NCBI GenBank assembly: GCA_026003175.1
Contig: BPGT01000005.1
Coordinates: 62,001-126,000, forward strand
Direction: 5' to 3'
Source: Armatimonadota bacterium
GTDB lineage: Bacteria > Armatimonadota > HRBIN16
DNA length: 64,000 bases
Below the pieces are notes generated by a model. The model ran no database searches. It was not told where the DNA came from and worked only from the letters and a program-made list of their open reading frames with translations. The position numbers and the translations under genes are program-made. Positions within the stretch are counted from its first letter, which is position 1; every line of letters begins with the position of its first letter. Below are positions 1 through 64,000 of this stretch, one piece after another.

Positions 1-1
1 A

Positions 2-778
2 CAGGTCACGCTGGGCAAAACGGGTATCAAGGCGTCCTTCGTGGGTATCGGCACGGGGATGCGCGGCTGGATGCGCCAGTCTAATCACACCCGTATGGGC
101 AAGGAGGCGTTCATCTCGCTGATACAACACGCCTACGAGAACGGCATCACCTTCTTCGATACCGCCGACCTGTACGGCACGCACCCCTTCCTGCGCGATG
201 CGCTCAAGGGCATCCCGCGCGAGAAGGTGGTCATCCAGAGCAAAATCTGGTTCGGCCGGATGGGTTTACCGGAGCCGGTAACCGATGCCAGGAGCGCGTT
301 AGACCGCTTCCGCCAGGAACTGGGCACGGACTATATCGATATTGTCCTGCTCCACTGCACCACTTCCCCCACATGGACAGATGACCTGCGCTCGATGCTG
401 GACGCCCTGGAGGAGGCGCGCCAGAAGAAGATCATCCGTGCGCACGGCACGTCGTGCCATAGCTTGCCCGCGCTCAAAACGTCGCAGGCTTCGCCCTGGG
501 TGCAGGTGCAGCTGGCTCGCATCAACCATCGGGGCACGGCGATGGACGGCAGACCCGAAGAGATTGCCGAACTGCTGCGCCAGATGCGTGCGGCAGGAAA
601 AGGCGTTATCGGCATGAAGATTTTCGGGGAGGGCAGGTTTCTCTCTCCGCAGGAGCGCGAAGAAAGCCTGCGCTTTGTGATAGCGCAACGATGCGTGGAC
701 AGTTTCATTATCGGGTTTGAGAAGCGCGAGCAGATAGATGAAACGCTCGGCATGTTGAAGCAGATCCTGCCAGGATGA
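2..778 (+). CDS. aldo/keto reductase, 5' end outside window
   Basis: NAD(P)H-dependent oxidoreductase of the aldo/keto reductase superfamily, 258 residues visible. The frame is open from base 2 and begins with residues typical of the family's first beta strand (LGKTGIKAS...GIGTG), so the true start lies just upstream and the GTG at 41 is probably not the start. The catalytic-Tyr region is visible as FFDTADLYGT, followed by IDIVLLHC and a late GVIGMKIFGEG strand. It stops 9 bases before the arabinofuranosidase and may be co-transcribed with it, which would fit sugar metabolism. The substrate cannot be told from sequence. Confidence 0.9.
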   Translation, partial: QVTLGKTGIKASFVGIGTGMRGWMRQSNHTRMGKEAFISLIQHAYENGITFFDTADLYGTHPFLRDALKGIPREKVVIQSKIWFGRMGLPEPVTDARSALDRFRQELGTDYIDIVLLHCTTSPTWTDDLRSMLDALEEARQKKIIRAHGTSCHSLPALKTSQASPWVQVQLARINHRGTAMDGRPEEIAELLRQMRAAGKGVIGMKIFGEGRFLSPQEREESLRFVIAQRCVDSFIIGFEKREQIDETLGMLKQILPG

Positions 779-787
779 GGAGAAACA

Positions 788-2812
788 ATGGAACCGCTGA
801 TTCGATTCGTGGAGGACAACGCGCCACGCCTGGAGGTGTTTACTGACCAGCGGCGGGAGCAAGCCATCAGCCCCCGTCTTTTCGGCAAGTTCACCGAGCA
901 TCTCGGGCGCAACGTGTACCACGGCATCTGGGCACAGGTGCTGGTGAACCCCGGTTTTGAGCCGACCCGCTTCTTCCAGTATGGCGGGCGACCGCCTGCG
1001 GAGACCCTGCCGCACCATCTGGCATGGTGGGGTGTGCCGGAGGCGGTAACGCGCCCTCTGTTGCACCGGCTGGAGGCAAGCCTGCGCGAAGGGGTAGCAT
1101 ACGGCTGGATGCGCACTGGCGACGGTGAGGCACGCTATACACTAGACACGGACAGGGTGAACTCCGAAACCTCTCAGCGCATTGAGGTGCGTTCACCTCG
1201 TGCAGGCGTCGCCCAGCCGATATTCCTGCCGCTGCATCGCCAGCGCAGAATGGTGCTCAGTGTGTGGGCGAAGGGCGACGCAGGCAACCTGTATGCCAGC
1301 ATCCGTACCGCTGACGAACGGCGGGTGCTGGCGGAAGGCAGGGTAGGCAAACTCTCGAAGAGCTGGCGGAAGTACACCCTGCGCTTTTCCGTGGATGCAA
1401 CGGGCGTCGAGCGGGGCGAGTTGCTGGTTTTTGCGCTGACCGTCGACGCGCCCGGCGCCGTGTGGATAGACCAGTGCTTTCTCTTTCCCGCCGACAACGT
1501 TAGAGGCTTCGACGTGGATGCGGTCAGGGCTCTGAAGCAAGCGAATCTGCCCCTACTGCGCTTCCCGGGGGGCAACTTCGTCTCCGGCTATCACTGGGAA
1601 GACGGCGTGGGACCAGAAGACGAACGCCCCTTACGCCCCAACCCCGCCTGGCACGATGTGGTGGAATATAACCATGTGGGCACGGATGAGTATATAGCGC
1701 TGTGCAAGGCGGTCGGGTGTGAACCTCTTATCTGCATCAACGCGGGCAACGGCACGCCCGAAGAGGCGGCGCGATGGGTGGAGTACTGCAACGGAAGCAC
1801 CGGCACCCCGCAGGGACGGCGACGCGCCGCTAACGGACACCCCGAACCCTATAACGTACGCTACTGGGAAATCGGCAACGAGCTGTGGGGCGACTGGCAA
1901 ATCGGGCACTGCACCCGCGAAGAGTACGCCGAACGCTACCGCCGCTTCGTGCAGGCGATGAAAGCGGTAGACCCCACCATCGAGGTCATCGCCTGCGGAC
2001 AGGACGCTCACTGGAACGAACCACTCATTGAGCGGTGCGCGGACATCTTGCGCTCGCTGTCCATCCACACGCTGATTGCCCACTCAGTACCGCCCGAAAC
2101 GCCGGTAGACCGGATATATCGCTCTATCGCTGCGTTCCCGGTGTGGTATGAGGGGCATCTGGCGGAGCTGGGGCGACAGATGGCACGGCGGGTGAAACCG
2201 CCCCGTATTGCCATCACCGAGCTGCAGATTATGACCCCGCATCGCGTGAACAACCAGACCATCACTGAAGCCATCTACCTGTCGGGCATCGTCAACACCT
2301 CCATCCGGCTGGGTGACCTGGTGGAGCTGATTACGCATAGCGCGTTGATGAATCACGGCGGCGGACTGCGCAAGCATCGTGAGTTCGTATGGAAGAATCC
2401 GGTGCAACTGGCGCATGAGATGTACGCCCACCTGGCTGGGCGCATACCCGTCGGACTGACGGTGGCTTCACCCACCTTCTCGACGGCTGCTCTGCACGAC
2501 CTGCCAGCAGTGGAAAAGGCGCCGTATCTGGACGCAGTAGCAGCGACGAGCACGAACGGCTCGGAACTGACCCTGATGGTCACCAACCGCCACCCGGACT
2601 CTGCACTGACCACAGACATCGTGCTGCGCGACTTCACCCCACGCAGTACAGTAAGTGTCCACACGCTGGCGGGTGATAGCCCCGCCGCGCAGAACAGCTT
2701 CGAACAGCCGGAGGCGGTGCGCATCGTCAAAGGCGCAACCCGAGCCGGCAAGGAAATCTTGCGATACGCTTTCCCGCCGCTTTCGCTGACCCTGCTCACC
2801 TTCCGGCGGTGA
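788..2812 (+). CDS. alpha-L-arabinofuranosidase, glycoside hydrolase family 51
   Basis: Retaining exo-hydrolase that removes arabinofuranosyl groups from arabinan or arabinoxylan, 674 aa. The N-terminal third is beta-rich (carbohydrate-binding-like). The TIM barrel follows, with the acid/base Glu in the GNELWG motif at about residue 365 and the nucleophile Glu in ITELQIM at about 478. The C-terminal beta domain typical of GH51 ends the protein. No signal peptide is visible, so it probably acts on imported oligosaccharides in the cytoplasm. The start is chosen from ATG 788 with AGGAG eight bases upstream. It lies 9 bases after the reductase. Confidence 0.93.
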   Translation: MEPLIRFVEDNAPRLEVFTDQRREQAISPRLFGKFTEHLGRNVYHGIWAQVLVNPGFEPTRFFQYGGRPPAETLPHHLAWWGVPEAVTRPLLHRLEASLREGVAYGWMRTGDGEARYTLDTDRVNSETSQRIEVRSPRAGVAQPIFLPLHRQRRMVLSVWAKGDAGNLYASIRTADERRVLAEGRVGKLSKSWRKYTLRFSVDATGVERGELLVFALTVDAPGAVWIDQCFLFPADNVRGFDVDAVRALKQANLPLLRFPGGNFVSGYHWEDGVGPEDERPLRPNPAWHDVVEYNHVGTDEYIALCKAVGCEPLICINAGNGTPEEAARWVEYCNGSTGTPQGRRRAANGHPEPYNVRYWEIGNELWGDWQIGHCTREEYAERYRRFVQAMKAVDPTIEVIACGQDAHWNEPLIERCADILRSLSIHTLIAHSVPPETPVDRIYRSIAAFPVWYEGHLAELGRQMARRVKPPRIAITELQIMTPHRVNNQTITEAIYLSGIVNTSIRLGDLVELITHSALMNHGGGLRKHREFVWKNPVQLAHEMYAHLAGRIPVGLTVASPTFSTAALHDLPAVEKAPYLDAVAATSTNGSELTLMVTNRHPDSALTTDIVLRDFTPRSTVSVHTLAGDSPAAQNSFEQPEAVRIVKGATRAGKEILRYAFPPLSLTLLTFRR

Positions 2813-2831
2813 CCTGATACCCGATGTAGCC

Positions 2832-2847
2832 GCAGGCTTGAGCCTGC
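2832..2847. repeat. short dispersed hairpin
   Basis: GCAGGC-TTGA-GCCTGC, a 6-bp stem with a 4-base loop just after the arabinofuranosidase stop. A related element (GCAGGC, 6-base loop, GCCTGC) occurs at 51115-51132. It could act as a weak terminator, but no T-run follows. Confidence 0.5.
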
Positions 2848-2919
2848 ACCAGCTTCGTCTTTGGGTGTAAATGGAGAGGAAACCCTGCCGGTTGGTGCGT
2901 AATGAATACATAGAGAGAA

Positions 2920-3519
2920 ATGAACGCCATGTCCACTCGGGAAGAACGCCATCTGATTCGTGCTGCCCAGCAGGGCGATAGCCGCGCGTTTGACCGCCTG
3001 ATCCATCGCTATCAGGCGCAGGTATATCGCGCTATGACCCGTGCCTGCGCCAACCCGGACCTGGCAGCGGACGTGCTGCAGGAGGCGATGATTCGCGCCT
3101 TCCGTGCCCTGCCGCAGTTTCGAGGGGACTCTTCGTTTGCGACATGGCTTTTCCGCATCGCCCGCAACCTGTGTGTGCGCAAACAACAGCAGATGATGGC
3201 GCATCCGACTATCTCGCTGGATCAGCCCCTTGGCGAGGAGGAAGACGCTGAAAACCTGCTGCGCCAGATGATAGACCCCACCGCCCAAAACCCGCAGCAG
3301 GTGGTGCTGGACGAGGAGATACGCCAGAAGGTGCGCGAGGCGGTAGATAAGCTGCCCCCCAACCTGCGCGAGGTGCTCATCCTGCGCGATATGGAAGACC
3401 TGTCCAATCAGGAGACGGCGGAGCGCACGGGGTTGACCGTCGCTGCGGTGAAGGCACGTTTGCACCGCGCCCGTGCCCTGCTACGCGAGCACTTGGAGGA
3501 GTACTTTTCGGAGTCTTAG
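2920..3519 (+). CDS. ECF-type RNA polymerase sigma-70 factor
   Basis: Extracytoplasmic-function sigma factor of about 199 aa. Region 2 (residues about 10-85) contains the DVLQEAMIRAFRALPQF and FATWLFRIARNL segments that bind core RNA polymerase and the -10 element. Region 4 (about 140-195) is a helix-turn-helix with LPPNLREVLILRD and AAVKARLHRAR. ATG 2920 or ATG 2929 are both possible starts; a purine-rich AGAGAGAA precedes the first. A GGAAAC...CGTA pair at 2878-2901 resembles ECF -35/-10 elements but is spaced 14 rather than about 16, so autoregulation is only a suggestion. No anti-sigma gene follows; the next gene is convergent. Confidence 0.93.
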   Translation: MNAMSTREERHLIRAAQQGDSRAFDRLIHRYQAQVYRAMTRACANPDLAADVLQEAMIRAFRALPQFRGDSSFATWLFRIARNLCVRKQQQMMAHPTISLDQPLGEEEDAENLLRQMIDPTAQNPQQVVLDEEIRQKVREAVDKLPPNLREVLILRDMEDLSNQETAERTGLTVAAVKARLHRARALLREHLEEYFSES

Positions 3520-3538
3520 CTGCTGCACAGGTGGTTTG

Positions 3539-3736
3539 TTAGGCGTGGTCATCCTGGAGGGCGAGGCTCCCGCCGAGCCGATCTCGCCAGATTGGGGAGC
3601 GTTGATTAAGGAGCCAGCTTATGTCCGATGGATGCCCGCTCAGCACCGTATCGCGCGAGATAAACCGCCCGACCTGCGGGTCATAGTAGCGTGCCCCGAC
3701 GTGCAGTAAGCCTGCATCGCCGTCATCGCGGTAGCC
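3539..3736 (-). pseudogene. terminal RHS-core fragment (cassette 6), no partner
   Basis: On the minus strand this encodes GYRDDGDAGLLHVGARYYDP and the following core up to SRDTVLSGHP, then a short unrelated tail ending in LALQDDHA and a stop at 3539-3541. It breaks off before the LYCEHEPVNAVDPSG part that the other copies keep. A TAG stands immediately before the GYRDD codons. The tail is encoded by a dispersed repeat (GGAGGGCGAGGCTCC at about 3556-3570), related to one near 41527-41593. This is a decayed end of the array. Confidence 0.75.
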
Positions 3737-3793
3737 CTATGTCTCTACAGGCGGTGCAGATGCTCCTCCGCTTCGCTGTCTATCTTATCTTGT

Positions 3794-4039
3794 TTAGCCA
3801 TGCCTTTTCCGCAAATCGCTCATGCTTTGTTCCAGCCATTTCTGGAACCGGGGACCTACCATTACGTAAAGAAGCGAGTACGCCGTGATGACAAATACCA
3901 TTCCCCAAGCATCACTGAAAAACGGAGTATGAAACCGGGGGTTGACCAGGCTGTATACCTTGAAGCCGACGACCAACCCTGCTAGCCCGGATAGCCAGCG
4001 TATTACTGCAGGAAACAACCCCGAAAATTTCTCTCTCAT
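3794..4039 (-). CDS. small two-helix membrane protein, partner of tip 5
   Basis: 81-residue protein that I do not recognise. After a short basic N-terminus (MREKFSG) two hydrophobic segments are visible, roughly residues 8-28 and 42-62, followed by a charged C-terminus ending in LRKRHG. The start at 4039 is preferred over the longer open frame because the upstream residues overlap the preceding tip and lack hydrophobic pattern. It begins 37 bases after the stop of the tip-5 gene, the same position partner genes hold in the other cassettes. It could be a membrane-located immunity protein against a membrane-active tip, but that is inference only. Confidence 0.5.
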   Translation of the reverse strand: MREKFSGLFPAVIRWLSGLAGLVVGFKVYSLVNPRFHTPFFSDAWGMVFVITAYSLLYVMVGPRFQKWLEQSMSDLRKRHG

Positions 4040-4076
4040 CGTTGCTCTACCTTTCGCCTGTACACGTGCAGATTGC

Positions 4077-4535
4077 TTAGTACACCGGTATTGGCTTTGT
4101 CGGAGCAAACATATAATACCCTCCGTGACTTCCGGGAGCTTCTGGAGGGCTTGGAGGTGCAACTGGCAGGTCTCCTATCCGATTCCATATCCATTCGCCA
4201 GCATCCCAGATAAGGTCGCCTATTATAAGACCGGCTACTGTACCGATGCCACCACCTATCGAACCACCGACTATAACACCCGTTCCTACACCAGCGCAGC
4301 CGCCGGGCAGACCTAGTCCTGCTCCGATAGAGCCACCGATCAATCCTCCTGCAGTGCCGCCAGCAGTGCCCCAGAACCAGTCCCAGTATTCTTTGAGCGG
4401 TCTGCACCCACTCGGATCCACCGCATTAACCGGCTCGTGCTCGCAGTACAGATACGGGTTCTCAGAAAGCACCGCATCCCGACTGATAAACCGCCCTACC
4501 TGCGGGTCATAGTAGCGTGCCCCGACGTGCAGCAA
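4077..4535 (-). CDS. RHS-core fragment with glycine-rich tip (cassette 5)
   Basis: Starts within the RHS core (GARYYDPQVGRFISRD, LYCEHEPVNAVDPSG, about 40 residues) and continues into a tip of about 105 residues. The tip has a long Gly/Ala/Ile run with repeated GGxxGG spacing (glycine-zipper-like, suggestive of membrane insertion), an acidic-aromatic stretch (LIWDAGEWIWNRIG) and a proline-rich tail. The only available starts are TTG/CTG codons inside the core, so it may not be translated alone and may function only after recombination with a complete rhs gene. The core follows the membrane protein gene ending at 4671. Confidence 0.6.
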   Translation of the reverse strand: MLHVGARYYDPQVGRFISRDAVLSENPYLYCEHEPVNAVDPSGCRPLKEYWDWFWGTAGGTAGGLIGGSIGAGLGLPGGCAGVGTGVIVGGSIGGGIGTVAGLIIGDLIWDAGEWIWNRIGDLPVAPPSPPEAPGSHGGYYMFAPTKPIPVY

Positions 4536-4670
4536 GCCTGCATCGCCGTTGTCTTAGTACTTCTGCATTTCTATAGGAGGACGCAGATTGCCTCCTGCAG
4601 AGGTGTTCCGTTTGACTTAGCTTGGCAGGGCTTATCCGGCTGCCCTCCCTCCACAGATCAAGTGCCCGCT

Positions 4671-5894
4671 TCAACGAATAACCTGCCCTAGCGAGACGAA
4701 CGCTGATACAAGCGTAGCCAATACAGATGACAGCACGTATGGCACGTAAGCGCTGAGGGGTGATGGTCGTCCCTCCCACCATACTATCGCTGCTATTCCC
4801 CAACCACTGACCAGTAAGGCTTGCCTCAGTTCGTAGAGCGATGTAGGAATGCCGTAATGAATCAAGAGCAGTAAGCAAGCGCACCATACTATCGCGACAT
4901 CTACCCCCTCCTTACTCCACCGTTGCGCAAACACCTCCCGTATGGTGGCATAGAGCGTTAGAACAATAAAACGCGCAGTGGCAATTGCACCCAAGATTAC
5001 CCCCAGTACTGCGTGCAACATGAAGGGAATGCTTATATTCGCGGCAATTAAATCTACCTTATTGGAGGTAATATGCTTCCACACCCCACTAAGAGTGGCG
5101 TATGCCAACGCTGCAATGAGGACAGTTCCTACGAGCATGTGGACGAAGGGCGAGAGATCGCTCTTTGCCATGGACGATCGCGCAGGCGCTGGAAACGCAC
5201 CGGCGGCGGCAAGCAACAGAAACCACGTCAAGAGATCCGCCAACAGGGCCACCCATGCGCCCGGAGGGTAATCGATAGACATCAGGGGGTAACCCTGTAT
5301 GGCCCAAGCCAGTAGCAGAGTAACGACTGTCTTGAGAGCGTAAACCACTGTGGGGACAAGCATTAGCGGAAGCAGCTGCTTGCCTTTAGGATGCTTCACA
5401 AAGGCGAGAAAGGTCAGCGACGCAAGTGCTGCTGCAAATACTGCTGGCGCAAAGCGCTGCCATAGAATGGCAGCCCAATAAGGCTTCAGATATTCCCAAG
5501 CCCGACTATAATCCCCCGCTTTCCATACCGCGGCAGCGAGAAACGCACGGGCTGGCTCTTGCAGGGGGGTGGGTGGTATTGCTAACTCTTGAAACTTCGC
5601 TACAGCCTCATCATAGCGTCCAAGTTCCAGCAACGCCATCGCCTGCCACCAGCGTAGGTCTGGATCATTGGGGTATTGACGCAGAGCAGTTTCCAGGTCG
5701 CGCAGTATAGCCTCCACTTTGTGCGGTTCAGGGCGACCCCATCGGTCACAGCGTTGTTGGAATTCTAGGGAGAAACGCTGTATCAGATGCCGGGGAGCAC
5801 GCCACGAGCCCCGGGCAGTACCCGAATTTTGGGCAAGAGCGCCATGTTGCGAAAGACATAGCGCTAACATCAGCATGAACACTAATCTCAACAT
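4671..5894 (-). CDS. exported TPR-like polytopic membrane protein, partner of tip 4
   Basis: 407 aa, unrecognised family. A cleavable signal peptide is clear (MLRLVFMLMLALCLS...ALAQ). Residues about 60-150 contain TPR-like helix pairs (DLRWWQAMALLELGRYDEAVAKFQEL). About seven or eight hydrophobic segments follow to the C-terminus. GGAGAAG precedes the ATG at 5894. It begins 74 bases after the tip-4 gene, so it occupies the partner position of that cassette, but its size and topology are unlike most immunity proteins. Alternatives are a cargo gene or an unrelated envelope protein. Confidence 0.6.
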   Translation of the reverse strand: MLRLVFMLMLALCLSQHGALAQNSGTARGSWRAPRHLIQRFSLEFQQRCDRWGRPEPHKVEAILRDLETALRQYPNDPDLRWWQAMALLELGRYDEAVAKFQELAIPPTPLQEPARAFLAAAVWKAGDYSRAWEYLKPYWAAILWQRFAPAVFAAALASLTFLAFVKHPKGKQLLPLMLVPTVVYALKTVVTLLLAWAIQGYPLMSIDYPPGAWVALLADLLTWFLLLAAAGAFPAPARSSMAKSDLSPFVHMLVGTVLIAALAYATLSGVWKHITSNKVDLIAANISIPFMLHAVLGVILGAIATARFIVLTLYATIREVFAQRWSKEGVDVAIVWCACLLLLIHYGIPTSLYELRQALLVSGWGIAAIVWWEGRPSPLSAYVPYVLSSVLATLVSAFVSLGQVIR

Positions 5895-5968
5895 AGCAGC
5901 TTCTCCGGTTCCCTACTCAGTTAGGCATATGGTGAGAGCAAAAGCCTGCCCTCACCACTTTGTACTTT

Positions 5969-6562
5969 TCACTCATATGGTGTCCCCATAGAAGCGGTTT
6001 CTGGGTCAACTACTATTTTCCCTCTGTAAGGAACATATGTTCCACCGTCAGGCCACGGTGTCGGGTCAGCGTAATCTGGCTTCCCATCACCGTCAGAGTC
6101 TTTCCCCGGTATTGGAGAAACCGGTGGCGTTGGTGGATTGTACGATGGAGGCGGGTCGGGGCTGGGATGAGGCGGGTGCACGATTATCGTAACGAGTGCG
6201 ACAACCACCAAAGCAACGAAGAGTTCGCCCAATAGCCTCCCGCTCGGATCCACCGCATTAACCGGCTCATGCTCGCAATACAGATACGGATGCTCAGAAA
6301 GCACCGCATCGCGGCTGATGAACCGCCCTGCCTGCGGGTCATCGTAGCGTGCGCCGACGTGCAGTAAGCCTGCATCGCCATCGTCACGATAACCCCATGC
6401 GCCCGCAAAGCGATAGGGGTTGGCACTGTTGCCCCACTGAGCCACCTGGTTGCCGAACGCCTCGGTTGTCAACGTGCTGGTCACTGCTTGACTGCTATCC
6501 ACCGTCGCGCGGGTCGTGCCCAAGCCGTCTGCAAGCACTACCTCGCCGTTGCGCGCTATCAT
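5969..6562 (-). CDS. RHS-core fragment with Pro-rich/DSDGDG tip (cassette 4)
   Basis: 197 aa and the longest intact core in the array. It starts with an ATG at 6562, seven bases after the stop of the upstream TPR gene, so translational coupling is possible. Residues 1-110 are RHS core (LADGLGTTRA, NPYRFAGAWGYRDDGDAGLL, GRFISRD, VNAVDPSG). Then come a hydrophobic helix (LFVALVVVALVTIIV), a proline-rich linker and DSDGDGKPDYADP, which resembles thrombospondin type 3-like calcium loops. The final 30 residues have no recognisable motif. Core codons in frame also extend slightly upstream of the ATG, into the end of the TPR gene in another frame. Confidence 0.7.
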   Translation of the reverse strand: MIARNGEVVLADGLGTTRATVDSSQAVTSTLTTEAFGNQVAQWGNSANPYRFAGAWGYRDDGDAGLLHVGARYDDPQAGRFISRDAVLSEHPYLYCEHEPVNAVDPSGRLLGELFVALVVVALVTIIVHPPHPSPDPPPSYNPPTPPVSPIPGKDSDGDGKPDYADPTPWPDGGTYVPYRGKIVVDPETASMGTPYE

Positions 6563-6569
6563 CAGCCCG

Positions 6570-7217
6570 CTATTTTGATTGTGATGACTGGCGTTCTTTG
6601 TCCTTCAGCGGCGTCTGAATGGACGAGAGCAACTGCTCGATCTGCAGGGACTCTTCTCTATATCGCTTACGTATTCTGCCCGGAACTGACATCCATACCT
6701 CGGCTGCTTTGCTTATCTGTCCAAGCCTAACGTATGACAATGCCTGCCACAGCTTCACCTCCCCGATATCGTGCATTCGCTGCGGCAAGACTGTGCAAAC
6801 CCGCAAAACAGAACGCCACCATCGCAACGCAGCGTAGCAACGCAATAACACCAAAAACGCACCATCGTGCTCTGAATTGTAGCGCAGGACATGTTTAGCC
6901 CAATGGATAGCGCTGCGTGTCTTGCCCGCTCTCTCACATGCCAGCGCGAGATGGTAGTATGTGGGAGCATGATCTGGAGTGAGTCTCACCGCTTGCCTCA
7001 AAGCTTTCGCCGCTTCAGCATACTGCCCCATTTTGTATGCGAGCTTCCCTAGCCGAAACAATGCAAGGCTAAAAGTCTTGTCCACTTTGAATGCAGCTTC
7101 GTAGTACATCCGAGCCTGGCTAAGGTGTCCGGTGCCTTCCAGCCACTCTCCCACCCCCGTTAGCAGTTCGGCTGGGTTCTGGTTCTGTATGTCATTGATG
7201 GATAGCATGCCTGACAT
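6570..7217 (-). CDS. TPR-repeat protein, partner of tip 3
   Basis: 215 aa soluble protein made of tetratricopeptide repeats, best seen from about residue 35 to 160 (ALFRLGKLAYKMGQYAEAAKALRQAV, then APTYYHLALACERAGKTRSAI). No signal peptide or membrane segment. It starts eight bases after the stop of the tip-3 gene and ends directly at the next RHS-core copy. The Shine-Dalgarno sequence is poor, so coupling to the tip gene is plausible. TPR proteins usually bind other proteins, which would suit a chaperone or immunity role for the adjacent tip. The functional link is inferred from position only. Confidence 0.7.
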   Translation of the reverse strand: MSGMLSINDIQNQNPAELLTGVGEWLEGTGHLSQARMYYEAAFKVDKTFSLALFRLGKLAYKMGQYAEAAKALRQAVRLTPDHAPTYYHLALACERAGKTRSAIHWAKHVLRYNSEHDGAFLVLLRCYAALRWWRSVLRVCTVLPQRMHDIGEVKLWQALSYVRLGQISKAAEVWMSVPGRIRKRYREESLQIEQLLSSIQTPLKDKERQSSQSK

Positions 7218-7225
7218 AGATTAAT

Positions 7226-7684
7226 CTACAGAACTGCTAGAAGATAGTCACACCAATCCGAATTCGGATCTCTATAGACCTGGTAAACCTCGTAGCCAAC
7301 GAATACCAGCCCGATTACTGGCAGGCGTTTGGCTACAGACTTAACAAACCGCCTGATTATTGGGCGATAGAGCTTGCGAAGGTACTTGGGCAGCGGAACC
7401 AGCTTCCTGCCATGATGCCAGCCGCGCTTCCAACCTCCGCGATGGGATACGTTTGTTTCTCCCCCTGGATGGTAAATATGCATATCGGGATATGGCTTTT
7501 CGGACCAGTCAATCCTGTAAGACGTGTCCTCCGGCCCGACGAACCAAGAAGCCTCACCATCCGGGTCCACCCTGTTAACAGGCTCATGCTCGCAATACAG
7601 ATACGGGTGCTCAGAAAGCACCGCATCCCGACTGATAAACCGCCCTACCTGCGGGTCATCGTAGCGTGCGTCGACGCGGAGCAA
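7226..7684 (-). CDS. RHS-core fragment with His/Arg-rich tip (cassette 3)
   Basis: 152 aa. The first 45 residues are RHS core (DARYDDPQVGRFISRD, LYCEHEPVNRVDPDG). The tip of about 105 residues contains YPDMHIYHPGGETNVSHRGG, followed by WKRGWHHGRK, and a basic, partly hydrophobic helix before DWCDYLLAVL. The His-rich part and its position at the Rhs C-terminus fit a nuclease-type toxin tip, but I cannot name a family. Upstream, core similarity continues to about 7745 (TTEAFG) in a different frame, so the 5' part is degraded and only non-ATG starts remain. Confidence 0.6.
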   Translation of the reverse strand: MLRVDARYDDPQVGRFISRDAVLSEHPYLYCEHEPVNRVDPDGEASWFVGPEDTSYRIDWSEKPYPDMHIYHPGGETNVSHRGGWKRGWHHGRKLVPLPKYLRKLYRPIIRRFVKSVAKRLPVIGLVFVGYEVYQVYRDPNSDWCDYLLAVL

Positions 7685-7763
7685 GCCCGTATCGCCGTCA
7701 TTGGGCTATCCCTGGCGCCGCCGTCTTACCAAAGGCTTCGGTTGTGAAGGCGCTATTCACCGT

Positions 7764-8387
7764 TTACTCGTGTTTCTCTTGCTGTTCACAATGTGACAAC
7801 GCTTTGCGAAAAGCGTCCTGCGCCGCGACCGTTTTTTCTTTGGCAAGAGCATCCCTTAGTGCGGTATAAATTACCCATTTGTTGTCGTCCTCAATAATTT
7901 CCGACAAAATGTTTGCCGCTGCGCAGCGAACACGGTATGAGCGATGGGAGAGAAAAGCAATAATACGTGGTAAATATTGCTTCTCGCCCAGCTGGTACAG
8001 CGCATAGGTTACATTCAGTAGAACGAAAGCATGATTTTCGTAGCACAGCACCTCCTCAAGAATGCGCTTGATATTCAAGGTACGATACTGCGCCATTCCG
8101 ATGTCACCGATAGCCGACGCCGCCCATCCTCGAACCAACCACGAGGTATCCGCTAGCGCCGCAAGCAAGAAGGGTAGGGAGGAAGGATTACCTGCGTATC
8201 CAATTTGCTCCGCAGCTGTGCAGCGTACAAGGTCGCTTGGGTCAAATAGCAGCACATGATGCAGAGCGCGTAGCACGCTTGGGCGAGGATACTGTCCGAG
8301 AGCCTCCACAGCGTCACAGCGGTCAACAGCATCTTCGGAAGCCAGCTGCTTTAGCAGGCTGCTTACTATACTACGCCAATGAGACAT
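7764..8387 (-). CDS. HEAT-repeat protein, partner of tip 2
   Basis: 207 aa alpha-solenoid of HEAT/PBS-lyase type repeats (AVEALGQYPRPSVLRALHHVL, CTAAEQIGYAGNPSSLPFLLAAL, AASAIGDIG, CAAANILSEII). No signal peptide. ATG 8387 is chosen over the upstream in-frame start because GGAGGAGGG lies about nine bases before it. It starts 25 bases after the tip-2 stop and ends beside the next core copy. HEAT-repeat proteins occur as protein-binding immunity or adaptor proteins in toxin loci, so an immunity role is possible but unproven. Confidence 0.72.
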   Translation of the reverse strand: MSHWRSIVSSLLKQLASEDAVDRCDAVEALGQYPRPSVLRALHHVLLFDPSDLVRCTAAEQIGYAGNPSSLPFLLAALADTSWLVRGWAASAIGDIGMAQYRTLNIKRILEEVLCYENHAFVLLNVTYALYQLGEKQYLPRIIAFLSHRSYRVRCAAANILSEIIEDDNKWVIYTALRDALAKEKTVAAQDAFRKALSHCEQQEKHE

Positions 8388-8412
8388 TGCGCCTTCCCTC
8401 CTCCCACGTGAC

Positions 8413-8895
8413 TTAAGCCACCCAATGAGGCGGAGATGCACCACTGCTCGAACGGTAATCCCTCACCTCCTCCTTCCAAAAGCGGGTAGACGGCAGGATG
8501 ATTTCGGAACGCTTCTGCTTATTGCGCTCCTTGCGTGCCTTTTCCTCCCGTCTGTACCGTGCTCGCTCATCAGAGGGCAACGACTTATCCCGTGCTCTCT
8601 CGCGAATGATCTCGTCAGGTAAATCTTGCAAACCTGTATCGCGGATTCGCTCCTTTCCCTTTTTACCGCTGGCTTCAATGATAATGATACCTATCACTAT
8701 ACCTACAGCAATAATGTCCCCTATAGGCAATGGTCCGTCGGCAATTGCTATACCTCCGGCTGCGCCAAGAGCAATCTCTGCAGGAGAAAAGCCACTCGGG
8801 TCCACCGCGTTGACCGGGTCATCTTCGCAATACAGATACAGGTGCTCAGAAAGCCAGGAGTCATCTGGTTCATCCTCGCTATGTCCTCCACCCAA
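8413..8895 (-). CDS. short RHS-core fragment with basic helical tip (cassette 2)
   Basis: 160 aa. Only the last part of the RHS core is present (LSEHLYLYCEDDPVNAVDPSG at residues 15-35). A hydrophobic Gly/Ile segment follows (ADGPLPIGDIIAVGIVIGIIIIEAS), then a highly charged helix rich in Arg, Lys and Glu (about 85-130), ending in PPHWVA. The start (TTG 8895) is uncertain, because the core is cut abruptly and the preceding sequence is not core. The hydrophobic-then-basic layout recalls delivery plus cytotoxic regions of Rhs tips. No catalytic motif is seen. Confidence 0.55.
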   Translation of the reverse strand: MGGGHSEDEPDDSWLSEHLYLYCEDDPVNAVDPSGFSPAEIALGAAGGIAIADGPLPIGDIIAVGIVIGIIIIEASGKKGKERIRDTGLQDLPDEIIRERARDKSLPSDERARYRREEKARKERNKQKRSEIILPSTRFWKEEVRDYRSSSGASPPHWVA

Positions 8896-8940
8896 CTGCG
8901 TAAGTCCTACAAATCATCAGTTTGTCAGCGTGTCTTTACC

Positions 8941-10092
8941 TCACTCTATGTATGGCAGATGTCTGCGTAAAAACTTGCGTAGTTCTTCTTTTCGGGCATA
9001 TTCCACATTCATCAAGTCCATGAGCCGCCATATCTTTTGTGCCTCTGCCTCCCACCGCAGCCGGGCGAGGGCAACACAAAGAAAATGCAGATATGGCAAA
9101 AACCATTCCAGACCAGCTGCCTCCCAGTGGCGAGCAAAGTGTTGACGCAAAGTCACTCGACCAAAACCGAAAGTCGCTGCGAGTAGCATATGAGTAATAA
9201 ACGTTTCATTATACCTGCGCGCAGTCAGTAGCGATCGCCAAACGATACCAATTGGTGGATACCGAGCCTCCGTGAGATGTTGTGCCCACTGTGTAAGTAA
9301 CCATAGCAGGTCAGGTCTATAGCCTCGCGGTGAAGCAGGCAAGAGGGCGCCGTTGAACCAATTAGCGACAGCAGCAATATTCGGGGTAAGACGCTGAGCG
9401 GACGGATCGTTGGCTACTTCGGCAAACATTCCTAACCCAAACATGTACCATATCGTTAACCGCGCTGCCGTTTCAGGGAAACTGCTCTGAGACTGGAGTT
9501 CTGTCCACCACAAACGCAGTCCGTTGCGGGCATCATCCACTCTTCCTTTTTGCCAAAGCCACAAGTAGAATGACAAATCTTCACAGAGATGTCGTCCTTG
9601 CTCTGTCTCGAATAGTAGATAGTGCCTAATTGTCGGATGCTGCTTGGCATCGGAAGGGATTTCCGCAACGATGTACTTGAAACGATGATACGACTGCCGC
9701 CATTCGACAAAGGATGCGCGAGACAGTAACCGCTCCAAACTGATACGAAGTGCGTGTTCCCAGACATCTATATCCTCCCTATACAAACGAATGCCTCTCC
9801 ACAAAAGGGATTGTGCTTCGTCATACTCTCCATGAAAAGCCAGGGTTTGAGCAATGAGCAGGAGAGTCTTTTTGTCCTGTATACACAGGTCTGATAACTG
9901 ACGTGATAGCGAAACCACTGCATGTGCTGGAACAACAGGCAAGACACGACTTATCTCTTGACAGGCTATCTCGACCGGCAATAGTCGGGATAGCCTTGCG
10001 AACTGGTGAGTCCAACGAAACAACGTATCCCGCTGGCGGCGCTCTCTTTGCACCACATAAGAGAGAACGCTACCTCGTAGGAACCAACGCAT
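8941..10092 (-). CDS. alpha-helical hypothetical protein, partner of tip 1
   Basis: 383 aa, unrecognised. It is almost wholly helical, with helix pairs resembling divergent TPR/SEL1 repeats (LLLIAQTLAFHGEYDEAQSLLWRGIRLY, FYLWLWQKGRVDDARNGLRLWW) and many Trp and Arg residues. No signal peptide or clear membrane segment. The ATG at 10092 overlaps the stop of the tip-1 gene as TGATG, a classic translational coupling. An alternative GTG start nine codons upstream lies inside the tip gene. The overlap is the strongest evidence in the island that tips and partners form functional pairs. Confidence 0.65.
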   Translation of the reverse strand: MRWFLRGSVLSYVVQRERRQRDTLFRWTHQFARLSRLLPVEIACQEISRVLPVVPAHAVVSLSRQLSDLCIQDKKTLLLIAQTLAFHGEYDEAQSLLWRGIRLYREDIDVWEHALRISLERLLSRASFVEWRQSYHRFKYIVAEIPSDAKQHPTIRHYLLFETEQGRHLCEDLSFYLWLWQKGRVDDARNGLRLWWTELQSQSSFPETAARLTIWYMFGLGMFAEVANDPSAQRLTPNIAAVANWFNGALLPASPRGYRPDLLWLLTQWAQHLTEARYPPIGIVWRSLLTARRYNETFITHMLLAATFGFGRVTLRQHFARHWEAAGLEWFLPYLHFLCVALARLRWEAEAQKIWRLMDLMNVEYARKEELRKFLRRHLPYIE

Positions 10093-10598
10093 CACTGTGT
10101 AGTACAAGTGCTGCCGCACGGATGCGCCTCAAAAACGGGAATAACAACTTCTATGAAGTTGTGGAATATCTCCGACAGCTTTCCCAGAATGTAGATGATC
10201 CATTCCTTAGGACCTTTGGGATCAGGAGACCTATCCGGCGGGATAGGTGGTACGGATGGTTGTCGCGTCTCGTACCGCCATGTTTTCTTTTCTTCCTCGT
10301 GTTCCCTCATCCGCTCTTTCCACCATTCCTCTGCCTGGCTTGCGAGCCAGATTACGGCTATCGTCGCGCCTACCGCTATGATGCCAGCCGTAACTACTTG
10401 CCCTACCCCGGGCACGAGGACCAAGGCTCCAACTGCGGCCGCGGCTCGCCCACTCGGGTCCACCGCGTTGACCGGGTCATCCTCACAATACAGGTACCGG
10501 TTCAACGACAGCGGGTGGTAGATATCCCCCAGCCACTTGTCCGCGCTCGTCCACCGACCGACAGCAGGATCATACCACCTCGCCCCGATATACAGCAA
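10092..10598 (-). CDS. RHS-core fragment with tip (cassette 1)
   Basis: 168 aa. The core part (LLYIGARWYDPAVGRWTSAD, NRYLYCEDDPVNAVDPSG) is a variant of the core in cassettes 3-6. The tip begins with a hydrophobic Gly/Val/Ala segment of about 35 residues, then a charged helix (EEWWKERMREHEEEKKTW), a proline-rich piece and a C-terminal helical segment (EWIIYILGKLSEIFHNFIEVV) ending with two Cys. Its stop overlaps the start of the partner gene (TGATG). The 5' start is a non-ATG codon inside the core, and the core upstream is disrupted (see 10599-10766). Confidence 0.6.
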   Translation of the reverse strand: MLYIGARWYDPAVGRWTSADKWLGDIYHPLSLNRYLYCEDDPVNAVDPSGRAAAAVGALVLVPGVGQVVTAGIIAVGATIAVIWLASQAEEWWKERMREHEEEKKTWRYETRQPSVPPIPPDRSPDPKGPKEWIIYILGKLSEIFHNFIEVVIPVFEAHPCGSTCTTQ

Positions 10599-10766
10599 GC
10601 CCGCATCGCCGTCATCACGGTAGCCCTATGTCCCAGCGAAGCGGTAGAGGGGTGGCGCTGTTGCCCCACTGAGCCACCGGGGTGCCAAACGCCTCGGTTG
10701 TCAACGTGCCGGTCACCGCTTGATTGCCGTCCAACATCGCGCGAGTCGTGCCCAAGCCGTCCGCTA
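10599..10766 (-). pseudogene. disrupted upstream part of RHS core (cassette 1)
   Basis: The minus strand encodes LADGLGTTRAMLDGNQAVTG, then LTTEAFG, VAQWGNSAT and a degraded PYRFAG. Relative to cassette 4 there is a one-base insertion near the PYRFAG codons, and the TGG of GAWGYRDD is a TAG. So the two halves of the core cannot be read as one protein. The similarity begins exactly where argJ ends: the LADG codons overlap the argJ stop codon. Confidence 0.7.
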
Positions 10767-11963
10767 GGTACTGTACTCCGCGTTGATGCGCACGTAGTCG
10801 TAACTGAAGTCACAGGTCCATACAGTGGCGTGTTCTGTGCCCTCCTGCAGGTCAATGGCGATGGTCACCGTATCCGCTTTCAACCGTTCATGCAGGTCGT
10901 GCGCGTCGAAGGCAGTCGGCTTGCCGTCGGCGTACACCAGCGTTCCCTGCAGGGCGATTTGCGCCCTGTCGGGGTCAAAGTCCACCCCGCTGCGCCCCAT
11001 CGCCGCCAGAATGCGCCCCCAGTTGGGGTCGTTGCCGAAGAGGGCGGTCTTCACCAGCGGCGACTCCGCCACCGTCTTCGCCATCCGGCGCGCCTGCGTG
11101 AAGGTAGGTGCACCGCGCACCTCAATCTCCACCAGCTTGGTAGCCCCCTCGCCGTCCCACGCGATGCGCTGAGCCAGGCGAATGCACAGTTGCTCTAAAG
11201 CCAGCTGGAAATCGTCCAGATAGCGATGCACATCCACGCCCGACTGCCCGTTTGCCAGAATCACCACCATGTCGTTGGTGCTGGTATCGGAATCGATGGT
11301 CAGGCAGTGGAAAGAGCGCTCCACAGCGTCCTTCAGTACCTGCTGCAGGGCGGGTGCGGGAATCTGCGCATCAGTGGTGAGGAAACAGAGCATGGTCGCC
11401 ATATTAGGTGCGATCATGCCCGCGCCCTTCGCGATACCGCCGATTCGCACTTCGCCCTCGGGGAACCTCAGGCAAACGGCTTCCTCCTTGGGCACCGTAT
11501 CGGTGGTCATGATGGCTTCGGCGGCAGCCTCTCCGCCCTCTGGGGAGAGTGCCAGCATCGCCTGCTCGATGCCCGCCTCTATCTTCTCCAGTGGCAGCCG
11601 ATGCCCGATGATGCCCGTGCTGGCGGTCACCACCTGCGCGGGAGGGCATTCCAGCAGCTGCGCCACTTTCTGCGCCATGCGCACATTGTCTAGGAAGCCC
11701 TCTTCGCCGGTAGCGGCGTTGGCGTTGCCACTGTTGGCGACGATGGCGCGGGCAACACCTGCTTCCACCACATGGCGCGAGTAGCGCACACAGGGCGCGG
11801 CGGCGCGGTTGGTCGTGAACATGCCGGCGACGGTCGCCGGTGTATCCGAAACGATGAGCGCGAGGTCCTTACCGCTGGACTTGACGCCACAACGCACTCC
11901 CGCCGCCCGAAAGCCACGCGGCGCGGTCACGGAACCAGTTATCCACTCTACAGGATATGCCAT
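10764..11963 (-). CDS. argJ: bifunctional ornithine acetyltransferase / N-acetylglutamate synthase
   Basis: Transfers acetyl from N-acetylornithine to glutamate and can also use acetyl-CoA, closing the arginine-synthesis acetyl cycle. 399 aa, the usual family length. The autocleavage site is visible as GEGATKL, with Thr the nucleophile of the beta chain. FGNDPNWGRILAAMGRSG and the C-terminal YVRINAEYST are typical. The gene looks intact, although the RHS-core remnant starts at its last codons. Four bases separate it from the upstream transaldolase gene, so the two are probably co-transcribed. Confidence 0.96.
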   Translation of the reverse strand: MAYPVEWITGSVTAPRGFRAAGVRCGVKSSGKDLALIVSDTPATVAGMFTTNRAAAPCVRYSRHVVEAGVARAIVANSGNANAATGEEGFLDNVRMAQKVAQLLECPPAQVVTASTGIIGHRLPLEKIEAGIEQAMLALSPEGGEAAAEAIMTTDTVPKEEAVCLRFPEGEVRIGGIAKGAGMIAPNMATMLCFLTTDAQIPAPALQQVLKDAVERSFHCLTIDSDTSTNDMVVILANGQSGVDVHRYLDDFQLALEQLCIRLAQRIAWDGEGATKLVEIEVRGAPTFTQARRMAKTVAESPLVKTALFGNDPNWGRILAAMGRSGVDFDPDRAQIALQGTLVYADGKPTAFDAHDLHERLKADTVTIAIDLQEGTEHATVWTCDFSYDYVRINAEYST

Positions 11964-11967
11964 TACC

Positions 11968-12624
11968 TTAAAAGATACTCGCCCCGGACTTCTGCCAGTC
12001 CGTCAGGAAACGCTGGATGCCGATGTCCGTCAGCGGGTGTTGATAGAGCTGCTCCAGTACCTTGAACGGTACGGTGCAGGCGTGTGCCCCCGCCCGTAAA
12101 GCCTCCACCACATGCATCGGGTGACGCACGCTGGCAACCAGCACCTGGCTCTGAAAGCCGTATTCCTTGATCATATTCACCGTGTCGCGCACGGCGTTCA
12201 TGCCTTCCCCGCTGATGTCGTCTACGCGCCCGACAAAATTGCTGATGTAATACGCTCCTGCCTTTGCCGCCAAAAACGCTTGTGAGAGGCTAAACACCAG
12301 CGTGACGTTACAGCGAATACCCTCTCGCGAGAGTGCCCTCACTGCCTTCATGCCCTCTTTGGTCATCGGGATTTTGACCACGATATTGGGATGCCAGCTG
12401 GCGACCTCACGCGCCTCGCGGATCATCCCCTCCGCATCGAGGCTAACAACCTCCGCGCTGATGTCGCCCGGGTTGACGATCTCGCAGATTTCGCGCACGA
12501 TGTCCTTGAACGGGCGTCCCTCCTTTGCCACCAGCGAGGGGTTGGTGGTCACGCCCTCAATCGCTCCCCAGCTCCAGGCGGTCTTAATCTCCTCGATGTT
12601 GGCGGTATCCAGAAAGAGTTTCAT
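11968..12624 (-). CDS. tal: transaldolase, small TalC/MipB (FSA-like) type
   Basis: Transfers a dihydroxyacetone unit between sugar phosphates in the non-oxidative pentose phosphate pathway. 218 aa, the size of the short subfamily. It begins [13 protein letters not shown], then [13 protein letters not shown]. The Schiff-base Lys lies in [10 protein letters not shown]. The C-terminal phosphate-binding region ([26 protein letters not shown]) is present. Start ATG 12624 follows a strong AGGAGGAGGT. A TATAAT-like element on the same strand (12664-12669) could be its -10, with no good -35. Confidence 0.95.
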
Positions 12625-12767
12625 GACCTCCTCCTCTTGCCTTTGGTTATCGCTGTCGGTTGTATTATAGCGCACGACTACCTGAGGATGGATTTAGACA
12701 CCTTTTCATCGCATGAAGCTGTCATAGCGACGCCACAACAGCGTCCGTGTGCCATGTGCCACTCCCC

Positions 12768-13206
12768 CTATACCAGATCATCCAGCAACACGCCTTCTGA
12801 ACCGATAACGCGAGCAAAGCGAAGGTCGTTGGTCAGCAGCAAATCCGCCCCCCTGCGTGCGCATAGTTGCCCAGTGGATAGCGTCAGGAGTGCGTAAGGA
12901 CAGATGTTTCGCCCGCAGCGAGGCTGCCTCAATCAACACCTCCAGGCTAATCGGCACCAAAACAAGGTCGGAAGCCATCAGTGCCTGACGATATTCTATG
13001 AGTGCATGATTGCTACCACGCATCGGCATAATCAGGCACTCTAGAACGCTGATGTGGCTGGTGATAAGCTGAATTCGGCTGTTTTGCGCTTGCTGTAGTA
13101 AAGGTTCCAACGCAGGACGATACCGGTAATGACTCTCCACGACATAGACCGGAACGTTGGCGTCGAGGTATATGGTTGTGCCTTCGGCAACGTTTAATCC
13201 CGCCAC
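12768..13206 (-). pseudogene. PIN-domain (VapC-like) toxin with G-run frameshift
   Basis: PIN nucleases are Mg2+-dependent RNases of toxin-antitoxin pairs. The first acidic motif (TIYLDANVPVYVVE), the central Glu (SVLECLIMP) and LRTPDAIHWAT are present. The frame then goes wrong in a run of six G. Removing one G restores GADLLLTNDLRFARVIGSEG and VLLDDLV with a stop at 12768-12770, the normal family ending with its last Asp. As written, translation gives an unrelated tail ending at 12778. GTG 13206 overlaps the antitoxin by 13 bases. It could be a real mutation, slippage or a base-call error. Confidence 0.85.
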
Positions 13207-13439
13207 GCATCGCGCTCCTGCTGTAATAAGCGGTCGTATTCATCCCAGCTGGCAACTGCAAGGGGCGTTTCGCGAGGCGGCTGGCTGGTGAGGATTCTAT
13301 GCAGCGTTGTATGCGGAGACCTATCTGTCTTGAAGAATACAACAACCTCCACCGGAGCACCCTCGGGCAGTTCCGGGGTCACAATCTCGATGCGATGTCC
13401 GGCGAGAACCTGTGTTCGAATCCTTAGAGCACTTTCCAT
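13194..13439 (-). CDS. VapB-like antitoxin
   Basis: 81 aa protein directly upstream of and overlapping the PIN gene, so by position the antitoxin of a type II module. It has an N-terminal beta-rich part (VLAGHRIEIVTPELPEGAPVEVVVFF) and a charged helical C-terminus (SWDEYDRLLQQERDAWRD), as found in antitoxins that wrap a PIN toxin. No clear DNA-binding motif is recognised. A TATAAT on the minus strand at 13458-13463, just before the ABC permease stop, may be its -10 element. Confidence 0.75.
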   Translation of the reverse strand: MESALRIRTQVLAGHRIEIVTPELPEGAPVEVVVFFKTDRSPHTTLHRILTSQPPRETPLAVASWDEYDRLLQQERDAWRD

Positions 13440-13465
13440 GTCCCTTCACCTGATGCCATTATACC

Positions 13466-14413
13466 CTATCCCTTGCCTCTTTGCCAGCGGTCGTAGAACA
13501 CCGCCACTATCACCATCGCGCCGATCAGCACCTGCTGCCACTCCACCTCCACGTTCAGCAGGTTACAGCCGTTGCGGATAATCGCCATGAGGAACGCGCC
13601 CAGCAATGTGCCCATGATGCTACCCTGTCCGCCCATCAGGCTGGTGCCACCAATGACCGCCGCGGCGATGGCATCCAGTTCCCAGCCCTTGCCTGCAGTC
13701 GGCTGTGCTACCGTTGCCCGACTGGCTTGAACAACACCTGCCAGCCCCGCACACAACCCACACAGCACAAAATAGGTACTCTGGTAGCGCACCAGCGACA
13801 CTCCTGACAGGCGCGCTGCCTCTGCGTTGCCACCGATGGCATAGCAGTAGCGTCCCAGTCGGGTGAAACTCAACAGCAGGTGAAACCCCACCGCCACTAC
13901 CAGCAGCACCCACAACGACCATTCTTTACCCAGTCGCTCGAAGCCCGGCGCAATGCCCGTCAGCGACACGCCCCCACTAACCAACAGCGCAGCACCGCTC
14001 GCCATGCCCAGCATCCCCAGTGTGACCACAAAGGAAGGCATCCGCAAGCGCGTGGTCACCAGTCCGTTGAACAGTCCGCACAGCGCACCTGTGGCCAGCC
14101 CAACCAGCACACCTGCCCACGCGGGCGCACCCATATCCCTCATGGCGTACACCGCCGTGACCCCACTGAGAGCCAACACCGCGCCGACCGACAGGTCAAT
14201 CCCGCCGGAGATAATCACCGCCGTCTCGCCAATCGCCAGTATCGCCACCGCAACGGTCTGTATCGCCACCGTGCGCAGGTTACCCCAGGTGAGGAAGGCT
14301 GGTGTCTGCGTGCTCAGAAAAAATCCCAGAAGCACCAGAAACGACAACGGAGCCAATACCTGGCGGTAGGAGCCAGCAGTTTTGTGCCACAGGAGAGGGA
14401 AGAGGGTTTTCAT
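13466..14413 (-). CDS. ribose-type (RbsC-like) sugar ABC transporter permease
   Basis: 315 aa polytopic inner-membrane protein of the BPD_transp_2 family, which includes RbsC, XylH and AraH. About eight to ten hydrophobic segments are seen. The family motifs ETAVIISGGIDLSVGAVLALSG near residue 63 and AAVIGGTSLMGGQGS near 250 are clear. No ATPase or periplasmic binding protein lies nearby, so the rest of the transporter must be elsewhere. Its ATG is one base after the stop of the APC permease gene (TGACATG), implying coupled translation. The substrate is unknown, but pentoses fit the arabinofuranosidase in the window. Confidence 0.92.
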   Translation of the reverse strand: MKTLFPLLWHKTAGSYRQVLAPLSFLVLLGFFLSTQTPAFLTWGNLRTVAIQTVAVAILAIGETAVIISGGIDLSVGAVLALSGVTAVYAMRDMGAPAWAGVLVGLATGALCGLFNGLVTTRLRMPSFVVTLGMLGMASGAALLVSGGVSLTGIAPGFERLGKEWSLWVLLVVAVGFHLLLSFTRLGRYCYAIGGNAEAARLSGVSLVRYQSTYFVLCGLCAGLAGVVQASRATVAQPTAGKGWELDAIAAAVIGGTSLMGGQGSIMGTLLGAFLMAIIRNGCNLLNVEVEWQQVLIGAMVIVAVFYDRWQRGKG

Positions 14414-14414
14414 G

Positions 14415-16292
14415 TCAGTCCAGATAGTATCTGACGTTCGTAATCACCACGTCGCGCACGTTGCCCAGCGCGAGCTTGATGAGAAACGCGGAGTTGTTAT
14501 GCAGAGCGCGCTCCCACCACTTCGTGACCACAAACTCCGGCAGCACCACCGTAATCAGATGGCGTGGGTGGTCCTGTCTCACCTGCCTCACGTACTCCAC
14601 CAGCGGACCAATTAACGAACGATAGGGCGACTCGATAATGACCAGCGGCATATCTCCACCCCATTGTTCCCAACGCTCTTTCAAACGTTGGGTGTCCATC
14701 GGGTTAATCTCGATATGCACTGCCCGGTAGTCCTTCGAGATTTCACGGGCGTACTCCAGCGCAGGGATCACCCCCCGATGTACGTCCGGCACCAGCACCA
14801 GCACCGTGTGTGGCGGCAGCGGCTGCGGTTCGTAGTCCTTAAGCGTCAGGCGAGCACGCACCTTCTGGTAGTGCCGGTTCACCTGCGTAAATATCCACAT
14901 CAGTATCGGGATGACCACCAGCACAACCCACGCCCCCTGCGGTCCCTTCTCCACAATGATGACCAGCAACACGATGCCGGTTGCTACCGCACCGATGCCG
15001 TTCACCATCACCTTCCACTGCCAGCCTTTGCCCTTCTGTTGGAGCCAGTGCCTGACCATACCCGCCTGCGAGAGGGTAAACGCTGTAAACACGCCCACGG
15101 CATACAACGGGATCAGGCGGTCTACGTTTCCACCAAAAGCTACCACCAGAACGGAGACGAACACCGCCAGCAGGATGATACCGTTCGAGAACACCAGGCG
15201 GTCACCCAGGTTCGCCAGCTGACGGGGCATATAGCCGTGTCGCGCGAGGATAGAGCTCAGACGGGGAAAATCGGCGTAGGCGGTGTTTGCCGCAAGCACC
15301 AGGATGATAGCGGTCGCAAATAGGATGACGCCACGCAGCAGGGGTTCATCATGAAAAACCACTCGTGCTACCATCGAGACGACCGACTCTGCGGACACAT
15401 CGCCCTCGCCTCTTCCATAGTAAACAATATGGTACTGTTGCGCAATGTACGAAATGCCCAAGAAGATGGCACTCAAGATGGCACCCATAGCGACCAGCGT
15501 CTGTGCGGCGTTTTTGCTCTCGGGAGGGCGGAACGCCTGCACACCGTCCGCTACTGCCTCGATACCGGTCATCGCCGCACAACCGGAGGCGAACGCTCGC
15601 AGAATCAGCCCCAGCGAGACGGCATGTGCAACCTGCTGAGCCGTTTGCTGAGCCGGCGGCTGATAGGGGCGAGGATGATAGCCAAACAGCGGACCCAACA
15701 CCCCAGCCGCTACCATTCCCAGCATGGTGACCACGAAGAAGTACGTAGGGATGGCGAACAACGCGCCGCTCTCTTTCGCCCCCCGCAGATTCGCCAGAGT
15801 CAGAAACCATATCGCTGCCACCGCCAGTTGCATCTGATAGGGCGCGAGGTTCGTGAAGAAGGAGGTGATTTGCTGTACGCCAGCCGTAATACTCACCGCC
15901 ACCGTCAGCACGTAGTCCGTGAGAATAGCGGCAGCTGCCAGCAGTCCCCAGTTGACACCTAGATTCTCGCGCGAAACGATGTACGTACCGCCACCCTGTG
16001 GATAGGCATGTACCGTCTGCGTGTAGGAAATCACCACAATCCACAACAGCACCACGATGGCAAGAGAGATGGGCACCGTCAAATGCAGAACATGCGGACC
16101 CGCGATGAGCAGGTTGAGCAATATCGCCTGCGTGGCGTATGCCGTAGAGGACAGAGCATCCGACGCGAAAATCGGCAGTGCCAGTGTCTTGGGTAACCGC
16201 TGATGGGCTAATTGTTCGGTAGATAAAGGCGACCCAAAAATCAGCCGCCTCACCAGTGACCAACCCAGGCGAACCTGTGAACTCTTTCCCAT
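14415..16292 (-). CDS. APC superfamily amino-acid/cation permease with cytosolic C-terminal domain
   Basis: 625 aa. The N-terminus (FASDALSSTAYATQAIL) is typical of a large bacterial APC group, and twelve or so membrane helices fill residues 40-470. The remaining 150 residues are soluble (VLVLVPDVHRGVIPALEYAREIS, AVHIEINP, IESPYRSLIGPLVEYV), resembling a universal-stress-like regulatory domain. The family imports amino acids or potassium; the substrate cannot be assigned. The ABC permease begins one base after its stop. Confidence 0.88.
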   Translation of the reverse strand: MGKSSQVRLGWSLVRRLIFGSPLSTEQLAHQRLPKTLALPIFASDALSSTAYATQAILLNLLIAGPHVLHLTVPISLAIVVLLWIVVISYTQTVHAYPQGGGTYIVSRENLGVNWGLLAAAAILTDYVLTVAVSITAGVQQITSFFTNLAPYQMQLAVAAIWFLTLANLRGAKESGALFAIPTYFFVVTMLGMVAAGVLGPLFGYHPRPYQPPAQQTAQQVAHAVSLGLILRAFASGCAAMTGIEAVADGVQAFRPPESKNAAQTLVAMGAILSAIFLGISYIAQQYHIVYYGRGEGDVSAESVVSMVARVVFHDEPLLRGVILFATAIILVLAANTAYADFPRLSSILARHGYMPRQLANLGDRLVFSNGIILLAVFVSVLVVAFGGNVDRLIPLYAVGVFTAFTLSQAGMVRHWLQQKGKGWQWKVMVNGIGAVATGIVLLVIIVEKGPQGAWVVLVVIPILMWIFTQVNRHYQKVRARLTLKDYEPQPLPPHTVLVLVPDVHRGVIPALEYAREISKDYRAVHIEINPMDTQRLKERWEQWGGDMPLVIIESPYRSLIGPLVEYVRQVRQDHPRHLITVVLPEFVVTKWWERALHNNSAFLIKLALGNVRDVVITNVRYYLD

Positions 16293-16360
16293 GGTGCCCT
16301 CAACCGTCCCGTTTCCCTAAGCCATTTCACAACTCCAGCGGGATAATCCTGCTTGCAGGG

Positions 16361-17530
16361 TTAGCGACCATTCGCTTCGCGCATCATCTGCACCACCTGA
16401 GGTGTGCGCTCGGGATTCACATCATACGGATCGCCGGGGCTCATCCAGTTCCATATCAGAGTAAGCGGAATGTCCAGCTTCTTCGCCTGCTCTAACACCT
16501 TTTGCAGGAAGGGCGCACCCGGACGCTGGGCATAGTCGTCCCCTGTCTCGCCGATGTACAGCGGCTTGCCGATGCGCGCAGCAGCGCGCTTGAATACAGC
16601 AAGCACCTGTGCCGAGTCTTCATCCTTGTTGCCGAAGCGCAGATTATCATGCTGGCGATAAAAATGGATGCTGATCAGGTCTATCGGGTCGGGATGGGTG
16701 TCGCGCAAATAGATCTCCATCTCCTGCTCGCTGTCCTCTGTCCAGTCGCCCTTGCCCATCGCTCGTCTGAGATGCTGTGCCGCTGGACGTGGCGCAGAAA
16801 ACCCCGATCCGATGAGGTGGTTGGGGTCTACCTGCTTGAGGAACGCTGCCCACTCTTTCAGGAAGGGTATCATCTGTTCGGTGGTAAAGTTGTCGCGGCG
16901 CAGACGCATAAACGCCGTGCCCTCGTGCACCGGGTTCAGATCGCTCCTGCCGTAGGGAGATAGGAACTCCAGGTCTGCACCCAGGTTCATCTCGTTGGTC
17001 AGCTCCCAGAAGAGCACCGTCGGTTCGTTTTTGTAGCGTGAGACCAGCTGGTAGGTATACAGCCACAGGTATTGACGTGAGCGCGAGTCGGGGTTTGTCA
17101 GCATGTCCTGCACGCACTCGTTTGCCATGTCGGGGAAAAGATAGAGGTTCCAGTTGATGACGGGTATCAGGCGCACGCCATGCTTTTTTGCGGTTTGAAC
17201 CAGTTCATCGAATGCGCCCCAGTATACCCTTTCGTTTGCCCAGTTACGCATGTGCGAGGGATAGAAGCCCACTCCCGCGAAGCGGATGACGGTGAAGCCC
17301 TGTTTGGACGCCTCCTCGATGGCTCTCACCGCCTGTTGTTTTGCCTCCCCACCCTCAAGAAAGCGCAGGAAGAGGTCAAACTTGTTGACCGACACGAGGC
17401 GCAAAGGGGCGCCGTTGAGAACAAGCTGGGTGCCCCTTCGCTGCAGGAAGGCGGTTTGCCCATCTCGCGACATTGCGGCTGCACCCACAAGCAACAACAG
17501 CAAGATGTTCAATACGATGATAGCACGCAT
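16361..17530 (-). CDS. secreted GH5-like (cellulase/mannanase superfamily) glycoside hydrolase
   Basis: 389 aa with an N-terminal signal peptide (MRAIIVLNILLLLLVGAAA). The TIM-barrel signature is complete. The acid/base Glu is in WELTNEMN (about residue 180) and the nucleophile Glu in LYIGETGDD (about 328), with FTVIRFAGVGF and ISIHFY strands between. The wide loop after TNE suggests a mannanase-like member, but the substrate is uncertain. It is probably periplasmic or extracellular. It stands alone between the CobW gene and the APC permease. Confidence 0.85.
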   Translation of the reverse strand: MRAIIVLNILLLLLVGAAAMSRDGQTAFLQRRGTQLVLNGAPLRLVSVNKFDLFLRFLEGGEAKQQAVRAIEEASKQGFTVIRFAGVGFYPSHMRNWANERVYWGAFDELVQTAKKHGVRLIPVINWNLYLFPDMANECVQDMLTNPDSRSRQYLWLYTYQLVSRYKNEPTVLFWELTNEMNLGADLEFLSPYGRSDLNPVHEGTAFMRLRRDNFTTEQMIPFLKEWAAFLKQVDPNHLIGSGFSAPRPAAQHLRRAMGKGDWTEDSEQEMEIYLRDTHPDPIDLISIHFYRQHDNLRFGNKDEDSAQVLAVFKRAAARIGKPLYIGETGDDYAQRPGAPFLQKVLEQAKKLDIPLTLIWNWMSPGDPYDVNPERTPQVVQMMREANGR

Positions 17531-17619
17531 CTGACACCGCTATTCAGAAGAAGTGTATGGTGCACTTTGGTGAGAGGTACCCTTATCGACACTCCGAACT
17601 GTACACTCTGCGGTTCGTT

Positions 17620-18762
17620 TCACACCGGACTACACATTCTGAACGCCGGACAGGGCACGGAAGGTTTCACCGTATGCAGACGCAGTATCTCCGCGTCCAC
17701 GCGCAACATCTTGGCGGTGTCATAAATTGTTTGTGCCGTGATGCCACCCAGCGTCGGCGGGTCGATACCCAGTCGCGCGTTCAGCACCAGCATCGCCTGG
17801 CGCGCATCGCCCAGCTCTTCGCCCCCGAACACCGGTTCGGTATCGCTGCTGAGCAGGTTTGCGCCCATAGCACGCCCCTGGCAGTGGAGCGCGAGTTTGA
17901 TGTGCAGCACCTCACTACCACGTGCCAGTGCGGCGTCGCGTAATCGCCGCAGAAGCATTTCCGCAAACTCTCGTGCGCTGAAGAGCGGTTCTCCCACCAG
18001 TTGCACCGAGGCGTTCAGCCAGCCCAGTTTCGCACCACCAATCTCGTATGCGCTGTAATCCGCTTTTTCCAACACACGCGAACCGACAGGCGCGTCCTGC
18101 ATCACCATGTTCATCCATTCATCCACGCCGTCGCCACGCTTCGCGGAAATGGTGAGAACAGCCTTATTCGGATGATGTTGACGCAGGGCGTTGACCAGCC
18201 GTTGTGCCTCTTCGGACGAGAGCTTGTCCACCTTGTTCAACACCAGAATATCCGCCTCTTCCAGCTGGCGATGGAAGATGGGAGCAAAGCTTCGGGCGAA
18301 CTCGCCGGGATTTTCCTCTAGCAGCATCTCATACAACCGCATCGGGTCTATCAGCACCGAGAAGGGAGAGAAGCGGAAGACGCCACCGTAAAACTGCTTC
18401 AGGGGGTTAATCACCGTCGCCACGGTATCGGCGCAGCTGGCAACGGGTTCGGCGATGAGCACGTCCGGTTCCTGCATCAACACGCGCTCGGTAGCATCCA
18501 GCAGGTCGTTAAACTCGCAGCCAAAACAGCCGCCGGATACCTCCGCGACCGGCATCCCGAACTGTCGCACCAGCGCGGCGTCCACCATTTCCTCAGCGTG
18601 GTCGTTGGTTACCAGCCCGACGTTCAAACCATCTTGCAGTAGTCGGCGTGCCAGCGCACCCATCGCGGTGGTTTTGCCTGCGCCCAGAAAGCCCCCAACG
18701 AAAATCAGCCGCACCGGCTTGGCAGTAGCCAGCGGCTTGGGCGGGTATATTTGCTCCGACAT
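17620..18762 (-). CDS. CobW/P47K (G3E family) GTPase
   Basis: 380 aa. P-loop FLGAGKTT at about residues 25-32, the GGCFGCEF metal-binding motif (a CxxC variant of the usual CxCC) at about 77-84, and NKVDKL at about 155-160. G3E GTPases deliver metals (Zn, Co, Ni) to enzymes. The C-terminal half holds a CobW-C-like domain with HIKLALHC. The specific client cannot be inferred, and no metalloenzyme gene lies adjacent. Confidence 0.88.
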   Translation of the reverse strand: MSEQIYPPKPLATAKPVRLIFVGGFLGAGKTTAMGALARRLLQDGLNVGLVTNDHAEEMVDAALVRQFGMPVAEVSGGCFGCEFNDLLDATERVLMQEPDVLIAEPVASCADTVATVINPLKQFYGGVFRFSPFSVLIDPMRLYEMLLEENPGEFARSFAPIFHRQLEEADILVLNKVDKLSSEEAQRLVNALRQHHPNKAVLTISAKRGDGVDEWMNMVMQDAPVGSRVLEKADYSAYEIGGAKLGWLNASVQLVGEPLFSAREFAEMLLRRLRDAALARGSEVLHIKLALHCQGRAMGANLLSSDTEPVFGGEELGDARQAMLVLNARLGIDPPTLGGITAQTIYDTAKMLRVDAEILRLHTVKPSVPCPAFRMCSPV

Positions 18763-19086
18763 GTTGATAACCCCCTTCCATCAGTATTTTATCCTTCGCC
18801 TTGAGGAATGAGTACTCCTGCTTCAACAGGGAAAGAATGTGGTACCATCCATGCTTATCCGTGTCCTTCGGAAAACAGCACACAGATTGACACGGATACA
18901 ACGGATTTGGTGAATATCTCATATGGTTAGAGGTTATACGCAGTTGGGTGCGTTCACACCGTGCCGGTTTGCTTCTTTGACAAGATGGGCAAGGTTGTGG
19001 CAATATGCTACTTGCAAAGGGGTGTTTACGCCCGCTGAGTAACTCCCAAAAGGACAGCGGCAGTCCTTGCTCAGGGGAAGATAAGG
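18763..19086. other. 324-bp intergenic stretch with dispersed-repeat remnant
   Basis: Divergent region between the CobW gene and the antitoxin gene. The only structure I see is ACAGATTGACACGGATACAA near 18890-18909, which resembles dispersed intergenic repeats seen in many environmental genomes, and a purine-rich GGGGAAGATAAGG just before ATG 19087. No RNA gene or convincing promoter was recognised. Confidence 0.5.
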
Positions 19087-19332
19087 ATGGGACAAATTAC
19101 CATACGTCACCTGGATGAAGCAACCCTTCAGGAGCTGCGTCGCATCGCCTGGTCACGAGGGCACTCTCTGGAAGAGGAAGCGGAGGAGATGTTGAAATGG
19201 GCAGTGCGGGAAATGGTAAGGACGGAGCGACAACATCTTTTGCAGGAGATTGGCTCCTTCCACGCCAATCCAGGGGACACTACCTTCAGCTCCTCTGCGG
19301 ACCTCATTCGTGAAGACAGGGATAGCCGATGA
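19087..19332 (+). CDS. FitA-like ribbon-helix-helix antitoxin
   Basis: 81 aa. The N-terminus MGQITIRHLDEATLQELRRI gives the beta strand plus helix of a ribbon-helix-helix DNA-binding fold. HSLEEEAEEMLKWAV forms the second helix, as in FitA/StbC antitoxins. The C-terminal tail would bind the toxin. Its TGA overlaps the ATG of the downstream PIN gene (ATGA), the usual arrangement for such pairs. Because the toxin is broken, it may persist as a stand-alone repressor. Confidence 0.85.
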   Translation: MGQITIRHLDEATLQELRRIAWSRGHSLEEEAEEMLKWAVREMVRTERQHLLQEIGSFHANPGDTTFSSSADLIREDRDSR

Positions 19333-19767
19333 TGCAGCGTGTTGTTGTAGACGCCAGCGTTGCTACACAGTGGCTCCTTCCTGAGGAGACAACACCCGCT
19401 GCGCTGTAAATACTGAGTGGTGTAGCTCTGTTGCTGGCGCCCACCCTCATTTACGCCGAGGTGGCGAACGTTCTTTGGAAACGTGTGCAACGGCAAGAGA
19501 TAAGCTTAGCTGCTGGAGAGCATGCCTTGAATCTGCTCAAAGAGTTACCTCTGCAGACGTTCTCGCCCGTTCATCTTCTCCCCACAGCGTGGGGTTTTGG
19601 CTACTGAACACGGTATCACGATATATGATGCTCTATATGTTGCCCTATCACAGGAACAAGACGCTCCGCTTATTACCGCAGACCGTCGCCTGCATACGGT
19701 CTTTGCACAGCATGAACCACCCCCTCAGGTCATCTGGATTGAGCATTTCCCGATGTTGACGCGGTGA
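19329..19767 (+). pseudogene. PIN-domain toxin, inactivated by stop and frameshift
   Basis: The sequence reads MMQRVVVDASVATQWLLPEE and then hits TAA at 19407-19409. After it the same frame continues with family residues (LLAPTLIYAEVANVLWKRVQ, ISLAAGEHALNLLKELPL) to about 19600. The frame must then shift to give ATEHGITIYDALYVALSQ and LITADRRLHTVF to the TGA at 19765-19767. The PIN acidic residues (first Asp, central Glu, ITADRRL Asp) are all recognisable, so this is a recent pseudogene paired with the intact antitoxin. Confidence 0.88.
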
Positions 19768-19793
19768 AGCAAGCGAACGGTGCTTTATCCTGA

Positions 19794-20891
19794 CTATCCA
19801 CCCAGCTGGCTCATCCCTCTGCCTACCGGTACTATTCCCTCCGCCAGGTAATGGCGCTCTGGCTTGTGGGCAACGGTATGCAAGAATAGACGGCGTATCT
19901 CCTCCTCTCCCTTGCCCTGGCGCAGGGGGGTGCGCAGGTCTACCTCTCCGTCCGCCATTAAGCAGGGACGCAGGAAACCATCCGCGGTCAAGCGCAGGCG
20001 GTTGCAGCTCGCGCAGAAGTCATGGGTGACCTGGCTGATAAATCCCACCGTACCCCGTGCTCCCGGTAGACGAAAGGTGCGAGCAGGACCGTTTGTGACT
20101 ATCTCTGCAGGTTCCAGAGGAGATACCTCCTGTTCGATGCGCTGCCGCATCTCATCTACCGGTACAAACAACCGGCGCATCTCTGCTGCACTCAACATGC
20201 TGTGTGAAGCGTGCCGCGGCTGAATAAACTGGAAAGTGGCTTCGTCGGCGTGCGCGAAAATACGGCTTCGGAAGCGCTGTTGCAAAAACTCACCGCTATC
20301 CGAACCATCGTTCCAATTGATGGGCATCAGCTCGATAAAACGTACGTGGTAGGGTTGATGCAACGTAAGGCGAGCGAAATCGGCAACCTCGTCGTCATTA
20401 AAGCCGCGCATCACCACCATGTTCAGCTTGATGGGCGACAAGCCGACCTGCTGTGCCGCTTCGATACCCTCCAGCACCTGCTGCAGAGAGCCACGCCGCG
20501 CAATATGTGCAAATCTCTCGGGATGAAGAGTGTCCAGGCTGATATTGATGCGTGAAAGGCCCGCCTTCTTCAGCTCGTGCGCATAACGCGACAGCAGGAA
20601 ACCATTGGTGGTCATAGAAACCTCGGCGATGCCCGGCGTTTGAGCAATCATCCGAACTAACTGCACGATGTCCTTGCGCACCAGAGGCTCACCACCAGTT
20701 AAACGCACCTTGCGGATACCCAAATCCGCCGCCACCTTCACGATGGTGACGATTTCCTCATAGCGCAGTATCCACTCCTTCGGGGCAACATCTGCTCCCT
20801 CTTCGGGCATACAATAGACGCACCGGAAGTTGCATCTATCTGTTACGGAGATGCGCAGGTAATCGATGGTTCGCCCGAAGGAGTCTCTCAT
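19794..20891 (-). CDS. moaA: GTP 3',8-cyclase (molybdenum cofactor biosynthesis)
   Basis: Radical SAM enzyme that converts GTP to 3',8-cH2GTP, the first step of molybdopterin synthesis. 365 aa. The SAM cluster motif is CNFRCVYC. The second [4Fe-4S] site is CASCNRLRLTADGFLRPCL. The C-terminus ends in the conserved Gly-Gly. ATG 20891 with GGAGTG upstream is preferred over the longer frame because it begins MRDSFGRTIDYLRIS, the normal family start. It lies four bases after mqnC. Its product is needed by the molybdopterin oxidoreductase at 23632. Confidence 0.96.
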   Translation of the reverse strand: MRDSFGRTIDYLRISVTDRCNFRCVYCMPEEGADVAPKEWILRYEEIVTIVKVAADLGIRKVRLTGGEPLVRKDIVQLVRMIAQTPGIAEVSMTTNGFLLSRYAHELKKAGLSRINISLDTLHPERFAHIARRGSLQQVLEGIEAAQQVGLSPIKLNMVVMRGFNDDEVADFARLTLHQPYHVRFIELMPINWNDGSDSGEFLQQRFRSRIFAHADEATFQFIQPRHASHSMLSAAEMRRLFVPVDEMRQRIEQEVSPLEPAEIVTNGPARTFRLPGARGTVGFISQVTHDFCASCNRLRLTADGFLRPCLMADGEVDLRTPLRQGKGEEEIRRLFLHTVAHKPERHYLAEGIVPVGRGMSQLGG

Positions 20892-20895
20892 CGTA

Positions 20896-21990
20896 TCACT
20901 CCAGCAGTTCGTACCGCGTATTGCGCCGACGGGGCTCGTAGCCCGCGTCACGTATCAAGCGCTCCATCTCCGCAGCGGTCGGTATGAACTTGCTACCCGC
21001 AGCGGACACCACGTTCTCCTCGATCATCGTGGAGCCGAGGTCGTTAATACCGTATCCCAGCGCGATCTGCGTAATCTTCGGTCCTTGCGTAAGGACGGAT
21101 GCCTGCAGGTTCGGTACGTTGTGTAGCATTAAACGGGCAACCGCTACTGTACGCAGATAGTCGTACCCCGTGGCTTTTTTGATGTGGGGCAGCTCGGTCT
21201 CTTCCGGCTGGAAGTTCCATGCGATAAAGGCACGGAAACCACCCGTTTCTGCTTGTAGTTCGCGGATGCGAATCAGATGCTCTACCCGGTCCTCTACTGT
21301 TTCCACGTGCCCGAACATCATGGTGGCGGTGCTGCTGATACCCAACCCGTGTGCGATACGCATACAATCCAGCCACTCGTCCACCGTATGCTTGTAGGGA
21401 GCAATCTGTCGGCGCACGCGGTCCACCAGAATCTCGCCACCACCGCCCGGGATAGATTGCAAGCCTGCCTGTTGTAACCTGCGCAGCGTCTGTTCGATAC
21501 TGAGGCGAGAGATGTGGGCGATGTAGATAATCTCTGTTGGAGAGAGTGCGTGAATGATGACCTGCGGGAACCGCTCGCGGATGCTGGCGAACAGGTTCTC
21601 GTAATAGTCTAGTTTCAGGCGGGGGTTCAAGCCGCCCTGTATCAACACCTCCACACCACCCTTGTCCACCAGCTCCTGAATCTTGGCGAAAATTTCATCC
21701 AGTGGGAGCGTGTACCCCTCATCGTGTCCTGGCACGCGGTAGAAGGAACAGAACTTGCACCGCACCCAGCAGACGTTGGTGTAGTTGATGATTCGCCCAA
21801 CCACGTAGGTCACGATGCGTTCGGGGTGAATACGCTCACGCACGGTGTTGGCAAGCGCCGCGATTTCAGGCAGGCGAGGATACCGGAACAGCCAAACTCC
21901 CTCTTCGAAGGTAAGGGACTCGCCTTCAACTACCTTGTCAGCAATATGCTCTATGGTGATGGTTTCACGCTCGGCTAAGACACGGCTCAT
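20896..21990 (-). CDS. mqnC: cyclic dehypoxanthine futalosine synthase (menaquinone, futalosine pathway)
   Basis: Radical SAM enzyme that cyclises dehypoxanthine futalosine in the alternative menaquinone pathway. 364 aa. CWVRCKFCSFYR carries the SAM-cluster cysteines. GGLNPRLKLDYYENLF, SIPGGGGEILVDRVR and FIAWNFQPEETEL are MqnC-type. The related MqnE differs in these segments. It is the first gene of a two-gene unit with moaA. It indicates a menaquinone-based respiratory chain without the classical Men route. Confidence 0.93.
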   Translation of the reverse strand: MSRVLAERETITIEHIADKVVEGESLTFEEGVWLFRYPRLPEIAALANTVRERIHPERIVTYVVGRIINYTNVCWVRCKFCSFYRVPGHDEGYTLPLDEIFAKIQELVDKGGVEVLIQGGLNPRLKLDYYENLFASIRERFPQVIIHALSPTEIIYIAHISRLSIEQTLRRLQQAGLQSIPGGGGEILVDRVRRQIAPYKHTVDEWLDCMRIAHGLGISSTATMMFGHVETVEDRVEHLIRIRELQAETGGFRAFIAWNFQPEETELPHIKKATGYDYLRTVAVARLMLHNVPNLQASVLTQGPKITQIALGYGINDLGSTMIEENVVSAAGSKFIPTAAEMERLIRDAGYEPRRRNTRYELLE

Positions 21991-22452
21991 CTTTATCCTC
22001 TCAAGAGTGTGTACTATCCATTATACCCTGTTGTGTAACGATGCAAAACGAATCCAGCCCCGGCGCATGCAAGCGGCACGACTGTGCTTCACATCCCCCT
22101 CCTGGTGCTTTGTTGAGATAAGAACTTGATATATTCACACCAAGCAACCGTAAGCGACGCCAGTCCTTTTGTCATGCTGAGCATCAGCAAAGCATCTCAA
22201 AGTATCGTTAAGACGAGATTCTTCGCTTGTGCTCAAAACCACAGACAAGCGGGACCGATTCGCCCACTCCCAACCGATTACGTGCGACAGACCAATACCC
22301 TGTTCAAAAAATTTCTATGCACAAACCACGAAAACCTGTTGACAAGATTCAATATTTTAATTATACTATATTTACCAAGATGAATATATGCACGATAATT
22401 AGCTCGGCGCGTGCGATCATGAACAACAACCATAAAAGGAGGATGAGTGTAC
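21991..22452. other. 462-bp divergent intergenic region
   Basis: Separates mqnC (minus) from the cytochrome operon (plus). It becomes AT-rich from about 22300 and holds a near-perfect sigma-70 promoter (22339-22367) and the cytochrome ribosome site. A poor open frame at 22126 shows no coding pattern. I see no riboswitch or terminator. Confidence 0.6.
22339..22367 (+). promoter_or_regulatory. sigma-70-type promoter of the cytochrome/molybdoenzyme operon
   Basis: TTGACA at 22339-22344, 17-base spacer, TATACT at 22362-22367. It lies about 85 bases before the cytochrome start, leaving a 5' leader long enough for regulation, in a stretch much richer in A and T than its surroundings. Confidence 0.85.
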
Positions 22453-22770
22453 ATGCCTCGCTTGGTAACCATTTCGCTTGCCTCGGCTGTCGTGCTGCTC
22501 CTGTTGACCACTGGAGGCGCAAGGATTGGAGGAGGTGACATTACCTTCAAGGTAAAAGGTGCTGGCAACGTTACTTTCAGCCATGAAAACCACGTAGTGG
22601 GCTACGAGCTACGATGTACCCACTGCCACGATTCGCTCTTTCTGACTCGTGCAAAGCACCGCAAGGTCACCATGAAGCAAATGCAACAGGGTCAAGCCTG
22701 TGGAGCCTGCCACAACGGCAAACGCGCTTTCAGCGTCAAGGGCAACTGCGCCCTCTGTCACACCAGGTAA
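22453..22770 (+). CDS. tri-haem c-type cytochrome (c3/c7-like), exported
   Basis: 105 aa with an N-terminal signal segment (LASAVVLLLLTTGGA). Three haem-binding CxxCH motifs are present (CTHCH, CGACH, CALCH), plus FSHENHV, whose His residues can be distal ligands as in cytochrome c7. The start is ATG 22453, ten bases after GGAGG; GTG 22447 is a closer alternative. It is the first gene of an operon with a ferredoxin-like subunit and a molybdopterin enzyme, so it most likely carries electrons to or from that complex in the periplasm. Confidence 0.9.
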   Translation: MPRLVTISLASAVVLLLLTTGGARIGGGDITFKVKGAGNVTFSHENHVVGYELRCTHCHDSLFLTRAKHRKVTMKQMQQGQACGACHNGKRAFSVKGNCALCHTR

Positions 22771-22789
22771 CCATGTAAGGAGTGAAAAA

Positions 22790-23635
22790 ATGATCAACGC
22801 AAGGGACGAACTGCACATTATTCAGGAGGATATCCGGCGCGCTCTGCGCAGGTCGAACCCACAGTGGGCGATGCTCATCGACTTGCGCCGGTGTGTCGGA
22901 TGTAAAGCGTGTACCGTTGGTTGCATGGCGGAGCAGAAAACGCCGCCTGGGATCTTCTACCGCCCCGTGTACGAGGAGGAGTTCGGGCAGTTTCCCAATG
23001 TGCGCAGAAGGTTCACCCCGCGTCCGTGTATGCAGTGCGATAACCCCCCATGTGTTGCCGCCTGCCCCAACAAGGGCGAAAAGGGTGCTACATGGAAGTC
23101 ACGCGATGGCATCGTGATGATAAACTACGAGCAGTGTATCGGATGCGGGCGGTGCGTGATCGCCTGTCCGTACAAGGCGCGCACGTTGGACGGCGGGCGA
23201 TTCTTCACCGAAGACACACCTGTTCAGCAGGAGTACGAGAAAGGACCCTCATGGGAGTACGGTAAGAAATGGGTTCGGGAGAAACACCACCTGCCTGCAG
23301 GCAACGCACGCAAATGTCATTTTTGCCTGCACCGATTAAAGCGGGGCATGGTACCGATGTGCGTGAGTACCTGCATCGCCCGGGCGAACATCTTCGGTGA
23401 CCTCAGCGACCCACAGAGCCTGATTTCGAAGATGCTCAAAACCCATAAGGTGCACGTGCTCAAAGCGGTGAAGTCGCCCGGCGAAGTGCCCACCACCCCT
23501 GCCCACCTGCGCGGTATCAGCGCACAAGCATTGGCAACACGCATCGGCTACCCGGGGGCAGTGCCCGTGTTTGCCGAATCTGCGCCGACCAAACCGCGAG
23601 TCTTCTATATCTTGCCTGAGGAGGCTCAGAAATGA
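22790..23635 (+). CDS. four-cluster [4Fe-4S] electron-transfer subunit of molybdopterin oxidoreductase
   Basis: 281 aa, the B subunit of a complex iron-sulfur molybdoenzyme. Four cysteine groups are visible: CVGCKACTVGC, CMQCDNPPCVAACP, CIGCGRCVIACP and CHFCLHRLKRGMVPMCVSTC. ATG 22790 follows AAGGAG. No signal peptide is present, as is usual for B subunits exported by piggy-back with a Tat-bearing partner. Its stop overlaps the next start (ATGA), so the two subunits are made together. It transfers electrons between the cytochrome or quinone side and the Mo site. Confidence 0.94.
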   Translation: MINARDELHIIQEDIRRALRRSNPQWAMLIDLRRCVGCKACTVGCMAEQKTPPGIFYRPVYEEEFGQFPNVRRRFTPRPCMQCDNPPCVAACPNKGEKGATWKSRDGIVMINYEQCIGCGRCVIACPYKARTLDGGRFFTEDTPVQQEYEKGPSWEYGKKWVREKHHLPAGNARKCHFCLHRLKRGMVPMCVSTCIARANIFGDLSDPQSLISKMLKTHKVHVLKAVKSPGEVPTTPAHLRGISAQALATRIGYPGAVPVFAESAPTKPRVFYILPEEAQK

Positions 23636-26600
23636 CCCGAGAGAAGAAAGGCTTTCATACAGAGGACCAGGGCGACAGCAGGATAAACCGCAGGCAATTC
23701 CTGAAATGTTCGGCTGTGCTGGGTGGCGCGCTGATGGCTTCTCAGCTGGAGTGGGCAAGCGCGCTGATGCGCCGAGCGGAGGCAGGCATGCTGTCGCCAG
23801 AAGAGGAGTATGAGCTGGCTAAGGCAGAGAATATCCTGTACTCTGTGTGCCTGCAGTGTAACACAGGATGCGGCATCAAGGTCAAACTGTTCCGGCAGGG
23901 CGATAGAGCCATCGCGCTCAAAATAGACGGCAACCCCTACAACCCGTTTACCACTCACCCGCACCTGCCGTATACCACCTCGCCACTCGCGGTGAGCACC
24001 GTGGACATGGCAATATGTCCGAAGGGGCAAGCCGGCATCCAAACCGCCTACGACCCTTATCGCATCACGAAGGTGCTCAAGCGGGCGGGCAAACGTGGTG
24101 AGAACAAGTGGATAACTATCCCCTTTGATCAGGCGATTGATGAAATCGTCAACGGTGGTAAACTGTTCGCGCACGTGCCCGGCGAGGAGAACCGGGTGGT
24201 CACGGGGCTGAAAGAGATCTATGTGCTGCGCGACCCTGCGCTTGCCAAGCAGATGGCAGAAGACGTTAAAGCTATCGCTCAGGCGAAGGATAAGAAGCAG
24301 GCGGTGGAGGAGTTCAAGAAAAAATACGCCAACCACCTGCACTATCTGATTGACCCCGACCACCCCGACCTGGGACCCAAGAACAACCAGTTTGTATATA
24401 TGTGGGGACGCAAGAAGGGCGGGCGCTCTGAGTTTGCGCTGCGCTTCTTCGCCGATTACTTCGGCACGGTGAATACGCATGGGCACACTACTGTGTGCCA
24501 GGGCTCGCTCTACTTCTCATGCAAAGCGATGAGTGAGCAATACGAGTACAACAAGTTCACCGGCGGGCAGAAGTTCTACTGGCAGGCAGACCTAGAAAAC
24601 GCCGAGTATATCGTAAGCGTAGGGAGCAATCTGTTTGAAGCCAATTATGGTCCCACCAACCAGAGCGTCAGGCTAGCGCCTCGCCTGGCGAACGGACAAG
24701 CAAAGCTGGTGGTGGTCAACCCGCGCTTCAGCAAAGCAGCTGCGAAGGCATATCGCTACCTGCCGATTAAGCCGGGTACTGACGCCGCCTTCTTCGCCGG
24801 CATCATCCAATGGCTGATTCGCAACCAGAGGTACGATGCCAAATACCTTGCCTGCGCCAACAAGGCGGCAGCAACAGAAGCCGGTGAACCTACCTGGACA
24901 AACGCCACCTGGCTGGTGAAAGTCGGTGCGGATGGTACACCCGGCAAGTTCTTGCGAGCACATGAAATCGGGCTGGCGCCGGTGGAGAAACGGGTAGACA
25001 AGGAAGGTAAAGAACACGATTTCGAATACCTCGTGGTGATGCGCGGGGGCAAACCGGTTGCGATAGACCCGAACGACGAGAAAAACGCCGTTACCGGCGA
25101 CCTGTTTGTGGACACCGAGCTGAACGGGATACGGGTGAAGAGCGCTTTGCAGATTATCGCCGAAGCGGCGAACGCCAGAAGCCTAGAGGAATGGGCGCAA
25201 CTCTGCGGCATCCCCGCTAGCGAGATTGCTACCGTTGCAGAAGAGCTGGCTCAGCACGGCAAGAAAGGCGTCGTGGACGTTCATCGCGGCGTTGCCCAGC
25301 ATACTAATGGTTTCTACAACGTGGTCTCGGCAATGAGCATTAACCTGCTGCTGGGCAACTTTGACTGGAAAGGTGGTATGATTGTCGCCTCCACCTACAA
25401 CACTGCAGGTACCAAGCCGGGACAGCCGTTCAATTTGGATAGCCTCAAACCGGGCAAGCTTACCAGGTTTGGCATCAGCATCATCCGCCACGACGTGAAA
25501 TATGAGGACACCACTCTCTTTGCAGGCTACCCCGCAAAGCGCAACTGGTGGCCGCTTTCCAGCGACATCTACGAGGAGATTATCCCTTCTATCGGCGATG
25601 CCTACCCCTACCCCATTAAGGCGCTGTTCATGTACATGGGAGCGCCAACCTACGCGCTCCCCGCAGGACACACCAACATTGAGGTGTTGACCGACCTGGA
25701 GAAGGTGCCACTGTTCTTCTGTAGTGACATCACCATCGGTCCCACCTCGCTGTACGCGGACTACATCTTCCCCGACCTCAGCTACCTGGAGCGGTGGGAG
25801 ATGCACGGCTCACATCCCAACATGCCGGTCAAGGTACAACCGATACGGCAGCCGGTCATCGCGCCGCTGACGGAAACGGTGACGGTGTTCGGGGAGAAGC
25901 AACCTTGCAGCTTCGAGGCGGTTCTGCTCGCGCTTGCCGAGAAGCTGGGCATGCCCGGGTTCGGTCCCAACGGCTTCGGGGAAGGGCAACCGCTTACTCG
26001 TCCAGACGACTTCTACATCCGAATGGTGGCGAACGTCGCGCTGGACGGCAGTCCCGTACCTGATGCAGACGATAAAGAGGTGCAGCTGTTCCTGAATGCC
26101 CGCAAACACCTGCCCCAAACCGTATTTGCCCCTGAACGCTGGCAGCGCATTGCGGGAGCAAACTGGCGAAAAGTGGTGTACGTGCTCAACCGCGGAGGGC
26201 GGTTCCAGGAATATGCAGAGGTCTACAAGGGCGAGCAAGTGTCTAACAAGTACGGCAAGCTCATCAACCTCTATCAGGAGAAGACCGCCAGCACCAAAAA
26301 CGCCTTCACCGGCGAGCCAAACCCGGGCTACGCAACCTACATCCCCATCGTTACTACGCTGGGCGAGCCTCCCTCAAAAGCGGGGATGGAGGATGGCTAT
26401 CCCTTGCACCTGATTACCCAGCGAGACATCCTGCACACCAAATCACGCACGGTGGTGGATTACTGGCTGCTGGCTCTGCGCATCGAAAACGAGGTGCTGA
26501 TCCACCCCCAAGATGCCCAGAAGCTGGGGCTGAAAGACGGTGACCGTGTGAAGGTGGTCTCCGCTACTAACCCTTCTGGCGAGTGGGACCTCGGCAACGG

Positions 26601-26874
26601 CGTCAAGAAGCCAATGATCGGCAGGGTGAAGACCACCCAGACCATCATGCCGGGAGTGGTCACTTTCACACTGGGGCATGGACACTGGGCTACCGGCTCC
26701 AGCGATATAACGATTGATGGCACGGTAGTCAAAGGCGACCCGCGACGCGCACGAGGAATCCACGCCAACGCGGCGATGTGGGTAGACCCCTACCTGAAAA
26801 ACACCTGTATGCTTGACCCGGTAGGGGGAAGCGTTTCGTTCTACGATACGAAAGTGAAGCTCGTCAAAGTGTGA
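23632..26874 (+). CDS. Tat-exported molybdopterin oxidoreductase catalytic subunit (tetrathionate reductase-like clade suspected)
   Basis: 1080 aa bis-MGD enzyme of the DMSO reductase superfamily. A twin-arginine signal (RINRRQFLK, Arg20-Arg21) is followed by a [4Fe-4S] motif with Cys73, Cys76 and Cys80, and a later Cys in AICPKGQ. The likely Mo ligand is Cys289 in HTTVCQGS. Cys ligation and the length over 1000 aa suggest the TtrA/PsrA/arsenate or selenate reductase branch rather than formate dehydrogenase (Sec) or DMSO reductase (Ser). About 60 lysine-rich residues (200-260) seem inserted before the Mo-ligand region. C-terminal MGD-binding parts (LHLITQRDILHTKSRT, VTFTLGHGHWATGS) are present. 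The substrate is unknown. Confidence 0.9.
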   Translation: MTREKKGFHTEDQGDSRINRRQFLKCSAVLGGALMASQLEWASALMRRAEAGMLSPEEEYELAKAENILYSVCLQCNTGCGIKVKLFRQGDRAIALKIDGNPYNPFTTHPHLPYTTSPLAVSTVDMAICPKGQAGIQTAYDPYRITKVLKRAGKRGENKWITIPFDQAIDEIVNGGKLFAHVPGEENRVVTGLKEIYVLRDPALAKQMAEDVKAIAQAKDKKQAVEEFKKKYANHLHYLIDPDHPDLGPKNNQFVYMWGRKKGGRSEFALRFFADYFGTVNTHGHTTVCQGSLYFSCKAMSEQYEYNKFTGGQKFYWQADLENAEYIVSVGSNLFEANYGPTNQSVRLAPRLANGQAKLVVVNPRFSKAAAKAYRYLPIKPGTDAAFFAGIIQWLIRNQRYDAKYLACANKAAATEAGEPTWTNATWLVKVGADGTPGKFLRAHEIGLAPVEKRVDKEGKEHDFEYLVVMRGGKPVAIDPNDEKNAVTGDLFVDTELNGIRVKSALQIIAEAANARSLEEWAQLCGIPASEIATVAEELAQHGKKGVVDVHRGVAQHTNGFYNVVSAMSINLLLGNFDWKGGMIVASTYNTAGTKPGQPFNLDSLKPGKLTRFGISIIRHDVKYEDTTLFAGYPAKRNWWPLSSDIYEEIIPSIGDAYPYPIKALFMYMGAPTYALPAGHTNIEVLTDLEKVPLFFCSDITIGPTSLYADYIFPDLSYLERWEMHGSHPNMPVKVQPIRQPVIAPLTETVTVFGEKQPCSFEAVLLALAEKLGMPGFGPNGFGEGQPLTRPDDFYIRMVANVALDGSPVPDADDKEVQLFLNARKHLPQTVFAPERWQRIAGANWRKVVYVLNRGGRFQEYAEVYKGEQVSNKYGKLINLYQEKTASTKNAFTGEPNPGYATYIPIVTTLGEPPSKAGMEDGYPLHLITQRDILHTKSRTVVDYWLLALRIENEVLIHPQDAQKLGLKDGDRVKVVSATNPSGEWDLGNGVKKPMIGRVKTTQTIMPGVVTFTLGHGHWATGSSDITIDGTVVKGDPRRARGIHANAAMWVDPYLKNTCMLDPVGGSVSFYDTKVKLVKV

Positions 26875-26880
26875 GCGTAC

Positions 26881-26906
26881 CCTGTGCAGGAGCATTCCTG
26901 CACAGG
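26881..26906 (+). terminator. strong intercistronic hairpin
   Basis: CCTGTGCAGGA and TCCTGCACAGG form an 11-bp perfect stem with a 4-base loop, seven bases after the molybdoenzyme stop. No T-run follows on the plus strand, so it may stabilise or attenuate the mRNA rather than end it before the porin gene. Confidence 0.6.
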
Positions 26907-26953
26907 GAAATCACAAAAAAACATCAAATCACATTCAGGAGGTAACCTGAAGT

Positions 26954-28276
26954 ATGTTCGGGGGAACCCTTAGCAGGTGCGTGCATGTGCGACGATACCA
27001 ACTACGCACACAGAGGATGCTTTTGCCGGCGCTGACGCTGGTGTTTGTGCTAACCGCTGCCGGATGGGGACAACAGTCGACAACGGTGCAGGACCTACAG
27101 GCGGAGATCGCCCGCCTGCGCGAGCGCGTGGCAGAGCTGGAATCGTTGAGAACGCAGCTGGGCAAACTGGAACAGCAGCTGCAGGAACTGCAGAAAACGC
27201 AGAAAGCACATGCGCCCACAGTAGCGACCGCCAACAAGGAGGCGAAAATCGCTATCGACGGGCGCACCTTTGCGGGCATTTTCGGCTCGCAGAAAGACGG
27301 CAGTTTCGCCAACCGCAGCATGGATATCCCCGATAGTAAAATCCGCTTCGCATTCACTCCCTCACCGTATATCACGGTAGTCAATCGCTTCAGCACCAAC
27401 CGCGCCGCTACCGGTGGCTTCGACTACTTCTACATGGATCTGAAGGACTGGGCGGGCGCATGGCGTGGGCACACCCTGCGCATCGGTAAGCACAAACTGG
27501 ACATCGGGCAGGAAACATGGACGGACAACCCGGTGGAAAGTATCGTGATTACCAACGCAGTATCGCATATCTCCGGCTACGATGAAGGACTGAACCTGCG
27601 CGGGCCGCTTTCCACAGGCGCCCATCCGTGGACTTACTCCATCGAGCTGGTTAACGGCAATCAGGGCTTTGTCGCTGCACCGGCGGAGCTCACGTGGGGT
27701 GTCAAAGTGGGCGGACTGCTCACAGACAAAATATACCTGTCCCTCAGTTACCTGCGCACCGGCAACCTGGTAAAGCGAGACGGCACGCTGGACAAGCCCG
27801 ATTTCAACATCGCAGAGGTGTTTGACCCGCCGGCGGGGGCAACAGGCTGGCGGCGTAGCCTCTGGGAGATAGACCTGCGCTACGGATACGGTAAAGAGGG
27901 CATTAAGTCCATCGTAGGCAGCGAGGCGGACGAACCCTGGCAGCTGGCACTGGCGTACGGACGCTTCAACGACAACGCTGAGGGCGCGCCGGACCGCAAG
28001 GGTAGCTACGGCTTCATCGAAGCGCTGTTTAACCTGACGCCCAAAGCGTATCTGGGACTGCGCTTCAGTCAGATTGCGCTGGACGACGGCGCCACGGCCA
28101 AACTGGCAGGCAGCCCGGTGGCGGTAAATAAATACCGCAGGTACTCCTTCGGGCTGGGCTACCGGTTATCGCGCCTGACGCATCTCAAGACGGAGTACAC
28201 CGTCAACGATACCAGCGGCGGCGCAACCAGCCCTGACCTGAATCAGTTCGCCTTGGGCGTCGCAACGAAGTTCTGA
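26954..28276 (+). CDS. porin-like outer-membrane beta-barrel with N-terminal coiled coil
   Basis: 440 aa. A signal-like hydrophobic stretch (LLPALTLVFVLTAAGWG) is followed by a coiled coil at about residues 48-85 (IARLRERVAELESLRTQLGK), then alternating beta strands typical of a barrel, ending in ...LGVATKF with terminal Phe. The coiled coil plus barrel matches OprP/OprO-like or putative porins. ATG 26954 has AGGAGG upstream. Its place after the molybdoenzyme suggests substrate or product passage across the outer membrane. Confidence 0.82.
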   Translation: MFGGTLSRCVHVRRYQLRTQRMLLPALTLVFVLTAAGWGQQSTTVQDLQAEIARLRERVAELESLRTQLGKLEQQLQELQKTQKAHAPTVATANKEAKIAIDGRTFAGIFGSQKDGSFANRSMDIPDSKIRFAFTPSPYITVVNRFSTNRAATGGFDYFYMDLKDWAGAWRGHTLRIGKHKLDIGQETWTDNPVESIVITNAVSHISGYDEGLNLRGPLSTGAHPWTYSIELVNGNQGFVAAPAELTWGVKVGGLLTDKIYLSLSYLRTGNLVKRDGTLDKPDFNIAEVFDPPAGATGWRRSLWEIDLRYGYGKEGIKSIVGSEADEPWQLALAYGRFNDNAEGAPDRKGSYGFIEALFNLTPKAYLGLRFSQIALDDGATAKLAGSPVAVNKYRRYSFGLGYRLSRLTHLKTEYTVNDTSGGATSPDLNQFALGVATKF

Positions 28277-28331
28277 CGAACGTCCCGCAAGCGCCAAGAG
28301 ATGCTGGCTTCCAAACAGTATGGTGACAAAC

Positions 28332-28377
28332 CACAGAGGGCACAGAGAGAATGGAGAAAAACTCTGTGTCCTCTGTG
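28332..28377. repeat. imperfect inverted repeat, dispersed type
   Basis: CACAGAGGGCACAGAG (28332-28347) pairs with CTCTGTGTCCTCTGTG (28362-28377) around a 14-base loop. This CACAGAG family is seen between genes in many genomes. It may terminate the molybdoenzyme-porin transcript. Confidence 0.7.
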
Positions 28378-28498
28378 TGTCCGGTGGTAAAAGCTCGAAT
28401 GAAAACGTATCGCCGGGTTCTTTCACCGTGCCACACAGGAAAGTCCGTCCCCGCCTCGAATTACATTGCTTAGTGCTTTTGAACAGAGGAGAGAACCT

Positions 28499-30574
28499 AT
28501 GTGGAGGGTTGCCCTGCCGTTTTGTGTGATGGGTGCCATGGCGGCTGTTGTTGGCGCACAGCCGAAAGCCGATTTCTACGTCGCCACCAATGGTAATGAC
28601 AACTGGTCGGGCAAGCGGGCAGCTCCCAACCGCCAGCGCACCGACGGTCCCTTTGCCACCCTGAAACGGGCGCAGCAGGCAGTGCGTGAGTTGCGTCGGT
28701 CTCAGAAACTGAACCGCCCTGTAGTGGTAATGGTGCGCAAAGGCACTTACTACCTCTCCGAGCCGCTGGTCTTTTCCCCAGAAGACTCGGGTACGGCGCA
28801 GTCACCCACCGTGTACGCCGCCTATCCGGGCGAGAAACCGGTTATCAGTGGCGGCGTCGCGCTGAAGGGGTGGGTGGTCACCCCCGATGGGCGGTGGCAA
28901 CTGCAGATACCGGAGGTGCAGCGCGGGGAGTGGAACTTTATGCAGATCTGGGTGAACGGGGAACGCCGCTACCGCCCTCGCCTGCCAAAGAACGGCTATT
29001 ACACCATCGCCGATGAACTACCCCCTGTTCCGGGCAAAGGCTCCAACTCGTTCGTGTTCCAGCGTGGAGAGATTCGCCCCGACTGGCATCGCCTGAACGA
29101 TGTGGAGGTCATGGCAACGCAGCTATGGACAATGGCGCGACTGCGCATCGCGCAGGTGGACGCCAACAAAAACATCGTCACCTTCACCGGAACCACCTCA
29201 CATGACCAGTGGTGGTCTACCCTGCACAAGGGACATCGCTATTTTGTGGAAAACGTCAAAGAGGCGCTGAGCGAGCCCGGCGAATGGTATCTGGACAGGG
29301 GCAGAGGCGTGTTGACTTACATCCCCAAACCCGGCGAAACACCTGAAAAAAGCACTGTCATCGCACCGAAGATAGACCGCCTGCTGGTGCTGAGGGGCGA
29401 TGTGGACGGGCGCAAGTGGGTGCAACATCTTGTCTTTCGCGGTTTGACCTTTGCGCATACGAACTGGGTTACCCCCAATGAGGGTTACAGCTTCCCGCAA
29501 GCGGAAGCCATCCTGTGGGCAGCCATCGGTGCAGAAGGAGCGCGCGATTGTGCCTTCGAGGATTGCCGCGTGACCCACACCGGAACATATGCCATCGAGA
29601 TCGGGCGAGGCTGTAAGCGCAACCGTGTGGAACGGTGCGAGATGACCGATTTGGGCGCAGGCGGCGTGAAGATAGGTGAAATGGTGATTCGTCAGAACGA
29701 AGAGGAGGTCGCCAGCCACAACATCATCCGCGACTGTCTCATCGCGCATGGAGGAAGGCTCCATCCCGCTGCAGTAGGTGTGTGGATTGGGCAGTCACCG
29801 TATAACCGCATCGAGCACAACGAAATCTGCGACCTCTACTACACAGGCATCTCCGTCGGCTGGACATGGGGCTACGCGCAGGCGCTGGCGCACCACACAA
29901 CCGTCGCTTATAACCACGTCCACCATATCGGGCAGGGCGTGCTGAGCGATATGGGCGGCATCTACACGCTCGGCTTTCACGAAGGCACCACGGTGCACCA
30001 TAACCTGTTCCACGACATTGAGAGCCTGAGCTACGGCGGATGGGGCATCTACTTTGACGAAGGCACCACGCGTATTCTGGCGGAAAACAACGTGGTGTAT
30101 CGCACCAAAACAGGCGGCTTCCACCAGCACTACGGCAAGGAGAATGTGGTGCGCAACAACATCTTCGCCTTCGCGCGAGAGGGGCAAATCCAGCGTTCAC
30201 GTATGGAAGAGCACCTCTCTTTCACTTTCGAACGCAACATCGTCTACTGGCGCGAGGGTCCACTGTTGCATGGCAACTGGAGCGACAACCAGTACAGGAT
30301 GGACTATAACCTCTACTGGAACGAGGGCGGTGGAGAGATACGCTTTGCGAACTTCACGCTGGAGGAATGGCGGGCGAAGGGACAGGATGTGCACTCAGTG
30401 ATTGCCGACCCGCTGTTTGTGAACCCTGATAAAGGCGATTTTCGGTTGAAGCCGGGCTCGCCTGCCTCTCAAATCGGCTTCCAGCCAATAGACATATCGA
30501 GGGCAGGCAGGCTCACCAACAAACGCAAAGGCGAAACACCGCTGGCTCCACCCGCCTTTCCTGTAGGGAGGTAG
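28499..30574 (+). CDS. secreted right-handed parallel beta-helix protein (polysaccharide lyase-like)
   Basis: 691 aa. Signal peptide MWRVALPFCVMGAMAAVVGA, then DFYVATNGNDNWSGK, a DUF1565-like opening of many secreted beta-helix proteins. Repeating short strands with Asn ladders (YNRIEHNEICDLYYTGISV, NHVHHIGQGVLSDMGG) fill residues 300-600. The fold is shared by pectate lyases and some glycosidases. I cannot identify catalytic residues. ATG 28499 is chosen for its GAGGAG site and clean signal peptide. The next gene starts seven bases later. Confidence 0.85.
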   Translation: MWRVALPFCVMGAMAAVVGAQPKADFYVATNGNDNWSGKRAAPNRQRTDGPFATLKRAQQAVRELRRSQKLNRPVVVMVRKGTYYLSEPLVFSPEDSGTAQSPTVYAAYPGEKPVISGGVALKGWVVTPDGRWQLQIPEVQRGEWNFMQIWVNGERRYRPRLPKNGYYTIADELPPVPGKGSNSFVFQRGEIRPDWHRLNDVEVMATQLWTMARLRIAQVDANKNIVTFTGTTSHDQWWSTLHKGHRYFVENVKEALSEPGEWYLDRGRGVLTYIPKPGETPEKSTVIAPKIDRLLVLRGDVDGRKWVQHLVFRGLTFAHTNWVTPNEGYSFPQAEAILWAAIGAEGARDCAFEDCRVTHTGTYAIEIGRGCKRNRVERCEMTDLGAGGVKIGEMVIRQNEEEVASHNIIRDCLIAHGGRLHPAAVGVWIGQSPYNRIEHNEICDLYYTGISVGWTWGYAQALAHHTTVAYNHVHHIGQGVLSDMGGIYTLGFHEGTTVHHNLFHDIESLSYGGWGIYFDEGTTRILAENNVVYRTKTGGFHQHYGKENVVRNNIFAFAREGQIQRSRMEEHLSFTFERNIVYWREGPLLHGNWSDNQYRMDYNLYWNEGGGEIRFANFTLEEWRAKGQDVHSVIADPLFVNPDKGDFRLKPGSPASQIGFQPIDISRAGRLTNKRKGETPLAPPAFPVGR

Positions 30575-30581
30575 CGTAACG

Positions 30582-32795
30582 ATGCCTGAACTGCAACCGC
30601 CTATCTCTGACAAGCGTCCGTTGCGTCTGCATTCCGTCACACCCAGCCGCACGCGGGTGCCGCGCTACGAGCTGATAGAGTTTCGGCTGAACCTGCAAGC
30701 CACTTACAACAACGCTTTCGACCCGAGCGAGATAGCAGTGGATGGAATCTTCACTACTCCTTCTGGGGGCAAGGTGCGGGTTCCCGGCTTCTTCTATCGT
30801 GCCTACACTCGTAAACTGGAAGCACGCGACGAACGTCTGTCTCCCGCAGGCGAACCCGACTGGCGTATCCGCTTCGCTCCCACACAAGCAGGCAAGTACC
30901 GGATGGTGGTGACCGTACGCGATAGCACAGGCAAGACGGTGCGCTCTCAGCCTATCACCTTTCAGTGCGTTGCCTCGCAGCGCCCCGGCTTCGTGCGCGT
31001 CAGCCAGGACGACAGGCGCTACTTCGTCTTCGATAACGGCCAACCTTACATCCCTATTGGCGCGAACGTATGCTGGGGTGGTAGTCGCGGAACGTTCGAT
31101 TACGATGACTGGCTACCTCGTTACGCGCAGGCGGGCGGTAACTACTTTCGGGTGTGGCTGGGTCCCGCGTGGGTTACCTTCGGACTGGAGCGAACCGGCG
31201 AACCGCGCGAACGCTATGGCGTAGGTAAGATAGACCTGGCTAATGCCTGGCGGCTGGATTATGTGTTGAGTCTGGCACGCAAGCTCGGCATGTACGCGAT
31301 GCTCTGCTTTGACAGTTTCAACGAGCTGCGCAAACAACGGTATGGTGGGTTTCCTTACTGGGAGCAGACGCCGCACAACGCCGCCAACGGCGGCCCGCTT
31401 AAGGAACCCATCGAGTTCTGGACACACCCCGACATGCTCCGCGCCTACCGCAACAAGCTGCGCTATATGGTAGCACGATACGGGTGGTGCACCAACGTGC
31501 TGTGCTGGGAGTTCTGGAACGAGGTGGACATCGTCGGGCCCGACGCTTACAATCTGGAACTCATCACCCGGTGGCATCGCGAGATGGGTGATTATCTGCG
31601 ACGTATAGACCCGTGGAAGCACCTGATTACCACCAGCTTCGCCGACTCGAACGGGCGCGAGGTGATTGACCGCCTGCCGCAGATAGAGTTCTCACAGACC
31701 CACAACTACGGCTCGCGGGACACATCCGCTGCGTTAACTTTCTTCCAGCGCAAGAAAGAGGTGTATGGCAAACCGCATCTGGTGGGTGAGTTCGGCGCGG
31801 GCGCGATGGGTGAAGACCCTCGCGTAGACCCTACTGGCATCGCCCTGCACAGCGGTATCTGGAGCACTCTGCTGGACGGCTCGGCGGGAACCGCCATGCT
31901 CTGGTGGTGGGACAACCACATCCACCCGCACGACCTGTACCACCACTTCGCCGCCCTCAGCCGTTTCATCCGAGGGGTAAACTTTGCCAGGGAGGGGTTC
32001 CGACGGGTAGAAAAAGCGACGTTCACCCTGAAGCACCCTGCCGCATCCCCTACCTATAACGACCTGGCGCTACATGGACCGACCTCGTGGGAACCCCACC
32101 CATCCAACCGACCGACGACGGTGCAGATAGACGCTGAAGGCAAGGTTACCATCCGCGAGCAAGTAGCGGGTTTGCTACACGGTCTGCGCAACCACCGCGA
32201 CAAGCACAATCCGCTCACTTTTCAGACAGACCTCCCCCACCCCACGCGCCTGCGCATCTTCGTCACGGGCGTATCGGGGTATGGCGGAGCGCACCTTATC
32301 GTGGAGCGCAATGGCGTGCGTGTGCTGGATAAAGACATGCCGGACCCAGACGACACCAACAAGACCGACACCCTCCACCAGTACGACGGCGAATACATGG
32401 TGGAGATACCCGCTGGCAGGCAGACGGTAAAGGTGGAAAACATCGGCAACGACTGGGTGTTCGTCTCCTACCTGCTGGAGAAGGCGGTGAGGCAAACTGC
32501 GCCACCATTGCGTCTGTTTGGCTTACATGGTAAGAGCACGTCCCTGCTCTACATCGAGCAAGCGCAATACAACTGGTATCAGGTGAACGTGGTGAAACGA
32601 CCGCCTCAGCCGGTGCCGCCGACTATCCTGCACATCATGGACTGGACACCCGGGCGCTATCGCGTGCAGCTGTGGGACACCTATGAGGGAAAGCCTCTAT
32701 CTATCCAAATAGTGAGCGTGGACAGGTCGGGTTTGAGACTGGAGCTGCCATCCATCGCACGAGACATCGCACTGCGACTGGAGAAGGTTTCCTAA
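30582..32795 (+). CDS. DUF5060-type glycoside hydrolase (GH5-like clan A barrel)
   Basis: 737 aa. An N-terminal beta sandwich of DUF5060 type (VPRYELIEFRLNLQATYNN, VPGFFYRAYTR, WRIRFAPTQAGKYR) precedes a TIM barrel with predicted acid/base Glu314 (WEFWNEVD) and nucleophile Glu403 (LVGEFGAG). A C-terminal beta domain ends the protein. No signal peptide is visible at ATG 30582, although the upstream operon partner is exported, so this enzyme may act inside the cell. AGGGAGG precedes the start. The substrate is unknown. Confidence 0.85.
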   Translation: MPELQPPISDKRPLRLHSVTPSRTRVPRYELIEFRLNLQATYNNAFDPSEIAVDGIFTTPSGGKVRVPGFFYRAYTRKLEARDERLSPAGEPDWRIRFAPTQAGKYRMVVTVRDSTGKTVRSQPITFQCVASQRPGFVRVSQDDRRYFVFDNGQPYIPIGANVCWGGSRGTFDYDDWLPRYAQAGGNYFRVWLGPAWVTFGLERTGEPRERYGVGKIDLANAWRLDYVLSLARKLGMYAMLCFDSFNELRKQRYGGFPYWEQTPHNAANGGPLKEPIEFWTHPDMLRAYRNKLRYMVARYGWCTNVLCWEFWNEVDIVGPDAYNLELITRWHREMGDYLRRIDPWKHLITTSFADSNGREVIDRLPQIEFSQTHNYGSRDTSAALTFFQRKKEVYGKPHLVGEFGAGAMGEDPRVDPTGIALHSGIWSTLLDGSAGTAMLWWWDNHIHPHDLYHHFAALSRFIRGVNFAREGFRRVEKATFTLKHPAASPTYNDLALHGPTSWEPHPSNRPTTVQIDAEGKVTIREQVAGLLHGLRNHRDKHNPLTFQTDLPHPTRLRIFVTGVSGYGGAHLIVERNGVRVLDKDMPDPDDTNKTDTLHQYDGEYMVEIPAGRQTVKVENIGNDWVFVSYLLEKAVRQTAPPLRLFGLHGKSTSLLYIEQAQYNWYQVNVVKRPPQPVPPTILHIMDWTPGRYRVQLWDTYEGKPLSIQIVSVDRSGLRLELPSIARDIALRLEKVS

Positions 32796-35005
32796 TACGC
32801 CCACCCACCGCCTGTCTCTAGCGACTGCCCAAACTGCCCCACCCCGAACCGTTGCAACTCGGGAAATGCCTTGATGCGCAGGCGAAACACCACCTCGCGG
32901 TCGGCGCGGAAGCCTAGCGGGTTGTCGATGTAGCCCACACTCAGCTCCCAACAGTGCAAATCCCACGTGAGCAAGATCTGCCTGCTCTCAAAGCGGTTCA
33001 CGTAACCGTTGTAGGTGACCACTGTTTGCACACGCAGAGGCGTTCGGAACAGCTGCGTATCCAGCCACAGGTTCGCGCTTGCCCAGCGATGACGAATGGG
33101 GTCGTACACCCCGTTCAGGTTCATCGAGAAAGCGTCGGTACGGGCGCGCAGATACGCGCGGAGATAGTTCCACTGTCCTTCGTTAAGGTTCAGAGTGGAT
33201 TGCACGTTCAGCTGCCACGCGAGGTTCGGTTGCCACTGCAAGCCAATATTCATCGGTTGCCAGGGGCGGCTGTTGCGCTGTCGAGCAAAAAGGTCATATC
33301 CCGTATACGCTCGGATGGACAGCACACGGCTTGCGTTCCACTCCAGCCCCGCCGAGGCGAAATTGGTCGTGCCCGTATACTCCGTACGCAGAGGGGTGAA
33401 GCCGTAGGGGCGCAGGTAACGGTAGTTCACGTACCATCTGCTGTTTCGCCCAAAGCGCACCTGCCAGTCGGTGTTGCCTTGCAGAACGTACTGGGCGGTT
33501 CCGTCGCTGGTGAATACCTGCCGGAAGAGAGCGGAGGTGTTGAGCAAGCCTCGGTCGCCCCCAAAGGTCGCAGGATTCCAGCGGGCTTCGAACAGGACGC
33601 GCTGAATCGGGTTGCCCTGCGGCAGTTCGCGAAAACTGCCGAATCCGAACTGCATTTGTAGCCCCATGTCTTTGCCGAACAGGCGGCGATCGGTGGTGGA
33701 AAGGAGTAGTTCGGGCGTCTTCTCCAGTCCTCCGTAGGTGAACGCCCCCGTCTGCCCACCGACAGGGATAAACCGGTTGAAAGCGAGGCTCCAGTCGAAC
33801 TTGCTGCTGCTTCCGCTCAGCGATGCCTGGGTGGCGAGTTGCTGTTGCTCGGAGCGCACTTCCCCACCCGACCGCGAGCGGAAGCGTGATAGGTCGGTAG
33901 AGAAGGTGAACAAGGAGCGAGTGCCCCATCGCTGGTTCCACCGGAGCGAATTTGTAGAAGAATCGCTCAAATAACCTGCACTGCTTTGCTGGCTGAGGCG
34001 CGAGAGAATGGACAGATTACCCGATGACCACGCTCTGCTTAAACTCAGCTGCCAGCTGGAGGCGCGGGTATCCGAGTAGTAGAGATAGCTGCCGGAGCGC
34101 AGGTCGCCGGTGAGCCGCGCGTTGAAACCGAACAGCTGCTGTTCGTGGCGCAGCTGCGCGGTGGCAGAGCGAGTGGCGCGACTGCGATCGTTCAGATAGT
34201 ACAGAGAGAGCAGCCCTGCCGCTCCCTTCCACAGATATTGCTGGTCGATGCCCAGTCCGATGCCTTTTTTCTGCATCAGGTCGATGCGTGCAGTGCCTGC
34301 ATTGTCGCCCAGCAGGTAGCCCAGCGCGGTCTTGACGTAATACCCCTCTTCTACCGATTGCCCTACTTGCGGCAGAGTACCACGTGAGAGCCGCTTATCC
34401 AGAGGCACTACCAGCGTGGGCAGGGTAAACAGCTTCCTGCCCAGCGCGTTCAGGCTGACCCCTCGCGCGACCAGACGCTTATCCACCACCACGTCCACGC
34501 TGCCGGCAGAAAAGTAGTAGTGTGGATGCTCCAGCAGGCAGGTGGTCACCTCGCCATGTTGCATCTGCGCCTGCTGTCGCTCTCCCTGCAACTGCTGACC
34601 GGACAGGCGCACTGTGCCGCGCAGCTGGTTTTTCAGAAACTCGGGCAGGAGGTCTGCTCCTGCGCCCTGCATCTGCCACAGGCGTCGGCGAACGTTTAGG
34701 CGGAGCATCTCACCATGTGCGTCTAGCCCACCGCCTTCCAGAGTGACCCTGCCCTGAAACAGGTACTCGCCTCTGTCTAGATTACCCTCCACGCTCTCTG
34801 CCTGAATGGTGTACTCGCGCCAGCGAGCGAGGATGTCGGTCGCCTGCAGGTTGTTGCGGGCGTCCAGAAAGAGCGTGCCGAACCGTTCCACATCCAGGCG
34901 TTCCGCTTTGCGCTGGGGTGCAGCAGGTGATTCGGCTTGCTGGGCTGAGGCAACGCCAGTTATCCCGATGAGCCACAGGATGACGAGGAGGAGGGAGAAC
35001 CTAAC
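32792..35005 (-). CDS. LptD/OstA-like outer-membrane protein, start codon apparently lost
   Basis: An N-terminal OstA-like beta-jellyroll region (about the first 200 residues: ATDILARWREYTIQAESVEG, LFQGRVTLEGGG) is followed by a large beta barrel of about 450 residues, resembling LptD, which inserts lipopolysaccharide into the outer leaflet. A signal peptide is encoded (RFSLLLVILWLIGITGVASA|QQ), but the codon before AGG-TTC is GTT within the repeat array, and no ATG, GTG or TTG occurs before the upstream in-frame stop. The first usable start (GTG 34891) would lack export. It overlaps the convergent glycosidase by 4 bases. Confidence 0.75.
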   Translation of the reverse strand, partial: VRFSLLLVILWLIGITGVASAQQAESPAAPQRKAERLDVERFGTLFLDARNNLQATDILARWREYTIQAESVEGNLDRGEYLFQGRVTLEGGGLDAHGEMLRLNVRRRLWQMQGAGADLLPEFLKNQLRGTVRLSGQQLQGERQQAQMQHGEVTTCLLEHPHYYFSAGSVDVVVDKRLVARGVSLNALGRKLFTLPTLVVPLDKRLSRGTLPQVGQSVEEGYYVKTALGYLLGDNAGTARIDLMQKKGIGLGIDQQYLWKGAAGLLSLYYLNDRSRATRSATAQLRHEQQLFGFNARLTGDLRSGSYLYYSDTRASSWQLSLSRAWSSGNLSILSRLSQQSSAGYLSDSSTNSLRWNQRWGTRSLFTFSTDLSRFRSRSGGEVRSEQQQLATQASLSGSSSKFDWSLAFNRFIPVGGQTGAFTYGGLEKTPELLLSTTDRRLFGKDMGLQMQFGFGSFRELPQGNPIQRVLFEARWNPATFGGDRGLLNTSALFRQVFTSDGTAQYVLQGNTDWQVRFGRNSRWYVNYRYLRPYGFTPLRTEYTGTTNFASAGLEWNASRVLSIRAYTGYDLFARQRNSRPWQPMNIGLQWQPNLAWQLNVQSTLNLNEGQWNYLRAYLRARTDAFSMNLNGVYDPIRHRWASANLWLDTQLFRTPLRVQTVVTYNGYVNRFESRQILLTWDLHCWELSVGYIDNPLGFRADREVVFRLRIKAFPELQRFGVGQFGQSLETGGGWAY

Positions 35006-35660
35006 CCCCCTGACCCCCTTCCCTGCGAGGGAAGGGGGCAGCGCCCCTCTCCCTGTGGGAGAGGAGGTGGGGGAGAGGTGATGTTGGACCTAACCCCCTA
35101 ACCCCCTTCCCTACGAGGGAAGGGGGAAAATGCGTGCTCCCCTCTCCCTGTGGGAGAGAGGATGGGGGTGAGGTGATGCTTGACCTCACCTCCACCCCCC
35201 CTTCCCTGCGAGGGAAGGCGGAACGCGCATACACCCCTCTCCTCGTAGGAGAGGGGATGGGGGTGAGGTGCAAACTTGACCTAACCCCCCGACCCCCTTC
35301 CCTGCGAGGGAAGGCGGAACGCGCATACACCCCTCTCCTCGTAGGAGAGGGGATGGGGGTGAGGTGCAAACTTGACCTCACCTCCACCCCCCCTTCCCTG
35401 CGAGGGAAGGCGGAACGCGCATACACCCCTCTCCTCGTAGGAGAGGGGATGGGGGTGAGGTGCAAACTTGACCTCACCTCCACCCCCCCTTCCCTGCGAG
35501 GGAAGGCGGAACGCGCATACACCCCTCTCCTCGTAGGAGAGGGGATGGGGGTGAGGTGCAAACTTGACCTAACCCCCCGACCCCCCTTCCCTGCGAGGGA
35601 AGGCGGAACGCGCATACACCCCTCTCCTCGTAGGAGAGGGGATGGGGGTGAGGTGCAAGC
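35000..35660. repeat. tandem 96-bp double-hairpin repeat array
   Basis: Five copies with period exactly 96 bases (anchor TGACCT at 35181, 35277, 35373, 35469 and 35565), preceded by two diverged copies from 35000. Each unit carries two hairpins, CCTTCCCT-GCG-AGGGAAGG and CCCCTCTCCT-CGT-AGGAGAGGGG, separated by CGGAACGCGCATACA. Copies alternate small variants (CACCTCCACCC or TAACCCCCCGACC). It lies between an LptD-like gene and comEC, both of which are altered at the junctions. Open frames in it are artefacts. Confidence 0.93.
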
Positions 35661-37231
35661 TACCCTCCTGCTTCACCATGTCCCCCCCTCTCCTGCGCCG
35701 GTGGGCACGTGCGCTCAGGGTGAGTAACACGGTGAAGAGCAGTGTATAGAACACGGCGATATGCCACTTCGAAGGGGCAGACACGTCCACGCTTGCCCAC
35801 GCAGGCATGGCGAGCCAGCGCACCGCCCTATCCACACTCCACGCGCTTGCCGCTATCGGTGTGCACAGAATCTCGGGCAGGTAGGGCAGGCAGGCGGCAG
35901 CTAACCCTGCGCTGGTGAGAAGCTGCACCGGCAAAGCGATAACCAGGTTGGCGACAGGCGCAATGAGCGACATTTGACCATAGTATAACGCGGTGAGCGG
36001 TGCAGACGCCACTGCACAAACTCCACTAAGCAGTAGAGCGGCAAGAGCACCCCTGAACGGGGCGGCTCTGTCTTGCTTTGCACTGAAAGCGATCGCGCCG
36101 AGCCATCCCGAGGAGGCGATAATCACAGCGACCAGCGTAAACGAAAACTGGAAGCCGGGGGTCGCGCAGGGTGCCGGGGTCTATGCATACCAGCAGAAAC
36201 CCTGCAAGAGCCAGCGAGGTAGCTGGGTCCAGCTCGCGCTGCAGAGCTACCGATCCTGCCACCAGAGTGCCCATCACCGCAGCACGAAAAGCGGGTTCAC
36301 CCCCTGCAGCCACACCTGCAAACAGCCAGATGACCGCAACGACTGCCAGCGCGGAGGTCCGGCGCGATAACCTGATGAACCTGCACATCGCCCATACAGC
36401 GAACGCCAGCATGGAGACATGCGTACCCGACGGCGAGAGGATGTGCACCGTGCCGGTGCGTCGGAAACTTTCGCGGATGGCATCATCCAGCCCGGCGCGG
36501 TCGTTGAGCACGATGGCGGCAGTGATATGCCCTTCGCGCGTGGGGAGGTGGGATCGTAGATGGCGTATCAGTGTGCGCCGCCAGCGGGAGAAAAGGGTAG
36601 TCCATCGCGCTTGCGGTAGCCGCTCGACGCGATAGGGGCGCAGGGTTCTGGCGATCCCCTGCCTGCGCAGATACAGTGCGAAAGAGGCGAAGGGGTCGCC
36701 CGGGTTAGCAGAGGGCGTCCTCAGTCTGCCTTCCAGACGCAATCGCTCGCCTGCGAACACGTTATCCAGCAGCGTCTCCGGTAGGTAGACCCATAGCTGT
36801 ACGGGTGTGCGAAAGATACCCTGCGGGGTAACCATGCTTTGCGTGCGGAACACAAACCGCCATGCGCCCGCTTTTTGCACCGGTTCGGTCAGCACAACTC
36901 CCTCGACAACCACCACCTGATCACTTGGCAAGGTACGCCAGAGCAGTTCATCCTGTGTCGCGTCGCGAATGCCCTGCATTGCACCCAACCACACTCCTGC
37001 TAACACCAAAAAGGCTATGGATGCAGAAAGTACCCGATAGCGCCATAGGAGCCATCCAGTGGCGGTGCAGAGGAAGCATCCCTGTAATACCGATAGCATA
37101 GAGAATGTCACGCCTGCTGCAGCTCCCGCCAGGTAGCCGCCGCAGAAGGACGCCAGGGGTCTTCCGTGCACCGCCTGTAGTACCCTGCGCCATCTTTTTC
37201 GTACCGCTGTAGATTGCATCCATGCCCTCAT
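35569..37231 (-). pseudogene. comEC: comEC-like DNA-uptake channel gene, frameshifted and 3'-truncated
   Basis: ComEC moves single-stranded DNA across the inner membrane during transformation. The first part has the DUF4131-like region and the competence signature (GTVHILSPSGTHVSMLAFAV). At about 36165, in a run of five C, the frame changes. With one C fewer it reads IDPGTLRDPGFQ, then FSFTLVAVIIASSGWLGAIAF, and continues through membrane helices in the other frame. The second part ends in repeat-encoded residues (HLTPIPSP) from about 35660, and the C-terminal metallo-beta-lactamase domain is missing. ATG 37231 or 37219 is the start. It is either decayed or partly misassembled. Confidence 0.8.
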
Positions 37232-37380
37232 GCTACTACTTTCCCAGAACTTCGGAGTAGTTCGGTTTACTATCGCTTTCTCTGGGGGGCTTGAGGTTCC
37301 TGCGCGAGAGACGCTTGCTTTCGAGGTGCATTTGCTGATACCATTATGCATGTCGGAGCCGGTTTTCGGGATGGTGACGA

Positions 37381-38856
37381 ATGGGCGCTGAAAAGAGGTT
37401 GTTTGACCACCCGCGCGAGGAGTGCGGCGTGTTCGGCATTTACGCGCCAGGCGAGGACGTAGCGCGCATCACTTTCTTCGGGCTGTACGCGCTGCAGCAC
37501 CGCGGGCAGGAGAGCGCGGGCATCGCCGTCTCAGATGGCGAGCGGGTGCTGGTGCACAAGGAGATGGGGCTGGTCTCGCAGGTATTTGATGAGGAGACAC
37601 TGGGCTACCTGCGGGGGCACATCGCCATCGGGCACACGCGCTACTCTACCACCGGGTCCAGCGTGTTGCGTAACGCGCAGCCGGTGATTTGTGAATCGCC
37701 TATCGGCACGCTGGCGGTAGCCCACAACGGCAACCTGGTCAACGCCGCGCCGCTGCGCCTGCGCTTGCAGGAAGCTGGCACCCACTTCCACAGCACCAAC
37801 GACAGCGAAATCATCGCTCGCCTGCTGGCGACGGATCTGGCGGAGTTTCGAGACCCCGCAGAGGCGATGCGCCGGGTGATGCAGCAGATTTCGGGCGCGT
37901 ACAGCCTGGTTATCCTCACCCCACGCCATCTGATTGCCGCTCGCGACCCCTACGGCGTGCGCCCGCTCTGTGTGGGGCGTATTAACGGCCATTACGTGGT
38001 GGCTTCCGAGACCTGTGCGCTGAACGTGGTGGGGGCGGACTTCGTGCGTGAGATAGAACCGGGCGAGGTGCTGGTGATCGACGAAAGCGGCATGCGCGAG
38101 GAGCAGGCGATACCCCTGCTGCGGCATAGCCTGTGCATGTTCGAGTTCATCTACTTCGCCCGCCCCGACAGCCACATCTACAACCGCACCCTGCACGAAG
38201 TGCGCCGGCGGATGGGGCAGGAGCTGGCGCGAGAACATCCCGCTCCGGGTGCACAGGTGGTTATCCCCATCCCCGACACGGGCATCCCTGCAGCGCTGGG
38301 CTTCGCGCAGGCAAGCGGTATCCCCTACGCGGAAGGACTGATTAAAAACCGCTACATCCAGCGCACCTTCATCCAGCCCGACCAGCGGATGCGCGAGCTG
38401 GGCGTCAAAATCAAGCTGAACCCCTTGCGCGAGGTGATTGCCGGGCGCAAGCTGGTGATGGTGGACGACAGTATCGTGCGCGGAACCACCACCGGCAAAA
38501 TCGTGCGGATGCTTTTTGAGGCGGGCGCGAAAGAGGTGCACGTGCGCATCACCTCGCCGCCTATCCGCTATCCGTGCTTCTACGGCATCGACATGGCGAC
38601 GCGCGAAGAGCTGGTCGCCGCCTCGCACAGCGTGGAGGAGATACGCCAGATGATTGGCGCCACTTCGTTGGGCTATCTCAGCATCGAGGGCATGTTGCGT
38701 GCGGTGCGTATGAAACGCCACCACTTCTGCCTCGCCTGTTTCGACGGCAGGTATCCGATCCCCGTACCGCGCGACGTGAAACTGAGCAAACAGCTGTGGG
38801 AAGAAGAGGACACTGAGCCCGCTGTTTGTGGTAGCCCGGAAGCGGATAAGGCGTAG
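37381..38856 (+). CDS. purF: amidophosphoribosyltransferase, Fe-S type
   Basis: First enzyme of purine synthesis, making phosphoribosylamine from PRPP and glutamine. 491 aa. A 14-residue propeptide precedes the catalytic Cys15 (EE|CGVFGIYAP). Glutaminase residues RGQESAGIA and AHNGNLVNA, and the PRPP loop VMVDDSIVRGTTTGKIV, are present. Cysteines in SLCMFEF, RYPCFYGID and FCLACF match the [4Fe-4S] ligands of the Bacillus-type enzyme. The gene is divergent from comEC and followed by a repeat cluster. Confidence 0.97.
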   Translation: MGAEKRLFDHPREECGVFGIYAPGEDVARITFFGLYALQHRGQESAGIAVSDGERVLVHKEMGLVSQVFDEETLGYLRGHIAIGHTRYSTTGSSVLRNAQPVICESPIGTLAVAHNGNLVNAAPLRLRLQEAGTHFHSTNDSEIIARLLATDLAEFRDPAEAMRRVMQQISGAYSLVILTPRHLIAARDPYGVRPLCVGRINGHYVVASETCALNVVGADFVREIEPGEVLVIDESGMREEQAIPLLRHSLCMFEFIYFARPDSHIYNRTLHEVRRRMGQELAREHPAPGAQVVIPIPDTGIPAALGFAQASGIPYAEGLIKNRYIQRTFIQPDQRMRELGVKIKLNPLREVIAGRKLVMVDDSIVRGTTTGKIVRMLFEAGAKEVHVRITSPPIRYPCFYGIDMATREELVAASHSVEEIRQMIGATSLGYLSIEGMLRAVRMKRHHFCLACFDGRYPIPVPRDVKLSKQLWEEEDTEPAVCGSPEADKA

Positions 38857-38867
38857 CGACGCTTGTT

Positions 38868-39325
38868 GAACCTAACCCCCTTCCTTGCGAGGTTGTGTTT
38901 GACCTAACCCCCCTGCCCCCCTTCCCTACGAGGGAAGGCGGAACGCGCATACACCCCTCTCCTCGTAGGAGAGGGGATGGGGGAGAGGTGCAACTTTACC
39001 TAACCCCCTGACCACCTTCCCTGCGAGGGAAGGGGCAGACGTTGACGCTTCACCTCTTCCCTGCCCCCCCTGCCCGGCGAGGGAAGGGGGAGAGGTTGAT
39101 GCTTCACCTATTCCCTACGAGGGAAGGCGGAACGCGCATACACCCCTCTCCTCGTAGGAGAGGGGTTGGGGGAGAGGTGCAACTTTACCTAACCCCCCTG
39201 CCCCCCTTCCCTGCGAGGGAAGGGGGAGAGGTTGATGCTTCACCTATTCCCTACGAGGGAAGGCGGAACGCGCATACGCCCCTCTCCCTGTGGGAGAGGG
39301 GTTGGGGGAGAGGTTTGCTTGACCT
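38868..39325. repeat. second cluster of the double-hairpin repeat, irregular
   Basis: Contains the same hairpins (CCTTCCCTNCGAGGGAAGG and CCCCTCTCCTCGTAGGAGAGGGG) and the CGGAACGCGCATACACCCC linker three times (about 38938, 39127 and 39264). The spacing is irregular, with extra partial units (TTGATGCTTCACCTATTCC). It fills the gap between purF and the chemoreceptor gene. Confidence 0.9.
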
Positions 39326-39389
39326 GCTAAATTTCCCTGCCCCTGCCGATAATAACCCATAGAATCCTTATCGCATGGGGTGAGAGAGC

Positions 39390-41516
39390 ATGGACAACCT
39401 GTGTGCTATGATGCACATCAATGAGTCTAATCTACAACTGAGAAAGCAGTTCATCAACCTGACCGAAGAAGATGTGCGCATCCTGAAGCAGTTGCAGCCC
39501 TGGGCGGAGCGGGTCGCCGATAGCATCGCGAAGGAGTTCTACGACGTGCAATTTGCTTTCGCTCCCACGCGTGAGTTCTTCGAACGCTACGCGCAGAAGA
39601 AAGGCGTCACGCTGGAACAGCTGAGGCAAGGGCTGGAAAAGACGCAAGCACAGTACCTCCGTGACATCTTTCGAGAGGCGGCGAATGGCGGTCAGTTCGG
39701 TACCGATTACTTTGAGAGACGTTTACGTATCGGCTATGTGCACGTGGTGATAGACCTGCCCCAAAAATGGTACGTGGGCAGCTACACCATCTACCAGCGT
39801 CTGGTGCGCCAGTACCTGCGGCGTGATTTCCGCTGGAAACCCGCCTTCCGCGCTCGTGCCGAGGAGGCGATTTTCAAGGTGTTCAACTACGATATGCAGG
39901 CGGTTACTGATTCGTACCTGATGTACCTGATTCAGACGTTTGGTGTAGATATGTCCAACCTTGTTTTTAACCAGATGCAGGACGGAACCGAGCACATCGG
40001 GCAGATGCAGCGCGAGATGCAGAGCCTGCTGAAAGCGCTGGAGAACGTAGGAAAGGGTGACCTCAGCGCTCGTCTGTCTGCCGGCAGCCAAAACACAGGT
40101 ACCCTCTCCGCCAACTTCGACACCGCCATGCAAGCGCTGGCGGATACGATCCAGGACACGCGTCGCGCCGCGCGGGAAGTGCAGGACCACGTCAGGCGCA
40201 CCAATGAACTGCTGCAAGCCTTCGTCTCCTCCGACAGCGCGGGCGGCGACAGCGTGATAGACCTGCTGCACCAGCTGCAAAAAGCGGTGCAAGAGGTGGC
40301 GAAGGGGGCGGAACAGACTGCGCTTTCCGCCTCGCGCGGTGTGGAAAGCGTGAGCGCGATTGTGGAAGACATCCGCGTCATGTCCGAGCAGCTGCTGGGT
40401 GCACAACAAACCGCCAACGAGGTAGGACAGGTCGCCGAGCAGGGACGGCAGGGCTTGCGCCAGTCCGAGCAGGCGATGCAGTCTCTGGAGAAAGACACTC
40501 GCGTTCTGGCGGAGCAGTTACAGCAGCTGGTGACGATGGCGTCCAACATCGGTGGTATCCTCAGCACCATCGAGGAGATAGCAGGACAGACGAACCTGCT
40601 TGCGCTCAACGCGGCGATTGAGGCGGCACGTGCAGGTGAACATGGGCGCGGTTTCGCAGTAGTCGCCGATGAGGTACGGCGCCTTGCCGAACAGTCGGCA
40701 CAAGCCACCCAGCAGATTAAGCAGATTATCGATGAGGTGACCGCGCAGGCGCAGGCAGCGGCGCAGGCGATGGACGCTAACCTGAACGCGGTGAGCGACG
40801 GCGTGAGGCAGTCGTTGCAGGTTGGACAGGGGCTAGCGGAGATTCTTCACGCGGTGGAAAGCATCATCCAGCAGGTGCAGCAGTCGGCGTCGTCGGTAGA
40901 ACGGGTGCAGACCAACGCCCAGCAGATGCTCAGCGAGATAGAGCACATCGCGGCGATTGCCCAAGAGTCGAGCGCAGCCGCAGAGGAGATGCTCGCCTCC
41001 AGCACCAATGCAGTGGACAGCATCACGCGCGTCGTGGACAGTGCAAGCGTGGAAGCAGAGGGGCTATACGGCGTAGTGGACAAACTGCGCTTCTCGCTGG
41101 GCAAGTTCGTGCTGACTCAGGAAGAGGCGAACGATATTCACCGCAAGGTAGATATCTTCAAGCAGGCACACCTGCGCTGGGTGGAACGTCTGGAAAAGCT
41201 CATCTATCAAGGCGTGAAGATACCGCGCGAGGAGCTGGTTTCGCACAAGAACTGTGCGCTCGGGCAGTGGTACTACTCGTTCGGTATGCAGAACTACGGT
41301 CACCTGCCTGAGTTTCGCGCTATAGAGCCTCCACACGAAAAGCTGCACGCTATCGCACGCCAGATAGTGGACTGCATCGACCGCGGCGATAAGGCACAGG
41401 CGGAGCGGCTTCTGGAACAGGTGCGCGCCATCAGCAAGGAGATTGTAGCAGGCTTGGACCGCCTGCGCGAGGCGGCGGAGCGCGAGGGCGGAACTTCCTT
41501 GCCCAGAGCGGCGTAG
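39390..41516 (+). CDS. globin-coupled methyl-accepting chemotaxis protein with C-terminal CZB domain
   Basis: 708 aa soluble chemoreceptor. Residues about 15-195 form a protoglobin/globin-sensor domain; the proximal haem His is probably His118 in [18 protein letters not shown]-like helical linker and the MCP signalling domain follow, with the hairpin tip [20 protein letters not shown] near 400. The last 120 residues form a CZB zinc-binding domain (His near [12 protein letters not shown], Cys in NCALGQWYY, paired His in PPHEKLHAI). No transmembrane segments. It likely reports O2 or another haem ligand, and zinc or oxidant state, to CheA. The start could also be ATG 39411. Confidence 0.92.
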
Positions 41517-41526
41517 GATAAATAGC

Positions 41527-41593
41527 CTGGAGGGCGAACATCCGGGTGAGCCGAAAAGGGTTTTAATGGCTCGGCAGGAGCCTCGCCCTCCAG
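41527..41593. repeat. dispersed inverted repeat
   Basis: CTGGAGGGCGA (41527-41537) pairs with TCGCCCTCCAG (41583-41593), and inner GTGAGCC/GGCTCGG segments extend the stem. It shares GGAGGGCGAGGCTC-type arms with the element at about 3550-3585, so this is a repeat family in the genome. It may terminate the chemoreceptor transcript. Confidence 0.75.
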
Positions 41594-41683
41594 CTCCCTC
41601 ACCTCGCCCACGCTGGGAGGAATGTGTTTGGAAAGTTGCGTTCCGCTCGGTCGCTACGCTCCCTCACGCTGGCTGGGGAACGA

Positions 41684-42631
41684 CTACCAGTCGTCGCGCT
41701 CGGGCAGGTCGGCGTAAACGGGGGTGGACAGGTACCGCTCGCCGGTGTCTGGCACGACCACGACAATCAGCTTGCCTTCGTTTTCTGGACGCTTTGCCAC
41801 CTTTACCGCTGCGTGTACCGCTGCACCCGCTGAAATACCTGCGAAGATGCCCTCCTCCCGCGCCAGCCTTCGTGCCATGCATATCGCCTCGTCGTTCTCT
41901 ACCGTAACGATTTCGTCCACCAGCTCCAGCTCCAGCACGTCGGGAATGAAACCCGCGCCGATACCCTGGATGGGATGTGGTCCGCGCGGCTTGCCCGACA
42001 GCACCGCCGACGCCGCAGGCTCTACCGCAATCGCCTTGAACGAAGGCTTGCGCGGCTTGATAACCTGAGCCACCCCGGTGATGGTTCCGCCCGTGCCTAC
42101 GCCTGCCACCAGAATGTCCACCTGTCCGTCTGTGTCGCGCCAGATTTCCTCGGCGGTGGTGCGACGGTGAATCTCGGGGTTAGCAGGGTTTTTGAACTGC
42201 TGTGGCATGAAGTAGCGGTCGGGGGCGGTGGCGATAATCTCCTCCGCCTTGCGAATAGCACCGGGCATTCCTTCAGGTCCGGGAGTTAGCACCAGTTTCG
42301 CGCCCAGTGCACGCAACAGGCTTCGCCGTTCCACCGACATCGTTTCGGGCATCACCAACACGCATTTGTATCCCTTCGCAGCACACACGAACGCCAGCGC
42401 GATGCCCGTGTTGCCCGATGTGGGCTCGATGATGATGGTGTCAGGCTTGATCCGCCCTTCCCGTTCGGCGGCTTCAATCATCGCTACGCCGATACGGTCC
42501 TTCACGCTGGAAAGCGGGTTGAAGTACTCCAGCTTGGCAGCAACCACCGCTTTCGCCCCATCGGTAACGCGGTTGAGGCGTACCAGAGGGGTGTTACCGA
42601 TTAACTTCGTGACATCTTCCGCAATGCGCAT
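41684..42631 (-). CDS. cysK: cysteine synthase (O-acetylserine sulfhydrylase)
   Basis: PLP enzyme making cysteine from O-acetylserine and sulfide. 315 aa. The N-terminus [15 protein letters not shown]-binding Lys in [20 protein letters not shown] phosphate/substrate loop and [16 protein letters not shown] are all family signatures. GAAGGGAG precedes ATG 42631. It follows the Rrf2 regulator gene by 15 bases on the same strand, so the two form an operon, as expected for a CymR-like regulator that senses the cysteine pathway. Confidence 0.97.
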
Positions 42632-42646
42632 GAGAGTAGCTCCCTT

Positions 42647-43096
42647 CTAAAGGTATGGTGCAATACTTTGTGCCTGATCCAGCAGATATTTCTGCTCGAG
42701 CAGATCCTGGATAGTGGTAGAATCCAGTAACCTCCATATCGCCTCGGAGGTACGCTGCTGGAACTCGCGGATGCACTGAATGGTTGTGGTGCTGGCACTG
42801 TCTTTTATCAGAGCCTGTGAGGGCTCGAGCGACCTGCTGCCGGAGAAGGCGCGCAGGATGTCGCCCACGGTGATTTGCGACGGCGGCCTGGCCAACTCGT
42901 AGCCGCCCCCTACCCCACGAATACTGCGTACCAGCCCCGCTCGCTTCAGCACCGCCAGGATCTGGTCTAAATAGGGACCGGGGATGTACTCCGCCTCCGC
43001 AATGTCCCGGCTCTGCACAGGCAACCCCGCTGGCTGCTGCGCCAGATAGAGGATACTGCGCAAAGCGTACTCCATTTTCGCGCTGAACAGTGGCAT
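42647..43096 (-). CDS. Rrf2-family transcriptional regulator, CymR-like
   Basis: 149 aa. N-terminal winged helix (AKMEYALRSILYLAQ, IPGPYLDQILAVLKRAGLVRSIRGVGGGYELAR). It contains a single Cys, so it lacks the three-Cys Fe-S site of IscR. Together with the adjacent cysK this points to CymR, which controls sulfur-assimilation genes in Firmicutes by binding CysK. ATG 43096 is chosen over GTG 43099. A promoter and an inverted repeat lie immediately upstream, so autoregulation is likely. Confidence 0.9.
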   Translation of the reverse strand: MPLFSAKMEYALRSILYLAQQPAGLPVQSRDIAEAEYIPGPYLDQILAVLKRAGLVRSIRGVGGGYELARPPSQITVGDILRAFSGSRSLEPSQALIKDSASTTTIQCIREFQQRTSEAIWRLLDSTTIQDLLEQKYLLDQAQSIAPYL

Positions 43097-43115
43097 CACT
43101 CAATTCCTGACTTTG

Positions 43116-43127
43116 TTGATTAGTCAA
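43116..43127. promoter_or_regulatory. candidate Rrf2 operator
   Basis: TTGATTAGTCAA, a near-palindrome (10 of 12 bases) located just downstream of the -10 of the rrf2-cysK promoter and about 20 bases before the rrf2 start. Its position suits autorepression. The binding protein is inferred from proximity. Confidence 0.45.
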
Positions 43128-43132
43128 TGTGT

Positions 43133-43161
43133 ATTTTAACACACTTGTTACCGATTGTCAA
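43133..43161 (-). promoter_or_regulatory. promoter of rrf2-cysK
   Basis: On the minus strand: TTGACA (43161-43156), 17-base spacer, TAAAAT (43138-43133). It is close to sigma-70 consensus and lies about 37 bases before ATG 43096. Its -35 overlaps that of the divergent yebC promoter. Confidence 0.8.
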
Positions 43162-43184
43162 GGGCATGGCGAACATGATATAAT
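43155..43184 (+). promoter_or_regulatory. promoter of yebC
   Basis: TTGTCA at 43155-43160, 18-base spacer, TATAAT at 43179-43184, about 30 bases before ATG 43215. Because its -35 occupies the same base pairs as the opposing rrf2 -35, polymerase can hardly bind both promoters at once. Confidence 0.78.
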
Positions 43185-43214
43185 TCGGGCGGTAATGGAG
43201 GAGGTGCACACACC

Positions 43215-43964
43215 ATGGCTGGACATTCCAAATGGCATAATATCCGCCTGCGCAAGGGCAAGCAGGACGCTGAACGCGGCAAACTGTTCACGCGCCTGGC
43301 GCGTGAAATCATCGTGGCAGCGCGGGAAGGCGGTGGTAACCCCGATGCGAACCCCCGCCTGCGCATGGCGATACAGAAGGCACGCGACGCCCACATGCCT
43401 CAGGAAAACATTAAGCGAGCTATCCAGCGTGGCACAGGCGAGATTGCTGGCGCTGCCTACGAAGAGGTGGTCTACGAAGGCTACGCACCGGGTGGGGTGG
43501 CGGTGATGGTAGAGTGTCTGACCGACAACCGCAACCGTACCGTCTCGGACGTGCGCGCTGCCTTCTCCAAGTGCGGTGGAAGCCTTGGCGAGTCGGGGTG
43601 CGTCAGCTGGATGTTCAAGCCACGCGGTATCATTCGCGTTCCCAAACACGCAGGCGACGAGGACACCGTGCTGGCAGCTGCGCTGGACGCCGGCGCGGAT
43701 GACATGGTCACTGAGGAAGAGTTCTACGAGGTGTACACCGAACCCGAAGACCTGCACCGCGTGCGCGAGGCGATAGAGCGGGCGGGACTGCCCATCGAGA
43801 ACGCAGAGATTACCATGCTGCCTACCACCACCGTTCACGTGGAAGGCAAGGAGGCGCAACAGGTGCTGCGTCTGATGGAGATGCTGGACGAACTGGACGA
43901 CGTGCAGCAGGTCTACGCCAACTTCGACATCGCCGAAGAAGAGATAGAGAGCGCGGTGCGTTAG
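43215..43964 (+). CDS. yebC: YebC/PmpR family protein (transcriptional regulator / translation factor)
   Basis: 249 aa, normal length. It begins MAGHSKWHNIRLRKGKQDAERGK, the near-invariant family start, and contains GGNPDANPRLRMAIQKARD, YEGYAPGGVAVMVE and GCVSWMFKPRG. YebC proteins bind DNA as regulators, and recent work shows that some relieve ribosome stalling. GGAGGAGG precedes ATG 43215. The next gene starts 13 bases after its stop, so transcription likely continues. Confidence 0.96.
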   Translation: MAGHSKWHNIRLRKGKQDAERGKLFTRLAREIIVAAREGGGNPDANPRLRMAIQKARDAHMPQENIKRAIQRGTGEIAGAAYEEVVYEGYAPGGVAVMVECLTDNRNRTVSDVRAAFSKCGGSLGESGCVSWMFKPRGIIRVPKHAGDEDTVLAAALDAGADDMVTEEEFYEVYTEPEDLHRVREAIERAGLPIENAEITMLPTTTVHVEGKEAQQVLRLMEMLDELDDVQQVYANFDIAEEEIESAVR

Positions 43965-43977
43965 GAGCCGTCCCGCA

Positions 43978-46122
43978 ATGTCCGCCCGGCGTGCGATATC
44001 GTGGCTCATCCTGTGGAGCGTGATGCTTCTGGCGTCCGCAAGAGCGCAGTCGTTGCTGGTGGACGTGGTACTCGGTTTTGACGGGGTATGCCCCAGCGAG
44101 GGATGCTATCCCGTAACCGTCCTGATCCAGGGGGAACGAGCCAACGCTCCGCCCACTGTGTGCGAGTTAGAGGTCACAGCCACCTCGTGGAGCGGCTCCA
44201 CCTACGCCCGAAAGCTGGTCACCCTTCCGGGTGGTCTGGTGTCGCAGTCCGTAGGGTTCCTGCTGTGTACCCCCGATGAGCCGTACGAGGTCACCGCTCG
44301 CCTTATCCTGCGCGGGCGAGTGTTGGCAGCCAGCAAACCGGTGCCAGCCATTATGGCACAATGGCATCCTTTGCTGGTAGGCTTGGGCACAGAGACATCT
44401 GCTTTGATGTACCTGCCCCAACGGTCGCTGGGGGTAGTTAGTATCGAGGGAAAGCTCATGCCGCTGGCTGCCTCGCCCCAATCCGAACCTCCCCCTTTAC
44501 CCCCGTACCCCGGTTCGGAAAATCGGCGCCTTTTCATCGGGCGCACGCGCAGCAGCCTGCCCCCTGAGAACACGTTAGCGTATCGGGGCGTAGCGGCGGT
44601 ATCGTTAGACGACCGCGCCTGGGATACCCTTACCGAGCGGCAGCAGCAAGCGATAATAGGCTACGTGTTGTCGGGCGGGCTGCTGGTAGTGCATGGAGTG
44701 GATATCAATCGCCTGCAGTCGCTCATGCCGTCGGGACTGCTACCGGTGGAGCTGCAGGGGCTGTCGCGAGTGCCCGCTTACGCGCTGGCAGGGTGGATAC
44801 CCTCGCTCGGCAGGACGCCAACCGCAGTGGATGTTGTTCGTGCCCGCCCGATCGGTGGAGCCAAAACGATTCTAGTCTACGGAGACACACCTCTGGTGGT
44901 TACCGCACCAAAAGGGTCGGGACAGGTGGTCTTTCTGGCGTTCGACCCCAGCCAGCCCCCTTTGACCAGCAACGAGGCGGCGCACGCATTATGGAAAAAC
45001 CTGCTGAGGCTCAAAGCGAGACGTTTCTCTCCGCCCTGTATGGTGTTCCCCGATAGTTATCGTTTCGGCTGGAGTGCCCCCCTAACGAGCGGTAAAGATT
45101 TCTATGCAGACTTTGTGCGTGCCATGGTCAACGCTGTTGCAGCAAAGCCGGTACCTCTCAACTGGTTAATGACCTATCTGGGCGTGTATATCCTGGTGCT
45201 GATACCGCTGAACTATATAGTGCTGCGCAAGCTGGACAGACTGCATTTATCGTGGTTTACTCTGCCGATGCTGGCGCTGCTCACCTCTCTTGCGGGCTAC
45301 CTGATGGCGGCGCAGGTGCAGGTTGGCTCGCACCAGGTGCGCCAGTGGACAGCGTTATACACATCCTCCGGTTCCCCGCAAACCCTCGTGGAGAGCGACT
45401 GGGTGCTTTACAGCGCCCGCACCCAGCGTTACCGCCTGCAGGCAAAGGTGGATGGCATTATCCTGGAGAACTCGCCAAGCGACTTACAGGCTCAACGTGT
45501 GGGGGAGATTCCGCAAGAGGAGCCGGCCGATTTACGAGACGTGCCAATACCGCTGTGGTCGGCGCGCAGCTTCCACCTGAGCGGGAGGGTGAACCTGCTG
45601 GGCGCGGTGAACGTCTCCGCCGAGCGTGAGAGGAACACCCTGCGGTTAATGGTGCGTAACAACACCCCCTACACGCTCAGGAACTTCCATCTGGTTACCT
45701 CGCCGGGCATTGTTCCTCTTGGCGGAATGTGCTCGCCAGGTAAACAGGTAGAGCTCAGCGTGAAACCCGACGCACCGTTGTTCATCCCGTCCAACCCCGA
45801 ACCTCCCTATTTGTACGGCGGTCGCCGTTTACATCGCGTTGAAGCAGGCGATAGTGAGAGTTGGCAAGAACGGGCAAAGGATGGATGGTTCGGACTGGTG
45901 TGGACCCGTGTGGGTGGCTTTGCAGGCAGGTATTTTGCGAGAAGTAAGCCTGAGCGTTTAATGCGAAGCGTTTTGCCCCATATGAAGGTCTCGGAGGCAG
46001 TGCTGGTTGCGGAGGTGGAGGGATTTCCGCAGGTGGTGGAAATCACACCGCTGCCTTCCTCTGCTATCCAGCACAGCACCCTGTTGGCGGTACATTTTCA
46101 CGTGCAGGGAGGCAGACGTTGA
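43978..46122 (+). CDS. hypothetical exported membrane protein linked to ABC-2 permease
   Basis: 714 aa, not recognised. A signal peptide (ISWLILWSVMLLASARAQ) is followed by beta-rich extracytoplasmic sequence, then a Rossmann-like part with LTERQQQAIIGYVLSGGLLVVHG and VTAPKGSGQVVFLAFDPSQ, which resembles the glutamine-amidotransferase-like domains of gliding/ABC-2 accessory proteins. Two or three helices near residues 395-445 (YILVLIPLNYIVL) and a C-terminal beta domain finish it. It stops one base before the permease gene. It may be an extracytoplasmic component of that exporter. The function is unknown. Confidence 0.75.
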   Translation: MSARRAISWLILWSVMLLASARAQSLLVDVVLGFDGVCPSEGCYPVTVLIQGERANAPPTVCELEVTATSWSGSTYARKLVTLPGGLVSQSVGFLLCTPDEPYEVTARLILRGRVLAASKPVPAIMAQWHPLLVGLGTETSALMYLPQRSLGVVSIEGKLMPLAASPQSEPPPLPPYPGSENRRLFIGRTRSSLPPENTLAYRGVAAVSLDDRAWDTLTERQQQAIIGYVLSGGLLVVHGVDINRLQSLMPSGLLPVELQGLSRVPAYALAGWIPSLGRTPTAVDVVRARPIGGAKTILVYGDTPLVVTAPKGSGQVVFLAFDPSQPPLTSNEAAHALWKNLLRLKARRFSPPCMVFPDSYRFGWSAPLTSGKDFYADFVRAMVNAVAAKPVPLNWLMTYLGVYILVLIPLNYIVLRKLDRLHLSWFTLPMLALLTSLAGYLMAAQVQVGSHQVRQWTALYTSSGSPQTLVESDWVLYSARTQRYRLQAKVDGIILENSPSDLQAQRVGEIPQEEPADLRDVPIPLWSARSFHLSGRVNLLGAVNVSAERERNTLRLMVRNNTPYTLRNFHLVTSPGIVPLGGMCSPGKQVELSVKPDAPLFIPSNPEPPYLYGGRRLHRVEAGDSESWQERAKDGWFGLVWTRVGGFAGRYFARSKPERLMRSVLPHMKVSEAVLVAEVEGFPQVVEITPLPSSAIQHSTLLAVHFHVQGGRR

Positions 46123-46123
46123 G

Positions 46124-46939
46124 ATGGACTGGCGTGAAAACCCTATCGTGCAGCGAGAACTGCTGTTTCGTTTGCGTCCACAGCCGTCGCACCGTAAGGT
46201 CATTGTGATAGTGGTGGTACTCGGCTTGATTGCCGTTGCCCTGCTCTACTGGGCTACGCTGGAAAGTTTTCGGGGTTATAATGCACATCGGGACATGGTT
46301 ACTCTGGTGCTGATTGTGGGAACGCTGATTGCGGTAGGAGGCGCACCTGCTACTACCGCCAACGCCGTCTCGCGCGAGCGTGAACAACGCACGTGGGACC
46401 TGCTCACCATTACTCTACTTAAACCGCACGAGGTGGTGCTCGGCAAGCTGATTGGCAGAACGATACCCCTGTTACTGCTGTTGCTGCTGGGCGCGCCGAT
46501 GATGTTGCTGTGTGTTCTCTCCAAGCCGGAACTCCTGCCGGCAGCGACCCTGGGCACGCTATGTGTTCTGGTGACCCTGGTATTCTACAGCACGGCAGGC
46601 TTGGCAGCGTCTTGCTTCAGTCGCAAAACCGTGACAGCCACCGCGCTAGCGTACCTGTTTGCAGGGGGGTGGGTGTTCGGCACTCTTATCCTGTGGGGGC
46701 TGACCAGCCTGATGTTTCCTGGCATCGCCGGCAGGGAAGCTATCTTCTGGCTGGCGGTGAACCCCTTCGCGGTGATTGAACCCATTATGACCAAATACGC
46801 TCCAGATGGCTATTCGCACCCTGCCAACGACCCGCTATATGCGCTTACCCCCTGGGCTTTGCTCGTCGTCTACAGCGGGCTAACCCTGGTGCTGATCTGG
46901 GTGCTCATCAGCACCTATCGGCAGTGGGCGTACCGGTAG
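46124..46939 (+). CDS. ABC-2 type transporter permease
   Basis: 271 aa with six membrane helices. ANAVSREREQRTWDLLTITLLKPHEVVLGKLIG is the cytosolic coupling segment characteristic of ABC-2 permeases (positions about 80-115 in the protein). ATG 46124, one base after the preceding stop, is preferred over upstream starts that fall within the previous gene. The cognate ATPase is not in the window. Substrate unknown. Confidence 0.88.
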   Translation: MDWRENPIVQRELLFRLRPQPSHRKVIVIVVVLGLIAVALLYWATLESFRGYNAHRDMVTLVLIVGTLIAVGGAPATTANAVSREREQRTWDLLTITLLKPHEVVLGKLIGRTIPLLLLLLLGAPMMLLCVLSKPELLPAATLGTLCVLVTLVFYSTAGLAASCFSRKTVTATALAYLFAGGWVFGTLILWGLTSLMFPGIAGREAIFWLAVNPFAVIEPIMTKYAPDGYSHPANDPLYALTPWALLVVYSGLTLVLIWVLISTYRQWAYR

Positions 46940-46944
46940 TCACA

Positions 46945-46988
46945 AGGGGGTGCTCCTACAGTGTGCCTATTCGGTAAGTGCACCCCCT
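46945..46988. terminator. bidirectional hairpin between convergent genes
   Basis: AGGGGGTGC (46945-46953) pairs with GCACCCCCT (46980-46988), a 9-bp stem with a 26-base loop. It lies between the ABC-2 permease and the convergent Cys-rich gene. No long T-run. Confidence 0.55.
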
Positions 46989-47003
46989 GCAACTGTTCCC
47001 TGC

Positions 47004-47465
47004 CTACAGACTCTTCGTCGCCTTTTGGGTAGCAGTCGCCTTCACCGACTTGGTCTGTGACGCGGGTTTGGTGAGAGTGGGTTTTGCCTTTGCCTCGTTT
47101 GCCTTGCCGTTGGATTTCATGAACGGACACTCGCCGTGAGCCTTGCTACCTTGCTTGGCTGCGAGGGTCGCCTTCATCTCGGGGCAATCGGCGCAATCTT
47201 TTTTGCCGCTGGTCGCTGCTGCCTTTGCCTTGCCCGCCATATAGGGGCACTCACTCTGGCCCCCCTGCATGGCGGCAGGCTTGACGTCGCTTTTCGCCTG
47301 TGCTGCAGTGGCTTTCGCTGCGCCCTCATGCGCACAACACGAACCGCCCGATTTTACGGCAGCGGGTTTCACCGACGCCTTCTGCTGTGGGTTCGCCGAA
47401 ACCCACAACACGGTAGCGATGCCCAAAGCCGCCACTGCCGCCATCGCCATCAAACGCTTGTGCAT
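47004..47465 (-). CDS. small exported Lys/Ala-rich protein with CPxM metal-binding-like motifs
   Basis: 153 aa. A signal peptide (RLMAMAAVAALGIATVLWVSA) is followed by a low-complexity Ala/Lys matrix carrying GSCCAHEG, SECPYM, DCADCPEM and GECPFM. Three Cys-Pro-x-Met motifs plus a Cys-Cys-x-His in a protein otherwise nearly free of structure suggest soft-metal (copper) binding outside the cytoplasm; this is inference. No family recognised. A GGAGG site lies upstream of ATG 47465. A TATAAT on the minus strand near 47516-47521 could be its -10. Confidence 0.75.
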   Translation of the reverse strand: MHKRLMAMAAVAALGIATVLWVSANPQQKASVKPAAVKSGGSCCAHEGAAKATAAQAKSDVKPAAMQGGQSECPYMAGKAKAAATSGKKDCADCPEMKATLAAKQGSKAHGECPFMKSNGKANEAKAKPTLTKPASQTKSVKATATQKATKSL

Positions 47466-47596
47466 GATTTGCCTCCATGTTTCGGTTGTTAGGTTGTCAT
47501 TGCATACTGCTTACTCTATTATACATGCTAGGCACCCTGTCCTGTTCCCCTGTGCTATAATATTTCTGCAAAAGGAAGCAAAAAGAGGGTGAAGCG

Positions 47597-48961
47597 ATGT
47601 CGCAAGTGCTGGAAAAAAGCAGACCGGGCTACAAGATATACACCTGGGGATGCCAGATGAACGAGGAGGACTCCGAGCAGATGGGGCTGTATTTGGAGCG
47701 GCTTGGATATCGCCCCGTGCAGGAGGACGAGGAGGCAGAGGTCATTTTGCTGAACACCTGCTCGGTACGACGCAAGCCGGAGGACAAGGTGTTCAGCCTG
47801 CTGGGTGAACTGCGCAAGTGGAAGGAGCGACATCCCAACGGCATCCTTGGGGTGTGTGGATGCATGGTGCAGGTGCGTTCGGAGGAGTTGCGCAAAGAGG
47901 CTCCGCATGTAGATTTCATCGTCGGTACGGCGAACGTCGCGCGAATCCCCGAACTGGTGCAGGAGGTGCGTCGTTCCCGCAAACTGATGACCGCGCTGGA
48001 GCTGCCCCCACGCAAAGGGGCAATCGTCACCGATGTGCCACAGCGCATCACCCAGCGCAAGCCCAAACTGCGGGCGTTCGTGCCCATTATGTATGGCTGC
48101 GACAAGTTCTGCACTTTCTGCGTGGTGCCGCTGACGCGCGGGCGCGAGCGTAGCCGCCCAACGGAAGATATTCTGGAAGAAATCCGCTATCTTGCCGAGC
48201 ACGGAACTAAAGAGGTCACCCTGCTGGGGCAGACAGTCAACTCCTACGGTAAGAACCTGCTGGAGGGCAAGGTTCCGTTCGCCAAACTGCTGCGTTTGAT
48301 TAACGACATCCCCGGCATCGAGCGCATCCGCTTCACCTCGCCCTACCCGCGCGACTTTACGGATGAGCTCATCCAGACGATGGCGGAGCTGCCCAAGGTG
48401 TGCGAGCATGTGCACCTGCCCTTGCAAGTAGCAGACAACGACCTGCTCCGCGAGATGAAGCGAGGTTATACAGTGGAGCAGTACGAAGCCATCGTGTACA
48501 AACTGCGCTCCGCCATGCCCGACATCGCCATCACCACCGACCTGATGATTGGCTTCCCGGGCGAAACGGAAGAGCAGTTCCAGCACACCCTGCAGTTCGT
48601 GGAGCACATCCGCTTCGACTCTGCCTTTATGTTTGCCTACAGTCCTCGCCCCGGCACCAAAGCCGCCGAACGTGAGGACCAGATACCTCGCGCGGTGAAG
48701 ATGGAGCGGCTGCAAAGGCTGATAGAACTGCAAAACCGCATCACCTGCGAGATTAACAAGTCGCAGGAGGGCAACGTGTATGAAGTGCTGGTGGAAGGTC
48801 CCAGCCCCAAAGACCCGACAAAGCTAACTGGGCTCACCCGCCAGAACAAGACGATGAACTTTGAGGGACCACGCGAGCTGATTGGTCAGACCGTGCGCGT
48901 GCGCGCGGTGGAAGGACATCTGTGGGGATTTATCGGCGAACTGGTGGATAACCGTCTGTAG
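47597..48961 (+). CDS. miaB: tRNA-2-methylthio-N6-dimethylallyladenosine synthase
   Basis: Radical SAM methylthiotransferase modifying A37 of tRNAs that read UNN codons. 454 aa. The N-terminal MTTase domain has cysteines in TWGCQMNEEDSE, LNTCSVRRK and VCGCM. The radical SAM motif is CDKFCTFCVVPLTRG. A TRAM domain (about 385-450) ends the protein. GAGGGTGAAGCG precedes the start. A TATAAT at 47556-47561 is probably the -10. Confidence 0.96.
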   Translation: MSQVLEKSRPGYKIYTWGCQMNEEDSEQMGLYLERLGYRPVQEDEEAEVILLNTCSVRRKPEDKVFSLLGELRKWKERHPNGILGVCGCMVQVRSEELRKEAPHVDFIVGTANVARIPELVQEVRRSRKLMTALELPPRKGAIVTDVPQRITQRKPKLRAFVPIMYGCDKFCTFCVVPLTRGRERSRPTEDILEEIRYLAEHGTKEVTLLGQTVNSYGKNLLEGKVPFAKLLRLINDIPGIERIRFTSPYPRDFTDELIQTMAELPKVCEHVHLPLQVADNDLLREMKRGYTVEQYEAIVYKLRSAMPDIAITTDLMIGFPGETEEQFQHTLQFVEHIRFDSAFMFAYSPRPGTKAAEREDQIPRAVKMERLQRLIELQNRITCEINKSQEGNVYEVLVEGPSPKDPTKLTGLTRQNKTMNFEGPRELIGQTVRVRAVEGHLWGFIGELVDNRL

Positions 48962-48988
48962 TGGTATAATGGCACCGGGAGAACGCAC

Positions 48989-50221
48989 ATGCTCACATCC
49001 GAGCCTATAGATATCGATGCACTGATAGAGCGACTGCGCAGCGACGACGATGCGCGCAGACGCCTTCTCGCGGCGTTACTGCCTCAGGAGTTCCTCGCCC
49101 TTCCGCTGCGCGTGGAGCAGCTGGCTGCTGCCCAGGCGGAGCAGTCAGAACGCATCGCCCGGCTGGAACGGGTGGTGGAACAGCTGGTAGAGGCGGTCAA
49201 CGGTCTGCGCCAGACGGTCGCTGCGCTGGCACAGGGGCAAGAGGAGTTACGCGCCTCGGTCGCCGAACTGCGCCAGACGGTTGCTGCGCTGGCACAGGGG
49301 CAAGAGGAGTTGCGCGCCTCGGTCGCCGAACTGCGCCAGACGGTTGCTGCGCTGGCACAGGGGCAAGAGGAGTTGCGCACCTCGGTCGCCGAACTGCGCC
49401 AGACGGTCGCTGCGCTGGCACAGGGGCAAGAGGAGTTACGCGCCTCGGTCGCCGAACTGCGCCAGACGGTTGCTGCGCTGGCACAGGGGCAAGAGGAGTT
49501 GCGCGCCTCGGTCGCCGAACTGCGCCAGACGGTTGCTGCGCTGGCACAGGGGCAAGAGGAGTTGCGCGCCTCGGTCGCCGAACTGCGCCAGACGGTTGCT
49601 GCGCTGGCACAGGGGCAAGAGGAGTTACGCGCCTCGGTCGCCGAACTGCGCGCATCCGTTGCCGAACTGCGACAGACTGTAAAGGATCTGGCGGAGGAGA
49701 CTGCCGAGTCTATTCGCCGCCTGACCGAGTGGCAGGTTCTGGCAGAGCAAAGGTTACAGCGTATCGAAGACCGCTTGGGGCGACTGATAGGCTGGCGGCT
49801 GGAAGAAAACTACGCGAAGTGGGCTTATGCCTACTTCGGCACATACCTGCGCAGCATCAAACGCGCCGACCCCGAGCAAATCTACGAGACGATTACTGCG
49901 AAGCTGACCCGAGAAGAGGTTAAAGACGTGTCCCGCGCCGACCTGATTTTCCAGGCGAGATTGCGCTCGGAGCCACAACAGGAGGTGTACCTGCTGATGG
50001 AAGTCTCGGGACGCATCGAGCGCAACGATGTCACTCGCGCCAGCCGTCGCGCCGACCTGTTGAGCAAAGCGGGATTGCCGTGTGTTCCTGCGGTAGGGGG
50101 TGAGCAAATAGACCCGGGTGTAGAGGAAACAGCACGGGAATTAGGCGTCGCCGTGGCGGTAGACGGCGACCTCACCGGCTGGGAGACGGCTTTCCACAAA
50201 AGGTTGGGGAGATTGCTGTGA
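48989..50221 (+). CDS. coiled-coil repeat protein with C-terminal nuclease-like (PD-(D/E)XK/DUF3782-like) domain
   Basis: 410 aa. An N-terminal helical part with Leu repeats, then seven near-identical 21-residue repeats (LRQTVAALAQGQEELRASVAE, three heptads each) from about residue 73 to 219, make a long coiled coil. The C-terminal 140 residues (NYAKWAYAYFGTYLRS, ADLIFQARLRS, EVYLLMEVSGRI) recall the PD-(D/E)XK-type domains of cyanobacterial DUF3782 proteins, but the expected Lys after the Glu is Ser, so catalysis is doubtful. The role is unknown. Confidence 0.72.
   Translation: MLTSEPIDIDALIERLRSDDDARRRLLAALLPQEFLALPLRVEQLAAAQAEQSERIARLERVVEQLVEAVNGLRQTVAALAQGQEELRASVAELRQTVAALAQGQEELRASVAELRQTVAALAQGQEELRTSVAELRQTVAALAQGQEELRASVAELRQTVAALAQGQEELRASVAELRQTVAALAQGQEELRASVAELRQTVAALAQGQEELRASVAELRASVAELRQTVKDLAEETAESIRRLTEWQVLAEQRLQRIEDRLGRLIGWRLEENYAKWAYAYFGTYLRSIKRADPEQIYETITAKLTREEVKDVSRADLIFQARLRSEPQQEVYLLMEVSGRIERNDVTRASRRADLLSKAGLPCVPAVGGEQIDPGVEETARELGVAVAVDGDLTGWETAFHKRLGRLL
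49205..49645 (+). repeat. seven in-frame 63-bp direct repeats
   Basis: Seven tandem copies, period 63 bases, encoding 21 aa each. Copies differ by only a few silent changes (GTCGCTGCG or GTTGCTGCG; TTACGC or TTGCGC) and one Ala-to-Thr. Such homogeneity indicates recent expansion or ongoing recombination, and the copy number may vary among strains. Confidence 0.95.
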
Positions 50222-50234
50222 GGTAAAAAAACGC

Positions 50235-51059
50235 ATGCCGGTATCACCACCTTTCCCCACCCTCACTGAAATCATGGGCTTGATTGGCGAAGCGGGACGA
50301 CGCCTCGCCGAAATCGAAGCCAGCGAGGGTGCGGCGGGTAACATCTCGGTGTACATCGGCTGGAACATAGACCCGCGCCGGCAGTTTCCCCTGCAGGAAA
50401 CAATCTCCGTCCCCACACCCGTGCCCGAGCTTGCAGAGGGGCTGTTTCTAGTCACCGGCTCTGGGCGACGCCTGCGCGAAATCGGCACTGACCCCGAAGC
50501 CAATCTCGGCGCGGTGAAAGTGAACCCAGACGGATGCTCCGCCACGCTTTACACATCCCCGAAACGCCTGTTTGAACGGCTGACCAGTGAGTTCAACTCG
50601 CACCTGGCGGTACATCGCGACCAGGTGCTGCGCACCGGCACAAACTTCCATGCGTTAATACACGCCCAACCGCTGCACCTCACCTACCTTAGCCACATCC
50701 CACGCTATCAGGATGAATGCTATCTGAACCAGCACATCCTGCGCTGGCAACCGGAAAGCATCGTGCAACTGCCAGAGGGGGTCGGTCTGGTTCCGTTCCT
50801 GTTGCCCGGCTCAGAGGAGCTCATGCAGGCTACAATGGAGAAACTGCGTCAGCACCGCGTGGTGGTGTGGGCGAAGCACGGTGTGATGGCACGTTCCGAT
50901 GCCTCCGTGAAGCGCGCGCTGGACAGGATCGAATACGCCGAAACGGGCGCACGCTACGAGTACCTTAACCTGCTCTGCGGCGAGCAAGGTGAAGGCTTAA
51001 CGCATGACGAGATTGTGCGCCTCTGCCAGCGGCTGGGGATCGCGCAGAAAGTGTTTTAG
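50235..51059 (+). CDS. class II aldolase, rhamnulose-1-phosphate aldolase (RhaD)-like
   Basis: 274 aa, exactly the size of E. coli RhaD. EGAAGNIS, VTGSGRRLREI, a Glu in SEFNSHLAVH, and WAKHGVMA are family residues. The zinc region reads HALIHAQPLHLT, so where E. coli has His-x-His this protein has His-x-Gln, which may alter metal binding. The enzyme would split rhamnulose 1-phosphate to DHAP and lactaldehyde. No rhamnose kinase or isomerase gene is adjacent. Confidence 0.82.
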   Translation: MPVSPPFPTLTEIMGLIGEAGRRLAEIEASEGAAGNISVYIGWNIDPRRQFPLQETISVPTPVPELAEGLFLVTGSGRRLREIGTDPEANLGAVKVNPDGCSATLYTSPKRLFERLTSEFNSHLAVHRDQVLRTGTNFHALIHAQPLHLTYLSHIPRYQDECYLNQHILRWQPESIVQLPEGVGLVPFLLPGSEELMQATMEKLRQHRVVVWAKHGVMARSDASVKRALDRIEYAETGARYEYLNLLCGEQGEGLTHDEIVRLCQRLGIAQKVF

Positions 51060-51114
51060 CTGAAACTCTTCTCCCCACCCTGCGTCATTATATACAGCGG
51101 GTTCACTACAAAAA

Positions 51115-51132
51115 GCAGGCATCAGAGCCTGC
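51115..51132. repeat. short hairpin in secretin leader
   Basis: GCAGGC-ATCAGA-GCCTGC, followed by CACAGGCT, a relative of the hairpin at 2832-2847. It stands between the aldolase and the first secretin gene and could terminate the former. No promoter was recognised in the remaining leader. Confidence 0.45.
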
Positions 51133-51177
51133 ACAGGCTAAATCTAATCCCGTATTTCGCAGAAGGGGTACTGTGGC

Positions 51178-52545
51178 ATGTGCACTCGGTTTCGCCTTTT
51201 CGCCGTCGCATTGCTTACCGTCGGGCTAATGCAACACCTGCAAGCACAAGAGGGCACGCCGCGTCGCGCCAACTCCCCAGCTCCGGTCGCTACTCAGCCC
51301 CCGCCGGCGCAAAACAACGGACAACAGCAGCCGTCGCTGGAAGTAACTGTCGGACCGGAAGGGGTTTCGGTCTTCGCGGTCGGTGTAGATGCACAGGAAC
51401 TGCTCACCCGACTTGCCAAAGAGACGGGCATTCGCCTCATCGTGGACGACACCGTGCGGCGGACGGTCACGATCAACCTGGTAAACATGCCCGTGACGCG
51501 CATTCTGGAGATTATCGCCGCGGCATACGGGTTATCATACCGTGAAGTGAACGGCATCTTTATGCTCAGCGAGGGCATCCCACGCAGTCCGTCCTCCTAC
51601 CTACTGAGCGATATCGACACCATCACCACACAGTATGTGCTGGCGCCCAACGCCAAATCGTTGTTGCCGGTTTTCCTGCAAGACCACGTGAAGACCAACG
51701 CCGAGCAGAACGCAGTTATTCTCTCCGCGCCGCCGGAGGTGCTCAAAAAGTTCCGCGAAGACATCAAACAGTTCGACATCCCCGCCGCGCAGATTATGAT
51801 AGACGTGCTGATGGTGGAGTTCACCGACTCCGCCGCGCGCGAGTTCCGCGCACAGTGGGGATGGAGTAACGACGGACGTAGCCTGACGGTAGACTCCCCG
51901 ATCGGGCAGGTTATCTTCCGTTCAGTAACCACTTTGCCCACCGAGTTCTTCGCCAGCTTGCGCGCGCTGGTCACACAGGGCAAAGCACGAGTGCATGCTA
52001 ATCCGCGCATCGCTACCGTCAGTGGACAGCGGGCAAGCATCTTTATCGGCAAACAGCGGTATCTCAGCACACCTGTCAGCATCGGCGGTGGACGGGGCGA
52101 GGGCGACTACTTCTTCCGTCAGACCAACTTCATCGACGCGGGCGTGCGGCTGAATATCACCCCCTGGACAGGCGGTGAAGGCGAAATCATCGTGGACGTG
52201 CAGCCTGAAATCAGCGTGCTGAGCGCACCTGACCCCAAAACCGGCTTGCCCGACAAAAGCACCCGCCGCGCCAACACCACCGTGCGCGTGCGTGACGGTG
52301 AAACCATCATTATCGGCGGACTGGTGCAGCGCGAGCTGATGTCCACAAAGACCAAAGTGCCCATTCTCGGCGACATTCCCCTGCTCGGGCAGTTCTTCCG
52401 CTCCGAAGACACCAAAGAGAGCGTGACGGAGATGGCAATCTTCATCACTCCGCGCATCCTGTCGCAGACAGGTCATCTGCCCACCGAGCAGGAGGAGGCT
52501 CTGAAGAGACGATTCCTGCAAGAGGATAGCCGTGAGCGCAAGTAG
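51178..52545 (+). CDS. secretin (type II/IV/PilQ-like), first of three
   Basis: 455 aa outer-membrane secretin. Signal peptide (LFAVALLTVGLMQHLQA), a Pro/Gln-rich linker, an STN/N-domain (LTRLAKETGIRLIVDDTVRRTV), an N1-like domain (YVLAPNAKSLLPVFL, AVILSAPPEVLKKFREDIKQFD) and the secretin homology domain with GKARVHANPRIATVSG, VRDGETIIIGGLV and VPILGDIPLLGQFF. Shorter than PilQ and lacking AMIN domains. Its end overlaps the next gene by 14 bases. Confidence 0.92.
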   Translation: MCTRFRLFAVALLTVGLMQHLQAQEGTPRRANSPAPVATQPPPAQNNGQQQPSLEVTVGPEGVSVFAVGVDAQELLTRLAKETGIRLIVDDTVRRTVTINLVNMPVTRILEIIAAAYGLSYREVNGIFMLSEGIPRSPSSYLLSDIDTITTQYVLAPNAKSLLPVFLQDHVKTNAEQNAVILSAPPEVLKKFREDIKQFDIPAAQIMIDVLMVEFTDSAAREFRAQWGWSNDGRSLTVDSPIGQVIFRSVTTLPTEFFASLRALVTQGKARVHANPRIATVSGQRASIFIGKQRYLSTPVSIGGGRGEGDYFFRQTNFIDAGVRLNITPWTGGEGEIIVDVQPEISVLSAPDPKTGLPDKSTRRANTTVRVRDGETIIIGGLVQRELMSTKTKVPILGDIPLLGQFFRSEDTKESVTEMAIFITPRILSQTGHLPTEQEEALKRRFLQEDSRERK

Positions 52546-54319
52546 AACCACTGTGACAAAACCTGTTCCCCCGATCCTTGTGGGAGTAGGACGGAGGGGG
52601 AGGCTTACTCTCTCGTGTGTGGTGCTTCTCCTGTTCGCTCTGCTCTCCGCTCACGCCCAGCAACGTCGCATGCCCTATTGCAACATCGTGGCGGTGGAGA
52701 GCCAGCGCGTGGGAAACGCCGTGCAAGTCACCATCCGCGCAGATGGACTGATGCGCCTGCAGTTTGATCCCGGACGCTACGTGGACTTCGCCCGTGCCCA
52801 GCAAGGTACAGGCGACCCTCGCAAACCGGTGCTGGAAATCCCCTTCCGCGTGACCAACGCCCGTTCGCAGGTGAGCAGCTTCGTGGACGTGGGTATCTAT
52901 CCCGTCAGCCATGTGGAGGTCTCCCTGCCTTCCGATACGCCAGACGGACTAGGCGTGGACGTGAAGGTGGTGTTGTTTACTCCATCAGTACTCCGATCAG
53001 GGCGGGTAGGCGGCGAGGAGGTAGACCTTAGTGGAATCCCCTACCCTGGTCCCACGTTCAGTGTGCAGCAAACCCAGGACCAGCGCTCGCTCATCATTCT
53101 GGTCACCAGTGACAGGCGTACGCTTCCCCCCGTGCAACGACGCAAGCCGGGCGAGGCAACCCCTTCCGAACTGTTGGTAGAATATGACGGCGACACCGTG
53201 AGCATCTTCGCCCTGAACGCCGACCTGCGCGAACTGCTACGCGAGTTTACTCGACAGACCGGTCAGAAAGTGCTGGTAGACCCTGACCTGGAACGGGCAG
53301 TAAGCCTGTGCCTGCAGGAGGTCACTCCTGAGGAAGCGTTGCAGGCTATCGCGACAGGATATGGGCTGGAGCTGGGACGCACCAACGGCACATGGGCTTT
53401 GGGAGAGGGAGCGGTCGGTACGATGAGCACTTATCTGGAAAGCCCGCTGGAGAAAATCCCCCTGAATTATATCAGCGCAGCCTCTGCCCGAAACAGTCTA
53501 CCGGAGTTTCTGCTCAAGCACCTGCGCGTGAACGCCAGTGAGAACTCACTCACGGTGGTAGGACCTCCGCCGTTGGTGCAGAAGGTGCGTGAGGACATCC
53601 GCAAGATAGACCAGCCCGTACCACATGTACAGATAGACGCGCTGATTGTGGAGATAACCGATAGCGAGGAGAGCGAAAATGTATTGCGCCTGCTGGTGTC
53701 CGACGCCCATAATACCGCTCGCGTGAACACAGGCACAGGGGACATCACCTACCAGATATTCGGCACACCGCGAACGGACATCGAAGCCAATCTGCGTGCG
53801 CTGGCAGCAGAAGGGAAAGTGCGTATCCGTGCCACTCCTACCGCCGTTGCCCTGAACGGGCAAAGTGCACGCATCTTCAGCGGACAGCAACGCTACATCA
53901 AAGCGGACTACTTCGAGGAGTGGTCACAGGCGTTCATCACACGCGTTATTCCGGTGGATGTGGGGGTAAGCCTGGAAATGAACTGCTGGGTGGGCGCAGA
54001 CGGGGTTATCCTGGCAACTGTCACGCCGCAGGTGACAGCCGTAGCGGAGCTGGACGTGGCGACTGGTCTACCTACCGTCTCCACCCGCCGCGCCGAAACC
54101 ACCGTGCTGCTGCGGGATGGCGAAACCTTGCTCATCGGTGGGCTGAAACTGCAGCAGCAGGACATCATCACACGCAAAGTGCCCCTTCTGGGCGACCTGC
54201 CCCTGATTGGTGGGCTGTTTCGTGCGAGAACACAGCGTCGCACCGCAACAGAGTTAGCCGTTTTCATCACACCGCGTATCGTGACATCACCGCACAGGGA
54301 GGTTAGCAGCATCCGATGA
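52532..54319 (+). CDS. secretin with N-terminal AMIN-like domain, second of three
   Basis: 595 aa. The GTG start at 52532 overlaps the first secretin. A signal-like segment (LSCVVLLLFALLSAHA) is followed by an AMIN-like beta domain (YCNIVAVESQRVGNAVQVTIRADG), an STN domain (LREFTRQTGQKVLVD), an N1 domain and the secretin core (GKVRIRATPTAVALNG, LLRDGETLLIGGLK, VPLLGDLPLIGGLF). AMIN domains bind peptidoglycan in PilQ and could anchor this ring. Its stop overlaps the next ATG by 4 bases. Confidence 0.9.
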   Translation: MSASRTTVTKPVPPILVGVGRRGRLTLSCVVLLLFALLSAHAQQRRMPYCNIVAVESQRVGNAVQVTIRADGLMRLQFDPGRYVDFARAQQGTGDPRKPVLEIPFRVTNARSQVSSFVDVGIYPVSHVEVSLPSDTPDGLGVDVKVVLFTPSVLRSGRVGGEEVDLSGIPYPGPTFSVQQTQDQRSLIILVTSDRRTLPPVQRRKPGEATPSELLVEYDGDTVSIFALNADLRELLREFTRQTGQKVLVDPDLERAVSLCLQEVTPEEALQAIATGYGLELGRTNGTWALGEGAVGTMSTYLESPLEKIPLNYISAASARNSLPEFLLKHLRVNASENSLTVVGPPPLVQKVREDIRKIDQPVPHVQIDALIVEITDSEESENVLRLLVSDAHNTARVNTGTGDITYQIFGTPRTDIEANLRALAAEGKVRIRATPTAVALNGQSARIFSGQQRYIKADYFEEWSQAFITRVIPVDVGVSLEMNCWVGADGVILATVTPQVTAVAELDVATGLPTVSTRRAETTVLLRDGETLLIGGLKLQQQDIITRKVPLLGDLPLIGGLFRARTQRRTATELAVFITPRIVTSPHREVSSIR

Positions 54320-55968
54320 GAAGAACCTTGCTTTTCACCGTGCTGAGTATGGTTTTGGCTCTGCCGTCGCTAGCACAAACCACCGCGTACTGCAATATCA
54401 CCGACATCCGCGCCGACCAGCTGAGCAACGGCGTGCAGATTACCGTCCGCGCTGACGGCGTGCTGGAATGGCAGGCGGAGGATGGGCTTTGGGGGCGGCG
54501 TAATCGGATTACCTTGCGCTTTACCAATGCCAAATCGCAAATCGGCAAGAACTTCATCGACGTCAGCAAATTCCCGGTCAGTTATATCCAGCTTTCCATC
54601 CCGCAGGACGCGGTAGAGGGCGTCGGCGTCTTGATGGTAGTGGCGCTTTTCGAACCCTCTCGCGTGAACGTGGAGCGCAGTAACGACCAGCAGAGCGTCA
54701 TCATCACCGTCAGCAGCGAGCGCACGCTGGTAGGCAGGCAAACCACTAACAACGACACCACCCGTACCGAAGCCTCCACTCAGCTGCAGGTGGAGTATGA
54801 AAACGGCTTGCTGTCCATACACAGCATCAAAACTCGACTATACCTGCTTCTGGCGGAAATCGCTCGTAAGACGGGGGTCAATATTGCAGTAGACGATTCG
54901 GTGCGCAACCGCGAGGTATCAATGTCCGTAGACAACCTGCCCGTGGACGAGATGATACGCGGCATCGCGAGCGCATACGGGCTAGCTCTCTCGCAGGTGA
55001 ACGGGGTGTATATGGTGAGCGACGGTGTGCCAACCGACCTCGCTCCGTATCGGCTGTCGGGCACGGAGTCGTTCCGTATGAAATATATCAAGGCGCAGGT
55101 AGCATCGGGCTTGCTGCCCACCTTCCTGTACAGTTACCTGCACGTGAATGAGGCGCAAAACGCAGTGGTGGTTACTGCCCCTACGCAGATGCTGGACAAA
55201 ATCCGTGCCGACTTCCAGAAGATTGACCTGCCCCCGCCACAGATTATGATAGAAGCACTGGCGGTAGAGATAGCCTCTACCGAAGACCTGGATGCCTCAC
55301 TGGGTCTATCGTTCACAGATAGTTGGATCACCGCCTCCTCCGATTCGGGCACCGGCGATTTTTTGTACCGCACGATAGGCACTCTACCCGAAGACTTCCA
55401 GGCAAAGCTGAACGCGCTGGAGGCGCAGGGTAAGGCGCGTGTACGGGCGAACCCGCGCATGGCAGCGGTGAACGGACAAGACGCCGACATCTTCATCGGG
55501 CAAACCAAGTTCATCAAGGTGGAAGTGACCTCGTACGGCGGCAAGCAGGAACGTATTCAGGGCGTAGATGTGGGGGTGAAGCTTTCTGTACGTCCATGGA
55601 CGGGCGGTAACGGCGAAATCACGCTCACCATCGAGCCCGAAGTGAGCAATATCAGCGAGCTGGACCGCGAGACGGGTATGCCTGTGCTTTCCACACGCCG
55701 CGCTCAGACCACCGTGCGCGTGAAGGACGGCGAGACCATTGTCATCGGCGGGTTGACCCAACAGCAGGAGTACAAAACGCGCACGAAGATACCCGTTCTG
55801 GGCGACATCCCGATATTGGGCACACTGTTCCAGGGCACGAAGACCAGCCGCATCAACTCGGAGCTGCTCATCTTCGTCACGCCACACATCCTCACCGATA
55901 GCGGCAGACTGAAAGACGAGGCGGCGGAGCAACGCATACGCGAGAGGATGCTCCCAAAGACGCCCTAG
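54316..55968 (+). CDS. secretin with N-terminal AMIN-like domain, third of three
   Basis: 550 aa. Signal peptide (LLFTVLSMVLALPSLA), AMIN-like domain (YCNITDIRADQLSNGVQITVRADG, matching the second gene), STN (EIARKTGVNIAVDD), N1 and secretin core (GKARVRANPRMAAVNG, VKDGETIVIGGLT, IPVLGDIPILGTLF). The three genes are unequal paralogues, translationally coupled by overlaps. It ends convergently on the CoA-binding gene, overlapping by 4 bases. Confidence 0.92.
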   Translation: MRRTLLFTVLSMVLALPSLAQTTAYCNITDIRADQLSNGVQITVRADGVLEWQAEDGLWGRRNRITLRFTNAKSQIGKNFIDVSKFPVSYIQLSIPQDAVEGVGVLMVVALFEPSRVNVERSNDQQSVIITVSSERTLVGRQTTNNDTTRTEASTQLQVEYENGLLSIHSIKTRLYLLLAEIARKTGVNIAVDDSVRNREVSMSVDNLPVDEMIRGIASAYGLALSQVNGVYMVSDGVPTDLAPYRLSGTESFRMKYIKAQVASGLLPTFLYSYLHVNEAQNAVVVTAPTQMLDKIRADFQKIDLPPPQIMIEALAVEIASTEDLDASLGLSFTDSWITASSDSGTGDFLYRTIGTLPEDFQAKLNALEAQGKARVRANPRMAAVNGQDADIFIGQTKFIKVEVTSYGGKQERIQGVDVGVKLSVRPWTGGNGEITLTIEPEVSNISELDRETGMPVLSTRRAQTTVRVKDGETIVIGGLTQQQEYKTRTKIPVLGDIPILGTLFQGTKTSRINSELLIFVTPHILTDSGRLKDEAAEQRIRERMLPKTP

Positions 55969-56369
55969 CGCAGGTGCGTTTTCGCCACCACCATAATGCA
56001 CGGTCCGCCGTGCACGACCGTTGCGCCTGCCTGCAGCGCCTGCTGCACGGCTTCTTCGTGTTCGGAGCCAGGCTGCATCCAGATTTTGCGAATGCCCATC
56101 GCCAGCGCATCGGCAATCACCGTTCTGGTAACCTCCGGCGGTACAACGGTCACTATCGCCTCTGGCACTTCGGGCAGTGACTGTAGATTCGGATACACAG
56201 GATCGCCGTTTACTGCATCCGCGCGTGGGTTGATGGCGAACACCCGCAGCCCCTTCTCCTTCAATGTCTTGTATACTTTGTAGCCATACTTCTCGGGGTC
56301 GCGCGACACGCCGAATACCGCCAGTGACCGCGCACTGAGGAAAGCGTGAATGGTTTCATCAGATAACAT
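55965..56369 (-). CDS. CoA-binding domain protein (YccU family)
   Basis: 134 aa single Rossmann domain: LAVFGVSRDPEKYGYKVYKTLKEKG, FAINPRADAVNG and GIRKIWMQPGSEHEEAVQ are characteristic of small CoA_binding_2 proteins related to the N-terminal domain of succinyl-CoA synthetase alpha. The start at 56369 has GGAGGGG upstream. The physiological role of this family is not known. Confidence 0.92.
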   Translation of the reverse strand: MLSDETIHAFLSARSLAVFGVSRDPEKYGYKVYKTLKEKGLRVFAINPRADAVNGDPVYPNLQSLPEVPEAIVTVVPPEVTRTVIADALAMGIRKIWMQPGSEHEEAVQQALQAGATVVHGGPCIMVVAKTHLR

Positions 56370-56481
56370 GAACGCCCCTCCTGCCTTGTGACAGATACAT
56401 TGTACCACGACCAGCCCTACAGAGGAGGCATTCCCGCTCTGCCGAATAAAGGATACACTCAGACAAGGAGGTAAGCGGCAG

Positions 56482-57957
56482 ATGCAACCGATAACCATCT
56501 CTGTGGAGGAGTATCGCGACAAAGTATACGCTTGCTGGATGGGCAAGAACATCGGGGGTACGCTGGGCGCGCCCTACGAGGGTCAGAAGAAGCTACACTC
56601 GCTGACTTTTTACGACCCCGTGCCAGACAAGGCGTCCGCGAATGATGACCTGGATTTTCAGCTGGTGTGGCTGGAGATGTTGCGCGAACGGGGTGTGCAT
56701 CCAACCCTGAGCGACTTCGTGGACTACTGGAGCAAGCACTTGGCTTCCTATCCCTGGAACGAGTATGGATTCTGTATGCGCAATATCTCGCGCGGGTTAC
56801 GCCCACCGATTTCGGGGTGTTTCGAAAACTACTACATCGACGAGATGGGTTCGCCGATACGCAGTGAAATCTGGGCGTGCGTGGCTCCGGGCGACCCACA
56901 GCTGGCGGCATCGCTGGCGTGGATGGACTCGGCAATGGACCATGCAGGCGGTGAAGGAACATACGGTGAGATGTTCTGGGCGGCGGTGGAGAGCGCGGCA
57001 TTCGTGCTTTCCGACCCACATACGCTTATCCGCATCGGTTTGTCTATGATACCCGTGTGGTGTCGCATCTCGCGTGTGATTCGCGAGGCGGTATGGTGCT
57101 ACGACAACGGCGTGCCCTGGCAGGAAGCGCGTGAACGCATCCTGTTCAACTTTGGGCATAACCAGCCTTGCCACGCAGTGCAGAATCATGGCTTTACCGT
57201 GCTCGGATGGCTGTACGGAAAAGATTACGGTGACAAGCTGTGCACTGCCGTCAACTGCGGCTATGACACCGACTGCACCGGCGCGACGCTCGGATCCTTG
57301 CTGGGCATCCTGGGCGGCACAAAAGGCATCCCGCAGGAATGGATTCAGCCTATCGGCGATGCCATCGTACTGCACCCATACACACGCGGTCTGGATGCGC
57401 CGAAAACGGTCGGGGAATTGACCGAGCGCACGGTGGAAGTGGGTAAGAAGATGCTGCAAGCCCGTTCAGACAGCGCGCAGCTGGGCGACGTCACCCGCTT
57501 GCCTGATAACCTGCTCTCCCTGCTGTTCCGTAACGAGCGGGCTGTACTTGCGCTCAGCCGTGACCCGCAGTCTTCCATTGTGCACGCGAAGGGCTATGAC
57601 ATCGCGCTACATTACAACGGCGAGCCGGTGCTACGTCCGGGCATCGAGAAAACTATCGGTATCTCGGTCAAGAAGGACGATGCGCCTGTGACCGCTGGCG
57701 TGACTATTCGCGTGCCTTCGGGCTGGAAAGCGCAACCCCTGGGCGAGAAGCTGGGGCAACACCGTTTTGTGCTGTACGCCGATGAGGTAGCGGACCGCAA
57801 CACCATCGAGGTGAGCGCAACACTGGATGGTGCTCTGTTGAGCGCGACGTTCGTGATGCTGGGACCAGGCGAAGCAAAGGGTTACCCTGCCGGTCAGAAC
57901 GTGCCCACCTGTCCCAGGTGTCACGCACGAGTAGAGGCATGTATCTGCGAGAAGTAG
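56482..57957 (+). CDS. ADP-ribosylglycohydrolase family protein with C-terminal beta and zinc-ribbon-like tail
   Basis: 491 aa. The helical domain (residues about 10-330) carries the metal-binding acidic motif NDDLDF near residue 54 and YDTDCTGATLGSLLG near 260, as in DraG/ARH enzymes that remove ADP-ribose. A beta-rich domain follows, then a tail CPRCHARVEACICEK with four Cys, likely a zinc knuckle. AAGGAGG precedes the start. No ADP-ribosyltransferase is nearby, so the target is unknown. Confidence 0.9.
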   Translation: MQPITISVEEYRDKVYACWMGKNIGGTLGAPYEGQKKLHSLTFYDPVPDKASANDDLDFQLVWLEMLRERGVHPTLSDFVDYWSKHLASYPWNEYGFCMRNISRGLRPPISGCFENYYIDEMGSPIRSEIWACVAPGDPQLAASLAWMDSAMDHAGGEGTYGEMFWAAVESAAFVLSDPHTLIRIGLSMIPVWCRISRVIREAVWCYDNGVPWQEARERILFNFGHNQPCHAVQNHGFTVLGWLYGKDYGDKLCTAVNCGYDTDCTGATLGSLLGILGGTKGIPQEWIQPIGDAIVLHPYTRGLDAPKTVGELTERTVEVGKKMLQARSDSAQLGDVTRLPDNLLSLLFRNERAVLALSRDPQSSIVHAKGYDIALHYNGEPVLRPGIEKTIGISVKKDDAPVTAGVTIRVPSGWKAQPLGEKLGQHRFVLYADEVADRNTIEVSATLDGALLSATFVMLGPGEAKGYPAGQNVPTCPRCHARVEACICEK

Positions 57958-57967
57958 TTTTAGTTTA

Positions 57968-57994
57968 CCCCCTCTCCTGAATCAAGAGAGGGGG
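57968..57994. terminator. bidirectional terminator-like hairpin
   Basis: CCCCCTCTC (57968-57976) pairs with GAGAGGGGG (57986-57994), a 9-bp GC-rich stem between the convergent ADP-ribosylglycohydrolase and leuD genes. TTTTAGTTT lies just before it, serving as a T-poor tract for the minus strand (AAACTAAAA). Confidence 0.65.
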
Positions 57995-58026
57995 ATTCGC
58001 AACGTTTGTCGGTTGGTATGTGAGGA

Positions 58027-58647
58027 CTACGTCCGCCCCGCTACTGCCGCCTGCCATGGTTCACGATGCGTCGCCTCGTAAGCGGCGATTTTGTCCTCGT
58101 ACTGCAGAGTCAAACCGATGTCGTCCAGCCCTTCCAGCAGGCACCTCTTGCGGAAGGGGTCTATTTCGAACCGACAGGTGAAGCCATCGCTACCGGTGAG
58201 TGTCTGTGCCTCCAGGTCTACGGTTATCTGGTAGCCTTCCTGCGTGTTGACGCGGCGGAACAGGTCGTCCACCACCTCCGAGGGCAGTTCCACCGGCAGG
58301 ATGCCGTTCTTGAAGCAGTTGGTTTTGAAGATATCGGCAAAGGAAGGTGCGATAATCACCCGAAAGCCATAGTCCAGCAATGCCCAGGGTGCGTGCTCAC
58401 GGCTGGAACCGCAGCCGAAGTTCTCGCGGGCGAGCAGGATCTGCGCTCCTTGATAGCGCGGGTGATTCAGCACGAAATCGGGATTGGGCGAGCCGTCAGG
58501 TAAAAACCGCCAGTCGTAGAAGAGGAACTGCCCGAAGCCGGTACGCTCCACCCGCTTCAAGAACTGTTTGGGAACAATCTGGTCGGTGTCTACATTCGGT
58601 TGATCCAGCGGAGCCACCAGCGCGGTTATCTTCTCAAAAGGTTTCAT
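58027..58647 (-). CDS. leuD: 3-isopropylmalate dehydratase small subunit
   Basis: 206 aa swivelling domain of isopropylmalate isomerase in leucine synthesis. [36 protein letters not shown] and [17 protein letters not shown] are signature segments. Its ATG overlaps the leuC stop by 4 bases, so the two subunits are translationally coupled. Confidence 0.97.
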
Positions 58648-60074
58648 GGGCGCAGTACCTCCTCGGCGATTTTACCTTCACGATACCATTCGCGGATGTC
58701 CACGAAGTGCCCGGCGATAGCGGCAGCGGCTGCCATTTCGGGGCTGACCAGATGGGTGCGCCCGCCACGTCCCTGTCTACCCTCAAAATTGCGGTTACTG
58801 GTGGAGGCGGAACGTTCACCCGGTTGCAGGATATCAGGGTTCATGCCTAGGCACATGCTACAGCCCGAATCGCGCCACTCGAAGCCCGCTTCGATAAAGA
58901 TGCGGTGTAGCCCCTCCTCTTCCGCCATCCTTTTCACGCGCTGAGAGCCAGGAACCACCATCGCCCGCACATGCGGAGCCACCCTCTTGCCCTTGACTAC
59001 CGCCGCCGCTGCGCGCAGGTCGCGTAGCCGACCGTTTGTGCAGGAACCGATGAACACCCTGTCTACCCGAATCTCTTGAATGGGCGTGCCCGGCTTCAGT
59101 CCCATGTAATGCAGGGCACGCTCCGCCGCCTTTGCCTTCGTCTCGTCGGTGAAGGAAGCGGGGTCGGGTACACGGTCGGTCACATCCACTACCTGATCGG
59201 GACTCGTGCCCCACGTAACCTGCGGCACAAAAGTGGAAACATCGAACTGCACCTCACGGTCGAACCGTGCATCGGGGTCGGATGGTAAAGTTTGCCAGTA
59301 GGCGACCGCCCGCTCGAACTGTTTGCCCTGTGGGGCGAAGCGTCTGCCCTCCAGATAGGCGAAGGTGGTTTCATCAGGCGCAATCATGCCAGCGCGTGCG
59401 CCCGCCTCGATGGACATATTGCATATCGTCAAGCGCTCCTCCATGCTCAGCGCGCGGACGGCTTCGCCCATGTATTCAATAACGCACCCGGTCCCTCCAC
59501 CCGCGCCAATGCGACCGATGACAGCCAGGATAATGTCTTTGGCGGTAACACCCAGGGGAAGTTTCCCATCCAGCCGTATCGCCATCGTGCGTGGTTTGGT
59601 CTGCGGCAGAGTTTGCGTTGCCAGCACATGCTCTACCTCTGACGTGCCGATACCAAACGCCAGCGCGCCAAACGCGCCGTGTGTGGATGTATGGCTGTCT
59701 CCACACACGATAGTTAAGCCCGGCAAGGTGATGCCCAGGTCGGGACCAATGACGTGTACGATGCCGTTGTCCTCGCTGTCGAGGTCAAACAGGGTAATGC
59801 CGAACTCTTCGCAGTTGCGACGCAACACCTCAATCTGACGGCGGGAAATGGGGTCGACGATGACCAGACGGTTATCTGTCGGTACGTTATGGTCCATCGT
59901 AGCGAAGGTAAGGTCAGGACGACGCACCTTGCGCCCTGCCTCTCGCAAGCCGTCAAATGCCTGCGGAGAGGTCACCTCATGCACCAGATGGCGATCGATG
60001 TATAGTAAAGTCGGTCGTCCGGGTTCTTCGTAGACAACATGTGCGTTCCAGATTTTTTCAAACAGAGTGGGCAT
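58644..60074 (-). CDS. leuC: 3-isopropylmalate dehydratase large subunit
   Basis: 476 aa aconitase-family enzyme binding a [4Fe-4S] cluster. The three ligand cysteines are in [11 protein letters not shown] and [43 protein letters not shown] and the Arg/Ser-containing [11 protein letters not shown] are present. It interconverts 2- and 3-isopropylmalate with LeuD. A strong AAAGGAGG precedes ATG 60074. A TATAAT on the minus strand (60101-60106) may be its -10. leuB and leuA are not in the window. Confidence 0.97.
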
Positions 60075-60197
60075 CAGGCAACATCCTCCTTTGGATTTTT
60101 ATTATACCATGTGCAGCGCATGGCGCAGTACCCCTGCCAGCCGATCGATCTCCCGCCTTTTTCGAAAAAATTCTTCTTGCTATTACGCTTCAACCCA

Positions 60198-60226
60198 TTG
60201 ACTCTTTTGGAAATCTTGCGTATACT
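60198..60226 (+). promoter_or_regulatory. near-consensus promoter of the pseudopilin-like gene
   Basis: TTGACT at 60198-60203, 17-base spacer, TATACT at 60221-60226. This leaves a 5' leader of about 105 bases before ATG 60341. High expression is expected from the match to consensus. Confidence 0.82.
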
Positions 60227-60340
60227 AAGGGGTAGATACTTAATCGTTTCATGACAGTCGTGTTCGCTGTTCTCCGGTAGTTTCTGCTGAGCGTCAGGGG
60301 TACATTGACAACACGATTTCATCAGAGAAGGAGGTCTCCC

Positions 60341-61111
60341 ATGAAACACGGAAGGGCTTTTACCCTTATCGAGCTGCTCGTTGTGATCGCGATCATCGCG
60401 ATCCTGGCGGCGATTCTGTTCCCTGTATTCTCGCAAGCACGCGAGAAGGCTCGCCAGACGCGGTGTCTGTCCAACTGCAAGCAAATCGGTCTGGCATGTA
60501 TGATGTACATTCAGGATTATGATGAAGTCATGCCGCCGGGCTACGATTACCGCCAGGGAGGCGACACTACCGTCTGGTACATGCAACTGCTCTGGCCTTA
60601 CATCAAGGATGGACAGGTATGGACGGGAGCGGGGATCCGTGGATGCCCGTCGGCAACTTGGCCATCGGCATGGGCATATGCCTATAACGACGTGCTGAAC
60701 TACAAATCGCAGGCGGCGATGCCACGCCCTGCCGAGACGATCCTGCAGGGCGATACCGGACAGGTACCCGAATGGGGCGGTTACTGCTCCTCCACCTTCT
60801 GGAACTGGTGGACGCCGGAAGTGTGGCAGGACCCCGTCACAGGTCAGGTGCCTCCGCCCAACTACTGGGACGATAGCCAGGTGAATCCGCAGTCGGTGCT
60901 GCTATGGAAGCTACCCGACGGCACCAACATCGACGACGACGCGCCTAATCCCATCCAGATTTGGAGCGCGGTCGGCAAAGTGGGTAACCTGCGCTATCGC
61001 CACAATGAGGGCGCGAACATCACCTTCGCTGATGGTCACGCCAAGTGGTTCAAGCGCGGTGGGTCAGTGAAGCTGTACCACTTCCGGTTCAACCTGCAAA
61101 ACCGGCTGTAG
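60341..61111 (+). CDS. type II pseudopilin-like protein (DUF1559 family)
   Basis: 256 aa. A short basic leader then the prepilin methylation/cleavage site G|FTLIELL-like ([27 protein letters not shown]), one long N-terminal helix, and a C-terminal globular part with the H-x9-DG motif ([18 protein letters not shown]). Such proteins are multiplied in Planctomycetes, Armatimonadota and relatives and form secretion-type pilus subunits of unclear function. Start ATG 60341 has AAGGAGGT; upstream in-frame codons are excluded because they precede a correct leader. It is probably processed by a prepilin peptidase. Confidence 0.93.
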
Positions 61112-61146
61112 TTCGGCATCAGACACGGCTGTCATGAACAAAACGG

Positions 61147-61166
61147 GGGGAGCCTGCAGGCTCCCC
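61147..61166 (+). terminator. palindromic terminator hairpin after pseudopilin gene
   Basis: GGGGAGCCTGCAGGCTCCCC, a perfect 20-base palindrome 36 bases after the pseudopilin stop, followed by TCTGTTATCT. It probably ends the strongly transcribed gene and may also serve the convergent gene. Confidence 0.75.
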
Positions 61167-61197
61167 TCTGTTATCTGGCGTGCTGAACGAGGGGCGT

Positions 61198-61518
61198 TCA
61201 TCTGTTCTCCTGTACTGCTTCTTGAAGGTTCCGCGCGTCTATCTTCCCCCTCAGTTTGCCGTCTACTCCGTAGAACGCCACACTCTCGGTGCCGATAACC
61301 GTCCGAAGCCGCCCCTGTCCATCGTAAAGCACAAGCAGCGTCTCTTCGTCCGAAGCCTTCAGTTCAGCACGGATTTTGCCGCCTCTGTCTACCAGCTCAA
61401 TACGCTGTGTGCGGGTAAGCGATATGGTAGGTACTCTGGACTGCGCCCACAGAGTGCCTATTGTCAGCAGTAATGCTGCAGCGAGCAGCGGCATCACTAA
61501 GCCTTTGGTTCTCATCAT
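61198..61518 (-). CDS. small exported hypothetical protein
   Basis: 106 aa. Signal peptide (MMRTKGLVMPLLAAALLLTIGTLWA|QS), then a beta-rich body (IELVDRGGKIRAELKASDEETLLVLYDGQGRLRTVIG, VAFYGVDGKLRGKID). The repeated D-x-x-G-K/R-x-R pattern resembles short beta-hairpin repeats. No family recognised. GGAGGCGAG precedes the ATG at 61518. It is convergent to the pseudopilin gene. Confidence 0.7.
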   Translation of the reverse strand: MMRTKGLVMPLLAAALLLTIGTLWAQSRVPTISLTRTQRIELVDRGGKIRAELKASDEETLLVLYDGQGRLRTVIGTESVAFYGVDGKLRGKIDARNLQEAVQENR

Positions 61519-61732
61519 CTCGCCTCCTTCCCTGTTTGCTTCAACATAACACATTCGGGGCACCGGAAACAAGCTGTTCGCCCGGCAACAGGCTCGCCCC
61601 TGTATGCTGGCAGGATGGTCTGGATGGAGACGGTTTCAGCAGTACACATTCCCTCCACCCACCTGGCAGGTTGCTCCGGGAGGAACCCCCTCCGGCGTCG
61701 CGAAACGGGAATCACTATATTTCCGACGGGTG

Positions 61733-64000
61733 ATGATGATGTGGCGATGTTTGGCTGTTGCTGTTTCGTGGTTGCTCCTTGTTGTATCTGTCACCTCCGT
61801 TCAGTCCGCCCCCCTCTCGCTGCTACGCAACGGCGGCTTCGAGACCGACTCCGGCTGGAGTACGGCGAGCGGAGTGTCGTACGACTCCCAGCACAAACGC
61901 AGTGGTCAACGCAGCCTGCGCGTGGACAGCACGCAGGGGGTGCAGGTAGAGCAGGTCATCTACGCTGTATTGCCGGGTGAGAAATTGACGGTGTGCGGAT
62001 GGGTAGCAACGCAGAACGTCGTGCCTGCTTCTGGAGGAGGCTATGCCTTCATGGCAATCTATCAGTTCGATGTCGCAGGACGCATGGTGGAGGCGCATGA
62101 CTTCGCGCAATATGCCGGCGCCCGCACATGGACGTACGCGGAGTATACGTTCACGGTGAACGCGCAGGCGGAATACATTGCTGTGCGCCTGGGCATCTAT
62201 AATGCGAGCGGTACCGCGTGGTTCGATGACCTCAATCTGGTAAGGGGGCAAAAAGCTGTGGAGTGGAGGGAATCTGGAAGCACCTCGCGACGGACAGACT
62301 ATCGTGCGGTGATACTACACGAGCCATCGCTGCCGGTGAAGGGAGCGTGTACGCCGCTGGAGACTTTTCAACGTGCCCTGGCGGCAGAGGGTATTCCGCT
62401 GACCACGCTGAACGTCTCTCAACTCGCCGACCCCGCCACATTCAACGCCGACAAGTTTGACCTGCTTATCGTGCCTACCGGGGCATCGTTTCCGGTGGAA
62501 GTGAGGAAGACTCTGCAGGCGTTCCTGATGCAGGGGGGCGACCTGCTATGTACCGGCGGGTATGCCTTCGATCATCTGTTGATGGAACAGAACGGTAAAT
62601 GGATACCCTACGCGGAGTTCATCCGGCAGCAGATGGCTCGCGCCAGGGACCCACGTTTTGCCCGCGTGCCTGACGGCGGCTTTGAAGACGGGGGGGTCGG
62701 CTGGGAGGCGGACGTGCGCGAGCAGTGCCGAATCGTGACCGAAAACCCTGCCGCGGGGAAGCGCTGTGCGAAAGTAACAGCCAGCAACGCACAATCGGGA
62801 GCGCGCTTCAGCTACACCTTGCCGGTAGAGCCGGGCGGAATCTATCTGGTAGGGGCATCGATGCGTACTGAGAACGTGCAAGGAGCGGGATTCGCCTTTC
62901 TGGCGGTGTATCAGTATGACCGCGAGGGCAAACTGGTAACCTTCAGGGATTTCGCGCAGGTACGCGGCACACAGGGCTGGAAACGCTACGAAGGGCGGTT
63001 CGAAATCGCACCAAACGCGGCGAAGGTGGTGTTTCACGCGGGGCTATACCTTGCTACCGGGGCGATGTGGTTCGACGAGGTCACCTGCGCCCCAGTTCCT
63101 CGCGAGGAGCGCATCAATGCCCACTATGGCAAGCCCGAAGATGGTCTGGTGATTACCCAAACGCAGCTCACCCTTTTCAGCCCCGACCAGCCGATAGCGG
63201 GCAAGCGAGTGGTTGCCACGCCGCTCATCGGTGCAGACTGGCGATCCGATGGCGAGGTCAAGGGTTATGAAGCCACCGCTCAATTGCGCCAGAACGCCCG
63301 GTGGCTGCCGCTGCTGACGGTGCAGGACGAATACGGGCGTTTTGCCGGGGTAGCGGGCGCGCTGGTGCATCATTTTGCCGGTACATTCACCGACTCCACC
63401 TGGGCGATTTTCGGCGTAGCCAACCGCGACATTTTTGCGGGCACGCAGGGGCAGACGTTGCTTCGGCGAACGGTGCGCTTGCTGCGGGCAGGGGTGTTCG
63501 CCGAGCTCCTGCACAGCGACTACGCCAGCTATCAGCGTGGAGAGACCGCGCGGATTCATCTGGAGATACGCAACACCTCTTCGCGCCCGCAGACGGTGAA
63601 CGCGGTCTGGCGATTGCTGTCACCGGAAGGGACGCTGTTGCAGCAGCAACAGAGCAAACTGGAAATACCCCCCAGCGGTAAGACAAGTACAGAGTGGAGC
63701 TGGACGGTAGCGCAAGACGTGCCTGACTTTGTGGTGGTGCAGGTGGACACTCAGCAGGGCAATCTCACGCTGGATCGTATCGAGAGCGGCTTCTGCGTGA
63801 AGGACGAAAAGGTAGTACAGAGGGGCGTGCGCATTACCTATCGTGACAACGCCTTTACCCTGACCCACCCGGATGGCTCCTCTCAGCGTGCGCTCCTGTT
63901 GGGCACGGATACCTATGGCAACTGGTTCCGGTCGCGCAGCCATAGCCCGCTGACGTGGTTTCGCGAGATTCAGCTGATGCGCGACTACGGGCTGCACATC
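61733..64000 (+). CDS. large multidomain glycoside hydrolase, 3' end outside window
   Basis: 756 residues visible and still open at the window end. The signal peptide is MWRCLAVAVSWLLLVVSVTSVQS after two extra Met. Two carbohydrate-binding-like beta domains of CBM4/9 type (LLRNGGFETDSGWSTASG... and VPDGGFEDGGVGWEADVRE...) flank a Rossmann-like domain (LIVPTGASFPVEVRK, LMQGGDLLCTGGY) like the beta-galactosidase trimerisation/amidotransferase fold. Immunoglobulin-like strands follow, then TDTYGNWFRSRSHSPLTWFREIQ, apparently the start of a catalytic barrel. Any of three adjacent ATGs (61733, 61736, 61739) can start it. The catalytic family cannot be fixed from this part. Confidence 0.82.
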   Translation, partial: MMMWRCLAVAVSWLLLVVSVTSVQSAPLSLLRNGGFETDSGWSTASGVSYDSQHKRSGQRSLRVDSTQGVQVEQVIYAVLPGEKLTVCGWVATQNVVPASGGGYAFMAIYQFDVAGRMVEAHDFAQYAGARTWTYAEYTFTVNAQAEYIAVRLGIYNASGTAWFDDLNLVRGQKAVEWRESGSTSRRTDYRAVILHEPSLPVKGACTPLETFQRALAAEGIPLTTLNVSQLADPATFNADKFDLLIVPTGASFPVEVRKTLQAFLMQGGDLLCTGGYAFDHLLMEQNGKWIPYAEFIRQQMARARDPRFARVPDGGFEDGGVGWEADVREQCRIVTENPAAGKRCAKVTASNAQSGARFSYTLPVEPGGIYLVGASMRTENVQGAGFAFLAVYQYDREGKLVTFRDFAQVRGTQGWKRYEGRFEIAPNAAKVVFHAGLYLATGAMWFDEVTCAPVPREERINAHYGKPEDGLVITQTQLTLFSPDQPIAGKRVVATPLIGADWRSDGEVKGYEATAQLRQNARWLPLLTVQDEYGRFAGVAGALVHHFAGTFTDSTWAIFGVANRDIFAGTQGQTLLRRTVRLLRAGVFAELLHSDYASYQRGETARIHLEIRNTSSRPQTVNAVWRLLSPEGTLLQQQQSKLEIPPSGKTSTEWSWTVAQDVPDFVVVQVDTQQGNLTLDRIESGFCVKDEKVVQRGVRITYRDNAFTLTHPDGSSQRALLLGTDTYGNWFRSRSHSPLTWFREIQLMRDYGLHI

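Follow-up and report, generated by a model that had tools for sequence, protein, structure and literature searches.

A cytochrome-linked, TtrA-related molybdoenzyme operon without NrfD in an Armatimonadota bacterium and its possible connection to arsenic

RESULTS

The window analysed here, a stretch of 64,000 nucleotides from an Armatimonadota bacterium of hot-spring type (contig BPGT01000005.1, positions 62,001 to 126,000), carries a tight operon of four genes, all on the plus strand, that encode a triheme cytochrome c7, an FeS electron-transfer subunit, a catalytic Mo-bisPGD subunit and an outer-membrane porin-like protein. The original prediction, made from the sequence, had described this gene order, with a cytochrome of three CxxCH motifs, a four-cluster FeS subunit, a Tat-exported Mo subunit of about 1080 aa with Cys289 as predicted ligand, a porin-like barrel and no NrfD-type subunit, and all of this was borne out. 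Its coordinates (22339–28276) hold except at the 5′ end, where 22339 lies ∼110 bases upstream of the first codon.

The cytochrome gene begins at 22447 (GTG) or 22453 (ATG) and ends at 22770. Its product matches PF14522 with 67 bits and TIGR04257 (‘nanowire_3heme’) with 93.4 bits at a cut-off of 40, has three CxxCH motifs, the first at about 22615–22629, and starts with what looks by eye like a Sec-type signal peptide; it can be aligned with homologues adjoining the same operon in other phyla. The FeS subunit (22790–23635, plus strand, ATG start, 281 aa) was assigned from Fer4 families and from its 16 Cys residues, which form four [4Fe-4S] motifs, and its best solved relatives are PsrB and ArrB. 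No signal peptide is evident in this protein, which is probably exported together with the Mo subunit. The gene of the latter (23632–26874, plus strand, 1080 aa) overlaps the FeS stop by 4 bases and was identified by Pfam and NCBIfam matches, the Molybdopterin domain of Pfam among them, by invariant residues and by a structure model. Its N-terminus has a Tat signal (a weak PF10518 match and the motif ‘INRRQFLK’, with R20 invariant), the N-terminal cluster Cys73/76/80/129 is invariant, and the predicted Mo ligand Cys289 (codon 24496–24498) is kept in 43 of 43 aligned homologues including TtrA. Both subunits belong to the CISM/DMSO-reductase family, in its Cys-ligated periplasmic branch.

The porin-like protein (26954–28276, plus strand, 440 aa) may truly start at an internal Met near 27017. 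It was recognized from its structure model and a Foldseek search, since no Pfam family was found for it; a signal is followed by a coiled coil and a barrel of about 16 strands, and the C-terminal residue is F. The best Foldseek match is OprP (2o4v, E 1.8e–12), with OprO, Omp32 and DcaP also found, and because the quality of the model is modest (pLDDT 60.5) we read this match as favoring ‘porin’ over ‘phosphate porin’. Porins that adjoin the same operon in three Omnitrophota are 32–33% identical to that of the window, and unrelated or distant barrels adjoin it in Armatimonadota, Methylomirabilota, Acidobacteriota, Planctomycetota, Myxococcota and Ignavibacteriota, three of the adjoining barrels being PF07396 phosphate-selective porins. 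The suggestion that the porin serves a charged oxyanion gains support from this recurrence in distant phyla.

Upstream of the operon no inverted repeats were found. Divergent from it, on the minus strand (19794–21990), lie an MqnC-like gene for menaquinone and the molybdenum cofactor gene moaA; several unrelated loci likewise have moaA close to the operon. The window genome is close to Bacterium HR16, where the Mo gene is 94% identical. The identical four-gene order is kept there and in another MAG of the genus, with 93–94% identity, so it is not a product of chance. In a further Armatimonadetes MAG (RSWS16, locus L086) the Mo and porin genes are both fragmented, by decay or by assembly errors.

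A homologue scan, in which each species was represented by a single genome, found 78 loci from 15 phyla or more, with Mo subunits mostly 55–76% identical over their full length. To our knowledge no function has been assigned to this family, and we know of no assayed member. The window Mo subunit stays far under every equivalog cut-off: it scores 468.9 bits on the curated TtrA model (cut-off 1750), 215 bits on PhsA (cut-off 694) and 109.7 bits on ArrA (cut-off 1600). TtrA is thus by far its best curated match, and our trees held no ArrA, PsrA, SrdA or PAE1265 rows. All 37 family members tested match the TtrA model and none reaches its cut-off, the top score being 568 bits (L095, E 3e–170), whereas a true, plasmid-borne TtrA scores 2076 bits and is 29% identical to the window protein. 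The active-site stretch is HGHTTVCQGSLYF in the window Mo subunit versus GAHGAYCGLAYR in TtrA. The structure model (pLDDT 84) has polysulfide reductase PsrA as its top fold match (Z 32.4; 677 residues aligned at 27% identity), and for ArrA Z is 30.1 over more residues. Judged by these scores, the family appears to be related to TtrA; it is widespread and has no curated model of its own.

Three operon types occur among the relatives, FeS-NrfD-Mo, which is found in most family members, cytochrome-FeS-Mo and FeS-Mo. The 27 cytochrome-FeS-Mo loci all group within one clade (39 rows, SH-aLRT 98) of an 88-row tree of Mo subunits; the other rows of this clade are 10 FeS-Mo and 2 incomplete loci, and none of its operons has NrfD. 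The sister clade (21 rows) is of the NrfD type, and the FeS-NrfD-Mo order is also found on most of the deeper branches. The same picture came from a 45-row mixture-model tree, which supports the NrfD-less clade with 97/92. Some deep branches (L041, L089, L068, L071, L104 and L054) are FeS-Mo with no NrfD detected, which makes more than one loss of NrfD probable, while the gain of the cytochrome, as far as the trees tell, looks single. Since the window sits in a well-supported, NrfD-less and cytochrome-rich clade next to an NrfD-type sister, phylogeny backs the earlier proposal that the cytochrome replaces NrfD. Both NrfD and the triheme gene are missing from ten of the 39 operons, which shows that this position can do without the cytochrome. 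The other Armatimonadota are mostly of the NrfD type and lie elsewhere in the tree (L102–L107), and only some members of the window’s genus carry the operon. This distribution makes horizontal acquisition of the window copy probable, the source being probably Nitrospirota- or Thermodesulfobacteriota-like.

We also searched the host genome for other means of electron supply. One NrfD-type protein, at C1:207836, belongs to an alternative complex III with an adjoining cytochrome oxidase, and was rejected as a partner of the operon for that reason. Another is part of a cytochrome-FeS-NrfD set at C1:420739–423204 (L098, 7739–10204), which consists of a tetraheme cytochrome, a Tat-type FeS protein and NrfD, and has no Mo subunit. 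It was rejected as well: none of the nine other genomes searched from the class has a match to this NrfD, and its absence from the other operon-bearing genomes of the genus means that it does not act as a general partner. No donor of the NapC/NrfH/CymA type (PF03264) was found in the window’s genome. By elimination only, alternative complex III becomes a candidate reducer of the c7 cytochrome.

The neighborhoods of the relatives contain several arsenic-linked genes. An ACR3 arsenite pump is present at 11 of the 78 loci. A genome search returned roughly a single copy in each genome, and at this frequency the expected number is about 0.4. For nine of the 11 loci the coordinates are in agreement, eight of them over the cut-off, and at L071 the gene is about 10 kb off. 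ACR3 occurs at 6 of 21 loci of the Geobacter-side clade, at 4 of 40 NrfD-type and other outside loci, and in the window’s clade at L047, where it is accompanied by ArsR.

A PhnD-like binding protein adjoins the operon in ∼15 loci, usually with a histidine kinase and a response regulator. Among solved structures it matches ArrX best (E 3e–60), next AioX, far above PtxB and PhnD; a second member gave the same ranking, and TtrS, taken as a control, gave no match to ArrX. The arsenic pocket of ArrX (Y88, C106, Y131, S161, S163, H192 and D210; PMC5908839) is kept in 14 of 16 neighbors; position S163 is often Thr, and in one case D210 is unclear. Neighbors that keep the pocket include those at L022, L025 and L074 of the window’s clade. 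Arsenate (Kd 1 μM) and phosphate are ligands of ArrX, while tetrathionate, selenate and antimonite are not bound, on a list of tested compounds that does not include antimonate (PMC5908839).

PstS-like, pst or phoU genes adjoin at L021, L023, L078, L131, L133 and L137, at L021 as a pst-phoU set directly upstream of the operon, and in Geobacteraceae a PstS-like gene is followed by a chemoreceptor-like gene. In one genome (G368) two Mo-gene copies lie ∼10 kb apart with PstS-like genes between them (L131 and L132), and a similar pair in G370 is broken by frameshifts or stops. In Geobacter sp. OR-1 (L078) the operon is divergent from arsR-arsC-acr3-usp-arsA. The second arsenic island of this strain was described as containing resistance genes only (PMC4319506); at ∼6900–15900 of L078 and upstream, this ‘resistance only’ island adjoins a full cytochrome-FeS-Mo operon, and PstS-like, chemoreceptor-like and ArrX-like genes are found in the same neighborhood.

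The host itself gives no such indications. ACR3 was found neither in the window’s genome nor in any of the ten genomes of its class, and no PhnD/ArrX protein over the cut-off was found in the window’s genome, so the substrate has to be read from the relatives. In the window’s own subclade (17 loci) arsenic-linked genes are present only at L022, L025, L047 and L074. TtrSR regulators are absent from the surroundings of the window operon, and regulators near its relatives carry the ArrX-like sensor instead.

DISCUSSION

We give an even chance to the reading that the operon encodes a periplasmic respiratory oxyanion reductase, related to TtrA and linked to a cytochrome, whose most likely substrate is arsenate. 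We infer the following course of events. An oxyanion would cross the outer membrane via the porin and be reduced by the Mo-bisPGD subunit with its Cys289 ligand. Electrons would arrive at the Mo site via the four clusters of the FeS subunit and the N-terminal cluster, the FeS subunit being fed by the triheme cytochrome c7 and not by a quinol-oxidizing NrfD subunit. The cytochrome would in turn be reduced by an inner-membrane component, which may be alternative complex III or some other quinol dehydrogenase. Since c7 cytochromes usually have low potentials, reduction is favored over the opposite direction. That the enzyme works in reverse, as an oxidase of arsenite or of another donor that passes electrons via the cytochrome to alternative complex III or a terminal oxidase, is conceivable because a cytochrome oxidase adjoins alternative complex III in the host genome, and ArxA is an ArrA-like enzyme able to run as an oxidase (PMC10100899), but we find it very unlikely, as many relatives come from strictly anaerobic groups and the linked sensor is nearest to arsenate-binding ArrX and not to AioX.

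The substrate had been left open, with sulfur, arsenic, selenium and others considered; neighbor genes of the relatives narrow it to an arsenic oxyanion. Arsenate is suggested by ACR3, the ArrX-like sensor, PstS and pst genes, the OR-1 island and the PF07396 porins, and also by Melioribacter roseus, which respires arsenate without Arr and has an arsenate-responsive gene of the TtrA clade beside ArrTSR and ars genes (PMC5492636). The TtrA-clade enzymes of M. roseus and Pyrobaculum have been proposed to be arsenate reductases. As far as their descriptions allow a comparison, MROS_1076 of M. roseus and PAE1265 of Pyrobaculum aerophilum, both of the TtrA clade, would resemble the window enzyme, a putative member of that clade, in being Mo enzymes proposed for arsenate, and the M. 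roseus gene shares its position beside ArrTSR and ars genes with many loci of our family. Unlike the window enzyme, that of M. roseus is described with a membrane subunit (TtrABC).

The main rival is a dissimilatory antimonate reductase of the AnrA type, or an enzyme of broad As/Sb range, because arsenic resistance genes serve both metalloids: they export antimonite too, and the neighborhoods would look alike. AnrA of Geobacter sp. SVR is described as a DMSO-reductase-family enzyme linked to metalloid respiration in Geobacter, and Geobacteraceae carry our Mo family beside ars genes. However, the ligands of ArrX are arsenate and phosphate and not antimonite, on a list that does not extend to antimonate (PMC5908839), and PstS-like and phosphate-porin neighbors suit tetrahedral arsenate better than octahedral antimonate. 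We therefore consider antimonate unlikely, though it deserves to be kept in mind.

Similarly doubtful is a reductase for tetrathionate, polysulfide, selenate or an organic S- or N-oxide. This could be expected from the curated matches, led by TtrA with 469 bits, from the fold, which is nearest to PsrA, from the membership of SrdA in the same larger clade (PMC10100899) and from a host in which the arsenic genes searched for (ACR3 and PhnD/ArrX) were not found. The score is, however, far under the TtrA threshold that a true TtrA passes, the active site reads unlike that of TtrA, and the neighbors point to arsenic. The known sulfur enzymes differ from the window operon in other respects as well. 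TtrABC has in common with it a Cys-ligated Mo subunit of ∼1000 aa and a four-cluster FeS subunit, and with its NrfD-type relatives the FeS-NrfD-Mo order, but the identity is low, the motif around the Cys ligand is another one, and the window’s clade has a c7 cytochrome and no NrfD. PsrABC and PhsABC, closest by solved fold, are smaller and contain the NrfD-type PsrC, and the PhsA cut-off is far from being reached.

ArrAB, the established arsenate reductase, resembles the proposed window enzyme in being a two-subunit periplasmic Mo/FeS enzyme of comparable fold. It is fed by the cytochrome CymA in Shewanella, and some ArrAB systems are regulated by ArrXSR. Yet the window protein belongs to a separate lineage, at 110 bits against 1600, and its genome has no CymA-type gene.

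A broader proposal, which we make tentatively and with less confidence than the reading of the operon itself, is that of a separate family of respiratory arsenate reductases, present in 15 phyla or more, whose quinone-reacting NrfD module gave way a single time to a soluble c7, so that what had been a membrane-bound quinol oxidase became a periplasmic enzyme fed by a cytochrome. If true, some cases of arsenate respiration without canonical Arr could be explained by a cytochrome-fed family. Arsenate respiration is usually tracked by arrA alone, and if the family does reduce arsenate, a widespread enzyme has been missed in surveys of arsenic release in soils, aquifers and hot springs, including one that in Geobacter sp. 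OR-1, used as a model of arsenate respiration, lies beside an arsenic island. Because a cytochrome stands in for the quinone module NrfD in part of the family, nature has here also provided a clean experiment on such an exchange, of relevance to how these complexes conserve energy.

Two further loci show other arrangements. In Carboxydocella thermautotrophica (Bacillota, L068) the FeS-Mo pair is followed by a 16-heme cytochrome with an N-terminal hydrophobic anchor (11673–12893), which may be a further type of electron donor, and ArrX-like sensor genes lie beyond it. On a conjugative plasmid of Citrobacter arsenatis (L112, 502–16065), two ars clusters flank a distantly related FeS-NrfD-Mo operon (32% identity), and similar genes are found on other enterobacterial plasmids.
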